Assembly (NCBI GenBank): GCA_025056255.1
Contig: JANWVT010000021.1
Coordinates: 1 to 41,534, forward strand
From: Bernardetiaceae bacterium
Lineage (GTDB): Bacteria > Bacteroidota > Bacteroidia > Cytophagales > Thermoflexibacteraceae
DNA length: 41,534 nucleotides
Direction: 5' to 3'
The notes beneath the pieces are model-generated. The model ran no database searches and was not told the DNA's origin. It saw nothing but the letters and a program-made list of their open reading frames with translations. This document shows positions 1 through 41,534 of this stretch, one piece after another. A program made the position numbers and the translations under genes. Each line of letters opens with the position of its first letter. The stretch's first letter is position 1.

Positions 1-3000
1 GGCAAAGGACGCACCAGTCCCAAAGCAATGTCTGCGGGTCCGCTGATAACTCGGAAATCAACCCTGCCACAAGGCATGGAGGCTACAAGGGGCTGTCCTG
101 CTGTGTTCCACTGTACATCGGCAAGCGGGTCGAAGGCGATGCTGCCACAGGGAGCGGGAAAGACGTTGAAGCAGACTTGTGCGCGGCTGTTAGTGCCTGA
201 CTGACCAAAGAAGGTGAAGCAGACTCTGCCCGCACCCATGATGCGGTAGCCTTGGAACTGTCCCAGCGTGAAAATAGGCTCCACAGGACCGGAGAAGGTG
301 CGCGTAGCAGGCTGTCCGTTGAGCAAAAGCATCTGCGGGTTGATGATTTCTCCTGCGGGGTTGAAGACGCGGTCAGGCAGTACAGGCAGCGTGCTCATGT
401 TCAAAGGAGAAGGCGGAGGCAAAATCGGTGGCGGCGGTACAGGATTAATGACTGTCAAGGTGTAGTTCTTAGTTGCTGTACAGCCGTTGCCTGTTACCTG
501 AACGGTAAAGCTAAATGTACCAGCACTTGGAGGCGTACCGCTTAATACGCCACCAGAGGAGATGCTTAACCAACTGGGCAAACCAGCGCCTGACCATGTA
601 ACCGGACCTGGCAGAGGAGATTGGGTTAGCGATTGGGTATATAAAGTACTTACTGTGCCATTGGGCAAGCTGGCAGGCAAAATGTTTACTATCGCAGGGC
701 AATTAATCACCACCGTGTAGCTCTGAGTAGCCGAGCAGCCGCCCCCAGAAACTTGGATGGTGAAGTTGTAGGTGCCAGCCGCAGTAGGAGTGCCCGAGAT
801 AACTCCCGTGCTGCTGTTCAAGCTCAACCCCGATGGCAAACTGCCCGAAGACACCGTCCATGTCGGCGTGCCCGTCAAGCCTGTCTGGGTCAAGGTTTGG
901 CTGTATGAACTGCCCACCGTGCCGTTGGGCAAACTGGTAGGATTGATGGTGATAGTAGGGCAAGTGGCATTCCCCTGAATGATAAAATTATAAGGATTCT
1001 CATCCGCATCATTGTTAGCGATGCTGATTTCCGCTGTATGGGTGCCTAATGCGAGTGGTTGGTATTTCACTACAAAGGTCAAATCTGTTCCGTCAGGATT
1101 AATATGGTTGGCAGCAGGCTGTGCTTGTACAGTAAAATGTGTAGTAGGTGTAACTGTCACTATTGGTGTGCCAGTCAAATTTAGGCGCGCACTGCCTGTA
1201 TTGCGAATGCTGAAAGTGTGGGTTTGAGCATTGCCTAACGTAACTGAGCCAAAGTCAGTATGGTCAGCAGCATTAGGCGTAAGGTCGCCATCGGCTATTT
1301 CAATGCCATTTCCCAGCACTGCTATTTCAGGTTGCAAATTCAGACCGATTAATAGCGGGTCGTGGTCTGAGGAGCGGAACATGTCTGGCTGATAAAAATT
1401 AGCAGGTTTAGCTGTGCTGCCACTCAAATTTTCTGTGTTATAATCAAACTCTTCAGGCTCATCGGAATTGATGTGCCACTCCACTGCTCCTGTTACAAAC
1501 GGTCTAATAGCAGGAGTAGCCAAAGCATGGTCTAAGTAACCTGCCTGTCCACTGAACACATAAGAATATCCTTTTACAGCGGCAGGGTCTCCGTCAAACT
1601 CGTCTATCAAATCAATATAGCCTGCATTTTTAAGCGTAGTGATGGGGTCTTCCTTGGCATAGGAATTTAAATCACCCATAATGATGATTCGATTGATGCC
1701 AGTGCCAGTAGGGTCTGTTGCAAGATGTGCCAGTAAAGCGTTGGCGGCTGCCACACGGTCGGCGTTAAATGCGCCTTGCCCATCGCCTTGGTCGGCATTG
1801 GCACCTGTTCCTGTACCACTTTTAGATTTAAAGTGATTTACAGAAACGATAAATGTACCACCATTGCTGTTTTGACGGAATGCTTGCGTTAGAGCAGGGC
1901 GTGTGTTAGTGGTGAAAGGATATACGTTGTTCAAAACAGCAGTTGTGCCGATAGGTGTTACAGAAGCAGGCTTATAAATAATAGCCACCTTGATGGCATC
2001 TGTGCCGCAAGCGTTGAGTTGTGAGGTATTAGCATCTACATCTATGAATGTGTAAGTGCCAGCACCCATAGCTGCATTTAAGCCATTTACTAAGTCTTGA
2101 ATGGCACTGGCTGCATCATAACCGTCGTTTTCTACTTCCATTAGCCCCACTACGTCAGCATTCATAGCCGAAAGTTTAGCAATAATTTTATCTCGCTGAC
2201 GCGCAAATTCGGCAGCATTATTAGCTCCACGACAAGTGGTTGCAGCACCCCCAACTCCATTTGTACAGCCGCTGAACGTATTGAAATAATTTAAAATATT
2301 AGCAGCAGCTATTTTAAGTGTTGCTGAAGCACCTACTGAAGGAGGTGTTGCTTGTCGCGGATTGGGCGTGTTATCGAAACTAATGGCGCCTGTTGGGCGA
2401 ATGCGATAATTGCTAAACCCGAAATGCATAATACCTTCCAAATTGGTAATCTGATAGCCATTTCGCACCGGATTAGCAGCATTGATGCCATAGGCAAAAG
2501 GTAATTGATAAACGCCATCTTTTTCATCATCTAAAATAATGCGATTTAAGTCATTAGCAGCTTGCTGTGCATTGGCAGCTGCACCCGGTGCAACTATATT
2601 AGTAGGCTGCATCAAGCGACCATTGGAAAGCACTACCTCTCCTAAGCGAGCTAACTGACGCACATCGCTAACGGTTAGCGTTTGTGGGAAGCGAACCCGC
2701 ATACCTTCAAAACGCTCTAAAAAGGTATTGGAAGGCAGAGGCAAGGTTACATTGACAGTAGCAGGCAGCGGTTGTGCCGTAGCTGTAACGGTAACGGTAG
2801 GCGAACCTGTAATAACTGCCATTCCAAAAGAAGGCGAAGAACTATTTTCTTGTACTGTTCCAGTTACCATTACGCGGTCTCCAACGTTTACCGGCGCATT
2901 AGAAATTACAAAAATACCTTCCGAAGTAGCGGGGTTGGCATCTGCATCTGCATCTTCTTCTTGCAGAAAAAAGCCAGCTACAGTGGCGGAAAAGTTAAAT

Positions 3001-5474
3001 TTCCCTGTTACGATACCTTCCACAGTGGCTACTCCCGGCGTTGCCGACATGCCGCTACCTTGTAGTTCATGGATTTTTTTGAGTCCTTGCAGGGTGATGC
3101 GGTAAGAAGTAGATTTTTGGTGATTGCGGGCAGGCAAATCTTTTGAAATGGTGCTGCCGCCATACCAAATGTTGTCGCCATTGTCTATGAGTAGTTGGAT
3201 AGTCTGCCCCTCCCAAGTAGTCATAGCACCTGAGGGCATACTGATAATTCCTTCGAAGCTGCCCCCTACATTTAAGGAACTCAACAAGTTAGCAAAGCGA
3301 ACAGGTGGGTCAGCGGGATTACCCGACCAGCGATAAAGCTGAAACACACCTGCTCCATCGCTCGAGCCAGCAATAATTAAGCAACCATTAGCATTGCATT
3401 CTATAGAACGGATACCTAATCCACCCAAGTCTAATTCAATAGGTGTGCCGAGTGTAGGTGCGCCCACAAAGCCACCGTTTGCCCATGTTGTAAAATTGAT
3501 AACAGGGGCAATTAGTGCCTTGTTACGAGCAGGGAGCGGAACTTGTGGAGCGCGGAAGCCAATGAATGCCGTAGTGCCATCGGGCGCAATCGTGAAGCCT
3601 TCAATGTTCAGCCCACCTTTGTCTGGGTCTTCGGGAACTTTGCCAGCAGCACCCGAGGCTGTTAAATTATAGCCATTGGCATCGCCCCATGTAAACAAAT
3701 CTGTCCTGAAATTAGCATAGTGGCTTTGATAGGTGATGGTAGCTCCTGCTCCTGTGCCGCTCAGTACAGTGTGAATGATGCGCGAGCGGTTTGGACGCAA
3801 AGCGCCAGAAGAATTATTGCTGTGCGAACCAATCCAATAAATATGATTGCCTGAACGTGCTACTCCTTCAATATCTACTTCACTTGAGCCTGAAAGTGCC
3901 AAAGAACTTGTTAAGTCAAATTTCGCTACTGGCAAACCAGACTGATTGCGGTGATACAAGCGGATAGTTTGGTCTTCATCGTTGGCAGTTAGCATAAAAT
4001 CGTTGTCAATAGCTACTGCTGCTGAAAGGTCGCTTGCATCGGTATGAAAGCGAGCATTGGCAGGCTGCACAGCAGCGGCAGAAGCAGCATAATCAATTAT
4101 GATGGAAGCACTGAGCGAGCCATCGCTCACTGTGAGGGTGATGTTGCTAAAACCTACTCCATTAGGCGTGATGCGAATGTTACGCGTTGTCCCCGTACCG
4201 GTGATGATGATATTACTATTGTTAACAACGGCAGGGTTACTGCTACTTGCTGTAACGGTAAGCCCCGCTGCAGGCGTTTCCGCATCGGCTACTACTATGT
4301 CTATGCCCAATACCGCTGCCGGGTCAGTGGGGTCTGAGGCTACTCCGCTCACAGCAAAGGGCGATGGAATGGTTGCCGCTCCGCCATCTAACAAATCGGT
4401 AGTAGAGGGTGCAAAGGCTATGGTAGGAGCTGTGTTTACACTTGCCGCAATGGTGAAACTAAACACATAATTATCGCCACCTGTGCCATTGCCGTCGCCG
4501 TCTAATTTTTGTCCCGAGCCATTCTCTATATTGTTAGCATGCAGGGTTACAGTAACGGTTTCACCTGCTACAAATGCAGCAGAAGGCGTAATAGTAATGG
4601 TATTTACACCGTTTGCTGCTGTTGCTGGGTAAGAAGTGGAGCCACTTAAAGAGCCAGTTACAGTGATAGCATTGGCAGCTATATTAACCGATTGGTCAAA
4701 ATTAATGACAATGTTTGTACTTGCTGATACGCTTGTTGCGCCATTGGCGGGAGTAGTAGTGCTTACTTGCGGAGGAACTCCTACGGGGCTGCCGCTTACC
4801 GTAAGCATATCAAAGCGCCACGTGCCAGTGGTATTATATGTAGAACTACTGTTTGACGCCTGATAAGCACTTGTAGAAGGCTCAAACTCGGCTACAATCC
4901 GAAAACGGGCATTGGCATTGTTATTCAATGCAGTAACGCCGCTTAAATTAGCTATGCGATTGTTGAACCATGTATCTCCTGCTGTACCTTGAAAAAGCGT
5001 AGGAAAGTCATTCCAAGTAGCGCCTCCATCGGTAGAGTATTGCAACCGTACATGACGCGCTGCTGCATTGCTATGCCGCTGATCCCAGCTCACTTGTATG
5101 TTTTGGTATCCAACAGTACTAACGGCAAACTCAATACCCCTTTGCTTATTACCTGTTCCTTGCGAAGCGAAATTGGTAACATTCCAAGCTGAATTATCAG
5201 TGGCTGCTGGGTCAGTAGAACCTCCATTGACAGTTCCGGAAGCAAATGAAGCGGTTGTGCCTCCTAAAAGGCTAATAGTGCCGCTTCCAATACTGGGGGA
5301 AGTAGTACCAGTAGTGAGATTTCCATCTGGGGGTACAGAATTAAAATTCCATTGCGTAATGATGGTCTGCCCTACCAGTCGATTGGAGGTAGTTAGTAGA
5401 AGCATTCCTAAAAAAAGAAACTTCCACAAAAGTTTCTTGTGGAAGTGTTGCCAGTTGTAGCTGTGTTTTGTCAT
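1..5474 (-). CDS. Giant secreted ExeM/NucH-type extracellular endonuclease (3' end beyond window)
   Basis: Reads open from ATG at 5474 to the left edge, 1824 codons with no stop, so the C-terminus is missing. Residues 1-36 form a signal peptide ending VGQ. Then come an N-terminal beta-rich region, an SbsA-like Ig domain (about 235-335), a cadherin-like stretch (about 340-470), a DUF3616-like module (about 475-770, with DIEG and SHSNN motifs), a YhcR-like OB-fold (about 805-905) and a DNase I-like endonuclease/exonuclease/phosphatase domain (about 1050-1377). That last domain has the expected motifs MEVEND, VNHFKSKSG, MGDLNSY and SDHDPL. A choice-of-anchor-D domain (about 1380-1497) and two putative-Ig repeats beginning LPNGTV follow, then a Pro-rich linker. 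ExeM/NucH relatives are metal-dependent extracellular nucleases; a role in DNA scavenging or biofilm turnover is inferred. A type IX sorting domain may lie beyond the edge. The reading frame was checked at several points. Confidence 0.88.
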   Translation of the reverse strand, partial: MTKHSYNWQHFHKKLLWKFLFLGMLLLTTSNRLVGQTIITQWNFNSVPPDGNLTTGTTSPSIGSGTISLLGGTTASFASGTVNGGSTDPAATDNSAWNVTNFASQGTGNKQRGIEFAVSTVGYQNIQVSWDQRHSNAAARHVRLQYSTDGGATWNDFPTLFQGTAGDTWFNNRIANLSGVTALNNNANARFRIVAEFEPSTSAYQASNSSSTYNTTGTWRFDMLTVSGSPVGVPPQVSTTTPANGATSVSASTNIVINFDQSVNIAANAITVTGSLSGSTSYPATAANGVNTITITPSAAFVAGETVTVTLHANNIENGSGQKLDGDGNGTGGDNYVFSFTIAASVNTAPTIAFAPSTTDLLDGGAATIPSPFAVSGVASDPTDPAAVLGIDIVVADAETPAAGLTVTASSSNPAVVNNSNIIITGTGTTRNIRITPNGVGFSNITLTVSDGSLSASIIIDYAASAAAVQPANARFHTDASDLSAAVAIDNDFMLTANDEDQTIRLYHRNQSGLPVAKFDLTSSLALSGSSEVDIEGVARSGNHIYWIGSHSNNSSGALRPNRSRIIHTVLSGTGAGATITYQSHYANFRTDLFTWGDANGYNLTASGAAGKVPEDPDKGGLNIEGFTIAPDGTTAFIGFRAPQVPLPARNKALIAPVINFTTWANGGFVGAPTLGTPIELDLGGLGIRSIECNANGCLIIAGSSDGAGVFQLYRWSGNPADPPVRFANLLSSLNVGGSFEGIISMPSGAMTTWEGQTIQLLIDNGDNIWYGGSTISKDLPARNHQKSTSYRITLQGLKKIHELQGSGMSATPGVATVEGIVTGKFNFSATVAGFFLQEEDADADANPATSEGIFVISNAPVNVGDRVMVTGTVQENSSSPSFGMAVITGSPTVTVTATAQPLPATVNVTLPLPSNTFLERFEGMRVRFPQTLTVSDVRQLARLGEVVLSNGRLMQPTNIVAPGAAANAQQAANDLNRIILDDEKDGVYQLPFAYGINAANPVRNGYQITNLEGIMHFGFSNYRIRPTGAISFDNTPNPRQATPPSVGASATLKIAAANILNYFNTFSGCTNGVGGAATTCRGANNAAEFARQRDKIIAKLSAMNADVVGLMEVENDGYDAASAIQDLVNGLNAAMGAGTYTFIDVDANTSQLNACGTDAIKVAIIYKPASVTPIGTTAVLNNVYPFTTNTRPALTQAFRQNSNGGTFIVSVNHFKSKSGTGTGANADQGDGQGAFNADRVAAANALLAHLATDPTGTGINRIIIMGDLNSYAKEDPITTLKNAGYIDLIDEFDGDPAAVKGYSYVFSGQAGYLDHALATPAIRPFVTGAVEWHINSDEPEEFDYNTENLSGSTAKPANFYQPDMFRSSDHDPLLIGLNLQPEIAVLGNGIEIADGDLTPNAADHTDFGSVTLGNAQTHTFSIRNTGSARLNLTGTPIVTVTPTTHFTVQAQPAANHINPDGTDLTFVVKYQPLALGTHTAEISIANNDADENPYNFIIQGNATCPTITINPTSLPNGTVGSSYSQTLTQTGLTGTPTWTVSSGSLPSGLSLNSSTGVISGTPTAAGTYNFTIQVSGGGCSATQSYTVVINCPAIVNILPASLPNGTVSTLYTQSLTQSPLPGPVTWSGAGLPSWLSISSGGVLSGTPPSAGTFSFTVQVTGNGCTATKNYTLTVINPVPPPPILPPPSPLNMSTLPVLPDRVFNPAGEIINPQMLLLNGQPATRTFSGPVEPIFTLGQFQGYRIMGAGRVCFTFFGQSGTNSRAQVCFNVFPAPCGSIAFDPLADVQWNTAGQPLVASMPCGRVDFRVISGPADIALGLVRPL

Positions 5475-5916
5475 ACAGTAAAAACTTGATGCATCAACAT
5501 AAAATTTCACGTGCAAAGTTAGGCTGTATGACAAGTCTCAAAACGAAGTGTTGAATTACGTTTTTGTGAAAAATGCTTATGATTTGTTAAGTCTAAGTAG
5601 TTGTTTTGGTTTTTGTAAAGTTCTTCTTGTCAAACTTCATATTTCATGAAGGCAAACTCGCCGTTATTCATGTCCTCATGAACAAGTATTTTCCACTTGT
5701 GAATATATGTGCAACGGCAAAAAGTTGTGTCTTTCCCATTCTGCTATCTTTTGTGGTGTGTGAGGACATAATGTCGTTGATGCACGCTGCTGTTTTTCGT
5801 GTACTTACAAGCAGCCCTGTTGTGAGTAAGTATTGTAGCAAGGTTGTTTTTCAGCTACTCAATCCTGCCATTCTGTCTTAGTCATCGCATTTGCCTCTGT
5901 AAAACCTACATACGCC
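5475..5916. other. Intergenic region, about 440 nt, no supported gene
   Basis: Apart from the nuclease promoter near 5514-5542 I see nothing firm. A 91-codon plus-strand frame at 5606-5881 begins with TTG, has no recognisable domain and no promoter match, and is treated as chance. The beta-propeller gene ends at 5917 without an obvious T-tailed hairpin. Confidence 0.5.
5514..5542 (-). promoter_or_regulatory. Promoter of the nuclease gene
   Basis: On the minus strand TTTG (5539-5542) is followed after 17 nt by TAACTTTG (5514-5521). This matches the Bacteroidota -33/-7 consensus TTTG / TAnnTTTG exactly. It lies 39 nt before the ATG at 5474. Confidence 0.7.
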
Positions 5917-6741
5917 CTAATATTGCCAAAACCGCAACAAATTTTCCTCTAAGGTAATGAGCCGGCTACCTGCCATTGCCAAACCTTTCAAATTGGCAGT
6001 TGTCTCAGCTAATACCCACTTAGTAGATTGTGCGTTGTAGAGGTTTTTTCTAACGATATTGTTATCCTCATAGTAAAAAATTGCGTCGCTATGCAGTGTA
6101 AAAACTGGCGTTTTAACAGAAATATTGCGAATAAAATTGCCAATATTATCAAACTGTAAAATGCCGTAACCATTAGCAAGCAAAAACAGGTAATTTTGGT
6201 ATTCTGCCATTTGGACAATATCTAACGAAGCATCAGGAAGCAGTAAGCTCAAATCGGTTTGGAGTAAGATGCGTCCCAACTTTTTATCAAATTTTTTGAG
6301 TGAAAAGCTAACATCATCGTAGAGCCAAAATGTATTGTCTGCTGCTTGGGTTGCCACTCGTACAAAGCCGCCATCGGGTAATTGGAAACGATAGGTTTCT
6401 ATTGGTGTTAAAAAGCGATTGAGCAATACAAAACTTTGTAACTCCCGATAAAAAGCAAAAATGCGCACAGCTGAGCGAGCATCTATTAGCGTAACACTTG
6501 CTACTTCTTGCGGCGAATAAGTCAGCAAGTAGTTGCCCAAAGAGTCATAAGAATGGATATTACCTTGTTTATCAGCCACATACAGATTGCCATAGCCATC
6601 TGCCGAAATAGCAACCGCCTGCTGTACGGAAATGCTTTTATAGCTGTGCAGCGTATCTTGTGAAACTGCTTCAAGGCTTTTCAGCAGTAGGCAGCAGAGC
6701 ATAAGTATTTTCAAAACTAAGCAACTTTGCATCGGTGCCAT
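5917..6741 (-). CDS. Exported beta-propeller-like protein of unknown function
   Basis: About 274 residues. The N-terminus has a hydrophobic segment (LVLKILMLCCLLLKS) ending in AVSQ, a likely type I signal peptide. The rest contains repeated short strands such as DGYGNLYVADKQGNIHSYD and ANGYGILQFDNIGNFIRNI, which resemble NHL or six-bladed propeller blades. I do not recognise a named family. ATG codons at 6741 and 6732 are both possible; a TTG at 6744 is less likely. All candidate starts lie inside the 3' end of lpxH (overlap about 60-70 nt), so it is probably translated from the same message. Being exported, it is unlikely to be an LpxH subunit; an envelope role is inference only. Confidence 0.7.
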   Translation of the reverse strand: MAPMQSCLVLKILMLCCLLLKSLEAVSQDTLHSYKSISVQQAVAISADGYGNLYVADKQGNIHSYDSLGNYLLTYSPQEVASVTLIDARSAVRIFAFYRELQSFVLLNRFLTPIETYRFQLPDGGFVRVATQAADNTFWLYDDVSFSLKKFDKKLGRILLQTDLSLLLPDASLDIVQMAEYQNYLFLLANGYGILQFDNIGNFIRNISVKTPVFTLHSDAIFYYEDNNIVRKNLYNAQSTKWVLAETTANLKGLAMAGSRLITLEENLLRFWQY

Positions 6742-7483
6742 CAAAGGTTACATATGTGCAAAAATGTATCCATTCGCCTAAATTGAGGTAGCGCCCTGAA
6801 AAATGACAGTTATCTGCTGTAACGGTTAGGTCAAGTGGAAAATGCCGATGCCCAAAAATGTAAAAATGATGCGGATTTTCCTGATGTTTTTTTTGACAAT
6901 ATTGCCAAATCCATTCGTCTTCACCCATGCAATAGTGTGCATTACCCTTCTTTTTGCTTTGGCGCGACCATGCATAGGCAATATTCATGCCTACAAAAGC
7001 AGGTAGTTTGTCGAAGCACCATTGAAAAAAATTGACCCGAAAAAAATATTTTTTCAACAGCTTGTAGGCTATGTCGCCCGGACCTAAGCCGTCGCCATGC
7101 CCTATTAAAAATTTTTTACCATTGCATGTAAATGATTGCGGCTTATGATAAACAGGCGTGCCAAGTTCTTGGGTGAAGTAAGTAAATATCCACAAGTCGT
7201 GATTGCCTGTAAAAATGCTTACAGGAACACCGCCATCGGTCAGTTCTGCAATTTTTCCAAGCAGTCGTACGGCGCCTTTGGGCACTACATATTTGTATTC
7301 AAACCAGAATTCAAACAAATCGCCCATTAGAAAGATGTGTGCGGCAGTGTCTTGTATGGCATCTAACCAACGAATGATTTTGCGTTCGCGCTGCAAACTG
7401 GTTGCATGGTCAGGATAGCCCAAGTGAAAATCGGAGGCAAAATAGAGTCGCTGATGTGCTTGCAGGTTGATTTCCGGTATCAT
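6671..7483 (-). CDS. lpxH: UDP-2,3-diacylglucosamine diphosphatase (LpxH-like)
   Basis: A 270-residue calcineurin-like metallophosphoesterase with the full metal-ligand set: D18 and H20 in DFHLG, GD at 54-55 in MGDLFEFWF, GNHD at 93-96, HGDG at 129-132, and a C-terminal GHRH. The FEFWF context after GD is typical of LpxH. LpxH removes UMP from UDP-2,3-diacylglucosamine to give lipid X in lipid A synthesis, at the cytoplasmic face of the inner membrane. Length fits Bacteroidota orthologues, which are slightly longer than the roughly 240 residues of E. coli LpxH. It lies 64 nt downstream of the fucosyltransferase gene on the same strand and overlaps the next gene, suggesting one transcript. Confidence 0.88.
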   Translation of the reverse strand: MIPEINLQAHQRLYFASDFHLGYPDHATSLQRERKIIRWLDAIQDTAAHIFLMGDLFEFWFEYKYVVPKGAVRLLGKIAELTDGGVPVSIFTGNHDLWIFTYFTQELGTPVYHKPQSFTCNGKKFLIGHGDGLGPGDIAYKLLKKYFFRVNFFQWCFDKLPAFVGMNIAYAWSRQSKKKGNAHYCMGEDEWIWQYCQKKHQENPHHFYIFGHRHFPLDLTVTADNCHFSGRYLNLGEWIHFCTYVTFDGTDAKLLSFENTYALLPTAEKP

Positions 7484-7547
7484 AGATGAATAACCTTAAT
7501 AGGAATAGAGGTATTTTAACAAGCCTGTATGCCACAGAAAGCATGAT

Positions 7548-8447
7548 TTATTGGACAGTATGCCACTCAGGTGGTATTAATCGGGTTCTTTTTCTTTGGT
7601 TTAATTCAGCATCTGCAAACCAATGAGCAGGCGCCCAAACTTGCTTGTCGGGTGCTGTGCCCAACCATGCACCCCACCAAGAAAAGGTGCTGTTAGCAAT
7701 AATGAAATGCCGGCAACGAGTCATCAGCTGAAAATCGGCAAATGGCTGATTGTCTGCAAACTGATTGGGTACTACTTCGTGTGGCAAACTTATGCGTGCA
7801 AACTGTTCGCGGCACCATTGTGTATCATCTGAAAAGATGTAAAAAAATGCTTTTTCGCCAAATTTTTCGCAAACCTGTGAAACAGCCGCCTTGTAATAAC
7901 TCACAGGTAAAGGAGGAAGCAGTTGAGAAATGTGCGGTTTGAGATAGTCTCCACGCCGTACGTGCAAAGCAACGGCTATGGGCTCCTTATCAATTCGTTG
8001 CTGCCATTCTTTTGCAGCTCCTTTTAAAGAGTAGCGAAATTGTAAGTGCTGCCTAAGAATCGTTTCAACAGCCTGTACATAACGGTAATCTTGCCAAGTG
8101 CCCTGCAATAGTGCAGGTGGATAAATTTCCTCTGGATTAATGGGGTCATCGTTTTCTTCAATTATCTTGTAGTGAGTCAGGTCAAAAATTTTTGTTGCCA
8201 ACGCATTCAAACGCCAGTAGCGACTTTGTTGAAAGAGTGCCAAGTGCCATTGATTGCAAAAACGAGGGCAAATCTTGAAAATATGCAAACTGTAATCGCG
8301 TTGGGTAAGCAATACGGCATGTCTGTTTTCCGACAAGTACATAGCATCTAACCATACTTTTTTTTGATGCAGATGCTCTAAGTACATACCAAAAGCATAT
8401 TGAAACAGTTGATTACCCAAGCCTCCTGACAATCTGTTGATTAGCAT
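7548..8447 (-). CDS. Alpha-1,2-fucosyltransferase (GT11 family)
   Basis: 299 residues. Diagnostic GT11 features are the N-terminal GGLGNQLFQYAFG (8-20), the GDP-fucose-binding HVRRGDY (162-168), SDD at 206-208 and the C-terminal ANSTFSWWGAWL (251-262). The family transfers fucose from GDP-fucose to a galactose in an alpha-1,2 linkage. No signal peptide is present, so it acts in the cytoplasm, plausibly on a lipopolysaccharide or capsule precursor. It is not inside a glycosyltransferase cluster here; the neighbours are lpxH downstream on the same strand and a divergent GH20 hexosaminidase. The acceptor cannot be told from sequence. Confidence 0.92.
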   Translation of the reverse strand: MLINRLSGGLGNQLFQYAFGMYLEHLHQKKVWLDAMYLSENRHAVLLTQRDYSLHIFKICPRFCNQWHLALFQQSRYWRLNALATKIFDLTHYKIIEENDDPINPEEIYPPALLQGTWQDYRYVQAVETILRQHLQFRYSLKGAAKEWQQRIDKEPIAVALHVRRGDYLKPHISQLLPPLPVSYYKAAVSQVCEKFGEKAFFYIFSDDTQWCREQFARISLPHEVVPNQFADNQPFADFQLMTRCRHFIIANSTFSWWGAWLGTAPDKQVWAPAHWFADAELNQRKRTRLIPPEWHTVQ

Positions 8448-8562
8448 ATTTTAAATACACTCAAAATCGCACAAACAGGTTTTATGGTCTGCGAAAATGT
8501 TGTTTTTTTGGCAAAGCAGCGGCATGTTCGCCCAAATTAAACTTACTGAATGCTATTTTTAT

Positions 8563-8569
8563 TACTTTG
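8563..8569 (+). promoter_or_regulatory. Possible -7 element for the GH20 gene
   Basis: TACTTTG lies 26 nt before the ATG at 8596. It is TAnnTTTG with one base missing between TA and TTTG, so it is only near-consensus. Its position argues for the start at 8596 over upstream in-frame starts. Confidence 0.4.
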
Positions 8570-8595
8570 CACACATGCAAAACTTGCTTGTAAAA

Positions 8596-10515
8596 ATGAA
8601 ACGATTCATTATTGCATATTTGCTAACGAGTGGCATGGTAGCCACACTAATAGCCCAAAGTGTTAAAGATATGCCGGCACTTATTCCACGTCCGGTGAAT
8701 ATGCAACTGAAAGAGGGGATATTTAAACTCACACCTAATGTTAAAATTACTTACAACGATGAAGCAGCGCTGCAAATATCAACATTGCTGATGGAGCGTT
8801 TACAAAAAGCAACTGGTTGGCAGCTAAAAGCACAAAAAAGCGTAGGAGGTAGTGGTATTATTCTGCAAATAAATCGCATACCAGACGATAAAATTGGCAA
8901 CGAAGGGTACTACTTAAAAGTTTCTCCATCAGCCGTTCAAATTAGCGCTAATCAACCTGCTGGACTTTTTTACGGAATTCAAACATTGCTGCAACTACTG
9001 CCCACCGCCATAGAAAGCAACACGCCTACCTATGCCAACTGGTATATTCCGGCAGTAGAAATTACAGATTATCCGCGTTTTACATGGCGCGGCATCATGT
9101 TAGATGTCAGCCGTCATTTCTTCACTAAAGAAGAAGTCAAGCGATACATCGACCAAATAGCAAGGCTGAAATTCAACACGTTGCACTGGCACCTAACCGA
9201 CGACAACGGATGGCGCATCGAGATAAAATCACTTCCCAAACTGACCGAAATAGGTGCTTGGCGTGTAGAAAGGCATGGCTATTTCAATATGCGCAAAGAC
9301 CCACAGCCCGGCGAACCTGCTACCTATGGTGGCTACTATACCCACGAAGATATTCGCGAAATTGTAGCCTATGCACAAGCGCGCTACGTAACCATTGTAC
9401 CAGAGATTGACGTACCTGGGCACAGTATGGCTGCCCTTGCTGCCTATCCCGAGTTGAGTTGCACCCAACAAAAAGTGTATGTTAACCCCGGAACGGCATT
9501 TTCGGAGTGGTACGGCAATGGCACATTTAAAATGCTGGTAGACAACACGCTGAATCCCGCTGACGAAAAAGTTTACGAGTTTTTGGATAAAGTTTTCACC
9601 GAAGTAGCTATGTTGTTTCCCGGTGAATACATCCATGCCGGCGGCGATGAATGTTATAAAGGATACTGGGCAAATGATGCCAGATGTCAAGCGCTCATGA
9701 AGCAACTCAAAACCAGACACGTAGAAGACCTACAAGGTTATTTTATGAGCCGTGTAGAAAAAATTATCCGTTCCAAAGGAAAAAAGATGATAGGCTGGGA
9801 TGAAATATTGGAAGGTGGCGTATCAACCGAGGTGGCTATTATGAGCTGGAGAGGCATGAAAGGTGGCATAGAAGCAGCTCGCGAAGGACACCGTGTAGTA
9901 ATGTCGCCTACTACTTATGCATATTTAGACTATCAACAAGGAGAAGCAAGCATAGAACCTCCTGTATATGCTGCCTTACGTGCTAAAAAAGTGTACAGCT
10001 TTGAACCTGTGCCGCCAGATACGGACCCTCAATATATCATGGGTGTTCAGGGCAATGTGTGGACAGAGCAAATTCCTCATTTTCGCCAATTGGAATACAT
10101 GACCTACCCGCGCGCATGGGCATTGGCAGAGGTAGCATGGTCGCCGCGAGAAGGAAAAAACTGGCACCACTTCGCTACTCGCATGGAAAAACACTTTGCA
10201 CGCGCCAGCGTAGCAGGTATTAACTATGCCAAATCGGTTTATGATGCCATTGTCCAAACAGAACAAAAAAACAACAAACTGACAGTATTAATGGCAACGG
10301 AGATACCTGACCTACACATTTACTATACCATTGACGGTTCTATGCCCGACAATCACTCGCCGCGCTACGGTAAACCTTTTGAACTGCCCGAAGGACCTAT
10401 CACCTTGCGAGTCATCACTTATAGAGGTAACCAACCTATTGGGCGGCTGATTACGCTTCCCCTTTCCGAGCTTGAAAAGCGAGCAGGCAAAGACGACCGC
10501 TCGCTGTTAGATTAA
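8596..10515 (+). CDS. Beta-N-acetylhexosaminidase, GH20
   Basis: 639 residues from ATG 8596, which opens with a clear signal peptide (MKRFIIAYLLTSGMVATLIAQ). The frame extends upstream to 8497, but that extension would bury the signal. Residues about 25-150 form the GH20b domain. The catalytic barrel (about 150-510) carries HWHLTDDNGWR, PEIDVPGHS and HAGGDE with the Asp-Glu catalytic pair near residue 350, then GWDEILEGG and GNVWTEQI. A C-terminal chitobiase-type domain (TIDGSMPDNHSPRYGKPF) follows. The enzyme removes terminal GlcNAc or GalNAc by substrate-assisted catalysis, probably in the periplasm or outside the cell. Chitin, peptidoglycan or glycoprotein glycans are all possible substrates. 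Confidence 0.95.
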   Translation: MKRFIIAYLLTSGMVATLIAQSVKDMPALIPRPVNMQLKEGIFKLTPNVKITYNDEAALQISTLLMERLQKATGWQLKAQKSVGGSGIILQINRIPDDKIGNEGYYLKVSPSAVQISANQPAGLFYGIQTLLQLLPTAIESNTPTYANWYIPAVEITDYPRFTWRGIMLDVSRHFFTKEEVKRYIDQIARLKFNTLHWHLTDDNGWRIEIKSLPKLTEIGAWRVERHGYFNMRKDPQPGEPATYGGYYTHEDIREIVAYAQARYVTIVPEIDVPGHSMAALAAYPELSCTQQKVYVNPGTAFSEWYGNGTFKMLVDNTLNPADEKVYEFLDKVFTEVAMLFPGEYIHAGGDECYKGYWANDARCQALMKQLKTRHVEDLQGYFMSRVEKIIRSKGKKMIGWDEILEGGVSTEVAIMSWRGMKGGIEAAREGHRVVMSPTTYAYLDYQQGEASIEPPVYAALRAKKVYSFEPVPPDTDPQYIMGVQGNVWTEQIPHFRQLEYMTYPRAWALAEVAWSPREGKNWHHFATRMEKHFARASVAGINYAKSVYDAIVQTEQKNNKLTVLMATEIPDLHIYYTIDGSMPDNHSPRYGKPFELPEGPITLRVITYRGNQPIGRLITLPLSELEKRAGKDDRSLLD

Positions 10516-10635
10516 TAGGCGTTTGTGCAAATACTTACCCCTGCCTTGCTGCAAAAATTGGCTATTTACCAGATAAGTGAGTGTGCCGGCTTTATTGTTG
10601 CATTTTTCTAATTACTGGGCTTCAAAAACGTAAAT

Positions 10636-10667
10636 AACCCAACAAGTTTTTGAAAACTTGTTGGGTT
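10636..10667. terminator. Hairpin between convergent GH20 and sppA genes
   Basis: Perfect 15-bp inverted repeat: AACCCAACAAGTTTT (10636-10650) pairs with AAAACTTGTTGGGTT (10653-10667) across a 2-nt centre. It lies between two genes that end towards each other, so it probably stops transcription from both sides. There is no long T run on either side. Confidence 0.65.
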
Positions 10668-10710
10668 GAAGGTACTGTGATGGCAGTTTGGTGCTAGTAG
10701 TGGCAAGCTA

Positions 10711-12465
10711 TCATCGGATATTTACTTCCCAGTATCGCGCCTGAACACCTTGGTATTTGCCGATTGACTGTATTTGCTTCAACAGCGGATAGAACTCGCC
10801 AGTATTTTTCTGCAAGAAATATTCTTCCATCAGGTCATTACTTTCTTGTAAGGTTTCCCAAAAAGATTTTTTGACTGGATAATAGCGAACGGCATAGTCC
10901 TCTTCTTTTAGTTGAGCTTCTTTGGCTGCTTCTTTAATAGCCTCTTCCAATCCTCCCAAAGCGTCAATTAGCCCTATTTTCAGTGCTTGTTCACCCGTCC
11001 AAACCCTGCCAGAAGCATATTTTTTGAGTGTATCCAGTGGCATGTTACGTCCTTGTGCGGCTTTGGAGGTAAAGTTTTCATATCCTTCATTTACCATTCG
11101 TTGGATAATCTGCCGCTCGGCATCTGTAAACTTTTTGGTAGGTGTTCCTATATCTGCATATTCGCCGGTTTCCACGCGGTCAAAAGTAATACCTACTTTG
11201 TCGGTTAGTAAGTTACTGGCGTCAAACAACAATCCAAAAATGCCAATAGAGCCGGTAATGGTATTAGGTTGTGCCAAAATTTTATTACAGCCCATTGCCA
11301 TGTAGTAACCGCCCGATGCTGCTACATCGGACATGGAGGCAATCACTGGTTTCTTCTTGCGGGTTTCTTGCACTTCGCGCCACATTACGTCCGATGCCAA
11401 TGCACTGCCGCCGGGTGAGTTGATACGCAATACAACCGCAGCAATTTTGTCATCTTGGCGGACTTTGCGAAGTTCTTCGGCAATGGTTTCTGAGCCAATA
11501 CTTTCTCGGGTACTTTTACCACTTTGAATATCCCCCTCGGCAAAAATTACCGCTATTTTCTTTTTATTGTAGCTACCTTCTTCCACTTGGGCAGAGGAGT
11601 ATGTTTTTAATGATACATAATCGATTTTCTTTTTCTCTTCAACGCCAAGTTTCTTTTTCATGATGGCTTCCACCTCGTCGTAGTAAGCTGTGCGGCTAAT
11701 GAGCTTATATTGAGCTGCGTCTTGCGGCATTTGTACTTGCATTTTGGCGGATAGTTCAGCAAGCTGTTCAACAGGAATACCGCGCGACTGGGAAATGCCT
11801 TTTAAGTAGTGGTTGTAAATACTGTTGAGGTAGGCAGTTATTTGTAGCCGGTTGGCATCGCTCATTTTGTCGAGCATGAACGGTTCTACCGCACTTTTGA
11901 AGTCTCCAACGCGGAATATCTCCGGCTTAACGCCAATTTTTTCAAACAATCCTTTGGCAAAACCTATTTCAGCCACCAAACCATTAAATTCAAATCCACC
12001 TTGTGGATGTACAAATATGGAATCGGCAACCGAGATAATGTAATAAGCTGGTTCTGAGATGGTTTCAGAATAAGCATAAATAAACTTACCCGACTTTTTA
12101 AAGTCTATCAATGCTTGACGAATTTCTTCCAAAGAAGCAAATCCAGCAGAGATATTGCCAGCATCTAAATAGATACCTTTGATTTTTTCATCGGTTTTTG
12201 CTTTAGTAATTGCTTGTTTGAGCTCGAGCAGCCCAATAGTGCGCTGTGAAGGCACTCCCGGAACTGTTAGATTTTCCAGCGGATTTTCTTCTTTGCGTTC
12301 TTTTACAGGGGCATTTAGCGAGAGCTTTAGTACGCTATTTTCAGCAATCTTGTCGGTATCTGTACTTGTAGCCGATGCAATGAAAAGTAATACCAACAAG
12401 CTCAAAAAGAAAAACAAAATGATGCCTACCACAGTGGCAATAACAAATTTGAAGAATTGAGCCAT
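10711..12465 (-). CDS. sppA: Signal peptide peptidase SppA, 67K type
   Basis: 584 residues. An N-terminal membrane anchor (about 7-30) is followed by two S49 peptidase domains, the long SppA form. The catalytic Lys is K190 in GDFKSAVEPF of the first domain, and the nucleophile Ser is S384 in SDVAASGGYYMA of the second, matching the Lys-Ser dyad split of E. coli SppA. RINSPGGSALASD is also conserved. The enzyme degrades leftover signal peptides in the inner membrane. It follows the membrane hydroxylase gene by 37 nt on the same strand and may share its transcript. Confidence 0.95.
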   Translation of the reverse strand: MAQFFKFVIATVVGIILFFFLSLLVLLFIASATSTDTDKIAENSVLKLSLNAPVKERKEENPLENLTVPGVPSQRTIGLLELKQAITKAKTDEKIKGIYLDAGNISAGFASLEEIRQALIDFKKSGKFIYAYSETISEPAYYIISVADSIFVHPQGGFEFNGLVAEIGFAKGLFEKIGVKPEIFRVGDFKSAVEPFMLDKMSDANRLQITAYLNSIYNHYLKGISQSRGIPVEQLAELSAKMQVQMPQDAAQYKLISRTAYYDEVEAIMKKKLGVEEKKKIDYVSLKTYSSAQVEEGSYNKKKIAVIFAEGDIQSGKSTRESIGSETIAEELRKVRQDDKIAAVVLRINSPGGSALASDVMWREVQETRKKKPVIASMSDVAASGGYYMAMGCNKILAQPNTITGSIGIFGLLFDASNLLTDKVGITFDRVETGEYADIGTPTKKFTDAERQIIQRMVNEGYENFTSKAAQGRNMPLDTLKKYASGRVWTGEQALKIGLIDALGGLEEAIKEAAKEAQLKEEDYAVRYYPVKKSFWETLQESNDLMEEYFLQKNTGEFYPLLKQIQSIGKYQGVQARYWEVNIR

Positions 12466-12502
12466 AATAATTCGCGAATGTTTTCTGAAAATAACTTTTT
12501 GA

Positions 12503-13780
12503 TTAGGAAGCAGTTAATACATTGCCTGTTGCAGAATTTTTGAAATCAATAGTCACAAACCAAGCAGTAATTGCCAAAGAGCTAAATAGATAGGCGACAA
12601 CAGCATACTTGCCCCACCAGACAAATTGGCTCAAATCAAACCAGTCTCCTGTCGTCAAGATGATTGCTACGCCAAATGCAGTTTTGAGCGCTTCCCAAGC
12701 AAAAGCGTAAGGATTTTTATCCATTAGCTCGGTGTAGGCATAGATGCTCAGAAAAATAAATCCGCCGTAGTAAAACAGCATAGGCATTCCAATAGTTGCT
12801 AAATTGCCAAACATGTAAAAAACAAAAATGGTGACCGCGGCAAATTGTACCCACGCCCATACTTGCAGGGCTGCAGAGCTTTGCGGATTGTATTTTTCAT
12901 AGGTATAAATATTTTCAATCTTGCGAACCGGATATCGAGCTGCTACATCGGCAGGGCGCCATCCGGTAGGCATAAACCAAATGCGGCATTTGTCCCACCA
13001 ATTTTTGGTTCGCCAAGCATCTTGTATGAGCAACCACAAGTGTTGAAAATTAATTTTAATCGGGTTCCATGTGGCTGCTGGGCGCGTAATGCCATAAACA
13101 GGCGGTACATGGGGTAATTCCTCTTGAAATGTGCCAAATAACTTATCCCAGATGATAAAAATTTGCGAATGATTTTTATCTAAGTACTCTGGATTGATGG
13201 CATGGTGAACGCGGTGATGAGAAGGAGTAACAATAATATGCTCCAGCCAACCTAACTTGCCAATGTGTTGCGTATGATACCAAAACTGGGCAAACAAATG
13301 GATAGGGGCTACTATGGCAATCACATTGGCGGGTACGCCTGCTATGGCGGCTGGCAACAGGAAAAAAGTAAACAGATTGACAAACGAGGAAATGCTTTGG
13401 CGCAGCGCACAAGCTAAGTTAAAATCTTCGCTACTGTGATGAATAGCATGCTTGTTCCAAAAAAAATTAATTTCATGTGCAATTCGGTGCACCCAGTAAC
13501 CGCTGAAATCGAGCGCAACAAAAGCGATTATGACTGTTAAAACAGTAGATTCAATTTTAAAAAGAGCGAAGTGCTCTACCATCCATTCGTAGGAAATAAT
13601 CGATACGCTTAGCCCAAGTACGTCTTTCACCACATTAGTAATGCCCGAACTGAGGCTAGAAATCATGTCCATGTTGCGGTAGGTATCTTTGCCCTTATAC
13701 CAGCCGTACCATTTTTCCAGTAAAACGGCTATCAGGAAAATGGGCATGGCAATCAGCAAAATTCGTCCATACAGTTCCAT
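12503..13780 (-). CDS. Sterol desaturase / fatty acid hydroxylase family membrane protein
   Basis: 425 residues with several hydrophobic segments. The eight-His di-iron pattern is present: HRIAH (98-102), HAIHH (111-115), H161 plus HTQH (169-172), and HHRVHH (188-193). The C-terminal part (about 300-425) has at least three more membrane spans. The layout resembles the alkylglycerol-monooxygenase-like branch, which has a C-terminal membrane extension, rather than short sterol desaturases. The family uses O2 to hydroxylate or desaturate lipids in the membrane. The substrate (ether lipid, carotenoid, hopanoid or fatty acid) cannot be fixed from sequence. It sits between the DUF5686 gene and sppA on the same strand. 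Confidence 0.85.
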   Translation of the reverse strand: MELYGRILLIAMPIFLIAVLLEKWYGWYKGKDTYRNMDMISSLSSGITNVVKDVLGLSVSIISYEWMVEHFALFKIESTVLTVIIAFVALDFSGYWVHRIAHEINFFWNKHAIHHSSEDFNLACALRQSISSFVNLFTFFLLPAAIAGVPANVIAIVAPIHLFAQFWYHTQHIGKLGWLEHIIVTPSHHRVHHAINPEYLDKNHSQIFIIWDKLFGTFQEELPHVPPVYGITRPAATWNPIKINFQHLWLLIQDAWRTKNWWDKCRIWFMPTGWRPADVAARYPVRKIENIYTYEKYNPQSSAALQVWAWVQFAAVTIFVFYMFGNLATIGMPMLFYYGGFIFLSIYAYTELMDKNPYAFAWEALKTAFGVAIILTTGDWFDLSQFVWWGKYAVVAYLFSSLAITAWFVTIDFKNSATGNVLTAS

Positions 13781-13880
13781 AATGGCTGCAATGTGTTATT
13801 TGCGTGTAAATGATTTTTAGCCGCTAAATGTAAAACAAATGTTAGTGGCAACAAAGTCTGCTGGTTGATATTTTTATGTA

Positions 13881-16421
13881 TCAAAGTCTGAACTGAGCTG
13901 ATATTTTGACACCAAAACGTCTCACCTGAGGGGAGTCTAAATAGGTAAGTCGGTGGATAAAATCAACACGAATAAAGCGCAAAATATTTTCAATGCCATA
14001 GCCTACTTCTATGTAAGGCAAATTGCCCAATCCTTGAACAGAAGGAAGAGGTTCGCCACTAAGCCGTTGGGTGGGGGTAAGTAGGCGATGGCTTTCACTC
14101 AGGCTACCATACAGCATGTTAGCAGTGGCTAAGGTACGCCATTTCAGTTGGCGTATTAATGGAATTCGGTTAAACATCAATCCTTCGAAGCGATGCGTCA
14201 AATGTAAAGTAAAATAGTGGTTGCTGACAAACTCAAAAAAACGCATCATGTTGAATGCCAGTGAGTTGTAGAATATAGTTTCATTACCTAAATGAACGGC
14301 TAATAACGGATACGGAATGCGGGTGGGAATATAGCCCCAAGTAGCCGAATAAGTTGTATTGCCAAGTGCTCCGGCAGGAAAGCGTTGTGTAATATTAGCT
14401 TGAAACTTGTGGTAGCCAAAGTCGCTGCCCATCAGATTGTCTATGCCACAAGCATAGCGCAAGGTAATGATAGGTTTAGTAGTAAGGTTGGCAACAAGTC
14501 GTTTATTTTCACGTTGGATATATTTTTCGCCGAAAGCAATGCGCGACTCAAACGCTAACTCAGTAACGATAAATTCGCGACGTCGGGTAGCATCATTGCT
14601 TTGGTCTATAAACTCAAATTCGAACAAGGGGTCTGTAAATTGACGGTTGAATGAGATGCGGTGGGTAAAACCGCGTGCTATGTCGGTTTGAAAATAGGCT
14701 TGGTTAGTTATTTGAAAAAAAGGTCGGCGAGTACTTAAATTGCCCCAGCGGGTGAACGCCATGAAAAGTGCGTTGTTTTTGTCTAAAAAATTATCAGAAA
14801 ACAGTGCTAATTGATTGTAGTCTTCGGTGTGTATATATCCGAATTGTGTCCATGGCTTACGGCTGAGAATGTAGTCGAATCCTGTGCTAAACTTCCAGCG
14901 CCGGTCGGCAGTACCGTAAGCTACGGCGCCGTGTAAAATAAACTTGCGACTTAGCAAATAATTTGTGTTCACTTGCAAGCGAATACGATGCCCTTCTAAG
15001 TCGTTGAATGCGTAAGTAGAACTGTTCAGCCCCCAGTCGAGTTTGCCAATTCGATGGAAACCATTAATCAACAAATCGGCAATTTCTACATAAGTTTTCA
15101 CCACAGGTAGGTTTTTAATCGTATCAATCATTTGATACATTTGCTTTTCAAGGCTACTGAGCGAATCGTGGCGACGTTTTTCCCAGTAGGTATCATCTGA
15201 TTGCAGAGCGTCTTCGGCTAAACTGATATTTTCTTCATAAAATTTAACCGGATGTGGAAAATTTACTTTGAAGTTTCTGTTAGATGAATAGGATTTAGCC
15301 AATAACCCAGCCCAATCATCTTTAATGTCGCCAATATCTACTAAAATGCGGTTTTTTGCTGGCAACCAAACACCTGTTGCAGAGTCTGCTAAGGCAAGCT
15401 CTTGTTGAATTTTAATTTTTTCAACGAAATTCAAGTTTGCTGCTTTGCCGATGCTCACGTCTATTTGTAACAAAGCAAACGGAGAAACCATATCCAAAGA
15501 GTCGGCTATCCACATTACGCCGCTGAAAGCTAAGTCTTGTGGACGCTTCGGCTGAAACTCTATGCGAAAACAACGTCTTCCGTTGAGCACTTCGTCTGAT
15601 TTTTTGAGCTCGTATTCATAAAATCCCTTCCATCCGTCGGCAATGGGCGAAATAAAATCTTTTCCTGCAATATGCAGCCAGTTGCGGTAGAAGTTGTATT
15701 GTTGAAAAGTGCTGCCTATTACTTGTGATACCACACTGCCATCTGTTACCCCAATACCACTTACTTTGGTTTTATGAATAATTTCTCGTTTTCTTTCGGG
15801 CGATTTGCGATAGAAATATTCGGAGATGGTTTCGGAGAAAAATACTGGCAAAATAGGTTTGCCATCGTCTCCGTGAACAGCTTTTGCACTATCAATGGTT
15901 TGCAAAGCTTGCTGAATGATTTTCTTTTGGCGAAACTTATCGGAAATATTGTCTACAGCAAGCTCTAACTTAGTGTAACTTTCGTACTGATAGGCACTGA
16001 GGCGGTCGTAGTTATAGCGGTCTTTATGTTCGATAACGCCGCGCAAAATTTCCCAAGCTGGGTTTTCATAATCGCCCGGGCGTACTACTACCGTCTGCAG
16101 AACGGTTGCCATAGGTTTCAGTTGAAAATGAATTACCTGTGTTTTGCCAACTTGAACAGGTTTTACTGCAATTTGATAGCCCAAATAAGAAGCTATCAGC
16201 GAGTCTACTTGTTCATGTGTCTGTAATGAAAAGTTACCCTCGAAGTCGGTAGTAGTGCCAATGGTAGTGCCTTTGAAAAGTACATTTACAAAAGGCATAG
16301 CATCACCAGTTTCTGCATCCGTAATTTTGCCCGAAACACGCGTAATTTGACCCCAACAGGGAAAAATAGCTATCGCACAAACAATACACACAAAAATTAT
16401 GAAGAGTCTATGTCTACTCAT
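13881..16421 (-). CDS. DUF5686 outer-membrane protein with carboxypeptidase-regulatory-like domain
   Basis: 846 residues. A signal peptide ends near CWGQ. Residues about 26-112 form a CarboxypepD_reg-like beta-sandwich (VSGKITDAETGDAMPFVNV, then FEGNFSL), as in many TonB-linked Bacteroidota proteins. The remainder matches the DUF5686 pattern: an AWEILRGVIEHKDRYNYDRL region followed by a long strand-rich C-terminus ending in QFRL, suggesting an outer-membrane barrel. No TonB box or plug domain is evident, so it is not a standard SusC-like receptor. Function is unknown. The gene is preceded by a 700-nt gene-free region and I found no exact TAnnTTTG promoter just before it. Confidence 0.87.
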   Translation of the reverse strand: MSRHRLFIIFVCIVCAIAIFPCWGQITRVSGKITDAETGDAMPFVNVLFKGTTIGTTTDFEGNFSLQTHEQVDSLIASYLGYQIAVKPVQVGKTQVIHFQLKPMATVLQTVVVRPGDYENPAWEILRGVIEHKDRYNYDRLSAYQYESYTKLELAVDNISDKFRQKKIIQQALQTIDSAKAVHGDDGKPILPVFFSETISEYFYRKSPERKREIIHKTKVSGIGVTDGSVVSQVIGSTFQQYNFYRNWLHIAGKDFISPIADGWKGFYEYELKKSDEVLNGRRCFRIEFQPKRPQDLAFSGVMWIADSLDMVSPFALLQIDVSIGKAANLNFVEKIKIQQELALADSATGVWLPAKNRILVDIGDIKDDWAGLLAKSYSSNRNFKVNFPHPVKFYEENISLAEDALQSDDTYWEKRRHDSLSSLEKQMYQMIDTIKNLPVVKTYVEIADLLINGFHRIGKLDWGLNSSTYAFNDLEGHRIRLQVNTNYLLSRKFILHGAVAYGTADRRWKFSTGFDYILSRKPWTQFGYIHTEDYNQLALFSDNFLDKNNALFMAFTRWGNLSTRRPFFQITNQAYFQTDIARGFTHRISFNRQFTDPLFEFEFIDQSNDATRRREFIVTELAFESRIAFGEKYIQRENKRLVANLTTKPIITLRYACGIDNLMGSDFGYHKFQANITQRFPAGALGNTTYSATWGYIPTRIPYPLLAVHLGNETIFYNSLAFNMMRFFEFVSNHYFTLHLTHRFEGLMFNRIPLIRQLKWRTLATANMLYGSLSESHRLLTPTQRLSGEPLPSVQGLGNLPYIEVGYGIENILRFIRVDFIHRLTYLDSPQVRRFGVKISAQFRL

Positions 16422-17121
16422 GTTGGTGTTTGTTGTTTAATTATATAGCAAACACGATTATTCTGCTACGCATAAGTTGCTACTACAAAATACAAAAAAG
16501 ACGCCTGATTGGTTGCAAGCAAAATACGAGTTACAAAATTTAATTTCCTGTTGCAGAAGGTAAAGCTTAATCCCCTTGCATTTTGTTATACTGTTCCATG
16601 CCAATTTTTGCTATAAAGCTGACAATCAGTTTTTTCCTGTAAAAAAACAGGACTGAACCATTCATGCGAGGGAGTGATATTTGTGTATTTTATACATAGC
16701 GGCAATGTGCAAATGCGGTACCTATATCTCAGTGGCACCTTTTAAAAGATAAGTCGCATTCTCGCGCTTTTTCATCAGCCAAACTGGCGTCCAATAAAAA
16801 AAGCAGTACAGTTTGAACAAGCGCCTAATCAATACCGTGTGTTTAAAAAAGAAACCACTTTGAAGAAAGCCTTATTGATAAGCAACAGCATTTGCCGACC
16901 TTCTTTTGTGTAATTGTGCTATTGTTTGTTTTTCGAGCACATACCAGTGGCATAGAGTTGAGCTGCCGATAAATTCATTTGCTTTTTAAGCCTTGTTGGG
17001 CTGCAAGCTAATTCGATTGTAGCATGCAGATGCAGCACAATGTGATGTATTGCTTACGGTTGGCTTTGTATTGTTTACCGGTTTACTTGTTGTGTTAAGA
17101 GCATCTTGTATTTGCTGTATG
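16422..17121. other. Long intergenic region, 700 nt, no supported gene
   Basis: No frame has convincing protein content and no tRNA or exact TAnnTTTG element was found. A short hairpin (CCTGT, six A, ACAGG; 16636-16651) with a T run before it on the plus strand is present but does not look like a terminator for glpK. Untranslated leader of the DUF5686 gene, a small RNA, or a decayed gene are all possible. I see no glpF remnant downstream of glpK. Confidence 0.5.
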
Positions 17122-18618
17122 TTATTCCACTACTTTGCTCCAGTTCATTGTGCGCTTAACAGCTTCTTGCCAACCGCGATAGCGCTTATCGGCTTCGTAG
17201 CTGTTGAGTTGTGGATGGAAATGGGTTTCTACCTTCCAAAGAGCAGCAATTTCTTGCTGATTCCACAAGCCAATGCCTAAGCCAGCCAGAAAGGCTGCTC
17301 CGCGTGCTGCACTTTCAATCACATCGGGTCGCTGTACCGATACTCCTAAAACATCTGCTTGAAACTGCATCAGCAAATTGTTGGCAGCAGCACCTCCGTC
17401 TACCCGCAAGGTTTTGAGCGATACGTTGTCGTCCTTGGTCATGGCATCTAACACATCGCGGGTTTGGTAGGCTAACGATTCTAAGGTTGCCCGAATAATA
17501 TGGGCTTTGGTAGTACCGCGAGTTAGTCCAAAGATAGCGCCACGGGCATACATATCCCAATAGGGAGTTCCTAATCCGGCAAAAGCAGGTACTACATACA
17601 CGCCGTCGGAGTGGGGTACTTTGGCAGCAAAGTGTTCGGAGTCTGCTGCCTCGTCAATTAGCTTGAGACCGTCGCGCAACCATTGTACGGCGGCTCCTGC
17701 AATAAAAATACTGCCCTCCAGCGCATACTCTACCTGCTGCCCGATTCCCCAAGCAATGGTAGTAATGAGCCCGTGTTTAGATTTAACAGGTGTTTTGCCA
17801 GTATTTTTCAGCAAAAAACAGCCTGTCCCGTAAGTATTTTTTGCCATACCGGGCTGAAAGCAGGCATGCCCGAACAGAGCAGCTTGTTGGTCGCCTGCTA
17901 CACCTGTAATAGGAATTTCTGCACCATCGAACAAGGACTTATCGGTGGTGTCAAAACTACCCGAAGAAGGGCGTACTTCGGGCAGCATGGCGCGGGGAAT
18001 GTTCAGAAAATCCAGCAGTGTTTGGTCCCAGTCCAGTGTTCTGATGTTGTACATCATGGTACGTGAGGCATTGGAGTAGTCGGTGGCATGTACCCAGCCT
18101 TTGGTTAAGTTCCAAATGAGCCATGTGTCTATGGTGCCAAACAATACGTTGCCTGTTTCTGCTTTTTTTCTTATTTCTGGAAAGTGTTCCAGAATCCAAT
18201 GGAGTTTAGTGGCTGAGAAGTAGGCATCTGCCACCAGTCCGGTATTTTCCCGAATGTAAGGCTCCATGCCTTCTTTTTTGAGGCGGTCGCAAATGTCAGC
18301 AGTGCGGCGGTCTTGCCAAACGATGGCATTATAGACTGGCTCCCCGGTTAGTTTGTCCCATACTACTGTTGTTTCGCGTTGGTTGGTAATACCAATGGCT
18401 GCAATGTCGGAAAAGTTTAGCAGGGCTTTTTGTACAGCCTCTTTCATGGTTTGCAACTGGGTGTTCCAAATTTCAAGGGGGTCGTGTTCTACCCAGCCCG
18501 GGCGTGGGTAGACCTGTCGGAACTCCTTTTGTCCGATGCTAACCATGCGTCCGTTTTGGTCAAAAATAATGCTCCGACAACTGGTAGTGCCTTGGTCGAT
18601 GCTGAGGATGTAGCTCAT
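17122..18618 (-). CDS. glpK: Glycerol kinase
   Basis: 498 residues from ATG 18618 ([13 protein letters not shown]). An upstream in-frame start at 18660 would add 14 residues of unconserved sequence inside the previous gene. FGGY kinase signatures are complete: DQGTTSCRS (8-16), [44 protein letters not shown] and the C-terminal [13 protein letters not shown]. The enzyme phosphorylates glycerol with ATP to give glycerol-3-phosphate for catabolism or phospholipid synthesis. Its ATG overlaps the stop of the upstream lipoprotein gene as ATGA, so translation is probably coupled. No glpF or glpD is visible in the window. Confidence 0.96.
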
Positions 18619-19121
18619 AAACGGCGAATCATTTCTTTTTTGCTCAGTACAATGCTCCACATGCCTATAAATTTGCCATTGTGCACTACAGGAGACGTGT
18701 AGAGCAGCAGTTGAGGGTCGTCTAATTTCTGAATATTTTCGGCAACGGTCAAGTTATGTTGGGCATTGTAGGTATAGGCTTTCCAAACCTCCAATACTTT
18801 GGAGGGCATATTAGGCTCTGGGCGGCATACGAAGCGATACTCGGCAACTACTTCGTTTTTTAGCATACCATTTATACGTATGCTGTCGCAGTTGCCACTT
18901 GCAGGGATTACCAGCAAAGGCTTCAATTGTGCTACTACCCGCATTCCTTCTTCTGCTGCCATGCTGATAACTTGCGCATCAGTAACGCGCTTGAGCTTGC
19001 GTCCGCGCATTTCTTTAGCGAGTGCCGTGCGGTCGGTATGGTCTTGCTGAGGTGTGCATGCAATTAAGCAGACAAACAGCAGCCATACACCAAGGCTTTT
19101 TTTAAACAGTAGGGGTAGCAT
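18615..19121 (-). CDS. Lipoprotein of unknown function; possible divergent Tll0287/DUF3365-like domain
   Basis: 168 residues. Residues 1-22 are a lipoprotein signal with the lipobox LIAC (C22), so it is anchored in the envelope. The C-terminal half ([17 protein letters not shown], then LLYTSPVV and [10 protein letters not shown]) recalls the RNPaNaP and PI segments of Tll0287-like haem domains, but the haem-binding CxxCH is absent. This assignment is a weak impression, not a firm family call. The start overlaps the 3' end of the nifU-like gene by 20 nt, and the stop overlaps the glpK start by 4 nt, placing it inside one operon. Confidence 0.72.
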
Positions 19122-19356
19122 TGACAGCTATTACAGCTTTTATTTCGGGTACCTCTTTAATGATTGCCTGTTCTACTCCTGCTTTCAGTGTCATCATAGA
19201 CATTGGGCAGGAGCTGCATGAGCCGAGCAGTTCTAACACTACTGTATTTTCAGCAGTAATTTCCATCACTTTTACATTGCCACCGTCTGCTTCTAAATAG
19301 GGGCGAATACTGTCTAATGCTTTTTCTACTCTTGTCAGTAAATCAGGCATCTCCAT
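19102..19356 (-). CDS. NifU C-terminal-like (Nfu) Fe-S scaffold protein
   Basis: 84 residues, a stand-alone Nfu domain. It shows RPYLEADGGNVKV and the cluster-binding CSSC (C47, C50) in LLGSCSSCPMSMMTLKAGVE. Nfu domains bind a [4Fe-4S] cluster between two monomers and hand it to client proteins in the cytoplasm. The size is that of the minimal domain without the A-type domain of NfuA. It starts 18 nt after mrp, another Fe-S carrier gene, which supports a shared role in cluster delivery, and overlaps the lipoprotein gene downstream. Confidence 0.94.
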   Translation of the reverse strand: MEMPDLLTRVEKALDSIRPYLEADGGNVKVMEITAENTVVLELLGSCSSCPMSMMTLKAGVEQAIIKEVPEIKAVIAVNATPTV

Positions 19357-19374
19357 ATTCCATATCTTGATTGA

Positions 19375-20454
19375 TTATACAGTTGTCAATTCTATTTGTG
19401 CATTGCGCATAGCAATACGTCTTGCTAAGTTTTCTGCTAATGTTTTAAACGCGGTAGCCATTACATCGTTGCTCATCACTATGGGTTTTCCGTTGTCGCC
19501 TGCCTCCCGAATACTTTGTACCAGTGGTATTTCTCCTAAAAAGGGTACTTCGTTTCGCTTAGCAAGCATTTTGCCGCCGTCTTTGCCGAATAGGTAATAC
19601 TTGTTCTGGGGCAGTTCTGCGGGCGTAAAATAAGACATGTTTTCAATCACTCCTAAAATAGGAACATCAATTGGCTTTTGGCGAAACATGGCTAATCCTT
19701 TTTGTGCGTCGGAAAGAGCTACCTTTTGCGGTGTGGTAACAATTACTGCACCTGTTACGGGAACGGTTTGTACCAAGGTAAGGTGGATGTCGCTGGTGCC
19801 GGGCGGCAAATCTACAAGTAAGTAGTCTAACTCGCCCCAGTCTGCATCGCCAATGAACTGCCGCAGGGCAGAGCTTGCCATTGGACCGCGCCACACAACT
19901 GCATTTTCGGTAGGTGCTAAAAAACCAATTGACAAGAGCCGCACACCATATTGTTCAATAGGAACAATTAAGTTGCGTTCACCCTTTCTAATGACCCCGG
20001 GGCGTGCACTTTCACAATTGAACATGGTGGGTATAGAAGGACCAAAAATATCGGCGTCGATAATACCTACTTTGGCACCGCTTTGTACAAGAGCAATAGC
20101 AAGATTGGCAGTAACAGTAGATTTTCCTACGCCGCCTTTGCCCGAAGCAATCGCAACAATATTTTTTACGCCAGAAAGCAGTGGCTCGTTAGCGCGCAGG
20201 CTAGTAACATCGGCTACCATGTTGATGGTAACAGTAAGCTCGGGCGATATATGCTCGGCGATGGCTTTTTCACAGTTTTGTCGGATAAGTTCTTTGAGCG
20301 GACAAGCAGGAGTGGTTAGTACGACTGTAAAACTGACCCGATTGCCGACAATCTGCACGTCGCGAATCATGTTGAGTGATACCAAATCCCGCTTTAAATC
20401 AGGTTCTTCTACATGTGAGAGTGCCCGCAAAATGTCGTCGTTTGTATAAGCCAT
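19375..20454 (-). CDS. Mrp/NBP35-family Fe-S carrier ATPase with N-terminal MIP18 (DUF59) domain
   Basis: 359 residues. The MIP18/DUF59 domain (about 3-85) includes the TPACPLKE motif. The P-loop ATPase carries KGGVGKST (106-113), then DADIFGPSIP, DLPPGTSDIHLT and ENMSYFTP. The family (ApbC, Mrp, Ind1) carries [4Fe-4S] clusters to apoproteins in the cytoplasm. The C-terminal CxxC that binds the bridging cluster in E. coli ApbC is not present; the segment after ENMSYFTP reads AELPQNKYY. Cysteines remain at 51, 61 and in the FNCE segment. It is the first gene of mrp-nifU-lipoprotein-glpK and is divergent from an ABC transporter. Confidence 0.94.
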   Translation of the reverse strand: MAYTNDDILRALSHVEEPDLKRDLVSLNMIRDVQIVGNRVSFTVVLTTPACPLKELIRQNCEKAIAEHISPELTVTINMVADVTSLRANEPLLSGVKNIVAIASGKGGVGKSTVTANLAIALVQSGAKVGIIDADIFGPSIPTMFNCESARPGVIRKGERNLIVPIEQYGVRLLSIGFLAPTENAVVWRGPMASSALRQFIGDADWGELDYLLVDLPPGTSDIHLTLVQTVPVTGAVIVTTPQKVALSDAQKGLAMFRQKPIDVPILGVIENMSYFTPAELPQNKYYLFGKDGGKMLAKRNEVPFLGEIPLVQSIREAGDNGKPIVMSNDVMATAFKTLAENLARRIAMRNAQIELTTV

Positions 20455-20666
20455 ATATTGACAGGGTTGAAAAAGTATTGCAATTTACGTCCAATTTATT
20501 TTAGCTTAACGCTTTGCTGTAATGATTAGTTTAGAGACAGTATAAAACTGTCCGATTTTGAACACTTTACTGTTCAGTTCAGATACAGCCATATATGTGG
20601 CGTGTCTTGCAAAATGTTGGCATTCAGTATATTATGAAATGGTACTAAATTAGCATCGCTTTGTAC

Positions 20667-21365
20667 ATGATGAGTTCGATTATTCGCACGGTCAATTTGG
20701 GTAAAGTATATACCAGTGGCAACATTGAAACGATTGCCCTGCGCGATATCAACCTGACCGTTCGCGAAGGCGAGTTTGTCAGCATTATGGGACCTTCGGG
20801 CTGTGGTAAGTCAACCTTGCTGCATTTGTTAGCTCTCATGGACAAACCTTCTTCGGGTGAATTGTATTTTATGGAACAACCCACAACACACCTGAGCGAC
20901 AAGCAGCGGGCAGCTTTACGCCGTTACTATATTGGTTTTGTTTTTCAAAGTTTCAATTTGATTGAAGAACTGACCGTTGCAGAAAATATTGCGCTTCCGC
21001 TTATTTATCAGCGCATTCCTGAGGCAGAGCGCATTCGCCGCGTCAATCAGGTGATGGAGCAATTAGATGTGGCGCATAAAGGGCATTTTTATCCGATGCA
21101 ACTCTCCGGTGGGCATCAGCAGCGAGTAGCAGTTGCCCGTGCTATTGTTGCTCGCCCGCGCATTTTGTTTGCCGATGAGCCCACAGGCAACCTAGACTCC
21201 CAACATGGGTTAGAAGTGATGGAAATTCTTTCCGACCTGAACCATGAACAAGGTACCACCATTGTGATGGTAACTCACTCGCCCCAATATGCAGAATTTA
21301 GCCAGCGAACCATTCATTTATTCGATGGACAAGTAGTGAGTGGTGCTATTAGTCAGTTTCGTTAA
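20667..21365 (+). CDS. ABC transporter ATP-binding protein, MacB/LolD type
   Basis: 232 residues from ATG 20667; ATG 20670 is equally possible and an upstream in-frame TTG at 20661 is less likely. Walker A is GPSGCGKST (about 43-51). The Q-loop segment VFQSFNLIEELTVAEN, the signature LSGGHQQRVAVARA, Walker B ILFADEPTGNLDS and the His switch THS are all present. The sequence type is that of the LolD/MacB/FtsE group, which powers mechanotransmission rather than membrane transport. The stop at 21365 is 11 nt before the GTG of the permease gene, so the two form one unit. Confidence 0.95.
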   Translation: MMSSIIRTVNLGKVYTSGNIETIALRDINLTVREGEFVSIMGPSGCGKSTLLHLLALMDKPSSGELYFMEQPTTHLSDKQRAALRRYYIGFVFQSFNLIEELTVAENIALPLIYQRIPEAERIRRVNQVMEQLDVAHKGHFYPMQLSGGHQQRVAVARAIVARPRILFADEPTGNLDSQHGLEVMEILSDLNHEQGTTIVMVTHSPQYAEFSQRTIHLFDGQVVSGAISQFR

Positions 21366-21376
21366 ACTCATAAAAA

Positions 21377-23839
21377 GTGCTGAAAGAGTGGTTTAAACTT
21401 TCACTGAGCAATTTGATGAAGAACCGGCTCTACACGTTTTTAAACGTGTTGGGGCTCTCTATTGGCGTAGCATCTTTTACAGTGCTATTCTTGCTTTTTA
21501 TTCACGAAACGCAATACGACAACTTTCATCCTTACACAGCTGCTACCTATCGCATTACGCAAAAAATCAATCAAAACGGGGTTGGAGAGCATTCGGCAAG
21601 TGTGCCTTTTCCCTTAGGTCCTACTTTGGCAGCTGACTACCCGCAACAGGTGCAAGCCTTTGTGCGACTGTTCAACTTTCAGTCGCCTTCGCTTTCGGTT
21701 AGTTTTCAGCATAAAAAGTTCAACGAACAGCGCTTCTTTTTTGCCGACAGCACCTTCTTGCAAGTATTTGGGTTTACCCTTGTACAAGGTGATGCAGCAA
21801 CAGCTCTACAACGCGCTAATAGCGTAATTCTCACACAGGCTACTGCTCGTCGTTATTTTGGCAACACACCAGCACTGGGGCGCAAGCTACTTTTTCAAGG
21901 CAATATTCCGCTGGAAGTTACTGGGGTGGTAGCAGAAACACCTCGCCGCTCGCACATCGATTTTGACCTAATTGCCTCTTTCTCCACATTGAGGCAAATG
22001 AGCGTAAAAAATTTTAGCCAAAACTGGGTGTGGAATCCTTGCTGGACTTACATTGTGCTCCAACCCCATACTAAGCCACAAGACTTAGCGGCGCGTTTCA
22101 GCGATTTTGTCTGCAAGTATTTCCCCGATAACTTGTCGAGTTATGTACAACTGGATTTGCAACCCTTAGCCGACATTCACCTTACCTCCAACTTAGACTA
22201 TGAAATTAGTGCCAATGGCGATATCCGCTATGTGTACATTTTTGGCGGCATGGCTGTTTTTATCTTACTCATTTCCATCATTAACTTCACTAATATTAGC
22301 ACAGCGCTCGCCTCGGCGCGGGTACGTTCGGTGATGGTTATCAAAGCCATAGGAGCCTCGCGCAGCGATTTATTTCGTTTCTACCTAATAGAGGCAGCTA
22401 TTATAGGCGGGTTTGCAGTGCTTACGGGTTTTATTTTGGTAGAAATTATTTCTCCTTTTCTTACCGATTTGTCGGGCAATCCTTTACAAGGCTCTGTTTT
22501 GAGTGAGCAAAACATGCTTATTGGCATTTTAGTAGCAGGGCTACTAGCAGGGCTATTGGCAGGCATCTATCCTGCCTACTACCTTTCTTCGTTTGAAATT
22601 GGCAATTTGTACTATGGCAAGTTGTTGAAAATTAGGAGCGGCAGGCGCTTCCGTAGCCTACTGGTAGTGATACAATTTACTATTTCAATGTTGTTTTTTA
22701 TTGCCACCTTAGTGAGCGGTAGGCAGCTGTCATTTTTGCGCAATGCCAAACTTGGGTTCGACAAGGAACAAATTGTAGTAGTGCCGGTTGCCAACAGTCG
22801 GATTGCGAAGGTGTATCCAGAATTTAAAGCAAAATTAGAAAGTACTGATGCCATTGTTTCGGTTACGGCAATGGAAGAAGTGCTGGGAAAGAGCTATCAA
22901 ACACACGAGTTTTACAACGAAGAGAAAGGTAGCAATTTTTATCCGTCTATTATTGTTAGCCATGATTTTGTGCGCACCTTCAACATAGAAATTATTGCAG
23001 GGCGCGACTTTATCTCTCGCAGCGGTAAGCCACAAGAATACGACAGCGACTTCGGCGTTGTAGAAGATATGTTTGACTATTTCGACGAAGACGAGCGCAA
23101 CGCTGTTTTAGTCAATGAAGCCATGGTAGCATATATGGGGTGGGGTAGCCCCTTGAATGCTATCGGCAAAACCCTCAGCCGAAGAACAGGCAATGAAAAA
23201 GTGATAGGAGTAGTCAAAAATTTTCATTTTTCCTCTTTGCACAAACACGTAGCCCCTTTTGTGATAGACTTAGCTGGCGACAACATCAACCGTAGCTACA
23301 TCAAATATGTGGCAGTAAAAATAAAACCTGAGCAAATTGGAGAGGGTATAGAAGCCATTCGCACTGTTTGGACAGCTCTCAATCCGCTACAAGCTTTTGA
23401 TTATTTCTTTCTAAAGGAAAAACTCGACAAACTCTACATCAAAGAGCAGCAACTTCGACAAATAAGCCTTTGGTTCACGGCTATTGCTATTTTACTGGCT
23501 TGCATGGGGCTTTTCGGGCTGTCTTCTTTTGTAGTAGAACAGCAGCGTCGCGAAATAGGTATTCGGAAAGCCATTGGCGCCTACGACTACCAACTGGTGG
23601 GCTATTTAGCGATGCGTTTTTTGTGGATGATTTTGCTAAGCATTGCGCTTTCGCTACCAGTAGGCTATTGGCTTATGTACAGGTGGCTGCAAACTTTTCC
23701 TTATCACATCGAGCTTTCCGCCGATATTTTTCTAATAGCCAGTGTAATTATTTTAATAGTGAGTGCAATGGCTATTGCTTACCATACTTTTCGTGCAGCA
23801 CGCTTTACGCCTATGGAAACTATTGTGCGAACATGGTGA
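21377..23839 (+). CDS. ABC transporter permease with two MacB/FtsX halves
   Basis: 820 residues from GTG 21377; the next ATG would cut into the conserved N-terminus (LKEWFKLSLSNLMKNRLYTF). A first membrane span (about 20-42) and a periplasmic MacB core domain precede three spans (about 280-420). A second half follows with one span near 430, another core domain and three C-terminal spans, where QQRREIGIRKAIGA matches the FtsX coupling region. Such duplicated permeases are common in Bacteroidota and often export peptides or lipoproteins; the substrate here is unknown. No HlyD-like adaptor or TolC gene adjoins it. Confidence 0.93.
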   Translation: MLKEWFKLSLSNLMKNRLYTFLNVLGLSIGVASFTVLFLLFIHETQYDNFHPYTAATYRITQKINQNGVGEHSASVPFPLGPTLAADYPQQVQAFVRLFNFQSPSLSVSFQHKKFNEQRFFFADSTFLQVFGFTLVQGDAATALQRANSVILTQATARRYFGNTPALGRKLLFQGNIPLEVTGVVAETPRRSHIDFDLIASFSTLRQMSVKNFSQNWVWNPCWTYIVLQPHTKPQDLAARFSDFVCKYFPDNLSSYVQLDLQPLADIHLTSNLDYEISANGDIRYVYIFGGMAVFILLISIINFTNISTALASARVRSVMVIKAIGASRSDLFRFYLIEAAIIGGFAVLTGFILVEIISPFLTDLSGNPLQGSVLSEQNMLIGILVAGLLAGLLAGIYPAYYLSSFEIGNLYYGKLLKIRSGRRFRSLLVVIQFTISMLFFIATLVSGRQLSFLRNAKLGFDKEQIVVVPVANSRIAKVYPEFKAKLESTDAIVSVTAMEEVLGKSYQTHEFYNEEKGSNFYPSIIVSHDFVRTFNIEIIAGRDFISRSGKPQEYDSDFGVVEDMFDYFDEDERNAVLVNEAMVAYMGWGSPLNAIGKTLSRRTGNEKVIGVVKNFHFSSLHKHVAPFVIDLAGDNINRSYIKYVAVKIKPEQIGEGIEAIRTVWTALNPLQAFDYFFLKEKLDKLYIKEQQLRQISLWFTAIAILLACMGLFGLSSFVVEQQRREIGIRKAIGAYDYQLVGYLAMRFLWMILLSIALSLPVGYWLMYRWLQTFPYHIELSADIFLIASVIILIVSAMAIAYHTFRAARFTPMETIVRTW

Positions 23840-23890
23840 GCAAATCATTCCTACCATGCTGTTGGGGTATGTCCTTGGGGGCAATGAATT

Positions 23891-23914
23891 GTTGTTGGTA
23901 AGAATACCAACAAC
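23891..23914 (+). terminator. Hairpin after the ABC transporter permease gene
   Basis: GTTGTTGGTA (23891-23900) pairs perfectly with TACCAACAAC (23905-23914) across the loop AGAA. It lies 51 nt after the permease stop. No T run follows; a tandem repeat starts at once. Confidence 0.5.
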
Positions 23915-23963
23915 AGCGGCGTGCAACAGCGGCGTGCAACGGCGGCGTGCAACGGCGGCGTGA
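23912..23963. repeat. Tandem repeat, 4 copies of a 13-bp GC-rich unit
   Basis: Four adjacent units: AACAGCGGCGTGC twice, AACGGCGGCGTGC once, AACGGCGGCGTGA once. Units 1-2 and 3-4 differ only at the fourth base. The run is much richer in G+C than the surrounding intergenic DNA and starts inside the right arm of the hairpin at 23891-23914. Confidence 0.9.
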
Positions 23964-24020
23964 AAGTTGATTGAATTGTTCAATGATGAATCGCATACCC
24001 TGCGTGGTAGAAAACAAAAA

Positions 24021-24052
24021 AAGTCATCTCAAATAAATGGATGAGATGACTT
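24021..24052 (-). terminator. Rho-independent terminator of the aminotransferase gene
   Basis: AAGTCATCTCA (24021-24031) pairs with TGAGATGACTT (24042-24052). On the minus strand the hairpin is followed by a T-rich tail (TTTTTTTGTTTT). It lies 27 nt after the stop at 24079. Confidence 0.85.
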
Positions 24053-24078
24053 AGAAGCAGCTTTTGATAACACAACGC

Positions 24079-25326
24079 TCAATTTAATTTGAGGAGCGCT
24101 TCGCCAATTCTTCGAATAGCTTCTTTGATTTGCTCATCGGCAGCAGCGGTAGAAATGCGTACACAAGCTGGTGCTCCGAAACTGTCGCCATCTACAATGG
24201 AAACATGTGCTTCATTGAGCAAATAAATGCACAAATCATAGGAGTTTTTGATGTGGTAGTTGCCATAGGACTTGCCAAAATATGCGCTTACATCGGGGAA
24301 GATATAGAAAGCACCTTCGGGGTTATTGGTTTTGATGCCGGGGATTTGGTCTAGCAGCTGCTTGGCAAGGTTGCGGCGACGCAAATAGGCTTCTGCCATT
24401 TGTTTTGTGGGGGTCTTGTCTCCGGTAATAGCTGCCACAGAAGCTTTTTGTGCAATAGAACAAGTACCTGAGGTTACTTGACCTTGCATTTTGTCGCAAG
24501 CCTCGGCAAGCCATTTAGGGGCAGCAATATATCCTACGCGCCAGCCAGTCATGGCAAAACCTTTGGAAAAGCCATTCACCGTAACTACGTTATCTTTGAT
24601 AAAATCCAGCGAACCAATGCTGAAATGTTCACCTGTAAAATTGATGTATTCGTAGATTTCATCAGCGATGATGTAGATAGGGTTTCCGCCGTTCTCTTCG
24701 TGTTCTTTTACAACTTTGGCAATAGCTGTCAGTTCTTGGCGAGAAAATACTGCTCCTGTTGGGTTGCAAGGCGAAGAAAACATGATTGCTTTGGTTTTAG
24801 GTGTAATGGCAGCGCGCACTTGCTCGGCAGTAACCTTATACTCATTTGCTAATGAGCCGCTAATAATAACTGGGGTGCCTTCTGCCAGTTTGACCATTTC
24901 TAAGTAAGACACCCAAAAAGGAGCAAAAATGATAACCTCGTCGCCCGGATTAACAAGGCACATCAACACATTAGCGAGTGATTGTTTAGCTCCGGTTGAA
25001 ACCACAATGTTTTCGGGCTTCACGTCTAACCCGTTTTCACGGTTAAGTTTGTCTGCAATACCCTTGCGCAACTCAGGGATGCCGGCTACCGGAGTATAAA
25101 ATGTAAAGCCTTCGTCGATGGCTTTTTTGGCAGCATCCTTAATGTGCTGCGGGGTTTGGAAATCGGGTTCACCTAAATTCAAGCTAATTACATCAATGCC
25201 TTTTGCACGCAATTCACGTGCTTTTTTTGCCATTTCAAGGGTTTGCGACTCTGCCAAAGCATTGATGCGGTCTGAAAGGCTTTGCGGACCGGCATGTACG
25301 CGAGAGGTAGCAAGGGAACTCATCAT
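24079..25326 (-). CDS. Class I aminotransferase, aspartate aminotransferase type
   Basis: 415 residues. PLP fold-type I motifs: LNLGEPDF (49-56), STGAKQSLANV, SSPCNPTGAVFS (184-195), ADEIYEYINF (221-230) and the Schiff-base lysine K255 in NGFSKGFAMTGWRVGY. The sequence is of the thermophile-type (Ib) aspartate aminotransferase, which interconverts aspartate and oxaloacetate using glutamate/2-oxoglutarate in the cytoplasm. Prephenate transamination is a known side activity of some relatives. It is followed by its own terminator and preceded by an exact TAnnTTTG element, so it is probably a single-gene transcript. Confidence 0.93.
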   Translation of the reverse strand: MMSSLATSRVHAGPQSLSDRINALAESQTLEMAKKARELRAKGIDVISLNLGEPDFQTPQHIKDAAKKAIDEGFTFYTPVAGIPELRKGIADKLNRENGLDVKPENIVVSTGAKQSLANVLMCLVNPGDEVIIFAPFWVSYLEMVKLAEGTPVIISGSLANEYKVTAEQVRAAITPKTKAIMFSSPCNPTGAVFSRQELTAIAKVVKEHEENGGNPIYIIADEIYEYINFTGEHFSIGSLDFIKDNVVTVNGFSKGFAMTGWRVGYIAAPKWLAEACDKMQGQVTSGTCSIAQKASVAAITGDKTPTKQMAEAYLRRRNLAKQLLDQIPGIKTNNPEGAFYIFPDVSAYFGKSYGNYHIKNSYDLCIYLLNEAHVSIVDGDSFGAPACVRISTAAADEQIKEAIRRIGEALLKLN

Positions 25327-25351
25327 AACAATTTATGTATTTTAAAGTTTG

Positions 25352-25359
25352 CAAATTTA
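25352..25359 (-). promoter_or_regulatory. -7 promoter element of the aminotransferase gene
   Basis: TAAATTTG on the minus strand, an exact TAnnTTTG match 25 nt before the ATG at 25326. A TTG lies about 22 nt further upstream as a possible -33 element. Confidence 0.65.
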
Positions 25360-25400
25360 CGAGTTATTTTTGCAATAGTGGCAATTAAAGCGGGGTTTGG

Positions 25401-26777
25401 CTAAACAGTTTTTTGCTGAGTGCGGTTGCGCAAGTACCACTCTCTAAAACTTTCTTTTGGAGGTTCGGGCATTTGGCGGTTCTTTGCCCAAGTGTTAAGT
25501 GGACTGTTAACCAGAAATTCGGGAGCAAAGCGCAGAGCTGTTCTGCCTATTTTTCCCGACATGCGGTATAGCGCCGGATTGCCAAAAATTTTACCCAGCA
25601 CTTTCATGGCTTGGCGCTTAGGAAGGGGTATCAACCCTTCTTTGGCAATGATTTGCCGCCATTTGTACAGCTGCTGGTGGATATCAATTTTTACAGGGCA
25701 AACGTCGGAGCAAGAGCCGCAAAGAGTAGAAGCAAAAGGCAGTGTTGCGTGTTCACGCATATTAACGTTAGGGGAGAGAATAGAGCCAATTGGACCGGGA
25801 ACCGTGTAGCCGTAGCTGTGCCCACCGCTGCGTCTGTAAACAGGGCAGGTGTTCATGCAAGCACCGCAGCGAATACAGTACAGCGATTTGCGAAAGTCAG
25901 CTCTACCCAACTGTTCTGTTCGTCCGTTATCTACCAAAATCAGGTGCATTTGGCTGCCTTTCCGGGGTTTGAGAAAATGCGAGGAATAGGTGGTGATGGG
26001 TTGTCCTGTGGCGCTGCGTGCCAGCAAGCGCAGAAAAATGCCCAAATGCTCTTGTTTGGGAATAATTTTTTCGATGCCCATGCTGGCAATGTGCACATCG
26101 GCAATATGGGCGCCCATGTCGGCGTTGCCTTCGTTAGTACACACTACAAACCCACCTGTTTCGGCTATGGCAAAGTTAACGCCTGTGAGAGCTGCTTTAC
26201 TTTGCAAAAATACTTCGCGCAAGTGCTGTCGTGCTGCTTCGGTGAGGTATTTGGGGTCGCTTGCACCTTTTGCTGTGCCTAATTTTTCGTGAAAAATTTC
26301 ACCTATTTCCTCTTTTTTCATGTGAATAGCAGGCAGCACAATATGGCTTGGCGGTTGGTCGGCAAGTTGCACCACGCGTTCGCCTAAGTCTGTATCTACT
26401 ACCTCAATACCGTTTTTGGCTAAAAAGTGGTTTAAATGGCATTCTTCGGTTAGCATGGACTTGCTTTTTGCCATCTGCCGAATACCTTTTTCTTGCAAAA
26501 TCTGCAACACAATTTGGTTGTGTTCTTCGGCAGTAGCCGCCCAATGCACGCAAATACCGTTTTGGGTTGCATTTTTTTCAAATTGAAGCAGATACTCGTC
26601 TAAATTTGCCAACACATTGGCTTTGATTTGGGAAGCTAACTCGCGCAATTGTTCCCACTCAGGAATGGCTTTCACGGCTGCATCGCGTTTTTGCCGGACA
26701 AACCACAGTGTTTCATCGTGCCAATTGGTGCGGGGCACGTCTCGGTTAAATTTAGCAGCTTCGTAGGCGTGATTCAT
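25401..26777 (-). CDS. lutB: Lactate utilization Fe-S protein LutB
   Basis: 458 residues. A LUD domain spans about 70-300, with AETGGFVVCTNEGNADM (205-221) as a core motif. Two [4Fe-4S] ferredoxin-like sites follow: C301, C304, C307, C311 and C353, C356, C360. A C-terminal extension ends in QQKTV. LutB is the central electron-transfer subunit of the LutABC L-lactate oxidation complex of the cytoplasm. No lutA or lutC is next to it; its neighbours are gltX upstream and the aminotransferase downstream on the same strand. A weak promoter candidate, TGACTTTG, lies at 26795-26802, one base off the consensus. Confidence 0.93.
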   Translation of the reverse strand: MNHAYEAAKFNRDVPRTNWHDETLWFVRQKRDAAVKAIPEWEQLRELASQIKANVLANLDEYLLQFEKNATQNGICVHWAATAEEHNQIVLQILQEKGIRQMAKSKSMLTEECHLNHFLAKNGIEVVDTDLGERVVQLADQPPSHIVLPAIHMKKEEIGEIFHEKLGTAKGASDPKYLTEAARQHLREVFLQSKAALTGVNFAIAETGGFVVCTNEGNADMGAHIADVHIASMGIEKIIPKQEHLGIFLRLLARSATGQPITTYSSHFLKPRKGSQMHLILVDNGRTEQLGRADFRKSLYCIRCGACMNTCPVYRRSGGHSYGYTVPGPIGSILSPNVNMREHATLPFASTLCGSCSDVCPVKIDIHQQLYKWRQIIAKEGLIPLPKRQAMKVLGKIFGNPALYRMSGKIGRTALRFAPEFLVNSPLNTWAKNRQMPEPPKESFREWYLRNRTQQKTV

Positions 26778-26884
26778 AGCGTTGGTGTAAAAAGCAAAGT
26801 CATAACAACAAATTAACTGATTGTGCAGCTATTTGTACAATGTTTTTGCTCTTAAAATTTTTCAGCTTTGAACGCCTTGTGTGC

Positions 26885-28414
26885 CTATGCAAGCTGCTTT
26901 ACTGCTGCTTGAATTCTTCGCACCGTCTCATCTTTGCCGCAAATGGCAAGAATGTCCATCAAATCTGGTCCGCCGCTGCTGCCTGTCATTGCCAAACGCA
27001 ATGCTGGCATCACAAGTCCGGGTTTTACACCTGCTGCTGCTAGTGCCTCGTTAAGTAAATTTTTAGCTGTTGTTGCAGTAAATTCTTCTTGCCAATGTTC
27101 AATTTTTTCAGCAAAAATTGTCAATACTTTTTCAGCATCTTTGTTCCATTTTTTAGTTACTGTTTCGGCATCGTATGTATGTGGCGCTTCAAAGAAAAAT
27201 TTGGCAGTAGTTATTATTTCATGTACAAAACTTATGCGTTCTTTCATGGCACGCGCAATAAGGAGTGCTTTTTCAAAAGAGCAGCTAATTGCCTGCTTGT
27301 CAAGCTCTTGTAGTAGTAGTTCGGCTAATTTTTCGTCGCTGAGCGCTTTGATGTACTGTTGGTTATACCATTTTGCTTTGTGGATATCGAATCGGGCGCC
27401 AGCCTTGCTCACTCGCTCCAAAGAAAAGGAAGCAATGAGCTGCTCCATGCTGAAAATTTCCTGTTCCGTGCCGGGATTCCAACCTAAAAGTGCTAAAAAA
27501 TTAATCAATGCTTCGGGTAGGTAGCCGTCTTCGCGAAAGCCACGCGATACTTCACCTGTTTCAGGATTTTTCCATTGCAAAGGAAACACCGCAAATCCGT
27601 GCTTGTCGCCGTCGCGCTTGCTCAGTTTGCCTTCGCCTTCTGGCTTGAGCAGTAGTGGCAAGTGAGCAAATTGTGGCATAGTAGCTTCCCAACCTAAGGC
27701 GCGATAGAGCAATATGTGTAATGGTGCCGAAGGCAGCCACTCCTCGCCTCGGATAACGTGTGAAATGTTCATCAAGTAGTCATCTACCACGTTGGCTAAA
27801 TGGTAAGTAGGCATGCCGTCCGATTTCATGAGCACCTTGTCGTCTATGGTTGCCGACTGCACTACCACATTTCCTCTAATAAGGTCGTAAAAACGAATTT
27901 CTTCCTTCAACGGTGTTTTAAAGCGAATCACATAAGGCACACCGGAGGCTATCAGTCGCGCTACCTCTTCGGCAGGTAAGGTAAGTGAGTTGCGCATGTG
28001 CATGCGCGAGGCAGCATTGTACTGAAATTCGTTTTTTGAAGCTTTGAAGCGCTCGCGCATGGCTTCTAACTCTTCGGGAGTATCGAAGGCATAATAAGCG
28101 TGCCCGCTGTGGAGCAGTTGTTGGGCATACTGTTCGTAAACTGCTTTGCGCTCGCTTTGCCGATAGGGAGCGTGCGGTCCGCCGTGCCAAGGGCTCTCAT
28201 CTAATTGGATGCCACACCACGCCAACGATTCACGGATGTATTCTTCTGCACCCGGCACAAAGCGATTTTGGTCGGTATCTTCTATGCGCAAAATCATGGT
28301 GCCACCTGCACGACGAGCAAACAAATAGTTGTAAAGAGCTGTGCGCATGCCGCCAATGTGCAAAGGTCCGGTTGGGCTTGGGGCAAAACGCACTCTTACG
28401 GGGCGGTCTGTCAT
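26885..28414 (-). CDS. gltX: Glutamyl-tRNA synthetase
   Basis: 509 residues from ATG 28414 (MTDRPVRVRFAPSPTG). The frame stays open to 28483, but that extension covers the promoter element and lacks conservation. The class I signature HIGH appears as HIGG (19-22) and KMSKS as KLSKR (near 255). It charges tRNA-Glu with glutamate in the cytoplasm. Because gatC is nearby, some tRNA may pass through the amidotransferase route, but discrimination cannot be judged by eye. A terminator separates it from glyA upstream. Confidence 0.96.
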   Translation of the reverse strand: MTDRPVRVRFAPSPTGPLHIGGMRTALYNYLFARRAGGTMILRIEDTDQNRFVPGAEEYIRESLAWCGIQLDESPWHGGPHAPYRQSERKAVYEQYAQQLLHSGHAYYAFDTPEELEAMRERFKASKNEFQYNAASRMHMRNSLTLPAEEVARLIASGVPYVIRFKTPLKEEIRFYDLIRGNVVVQSATIDDKVLMKSDGMPTYHLANVVDDYLMNISHVIRGEEWLPSAPLHILLYRALGWEATMPQFAHLPLLLKPEGEGKLSKRDGDKHGFAVFPLQWKNPETGEVSRGFREDGYLPEALINFLALLGWNPGTEQEIFSMEQLIASFSLERVSKAGARFDIHKAKWYNQQYIKALSDEKLAELLLQELDKQAISCSFEKALLIARAMKERISFVHEIITTAKFFFEAPHTYDAETVTKKWNKDAEKVLTIFAEKIEHWQEEFTATTAKNLLNEALAAAGVKPGLVMPALRLAMTGSSGGPDLMDILAICGKDETVRRIQAAVKQLA

Positions 28415-28440
28415 GTATCTTAGGTATGAAAAACAAGGAG

Positions 28441-28448
28441 CAAAATTA
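28441..28448 (-). promoter_or_regulatory. -7 promoter element of gltX
   Basis: TAATTTTG on the minus strand, an exact TAnnTTTG match 26 nt before the ATG at 28414. It supports that start over upstream ones. Confidence 0.6.
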
Positions 28449-28530
28449 GGTAAATGCACCCAAAGATAACTCATCTTACTCAAAGCTGATGGGTTTTGCT
28501 GCGGTTGCCTTCATGCCAGCCAGCAATAAA

Positions 28531-28560
28531 AAGCCCGACAAGCAGGGGCTCATCGGGCTT
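28531..28560 (-). terminator. Rho-independent terminator of glyA
   Basis: AAGCCCGA (28531-28538) pairs with TCGGGCTT (28553-28560). On the minus strand a T-rich tail (TTTTTATT) follows. It lies 19 nt after the glyA stop. Confidence 0.88.
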
Positions 28561-28579
28561 CTGGTTAGTTCACACCAAG

Positions 28580-29884
28580 TTAATACATAGCAGCTATCAG
28601 TTCTTCCGACTCAGCAAAAAGAGGGTATTGCTGCATCCATTGGTTTACTTCTTTGCGTACTTCGGCAAGGATGGTGTCGTTTTGGTGGTTTGTTAAGGCT
28701 TTGTCTATCAGGGCAGCAATACGTGGCATATCAGCTGCAACCAAGCCGCGGGTAGTGATGGCAGCTGTGCCCAGTCGCATACCAGAGGTAACAAACGGCG
28801 ACTTGTCATCAAAGGGCACCATGTTTTTATTGATAGTAATGTCGGCTTTTATAAGGGTGTTTTCCGCCAGTTTACCAGTGATACCTTTGTTGCGCAAATC
28901 TATAAGCATGAGGTGGTTATCTGTTCCGCCGGAGATGATGTGATAGCCCATTTCCACAAATGCAGCAGCAAGGGCGCGCGCATTCTCGGCTACGCGTTTT
29001 ACATATTGCAAATAACTCTCGGAAAGTGCTTCGCCAAATGCTACGGCTTTGGCGGCAATAATATGTTCCAAAGGTCCTCCTTGTGTGCCGGGAAATACGG
29101 CAGCATCGAGCAATTCAGACATCATTTTAAGCTGCCCTTTGGCGTTGGTAATACCAAAAGGATTTTCAAAATCTTGCCCCATCATTATGATGCCACCACG
29201 AGGACCGCGCAAGGTTTTGTGAGTGGTAGAGGTTACAATGTGGCAATGTTTCAGGGGGTCGTTGAGTAAACCGCGCGCAATTAGCCCAGCCGGATGCGAA
29301 ATATCTGCTAATAATAACGCCCCAACTTTGTCGGCAATGGCACGCAAGCGGGCATAATCCCAGTCGCGAGAGTAGGCTGAGGCGCCGCATATAATCAGTT
29401 TAGGTTGCTCGCGCAGGGCTATGGCTTCTACTGTATCCCAATTAATTAGTCCTGTTTCGCGTTCCACACCGTAGAATGAGGGCTGATACAGTTTGCCTGA
29501 AAAATTAACAGGTGAACCATGTGTCAAGTGTCCGCCATGCGCCAAATCGAAACCGAGAATTTTATCACCGGGCTGCAAAACAGCCAACATCACTGCTGCA
29601 TTGGCTTGTGCACCTGAATGAGGTTGTACGTTTGCCCAAGCCGCGCCGAAAAGCTGTTTTAGCCGTTCAATAGCCAATGTTTCTACTTGGTCTACCACTT
29701 CGCAGCCGCCATAATAGCGTTTACCGGGTAATCCTTCTGCATATTTGTTTGTTAGCACACTACCCATTGCTTGCATTACGTATGGCGAGACAAAATTTTC
29801 GGAGGCAATCAGTTCAATGCCGTGTGTTTGGCGCTCAAACTCTTTTTGAATGAGCGAAAATACTTGACTATCAGCCTTAATCAT
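28580..29884 (-). CDS. glyA: Serine hydroxymethyltransferase
   Basis: 434 residues from ATG 29884 ([15 protein letters not shown]). The frame continues upstream to 30046, but that part lies beyond the promoter. Motifs include [38 protein letters not shown] and the PLP lysine in [14 protein letters not shown]. It converts serine and tetrahydrofolate to glycine and 5,10-methylene-tetrahydrofolate, the main one-carbon source, in the cytoplasm. It has its own promoter and terminator, so it looks monocistronic. Confidence 0.97.
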
Positions 29885-29909
29885 GGAATTAGAGGAGATG
29901 ATGAATGTG

Positions 29910-29917
29910 CAAAGGTA
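29910..29917 (-). promoter_or_regulatory. -7 promoter element of glyA
   Basis: TACCTTTG on the minus strand, an exact TAnnTTTG match followed by C, 25 nt before the ATG at 29884. Confidence 0.7.
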
Positions 29918-30017
29918 CGCAAAAGGGGGGGATATTTTGGAAAAAACAGATAGCCTTTTGTAAAAGTGAGGGATACTTGAGCTGTATTTGCAAATCAAAC
30001 ATACAGACTTACTGGGC

Positions 30018-30056
30018 AAAAAAACAAAGTGCATGCTTATTTGCACACACTTTGTT
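30018..30056 (-). terminator. Terminator after tRNA-Phe
   Basis: AACAAAGTG (30023-30031) pairs with CACTTTGTT (30048-30056), extended inside by TGCA pairing. On the minus strand a run of T follows. It lies about 60 nt after the tRNA. Confidence 0.75.
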
Positions 30057-30115
30057 TACTATCTTTCAACAGGTTGCGCTTCACTGATTCGGTTGAAGCA
30101 ACATCTTACTTTTCG

Positions 30116-30188
30116 TGGTGTGGGAGGGAATCGAACCCCCGACACAAGGATTTTCAGTCCTTTGCTCTACCAACTGAGCTACCGCACC
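30116..30188 (-). tRNA. tRNA-Phe (GAA)
   Basis: 73 nt without an encoded CCA. The cloverleaf is complete: acceptor GGTGCGG/CCACACC, D arm GCTC-AGTTGGTA-GAGC, anticodon stem AAGGA/TCCTT around CTGAAAA with anticodon GAA at 30153-30155, and T arm GGGGG-TTCGATT-CCCTC. One acceptor pair (position 5 with 68) reads C against A, a mismatch. The T stem has one G-T pair. A full promoter lies just upstream. Confidence 0.95.
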
Positions 30189-30208
30189 GCCTTATTTTTT
30201 TGGTGGCA

Positions 30209-30240
30209 CAAAAGTAAAATCCGTTTTTGTATCTGCCAAA
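30209..30240 (-). promoter_or_regulatory. Promoter of tRNA-Phe
   Basis: TTTG (30237-30240), 20 nt, then TACTTTTG (30209-30216) on the minus strand: an exact -33/-7 pair 20 nt before the tRNA 5' end. It lets the tRNA be made independently of gatC. Confidence 0.75.
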
Positions 30241-30281
30241 GGTTTATTGAAAGTTTTTTGCAACTTTTTTTCAACATACTG

Positions 30282-30569
30282 TTAATCAATTACTTTGGGT
30301 ACGCGAAAATAATCGGCATCGTGGTCTGGCGCTTGTGAAAGTGCTTGCTCGTGCGACAAGGTTTGTTCTATAACGTCGGGACGAAAGCGATTTATTTCGT
30401 AGGTCATGTGGGTGAGTGGCTCTACCCCAGTGGTGTCAACTTTTTGTAGCTGATTAACCCAAGCAATTATATTGTTTAAACTTTCTAATAGGTGTAAACG
30501 GTCTTCTGGAGCTATTTGCAAACGGGCTAAATGCGCTATTTTATCTAAAATTTCAGCTGTTATTTGCAT
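30282..30569 (-). CDS. gatC: Asp/Glu-tRNA amidotransferase subunit C
   Basis: 95 residues, usual length. It shows the GatC pattern: IAHLARLQ near the N-terminus, LNNIIAWVNQLQKVDTTGVEPL in the middle, and a C-terminal ADYFRVPKVID. GatC is the small clamp that holds GatA and GatB together in the complex that amidates mischarged Glu-tRNA-Gln or Asp-tRNA-Asn. gatA and gatB are not in the window. It starts 16 nt after plsC and precedes tRNA-Phe, so it is probably the last protein gene of the DUF4290-plsC-gatC transcript. Confidence 0.93.
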   Translation of the reverse strand: MQITAEILDKIAHLARLQIAPEDRLHLLESLNNIIAWVNQLQKVDTTGVEPLTHMTYEINRFRPDVIEQTLSHEQALSQAPDHDADYFRVPKVID

Positions 30570-30585
30570 AGTGGAATGTTATTAA

Positions 30586-31407
30586 TCAAGAACGATAAAC
30601 CATAGAGGCTGGAAAGTGGTTGGTAAGTTCGCTGGCAATTATGTGGTAAGTTTGGTCTTTGAGCGTATCTACGTTGGCAAGGGTTAGCTGTTTGGTTTCA
30701 ATAGGCGGATGGATAATAACCAATGCCTGCCGGCGATAGATATGCCAACCAGAGCGTTCAGGTAAAATTTGCCAGTTGAAGGGCATTGTAACTGGCACAA
30801 TAGGGGCGCCCGTTTCTACTGCCAGCCTAAAAGCACCCTCTTTAAAAGGAGCTAATGCAGGTGGTTGAATTCTGCCAAACCCGCCTTCGGGAAATATTAG
30901 TACGCTGCGCCCTGCTGCGAGGCGCTGCTTGGCTTTTTGCAAGGCATGCAGTCCGCTTTTAGGATTGACCCGATTAACAGGAATGTGCACCCGCCGAAAT
31001 ATGTAGCCAAATATGGGAATTTTACCCAGAGAGCTCTTACCCACAAAGACAAAAAGGTCGGGGATGGCATATACCATCAGCGGAACATCTAAATAAGAGA
31101 CATGGTTAGGTGTGAGAATGTAAGGACGGTCTTTAGGCAAATTTTCTGTTCCTACTACCTTAACCGGTAGCCCGCCGAATACAAACAAAAGAGTACCCCA
31201 TATTTTGTAGGCGACAAGGCTGAGCACATGCCACCTCTGATGCCAACTGCCTATCACAGCAAACGGCATGATAGGTAAAAAAAAGAAAACCAAGCAAGCA
31301 AGGCACCACAGCCCATATAATTTACTTGCGACGCTTGTCTTTTTTGCGTTTGTTGTTGTGTGAGTAGTTTGTATTTTGCGGCTTATAGCGATTTTCTCTT
31401 TCGGCAT
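30586..31407 (-). CDS. plsC: 1-acyl-sn-glycerol-3-phosphate acyltransferase (PlsC)
   Basis: 273 residues. A membrane segment lies at about 33-55. The acyltransferase motif NHxxxxD is NHVSYLD (H102, D107), followed by FVGKSSLGKIPIFG and FPEGG (172-176). The enzyme adds the second acyl chain to lysophosphatidate in phospholipid synthesis at the inner membrane. The only ATG before the conserved part is at 31407, giving an 86-nt overlap with the DUF4290 gene and a polar, Lys/Thr-rich first 28 residues; a non-ATG start nearer 31322 is possible. gatC follows closely. Confidence 0.88.
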   Translation of the reverse strand: MPKEKIAISRKIQTTHTTTNAKKTSVASKLYGLWCLACLVFFFLPIMPFAVIGSWHQRWHVLSLVAYKIWGTLLFVFGGLPVKVVGTENLPKDRPYILTPNHVSYLDVPLMVYAIPDLFVFVGKSSLGKIPIFGYIFRRVHIPVNRVNPKSGLHALQKAKQRLAAGRSVLIFPEGGFGRIQPPALAPFKEGAFRLAVETGAPIVPVTMPFNWQILPERSGWHIYRRQALVIIHPPIETKQLTLANVDTLKDQTYHIIASELTNHFPASMVYRS

Positions 31408-31951
31408 AGTCGTTGCGAAACGATTGTAGGTCTACATCTAACTGGTTTTGAGATAGTTCTCGCAATTGTGCTACTATTACCTCATCTTCCGTATTTTCTT
31501 TGTTCCAAGCTGCATAAAAAGTACGCATGAGCTTAAAAATGGCAATGGCAGCCGCTTTCTTTTCTTCGGGGTCTTCCAGCTTCACAGCTTTTTCAATCAT
31601 GAGCTCCACGTTTTTGCCGTAGTGCCGGTAGGTGATATTGTGAGAGTTATAAGGCATTTTTTGTGGTTTTTGAAACAACTCACCCGGCTGCGGAGGCGGG
31701 AAGGGTCCGTCAATGTCTAATTTGTAGCCAGCCATATGATGCAGGTGGTCCCAAATGCGCTGAGGAGTATCGCTGTTTTCTTTTACTGAGGGGTTCAGTT
31801 GTTTCATTAAGCCAATCAGCACATAAGAAAGTGCTGTGCGTTCCTCTTTGGTGGGTCTGGAAGCTATGTACTCCGCCAACTGCTGTACACTGCGTCCGTA
31901 TTCTTTTAATACAAGTGGGCTGCGAGCAGTATTATACTCAAAGTTTTCCAT
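31322..31951 (-). CDS. DUF4290 domain protein
   Basis: 209 residues. The N-terminus (FEYNTARSPLVLKEYGRSVQ) and MKQLNPSVKENSDTPQRIWDHLHHMAGYKLDIDGPFP are typical of DUF4290, a family found in Bacteroidota. The protein is soluble, mostly helical by composition, with a strongly basic tail (NNKRKKDKRRK) that could bind RNA or another anion; that is inference. Function is unknown. It heads the transcript with plsC and gatC and is divergent from an acyl-ACP desaturase gene. Confidence 0.92.
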   Translation of the reverse strand: MENFEYNTARSPLVLKEYGRSVQQLAEYIASRPTKEERTALSYVLIGLMKQLNPSVKENSDTPQRIWDHLHHMAGYKLDIDGPFPPPQPGELFQKPQKMPYNSHNITYRHYGKNVELMIEKAVKLEDPEEKKAAAIAIFKLMRTFYAAWNKENTEDEVIVAQLRELSQNQLDVDLQSFRNDYAERENRYKPQNTNYSHNNKRKKDKRRK

Positions 31952-31967
31952 CTAAAAATTATTTTCA

Positions 31968-32000
31968 CAAATTTATGCTAAATTGCAAAACTTCACCAAA
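31968..32000 (-). promoter_or_regulatory. Promoter of DUF4290-plsC-gatC
   Basis: TTTG (31997-32000), 21 nt, then TAAATTTG (31968-31975) on the minus strand, an exact -33/-7 pair 16 nt before the ATG at 31951. The message would have a very short leader. Confidence 0.65.
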
Positions 32001-32055
32001 CACAAAGCTCAGGTCTTATCTGGGCAGCAGGTAATTATATAACGTTACAAAAAAC

Positions 32056-33042
32056 ATGATGAGTTTCTCACAGCCTACTCGCAGCGAAGTGATGCGGTTT
32101 TTAGACAGCAAAATTTTAGGCTACGTCAAAGAATTTTTGAAACCTATTGATGAAAACTGGCAGCCGGCTGATTTATTGCCTAATGCTGCAATTGAAAATT
32201 TCTTTGAAGAAGTAAAGCGCTTACAAGAACGCGCGCGTGAGCTATCCTATGATTTAATAGCTGTGTTAGTAGGTGATACTATTACCGAAGAGGCATTGCC
32301 CAGTTATGAGTCGTGGCTGCACACGGTGCAAGGCATCAACGATGCAGAAAGAGAAAGCGGCTGGCGCACTTGGACACGCTATTGGACAGCCGAAGAAAAC
32401 CGCCATGGCGATGTGCTGAACCGTTATCTGTACCTGAGCGGACGGATTAACATGCGGGAAATGGAGGCTTCTACCCAATACCTGATTGCTGATGGGTTCG
32501 ATACGCAAATTGGAGACGACCCCTACCGAACGTTTATTTATACTAGTTTTCAAGAACTTGCTACTAACATCTCGCATCGAAGAGTAGCCTCTCTGGCCAA
32601 AAAACAGGGTGACCCGCTACTTGCCAAAATTTGTGGGCAAGTAGCAGCCGACGAAGCGCGCCATGCCAAAGCCTACATTACTTTCATTCGTCATATTTTT
32701 GAAATAGACCCTAACGAAGCTATTCTGGCTTTTGAAGACATGATGCGCAAAAAAATTGTGATGCCAGCTCACTTTATGCGCGAAATTGGTGTAGAAATAG
32801 GCAAAACATTTGCCCACTTTACTGATGCTGCTCAACGACTGGGCGTATATACCGCCGCCGATTACGTGGATATCACCCGCCAACTGCTTAAAGAGTGGAA
32901 CATAGAAGGGCTAACCCAATTGAAAGACTCCGGCGAAAAAGCCAGAGAATATTTGTTACAGCTTCCTGCACGATTGGAACGTATTGCAGAACGCATTAAA
33001 ATACCTCAAATGGAGTATAAATTCCGCTGGATTCTCGCTTGA
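32056..33042 (+). CDS. Acyl-ACP desaturase (soluble di-iron, FA_desaturase_2)
   Basis: 328 residues; ATG at 32056, with a second ATG right after it. The two di-iron motifs are EENRHG (113-118) and DEARH (199-203), with further Glu ligands near E77 and E167. This is the soluble plant/actinobacterial-type stearoyl-ACP desaturase, which uses O2 and ferredoxin to put a cis double bond into acyl-ACP. No signal or membrane segment, so it is cytoplasmic. A ferredoxin partner is not adjacent. It is divergent from the DUF4290-plsC operon, whose PlsC would use the acyl chains. I saw no exact TAnnTTTG before it. Confidence 0.93.
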   Translation: MMSFSQPTRSEVMRFLDSKILGYVKEFLKPIDENWQPADLLPNAAIENFFEEVKRLQERARELSYDLIAVLVGDTITEEALPSYESWLHTVQGINDAERESGWRTWTRYWTAEENRHGDVLNRYLYLSGRINMREMEASTQYLIADGFDTQIGDDPYRTFIYTSFQELATNISHRRVASLAKKQGDPLLAKICGQVAADEARHAKAYITFIRHIFEIDPNEAILAFEDMMRKKIVMPAHFMREIGVEIGKTFAHFTDAAQRLGVYTAADYVDITRQLLKEWNIEGLTQLKDSGEKAREYLLQLPARLERIAERIKIPQMEYKFRWILA

Positions 33043-33084
33043 CCACACTGCTTTGACTGACCACTTAGCGTAGGTTTAGTTGCG

Positions 33085-33122
33085 AAAAAAGTCATCTTGA
33101 AGCACATCAAGATGACTTTTTT
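33085..33122. terminator. Bidirectional terminator between desaturase and hsp20 genes
   Basis: GTCATCTTGA (33091-33100) pairs with TCAAGATGAC (33107-33116) across AGCACA. Six A before and six T after make it work for both strands, as expected between two genes ending towards each other. Confidence 0.92.
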
Positions 33123-33141
33123 GCTGCTAACAAATCAATCT

Positions 33142-33576
33142 TTACACTACTTCAATAGTTTTTCCTTTTGAAGGACTTTCTTGTTTTACCTTAGGAACAG
33201 TAATGTGTAAAATGCCGTTTGTGTATTCTGCTTTAATGTTTTCTTGGTCTACATTTTCGGGCAGCGTAAAAGAGCGACGGAATGAAGAATAATTAAACTC
33301 GCGACGAGTGAAATTTTTCTCTTCTTCCTTTTTCTCACTTTTCTTTTCTGCCGAAATAATCAGCATGTTGTCTTTTACGTTAACTTTAAAATCACTTTTG
33401 TCCATGCCCGGAGAGGCAACTTCCATGCGGAAGCTATTTTCATCCTCATGAATATTCACTGCCGGCAGGGTGTTGGGCATGTCCCAAAGTTGCAGGGCAT
33501 CGCTGAAAAATTTGTCGATGTTGAAAGGGTCGACTGCGAAAAAGTTTCTTACTGGTGATTTGGCAAGCAACGACAT
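33142..33576 (-). CDS. Small heat shock protein, Hsp20/alpha-crystallin family
   Basis: 144 residues. The alpha-crystallin domain covers about 38-130, with VASPGMDKSDFKV, RREFNYSSFRRSFTLPENVD and the C-terminal NGILHITVPK motif. The N-terminal arm (VRNFFAVDPFNIDKFFSD) and a C-terminal tail follow the usual plan. It is an ATP-independent holdase that binds unfolding proteins in the cytoplasm. Unlike its neighbours it has a strong Shine-Dalgarno sequence and no TAnnTTTG element was seen, suggesting separate, stress-linked control. Confidence 0.95.
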   Translation of the reverse strand: MSLLAKSPVRNFFAVDPFNIDKFFSDALQLWDMPNTLPAVNIHEDENSFRMEVASPGMDKSDFKVNVKDNMLIISAEKKSEKKEEEKNFTRREFNYSSFRRSFTLPENVDQENIKAEYTNGILHITVPKVKQESPSKGKTIEVV

Positions 33577-33583
33577 AAGTTTG

Positions 33584-33592
33584 TCCTCCTTT
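33584..33592 (-). promoter_or_regulatory. Strong Shine-Dalgarno sequence of hsp20
   Basis: AAAGGAGGA on the minus strand, 7 nt before the ATG at 33576. It is the only such full match noticed in the window, in a phylum that mostly lacks them. Confidence 0.8.
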
Positions 33593-33685
33593 TGATTAGT
33601 TTATTACTAAATTGCTTACAAAAGAAGAACATTTTGCTTGTAGAAAAGATGACTTAAATCATGTTCAACAAATTTTTTAACAAAA

Positions 33686-34372
33686 TTACACCAAAAGTAT
33701 GCGTGCTGGCAGTAACTCTGTATTAACCCAGTAATCATTTTCGCGGGTTAGATGCACATGCACTTTTACTTGCTTTTCTTGCCAATAGGGAGCGGGGTCT
33801 TCTACAAACCAATCGCTAATAAAATGCAGCTCTTGTACTTGTGGATATTCTATTTTGGCAACAAGTATGGCGCGGTAAAATCGAATGCCCAGCAAAGAGA
33901 ACGTTTGAGTTTGTTGATAGGTAGCTTCAAGGGTTTTGCCCATGTTTTGCAATAACTGACAACGACGCTGTTTGCTGTGTTGTACCAACAGAATGAAGCC
34001 CCCTATGCTTAACAGGAGAGCCGCTTCTGTCATCCATAATTTACTTTTTTGGCTCGGATGCAAGTGTACAAGCATCATATCATCAGGATTGGCAAGGTCA
34101 TAGATCACTTGCACTGTATCGCCCAGTGCTACAGAGACATCGGGCAAGCGCGACCTAATTGTAAGTTTCTGATTGTCAATGGCTTTGAAGCTGATAATGG
34201 GGAAAAATTGCGTACTGTCTGCATTGGCAGCTATTTCAGTTACTATTCCTTGTGTCATTTCATAGACTTGGGTACGCTGTTGCCAATCATAAATGGCATA
34301 GCTGGCTCTGAGTATCAGCAGCAAGGCAAGTGCAATTAGTATACTGGCAAATATTTGTAAGTAGCGTTTCAT
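33686..34372 (-). CDS. DUF3592-like membrane protein
   Basis: 228 residues from ATG 34372 (MKRYLQIFASIL). The frame stays open to 34429, but that part runs through the sucB terminator. Two membrane spans are visible, at about 5-27 and 118-136. Between them lies an extracytoplasmic stretch with VTEIAANADSTQFFPIISF and GDTVQVIYDLANPDDMML, a DUF3592-like pattern. The C-terminal 90 residues are soluble. Function is unknown. It is separated from sucB by a terminator and from hsp20 by about 110 nt. Confidence 0.8.
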   Translation of the reverse strand: MKRYLQIFASILIALALLLILRASYAIYDWQQRTQVYEMTQGIVTEIAANADSTQFFPIISFKAIDNQKLTIRSRLPDVSVALGDTVQVIYDLANPDDMMLVHLHPSQKSKLWMTEAALLLSIGGFILLVQHSKQRRCQLLQNMGKTLEATYQQTQTFSLLGIRFYRAILVAKIEYPQVQELHFISDWFVEDPAPYWQEKQVKVHVHLTRENDYWVNTELLPARILLV

Positions 34373-34385
34373 GGTGAATGAAAAA

Positions 34386-34415
34386 CGGAAGCCTTCTGTA
34401 ATTTCAAGGCTTCCG
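34386..34415 (-). terminator. Rho-independent terminator of sucB
   Basis: CGGAAGCCTT (34386-34395) pairs with AAGGCTTCCG (34406-34415). On the minus strand TTTTTC follows. It lies 22 nt after the sucB stop. Confidence 0.88.
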
Positions 34416-34437
34416 ATAATATGGAACAATTAGTGGT

Positions 34438-35967
34438 TTACACACCAAGCAGCATACGAGCAGGGTCTTCTAACAGTTGCTTTATGCGCACCAAAAAGCT
34501 CACCGACTCGCGCCCGTCTATGATGCGGTGGTCGTAGGAGAGTGCTACGTACATCATTGGACGGATAACGACTTGCCCATTTTCGGCAATTGGTCGCTCT
34601 ACAATGTTGTGCATACCCAAAATAGCTACCTGCGGTGCGTTGATGATAGGTGTGGACATTAGAGAGCCAAATACGCCTCCGTTAGTAATAGTGAAAGTGC
34701 CGCCTGTCATTTCGGGAATGCTGAGTTTGTTTTCGCGTGCGCGAGTGGCTAAGCGTACAATTTCTTTTTCAATTTCGGCAAAGGTCATTTTTTCGGCATT
34801 GCGCACTACTGGTACCACCAATCCTTTTGGTGCAGAAACGGCAATGGAAATATCGCAGAAGTCGTGATAGACAATATCATCTCCGTCTATTTGCGCATTT
34901 ACCGCTGGAAACTCTTGCAGTGCAATGCATGATGCTTTCACAAAGAAAGACATAAACCCAAGCCCAACCTCGTGCTTTTCTTTGAACAAATCTTTGTATT
35001 TAGCCCGCAAATCCATGATGGGCTTCATGTTCACTTCGTTGAAGGTAGTGAGCATGGCGGTTTCGTTCTTCACGGCTACTAAGCGACGTGAGACCGTTTT
35101 ACGAAGCGAACTCATTTTTTCGCGACGCGTTCCGCGCAGCTCTGGTTGAACAGGTGGGGCAGGGGAGGGGGTAGTGCTTGGAGAAGCAGTTGCTGTAGGC
35201 TGCTGAACAGTTTTTTGGGCGTTTTGTGCATCTTCTTTGGTAATGCGTCCGTCTTTGCCGGTGCCTTGCACTTCTTGTGGGCTAATGCCTTTTTCTGCTA
35301 AAATCTTGGCGGCAGCCGGCGAGGCATGCCCAGTGGCATAGGAGCTGCTAGTAGTTGTGTTGGGTATAGCTGTTGTTTGCTGCTGAGCAGTGGGCGCTAC
35401 TGGCTGAGCTATGGCATCTGACACGATAATTTCACAAATGGGCTCTCCAATAGCCAGTGTTTTTTTGTCTAAGGCAATGATTTTCAAAATGCCTGATGCT
35501 TTAGCTGCTACTTCAAAAGTAGCCTTGTCCGATTCTATCTCGCAAATAGGTTCATCCATTTTCACAAAGTCGCCGTCGCGTTTGAGCCATTGTGCCAATG
35601 TAACCTCTGTAATAGACTCGCCTAATTGCGGAACTTCCATAACAACTACTTCTTGCTTGCCGCCGGCTTGGGCAATTTTTTGCACAGCCACAGCAGAAGC
35701 ATCTGCGGCAAGGCTGGCTTTGGCTTCTTCTACGGTAGTGGCAATGCGGCAAATCACATCGCCTATGTTTAGGGTAGTGCCTGTTGGCGCTACAATGTGT
35801 AAGATGCCATCGGCTTCTGCTGGCAATTCAAAAGTGGCTTTGTCCGATTCCAGTTCGCAAAGGATTTCGTCTGTTTTCACATATTCGCCTTCCTTTTTAA
35901 TCCAATTGGCAATGGTTACTTGTGTTACCGACTCGCCAACGGCAGGCACTTTCATTTCTATTGTCAT
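34438..35967 (-). CDS. sucB: 2-oxoglutarate dehydrogenase E2, dihydrolipoyl succinyltransferase
   Basis: 509 residues. Two lipoyl domains are present, with lipoyl-lysines K43 and K148 in ESDKATFE. A Pro/Ala/Thr-rich linker follows, then an E3/E1-binding domain (about 215-250, [28 protein letters not shown]), another linker and the catalytic domain ending with [13 protein letters not shown]2 transfers the succinyl group to CoA in the TCA cycle. Many SucB proteins, such as that of E. coli, have one lipoyl domain; two is a variant. It follows sucA by 31 nt in one operon; no lpd (E3) gene is in the window. Confidence 0.95.
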
Positions 35968-35998
35968 AATTGTATGTTTTTCAGTGTGTTAGCAGCTA

Positions 35999-38776
35999 TT
36001 ATTCAAAAACGCGCTTCACGAGTTGCTCTTGCTCGGCATTGTGCACCTTGTAGTAGCCGGTAGCAGGTGAAGCCGCAGGACGACGTGCAATCAGTTCTGC
36101 CTGATGGTCGTATTTAAAGTAAGTGCGCAACAGATATGCCCAGTAGCCCATATTTTCGGGTTCTTCTTGCGCCCAAATCAGTTTTGCTTGCTTGTATTTT
36201 TTAAGCAGTTCGTCTACTTGCATAGCAGGGAAGGGATGCAGCTGCTCAATGCGAATGAGGGCTACATCTTTCCGCTTGTTTTCCAATTGGTATTCGAGTA
36301 AGTCGTAATATAATTTGCCTGTACAAAGTACTACCTTTTTCACTTTGTTGTCGGGCTTGGCGTATTGGTCTGGAATTACTTCGCGGAATTTGCCCGATGT
36401 AAATTCTTCCATTTTGGAAATAACACGCGGGTGGCGCAAAAGCGACTTGGGCGACATCACGACCAAAGGTTTGCGGAAAGGCCATGCCAACTGGCGGCGC
36501 AATAGGTGGAAAAAGTTGGCTGGTGTGGTAGCATTGGCTACAATCATGTTGTATTCGGCACTGAGTTGCAAGAAGCGCTCTGGGCGTGCGCTAGAATGTT
36601 CTGGTCCTTGCCCTTCGTAGCCGTGTGGCAGTAGCAGCACAACACCGCTTTGGCGCCCCCATTTGGTTTCGGTGCTGCTGATGAATTGGTCAATCATCAC
36701 TTGTGCACCGTTGGCAAAGTCGCCGAATTGGGCTTCCCATATCACCAGTGCATTGGGGTTGCACATGGCATAGCCAAATTCAAAGCCTAGTACCCCGTAT
36801 TCTGAAAGCAGTGAGTTGTAAATTTGGAAGTCGGCTTGTTTGCCTTCCAAATAATCTAAAGAAGTGTAGGGCTCGCTGGTTACTGCATCGTGCAAAACTG
36901 CATGGCGATGCGAAAAAGTGCCGCGCTTTACATCTTGCCCCGAAATGCGAACGGGCTTGCCCTCTAACAACAAAGACCCGTAAGCCATCAGTTCAGCACT
37001 TGCCCAGTTGAATTCTTTGTCTTCAAAGAACATTTTTTGGCGGTCTTTCAGCAATTTTTCAATTTGCTTGAGTGGTTTGAAGCCTTCTGGAATGGTGATA
37101 AGTGCTTTTCCAATGGCTTGAATAGCTTGTTCAGAAATGGAGGTATCGGGTGATTGGAGGAAGTCTTCGGCAGTGGAAGGGCGCATAGCTGCCCACTCGT
37201 ATTCAAATTTGCGCATGGTGTAGCTCAGCGGCTGTTGCTTTACTTCGTTGAGGCGAGCTTGCAACAACTCGCGAAACTCTTTGTCCATGGCATCTGCTAA
37301 AGAGGCATCTACAAAGCCGCGCTCAATGAGCATTTGGTTGTAGATTTCGCGCGGATTGGGGTGTTTGCTGATGATGTTGTAAAGTGTAGGTTGTGTGAAC
37401 TTAGGTTCATCAGATTCATTGTGCCCATGCCGGCGATAACAAACCATATCTACGAACACGTCGCGTTTGAAGCGCTGGCGGAATTCGGTTGCCAGTTCTA
37501 CTGCAAAAACAACTGCCTCTGGATTGTCGCCGTTGACGTGAAATACTGGGCAGTCAATCATTTTGGCAACATCGGTGCAATAAATGCTCGAACGCGCATC
37601 TTCAAAATCGGTGGTAAAACCTACTTGGTTGTTGATGACAAAGTGGATGGTGCCGCCTACATGGTAGCCTGCTAACTGCGACATTTGTGCTACTTCGTAC
37701 ACAATGCCTTGTCCTGCTATTGCGGCATCGCCGTGTATCAGAATGGGTAACACTTTGCTGTTGTCTTTACCGTGCAAGTCTATTAGCGCGCGGGCAAAAC
37801 CTTCTACAACGGGGTTTACTGCTTCTAAATGAGAAGGATTAGGCGTCAGTTGTAGGCGAATTTTATTGCCCGATTCGGTCATTACCTCGCTGCTATAGCC
37901 CAAATGATACTTCACGTCGCCATCGCCCATGGTGTTCATCATATCTTCTGGCACTTGCCCTTCAAACTCAGTGAAGACTTGTTCGTAGGTTTTGCCAATA
38001 ATATTGGTCAGTACATTCAAGCGCCCTCGGTGTGCCATGCCAATTACCACCTCTGCCACGCCGAGTTCTGCAGCTTTGTTGATAATAGCATCTAAGGCTG
38101 GAATCGTAGACTCGCCACCTTCCAAAGAGAAACGCTTTTGTCCTAAAAACTTAGTGTGCAAGAAGTTTTCAAACACTACTGCTTCGTTGAGCTTAGCCAA
38201 AATGCGTTTTTTGCGTTCTATGGAAGGAGAGTAGTTAGGATATTCTTGCTCTATCTTTTGTTTCAGCCAATCGTACACTTCCGGCTCGCGGATGTAAGTA
38301 AACTCAAAGCCGATAGGACCTAAGTAGATTTTTTCCAGCCGAGCAATAATTTCTCGCAAAGTAGCTTTTTGGCCTAAGCGCAATGCTCTGCCTGCCATAA
38401 ATTGGGTATCAAGGTCGGCTTCGCTCAACTTAAAATCTTTGAGGTCGAGCAAAGCGCGTCTGTCGCGGCGCGGGCGCACCGGATTGGTCTTCGATTTGAG
38501 GTGTCCTCGCTGCCGATAGGCTTGAATTAGGTTGCGAACACGTAGCTCTTTGTCGGTAGTGCTTTCTGTGGCTATTGGTGCAGCCAGGGTTTGTCCATTG
38601 CCGTTGTTAGTGGCTTGTGGCAATATGGAGGCGTTGGCATAGCGAAGTGAAAATTCAAAGCCGTCAAAGAACTGCTGCCAAGTAACATCTACAGCGTTGC
38701 GGTCTGCTTTGTAAGATTGGTACAATGCTTCTATGACAGACACGTCAGCATTGGCAATATACGAAAATTGGTCCAT
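35999..38776 (-). CDS. sucA: 2-oxoglutarate dehydrogenase E1 component
   Basis: 925 residues from ATG 38776 (MDQFSYIANADVS); a TTG two codons upstream is less likely. The N-terminal segment (SYKADRNAVDVTWQQFFDGF) is the E2-binding tail. The thiamine diphosphate-dependent core shows GMAHRGRLNVL, LQLTPNPSHLEAVNPVVEG, GDAAIAGQGIVYE and CYRRHGHNESDEP. The C-terminal half has LLPHGYEGQGPEHSSARPERFL. E1 decarboxylates 2-oxoglutarate and passes the succinyl group to the lipoyl arm of E2. It has its own promoter and leads the sucAB operon. Confidence 0.97.
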   Translation of the reverse strand: MDQFSYIANADVSVIEALYQSYKADRNAVDVTWQQFFDGFEFSLRYANASILPQATNNGNGQTLAAPIATESTTDKELRVRNLIQAYRQRGHLKSKTNPVRPRRDRRALLDLKDFKLSEADLDTQFMAGRALRLGQKATLREIIARLEKIYLGPIGFEFTYIREPEVYDWLKQKIEQEYPNYSPSIERKKRILAKLNEAVVFENFLHTKFLGQKRFSLEGGESTIPALDAIINKAAELGVAEVVIGMAHRGRLNVLTNIIGKTYEQVFTEFEGQVPEDMMNTMGDGDVKYHLGYSSEVMTESGNKIRLQLTPNPSHLEAVNPVVEGFARALIDLHGKDNSKVLPILIHGDAAIAGQGIVYEVAQMSQLAGYHVGGTIHFVINNQVGFTTDFEDARSSIYCTDVAKMIDCPVFHVNGDNPEAVVFAVELATEFRQRFKRDVFVDMVCYRRHGHNESDEPKFTQPTLYNIISKHPNPREIYNQMLIERGFVDASLADAMDKEFRELLQARLNEVKQQPLSYTMRKFEYEWAAMRPSTAEDFLQSPDTSISEQAIQAIGKALITIPEGFKPLKQIEKLLKDRQKMFFEDKEFNWASAELMAYGSLLLEGKPVRISGQDVKRGTFSHRHAVLHDAVTSEPYTSLDYLEGKQADFQIYNSLLSEYGVLGFEFGYAMCNPNALVIWEAQFGDFANGAQVMIDQFISSTETKWGRQSGVVLLLPHGYEGQGPEHSSARPERFLQLSAEYNMIVANATTPANFFHLLRRQLAWPFRKPLVVMSPKSLLRHPRVISKMEEFTSGKFREVIPDQYAKPDNKVKKVVLCTGKLYYDLLEYQLENKRKDVALIRIEQLHPFPAMQVDELLKKYKQAKLIWAQEEPENMGYWAYLLRTYFKYDHQAELIARRPAASPATGYYKVHNAEQEQLVKRVFE

Positions 38777-38807
38777 ATACAAATTGCTGAAACAAAGGTT
38801 GGTTCAG

Positions 38808-38837
38808 CAAAAATAGGATTTTAATCAGATTTTCAAA
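38808..38837 (-). promoter_or_regulatory. Promoter of sucAB
   Basis: TTTG (38834-38837), 18 nt, then TATTTTTG (38808-38815) on the minus strand, an exact -33/-7 pair 31 nt before the ATG at 38776. Confidence 0.72.
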
Positions 38838-38872
38838 ATCTTTGCATTCGCATAGACAAATGTAATTGATTT

Positions 38873-39031
38873 TCAGGCAGATGTTTGTTTATTTTTAAAG
38901 GAACGACAGCGGTCGCTACAATATTTGACCTCATCCCAGCACTTCTCCCATTTTTTACGCCACGAAAAAGGACGACCACAGGTTAAACAAATTTTTTGTG
39001 GCAACTCCGATTTTTTGCGCATTTTAGGCAT
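38873..39031 (-). CDS. DUF2256 zinc-ribbon-like mini-protein
   Basis: 52 residues from ATG 39031; an ATG at 39022 is also possible and the frame is open to 39118. It has [14 protein letters not shown], then a CSDRC motif, the four-Cys pattern of DUF2256, likely to bind a zinc ion. DUF2256 proteins are small, widespread and of unknown function; in some genomes they lie near cryptochrome/photolyase genes, which are not visible here. It sits between sucA and the J-domain gene on the same strand. Confidence 0.85.
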
Positions 39032-39114
39032 AAACTGTTTCTGTTTGTTCGATGTTAAACGTATGAGAAGAGTTGGAGGTGGTGAAAAGAAAATGTCATT
39101 TTTGGCAATTTTTT

Positions 39115-40200
39115 TCAATTATTGGTTTTTGCAGAATAACTTTCACAGAAATAGTCAAGTGTTTCGTCTTGTATGGTTTTGTTGAGTTTTTTGGCAATGT
39201 TCCAATCATAACAAGACTCGGCTATTTGTGCCAGATTGATATATGCCTGTGCACGCTTGTAGTACCACTCTGCATTTCGCGGGTTGCACAAAATGGCGTT
39301 GGAATAAGCCTTTACCTCGCTAACATAATCTTCTTGCAAATGAGCAATGATTGCTAAATTACTGTACACAGCCTCATCTGCCATGCCCTTTTGTATCATG
39401 GTATTAAAAATAATTTTGGCATTTTCGAGCGACTGATTTTTAAACAATAATAAAGTGGCTGCTCGCATATATAAGGCTTTTTGAGGAGGCATTTTAGCGA
39501 AAGCATACATAAAATTCATGCGCGCCGAGTCAGGATTGCCCAAGTAGCTATTTGCCAGTCCTCGGTAGTAATAAAATTCGGGAAACTCTATCTCGGCATT
39601 GTCAATAGCAGCTTGCACTAGCCGCCTTCCTTCTTCGTAGAATCCAAAATGATCGATATAGATTTTGCCGCGTAAAAAAAGTGCTCGGAAGTAGTTGTGG
39701 TCTGTTCCCAAACCCTGATTGAGGTAGTATTCTGCTTCCAGATATTTGCCTTGTTGATAGGCTTCGTAAGCCCAATGATAGTTGATACGACCAATAAAGG
39801 CGAAAAGCGAATACACAATAAAAAACATGTATCCTACGATGCCAAAAGCTACCCACGGCGCTGCTTTTACGTAGCGCTCATGCTCGGCTCGCTCTTCGGG
39901 CGACATTTTTCTCACATAGGCACGTCGCCGCTGCATCGGATTCCTTACAGGTGCATATCTGCGAACGGGCTGTCGGGAAGGGTCATACCCAAGGCGTAAC
40001 AAGTAGTCGTAGTGTGCTTTCTTTTCAGGGTTGCTCAAATATTGATAGGCATGGTTAATAGCTTTGAATTTTTCTTCTGCTTGTGGATTGTTCGGGTTGC
40101 GGTCGGGATGATACTGAAAAGCCAATCTTTTGAAGGCTGATTTTATCTCTGCCGCAGAGGCAAAATTAGGCAAACCTAGCACTTCATACAGATTGACCAT
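39115..40200 (-). CDS. Membrane J-domain protein with TPR repeats
   Basis: 361 residues from ATG 40200 ([11 protein letters not shown]); an in-frame start at 40278 would add 26 unconserved residues. The J-domain (1-68) has the HPD triad at 31-33. An Arg-rich stretch (80-100) follows, then one membrane span (about 113-137). The C-terminal part (about 143-350) holds several TPR-like units such as [18 protein letters not shown] and [18 protein letters not shown]. By the positive-inside rule the J-domain is cytoplasmic and the TPR part periplasmic. The J-domain should stimulate a DnaK ATPase; the client is unknown. DUF2256 follows after 83 nt. Confidence 0.9.
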
Positions 40201-40222
40201 CGGATTATACGCTGTATTTTTG
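40193..40222 (+). promoter_or_regulatory. Promoter of the TrpG/PabA-like gene
   Basis: TTG (40193-40195), 19 nt, then TATTTTTG (40215-40222), an exact -7 match 46 nt before ATG 40269. Its -33 part lies within the first codons of the divergent J-domain gene. Confidence 0.65.
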
Positions 40223-40268
40223 GGGAAAATTACGTCATTTTCGGCAAAAAACCTTGGCTTTTTCTTCC

Positions 40269-40853
40269 ATGTCGGCACGGCTTTTATTGTTAGACAATCA
40301 CGATTCGTTTACCTACAACTTAGCCCAATTGGTGGAAGAAAATTTTGAAGGCGAGTGGCACGTAAAATCATACGAGGAAGTTAGTCTTGCGGAAGTGTCT
40401 GGCTACAATAAAATTATTTTCTCGCCTGGTCCGGGTATACCTTCGCAAATTCCTTTGATGCGTGCTATTTTAATAACATATGGCAAAACTGCCTCTATTC
40501 TTGGGGTTTGCTTAGGGCATCAAGCAATTGCTGAAGCTTTTGGCGGAAGGCTCTATAACATGGGGCAGGTTTGGCACGGCAAGCGAGTAGCTGTTCGCGT
40601 AATTGAGCCTCAGGAGCGGCTTTTTAAAAATATGCCATTAGAATTTTATGCTGGGTTGTACCATTCTTGGGCAGTTGATTCGCTCCCAGATTGCTTACAA
40701 GTTACTGCTATCAGTGCTCACGGTGTGATCATGGCACTGCGCCATCGTCATTACGACATCAAAGGCGTGCAGTTTCACCCTGAATCATTTATGACCGAGT
40801 ACGGTGCTGTGCTATTGCGTAATTGGTTGAATAAAAACCAGTCAGATACGTGA
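40269..40853 (+). CDS. Anthranilate / aminodeoxychorismate synthase glutamine amidotransferase (TrpG/PabA)
   Basis: 194 residues from ATG 40269 ([17 protein letters not shown]); a TTG five codons upstream is less likely. Class I glutamine amidotransferase motifs: SPGPGIPSQ (52-60), the nucleophile C81 in GVCLGHQA, and the His-Glu pair in QFHPES near residue 173. The enzyme releases ammonia from glutamine for the chorismate-using partner TrpE or PabB. No partner gene is nearby, which fits a shared or PabA-type enzyme better than a trp operon member, but this cannot be decided. It is divergent from the J-domain gene and convergent with the barrel gene. Confidence 0.93.
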
Positions 40854-40970
40854 AAATTTATCTCAGTCTGGTGCATCCATATGCTACCCAGTGCGGAGGC
40901 GTTGTACTCCACATGGCATAGAGCAAAGAACAGAAGTATGATATCAGAGTTGATCTACCAGACTTGGGCT

Positions 40971-41534
40971 TTATCTGCCTCTTGGGGCACCACTTCTCCG
41001 CTTTCCACTCAAGAAAAAGCGAACACCTGCTGTGGCAGCACCAAAATTGATAAGGCTTGTCTCCCAAATAGTGGTTTTATTAAGAAAAGCATTTAAGTGA
41101 ATAGCAGCTTTTGCTTCTAAAAATAGAAACGCCCCTCGCACAGGTATTTCGCCACCTAAACCAATGTTGACATGACCAGTTTCTATGTGTCGGTCTTCAA
41201 AAAATTTGCGTTCGCCTGATGAAACCAACTCGACAGCGCCATCTACATTGTGCTTCGACATAATAGCACTAAATCCTATCAGAGCGTAGGTTTTAGCCTC
41301 GGGAAAGCTATACCGTCCTGAAAGATAGCGGTGATAGTTGAGTTCCAACTCCATATTTTGTACTCGCAGCGATGTAAGTGTGTAGTTACCATAGTTATCT
41401 ACTGGCAACGAGGGCGCATAGTAGCCAAAGCTGAGATTTACAGTATTTTTTTCAAAAAAGCCATATCCCACACGTAACTTTCCACCAAAAATAAACGGAA
41501 AGGTATTGGGGTTTATTTGTGGATATAAACCAAT
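40971..41534 (-). CDS. Outer-membrane beta-barrel protein, partial (5' end beyond window)
   Basis: 188 codons are visible; the frame is open to the right edge, so the N-terminus is missing. The sequence alternates polar and hydrophobic residues in short strands such as NLSFGYYAP, ELELNYHRYL, KTYALIGFSAIMS and AATAGVRFFL, the look of a small barrel like OmpW or opacity proteins. An internal GTG at 41471 is not the real start because the strand pattern continues upstream. It ends with a basic tail (SGKRRSGAPRGR) after the last strand, which is unusual for barrels that normally end in an aromatic residue. Confidence 0.75.
   Translation of the reverse strand: MGLYPQINPNTFPFIFGGKLRVGYGFFEKNTVNLSFGYYAPSLPVDNYGNYTLTSLRVQNMELELNYHRYLSGRYSFPEAKTYALIGFSAIMSKHNVDGAVELVSSGERKFFEDRHIETGHVNIGLGGEIPVRGAFLFLEAKAAIHLNAFLNKTTIWETSLINFGAATAGVRFFLSGKRRSGAPRGR

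Follow-up and report, generated by a model that had tools for sequence, protein, structure and literature searches.

Domain layout of a DNase gene at the contig end

The DNA analysed here (the window) is contig C21, bases 1-41534, from an assembly of 3.39 Mb in 107 contigs. Its first bases are covered by a minus-strand open reading frame at 3-5534, with an ATG at 5474, that runs without a stop codon up to contig base 1. The visible coding sequence (3..5474, minus strand) lacks its C-terminus and holds the 1824 residues counted in an earlier note on this DNA; because the contig end cuts the protein, this size is a lower bound. Residues are numbered from the ATG at base 5474, and coordinates marked P0001 are these numbers plus 20. 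All features described below are on the minus strand.

The protein begins with a putative signal peptide (5367..5474), judged by eye in the translation, and a region of ~200 residues (4785..5366) defined by blastp similarity to other proteins. This region is common to two Saprospiraceae proteins (L015 and L016; 58% and 53% identity) and was also found by blastp in four of the five Burkholderiales fusion proteins described below (L020, L118, L119 and L120, not L121). Next come an SbsA-type Big_5 Ig-like domain (4452..4778; PF13205, 50.2 bits, P0001 253-361), a domain without a Pfam match (4053..4352, from alignments A1 and A2) that we read as Ig-like from the predicted strands of an AlphaFold2 model, and a DUF3616-family domain, probably a beta-propeller (3090..4052; assigned from PF12275, hhalign, AlphaFold2 and fold matches). 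The last two are the first and second halves of what appears to be a mobile unit.

The unit is followed by an ExeM/NucH DNase region (1335..3023), comprising a YhcR/OB-type part and a DNase I-like EEP domain. The ExeM/NucH profile NF033681 matched P0001 838-1400 over its full length (profile 1-546) with 592 bits against a cut-off of 300, and Exo_endo_phos matched the protein with 44.4 bits. The DNase I-like (EEP) motif residues N1059, E1113, H1214, D1268-x-N1270 and D1370-H1371 were invariant in all 15 aligned ExeM rows; residues of this motif have a catalytic role. By family membership and intact motif residues, then, the gene encodes a predicted DNase of the ExeM/NucH family, and it is the sole strong ExeM match in its own genome.

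C-terminal to the nuclease are a choice-of-anchor-D domain (999..1331; NF012200, 84.9 bits, P0001 1402-1512), two He_PIG repeats (702..962 and 447..701; PF05345, two stretches, 80.1 bits; limits of the first from the repeat alignment) and a tail (3..446), cut by the contig end, with no Pfam or NCBIfam match over cut-off in profile searches. Pfam and NCBIfam searches thus recovered nearly all of the domain set that the earlier note had proposed: the Big_5 (SbsA-like Ig), DUF3616, DNase and choice-of-anchor-D domains and two He_PIG repeats. Its OB-fold did not come up as a Pfam domain of its own, and the NF033681 match over the whole profile implies one; for the ExeM of Shewanella oneidensis, a YhcR-like region that holds two putative OB-folds is described (PMC6085458). 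The two terminal Ig repeats had been thought recent duplicates. They are identical at 49/84 residues (58%) and 151/252 bases (60%), and are therefore not recent; this divergence indicates that the He_PIG repeats are old.

We looked for the missing C-terminus within the assembly. Positions 1-300 of the window matched nothing else in the genome. A frame with a T9SS tail close to the beginning of contig C34 was rejected as the continuation: it encodes a repeat protein, and the longest string that it shares with the end of the window is 8 bases. Of the 28 sorting-domain matches in the genome, 25 were over cut-off. We infer a signal peptide, type IX export and extracellular DNA as the substrate of this protein. 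The neighbouring genes look housekeeping by eye, and a GH20 gene among them is supported by profile search; the others named are presumably an LpxH-like phosphatase, a glycosyltransferase, an SppA-like protein and glycerol kinase. No functional link between these neighbours and the DNase gene was found in operon context.

An Ig-like domain and a DUF3616-family module form one unit

The DUF3616 module detected inside the nuclease protein is divergent. PF12275 matched in two stretches, the better at P0001 502-574 (44.4 bits; cut-off 20.6), so the module proposed in the earlier note is found by the profile, with limits of 475-795 here, close to the 475-770 first suggested. In the search of the organism's own genome only profile positions 1-76 of 327 were aligned (32 bits). 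By comparison, the same profile gave 372-420 bits for six genes that encode DUF3616 as a standalone protein, found in a set of 59 genomes. PF12275 matches of any kind occurred in eight of the 59 genomes (own and G054 included) and in none of 14 control genomes. The six standalone proteins, all in relatives, had no signal peptide by eye. When a profile of the propeller part, built from 19 related rows, was compared with the six standalone proteins, hhalign gave a probability of 99.1 (E 1.9e-18) over 273 columns. These comparisons indicate that the module is a member of the DUF3616 family, on a divergent branch found in fusions.

In alignments with the first two relatives, homology began ~100 residues before the module, inside the Ig-like domain that lacks a Pfam match, and the mobile piece is therefore the Ig-like domain plus the propeller. 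The unit HMM match spans 3096-4352. The earlier note was thus right in placing DUF3616 inside an ExeM/NucH DNase protein, and has to be amended in that the mobile piece is not DUF3616 alone. Judged from the alignments, the Ig-like domain and the propeller travel as a single unit of ~416 positions, a point added by this analysis. When 33 full units were scanned with Pfam, 17 had a PF12275 match at E<=0.001, one of them under cut-off; the remaining divergent units are tied to the family by the unit HMM. The Pfam scan covered 33 of the 37 copies described below and left out L118, L120, L122 and L129.

Distribution of the unit

The unit is present in several bacterial groups. The window module alone, used as query, matched 4 of 395 Bacteroidota genomes, its own included (one, G259, at 20 bits). 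A search with the alignment profile recovered the full unit in at least 10 of 291 Cytophagales genomes (at least 11 copies, own included), at least 6 of 300 Burkholderiales genomes, one of which (G816) matched as two pieces within one frame, and at least 9 of 244 cyanobacterial genomes. In a scan of named loci, 20 matched; they belong to Bacteroidota, Cyanobacteria, Proteobacteria and Verrucomicrobia. Among plasmids there were 26 matching records. The match covered at least 80% in 17 of these, which represent three lineages: Spirosoma oryzicola, Deinococcus radiodurans and Deinococcus sp. KNUC1210. No match to the unit was found in phages.

For all further comparisons we used 37 copies: 11 from Cytophagales, 6 from Burkholderiales, 9 from Cyanobacteria, one for each of the 3 plasmid lineages, and 8 further named loci (L015, L016, L018, L019, L022, L023, L024 and L025). 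Loci L017, L020, L021 and L013 were left out as duplicates of copies already among the 37; L021 and G054 were taken as one genome, and L013 and L025, which have identical blastp rows, as one locus. G1033 and G1215 carry units of identical sequence; L024, which is divided between two frames, was kept in that form. Partial matches (the Ig-like part or the propeller alone), standalone DUF3616 proteins and L026-L034 were not counted. The Ig-like part alone also matched in other giant frames, in tandem in several of them. Since no more than 5 to 7 candidates per genome were scored in these searches, the copy and genome counts are lower bounds.

The unit is joined to ExeM-type DNases in either order

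A strong ExeM match was present in the same frame in 14 of the 37 copies. ExeM was called with our own HMM, built from four rows (window, L020, L036 and L037), all of which are confirmed by NF033681. By group, the fused copies were 2/11 in Cytophagales (the window gene and one other), 5/6 in Burkholderiales, 6/9 in Cyanobacteria, 1/3 among the plasmid lineages (S. oryzicola) and 0/8 among the other named loci. The unit lies upstream of ExeM in 10 of the fused proteins and downstream in 4. In another cyanobacterial copy ExeM matched weakly, at 38 and 55 bits. Of the seven other fused proteins scanned with Pfam, three had an Exo_endo_phos match at E<=0.001 (L121, under cut-off, L128 and L130), and none was listed at that threshold for L119, L124, L125 and L127. 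The earlier note had asked how many proteins share the domain order, with the thought that the architecture might already be common and characterised. The fusion recurs and is thus not unique to the window gene, yet in the literature searched we found no paper on a DUF3616 domain joined to a nuclease, and a search there on the domain architecture of NucH-type extracellular nucleases led only to the Shewanella ExeM study.

No strong ExeM match was found in frame with the other 23 units. A contig end cuts off the contexts of L072, L074, L075, L077, L118, L119 and L123, and that of L072 is also clipped on the left, so that some of the non-fused calls may reflect lost sequence. The lamin tail domain (LTD) was present in 13 of the 22 Pfam-scanned copies without strong ExeM, and one copy had a pectate lyase; these partners in unfused copies argue that the unit is not DNase-specific. 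The LTD was also found in 7 of the 11 Pfam-scanned fused copies, and other partners of the unit were laminin-G-like, CBM3, RTX and Calx-beta domains and Ig repeats. A T9SS-tail match was present in nine unit-bearing proteins (L015, L016, L036, L069 and L074-L078), that of L069 being under the Pfam cut-off and that of L036 coming from NCBIfam only.

In one case the unit and the nuclease are near each other in separate genes. On D. radiodurans MP1, DR_RS15785 carries the unit, and DR_RS15795, encoded on the other strand, is an ExeM gene; a single gene separates the two. We take DR_RS15795 to be DRB0067, because it is the sole ExeM match on that megaplasmid. According to the available part of PMC3554781, DRB0067 is megaplasmid-borne and the only extracellular nuclease reported for D. 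radiodurans.

It is possible that this pairing has no functional meaning, if the gain and loss of Ig, LTD and propeller modules by large secreted proteins is a random process. The partners and their order vary widely, the Ig-like part recurs by itself in giant frames, and ExeM over cut-off was absent from 12 of the 16 unit-bearing genomes or records of named loci that were searched (three of which are single plasmids and several MAGs); the ExeM model also matched in 6 of 14 control genomes, 3 of them over cut-off. Against such passive shuffling, most of the Burkholderiales and cyanobacterial units are joined to the same nuclease family, with both orders represented, and the D. radiodurans ExeM gene lies near a unit gene. 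We consider passive shuffling unlikely. The fusion in several bacterial groups, in either order, hints that the unit and the DNase may cooperate.

History of the fusion

We built a tree from 35 of the 37 units, leaving out L024 and G816. On this tree the fused or non-fused state changes at least 5 times, and the state none, upstream or downstream at least 6 times; any of these changes could be a gain or a loss. With modest support (85/80), the window unit clusters with Saprospiraceae units that lack the fusion. The window gene and the Burkholderiales protein L020 are colinear, with 46% identity over 1462 columns, and a tree in which the window and Burkholderiales units were forced into one clade was not rejected (p-AU 0.084). 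The upstream fusions of the window and Burkholderiales may therefore go back to one old event. The downstream fusions (Spirosoma and two Cyanobacteria) would need at least one more joining or rearrangement. In the ExeM tree of 16 rows, the window and Drad sequences form long branches and ElainellaExeM fills 19% of columns.

Predicted fold and conserved residues of the propeller

AlphaFold2 models of the unit reached a pLDDT of 89.3 (five models, 74.4-89.3), and models of the propeller alone 91.8 (86.8-91.8). The closest solved folds to the model by Z-score were glutaminyl cyclases (18.8), E. coli YjiK (17.4) and the human soluble calcium-activated nucleotidase SCAN (16.2), with arabinanase and GH43-type enzymes close behind; all of these we take to be five-bladed. 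Six-bladed NHL and paraoxonase propellers matched the model too, and Foldseek TM-scores by query were 0.26-0.44 among the 50 matches listed. From the predicted strands we read the DUF3616 module as a probable propeller with five blades. A shared propeller fold does not by itself show a function.

The module has a conserved set of polar residues. Residues S484, E536, E625 and R689 were 100% conserved, and E741 95%, in the 19 rows of alignment A2. Each of the five falls within the first three residues of a predicted strand, and we read those strands as probably the innermost of their blades, so that the Ser/Glu/Glu/Arg/Glu set would line the central pore. Such an arrangement would suit a pore that binds metal or is catalytic, and the set may resemble the Ca site of SCAN. 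The same S/E/E/R/E order can be seen by eye in the standalone DUF3616 proteins.

Searches of PDB sequences with the unit, one standalone DUF3616 protein and alignment A2 gave E-values of 0.08 or worse, or no match. For the window protein, neither PF13449 (Phytase-like) nor PF06079 (apyrase) was listed at E<=1. With hhalign, the propeller profile gave a probability of 6.5 against Phytase-like (9 of 10 loci in the profile) and of 1.4 against an apyrase-like profile, the latter made from 4 weak sub-cut-off bacterial sequences (4 of 5 loci). Three verrucomicrobial relatives matched PF13449 at 25.2-26.0 bits, just under the cut-off of 27.6. Membership in the Phytase-like family was rejected, as there was no match above cut-off and the hhalign probability was 6.5. 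Since no profile link leads to the Phytase-like or apyrase-like families, no catalytic family can be named for the propeller.

Possible functions of the unit

Family membership, the motif residues, the predicted fold and the recurrent fusion are computed, and the interpretation starts from them. A secreted ExeM/NucH DNase would break down extracellular DNA, and its N-terminal half would carry the mobile unit, in which the Ig-like domain may serve as a spacer for the DUF3616-family propeller. The propeller, which we read as an accessory domain beside the DNase, would give the protein a second, independent activity directed at that material. Because the conserved polar set is expected at the pore, the Ser/Glu/Glu/Arg/Glu residues might form a metal- and phosphate- or sugar-binding site, and the propeller may act beside the DNase by hydrolysing or binding the products of DNA breakdown or a matrix polymer. 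Among the explanations considered, we tentatively regard this one as the most likely, with a binding role following it closely. The chemistry proposed for the propeller is an inference throughout.

The unit could instead be a non-catalytic binding or adhesion module that holds the enzyme to matrix polysaccharide, the cell surface or DNA, much like accessory domains in other giant surface proteins, an explanation that we consider plausible and somewhat less probable. The LTD, laminin-G-like, CBM3, Calx-beta, RTX, Ig-repeat and pectate lyase partners of the unit would fit such a role. Moreover, the LTD is its commonest neighbour, and in S. oneidensis ExeM, according to the available part of PMC6085458, the LTD is dispensable in vivo. 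On the other hand, the invariant positions of the unit include many Glu, Asp and Arg residues, and the S/E/E/R/E order recurs in DUF3616 proteins of a single domain, where there is no partner to be anchored. The conserved polar residues are about equally compatible with an enzymatic role and with binding of a substrate or polymer.

A bolder form of the preferred explanation, a secreted DNase with a second activity in its propeller, is that DUF3616 is a propeller enzyme with a Ser/Glu/Glu/Arg/Glu active site that works in tandem with ExeM-type DNases. The propeller would then act on the DNase products or on the DNA-holding matrix, and two-step processors of extracellular DNA would have been assembled more than once. 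We think this rather doubtful, if somewhat less so than the passive shuffling discussed above.

The least probable of the explanations is a specific form of the same proposal, in which the propeller is a calcium-dependent phosphohydrolase, kin to SCAN or phytase-like proteins, that would convert DNase products to nucleosides and phosphate: the best Foldseek match was human SCAN/apyrase (E 6.2e-7 with the propeller, 3.9e-8 with the Ig-like domain included), the fold of SCAN structures of the 1s18/2h2u type matched the predicted model with an rmsd of 3.3 over 225 residues, and the near-cut-off verrucomicrobial matches and a possible likeness to the SCAN Ca site point the same way, yet the hhalign comparisons fail and glutaminyl cyclases and YjiK match better by Z-score, with GH43/arabinanase-type enzymes close behind.

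Relation to known systems

The ExeM of S. oneidensis, as described in the available part of PMC6085458, belongs like the window protein to a family of Ca/Mg-dependent nucleases with a YhcR-like region and an EEP domain. It differs in having an N-terminal LTD, a length of 871 aa and, in that part of the paper, no DUF3616 named. The window protein, by comparison, has Big_5, Ig-like and propeller domains before the nuclease and choice-of-anchor-D and He_PIG domains after it. In S. oneidensis the YhcR-like and EEP domains are essential, whereas removal of the LTD leaves DNA degradation in vivo nearly intact and lowers activity in vitro (PMC6085458, same part).

The closest parallels to the window gene are other fusions. 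In the betaproteobacterial MAG locus L020 (G676) and four genes of its order, the unit lies upstream of ExeM as in the window gene; L020 comes from another phylum and has no choice-of-anchor-D domain listed. The S. oryzicola plasmid gene LQ777_RS27000, which is annotated as an ExeM/NucH family extracellular endonuclease, shares ExeM, the unit and He_PIG with the window gene and also has a T9SS-tail match. Its product of 2665 aa is arranged differently, with the unit after ExeM, an LTD before the unit and CBM3 after it. A further natural fusion of an enzyme to a Ca-binding propeller is the Cu/Zn-SOD and beta-propeller lactonase of D. radiodurans, described in the available part of PMC12362111; there the propeller is six-bladed, the enzyme is a different one, and the term DUF3616 is absent from the main text.

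The DUF3616 (PF12275) family also includes XAC2848/Bdp7 of Xanthomonas, which, unlike the window module, is a standalone protein of 363 aa. A transposon mutant of XAC2848 came from a screen for biofilm defects and was named among the mutants with reduced EPS (13) and those with altered LPS (seven), according to the available part of PMC3130047. The Xanthomonas mutant and the data on the ExeM LTD fit a matrix or biofilm setting, without proving it.

The formation of biofilms, the recycling of nutrients and the uptake of DNA have all been linked to extracellular DNases. What the comparisons here point to is a known kind of DNase with a propeller that appears to have been attached to it recurrently, which is more general than a property of a single gene. 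A domain of the DUF type that is joined to such DNases, and for which there is a predicted fold and a conserved polar set, is directly testable, and the fusion suggests the conditions and substrates to use. The fusion may thus provide a lead on the wider DUF3616 family.

The Ig-like domain of the window gene (window 4053-4352, minus strand) carries the motif VSGVxxDPTDPA and had no Pfam match in that gene. The observation also covers G000:C41:172023-172232. Profile searches recovered weaker matches to the Ig-like part, single or in tandem, in further giant frames, one of which encodes 2130 aa in the window's own genome and has subtilisin-like motifs, as judged by eye.

The N-terminal ~200 residues of the window protein (window 4785-5366) share 53-58% identity (blastp) with two Saprospiraceae proteins that combine a lamin tail domain with the unit, and form a conserved, uncharacterised region. 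Just inside the start of the reading frame (window 5446-5420, minus strand) is a hairpin that, with its T-run, resembles a terminator. Such hairpins numbered one, against 0.5 expected from shuffling, and this one is perhaps a chance occurrence.

In D. radiodurans MP1 (within L037 2279-10556), the gene separating the ExeM gene from the unit gene is annotated as lasso peptide biosynthesis B2, and its Pfam matches are nucleotidyltransferase and transglutaminase-like. In Spirosoma telluris (L024 7023-9838), two overlapping frames carry the unit in split form, so that either the gene is broken or the sequence contains an error. Partners of the unit are not nucleases only, because in a Chitinophagaceae locus (L025 6570-10697) a pectate lyase domain precedes the unit in a single frame (Pfam).
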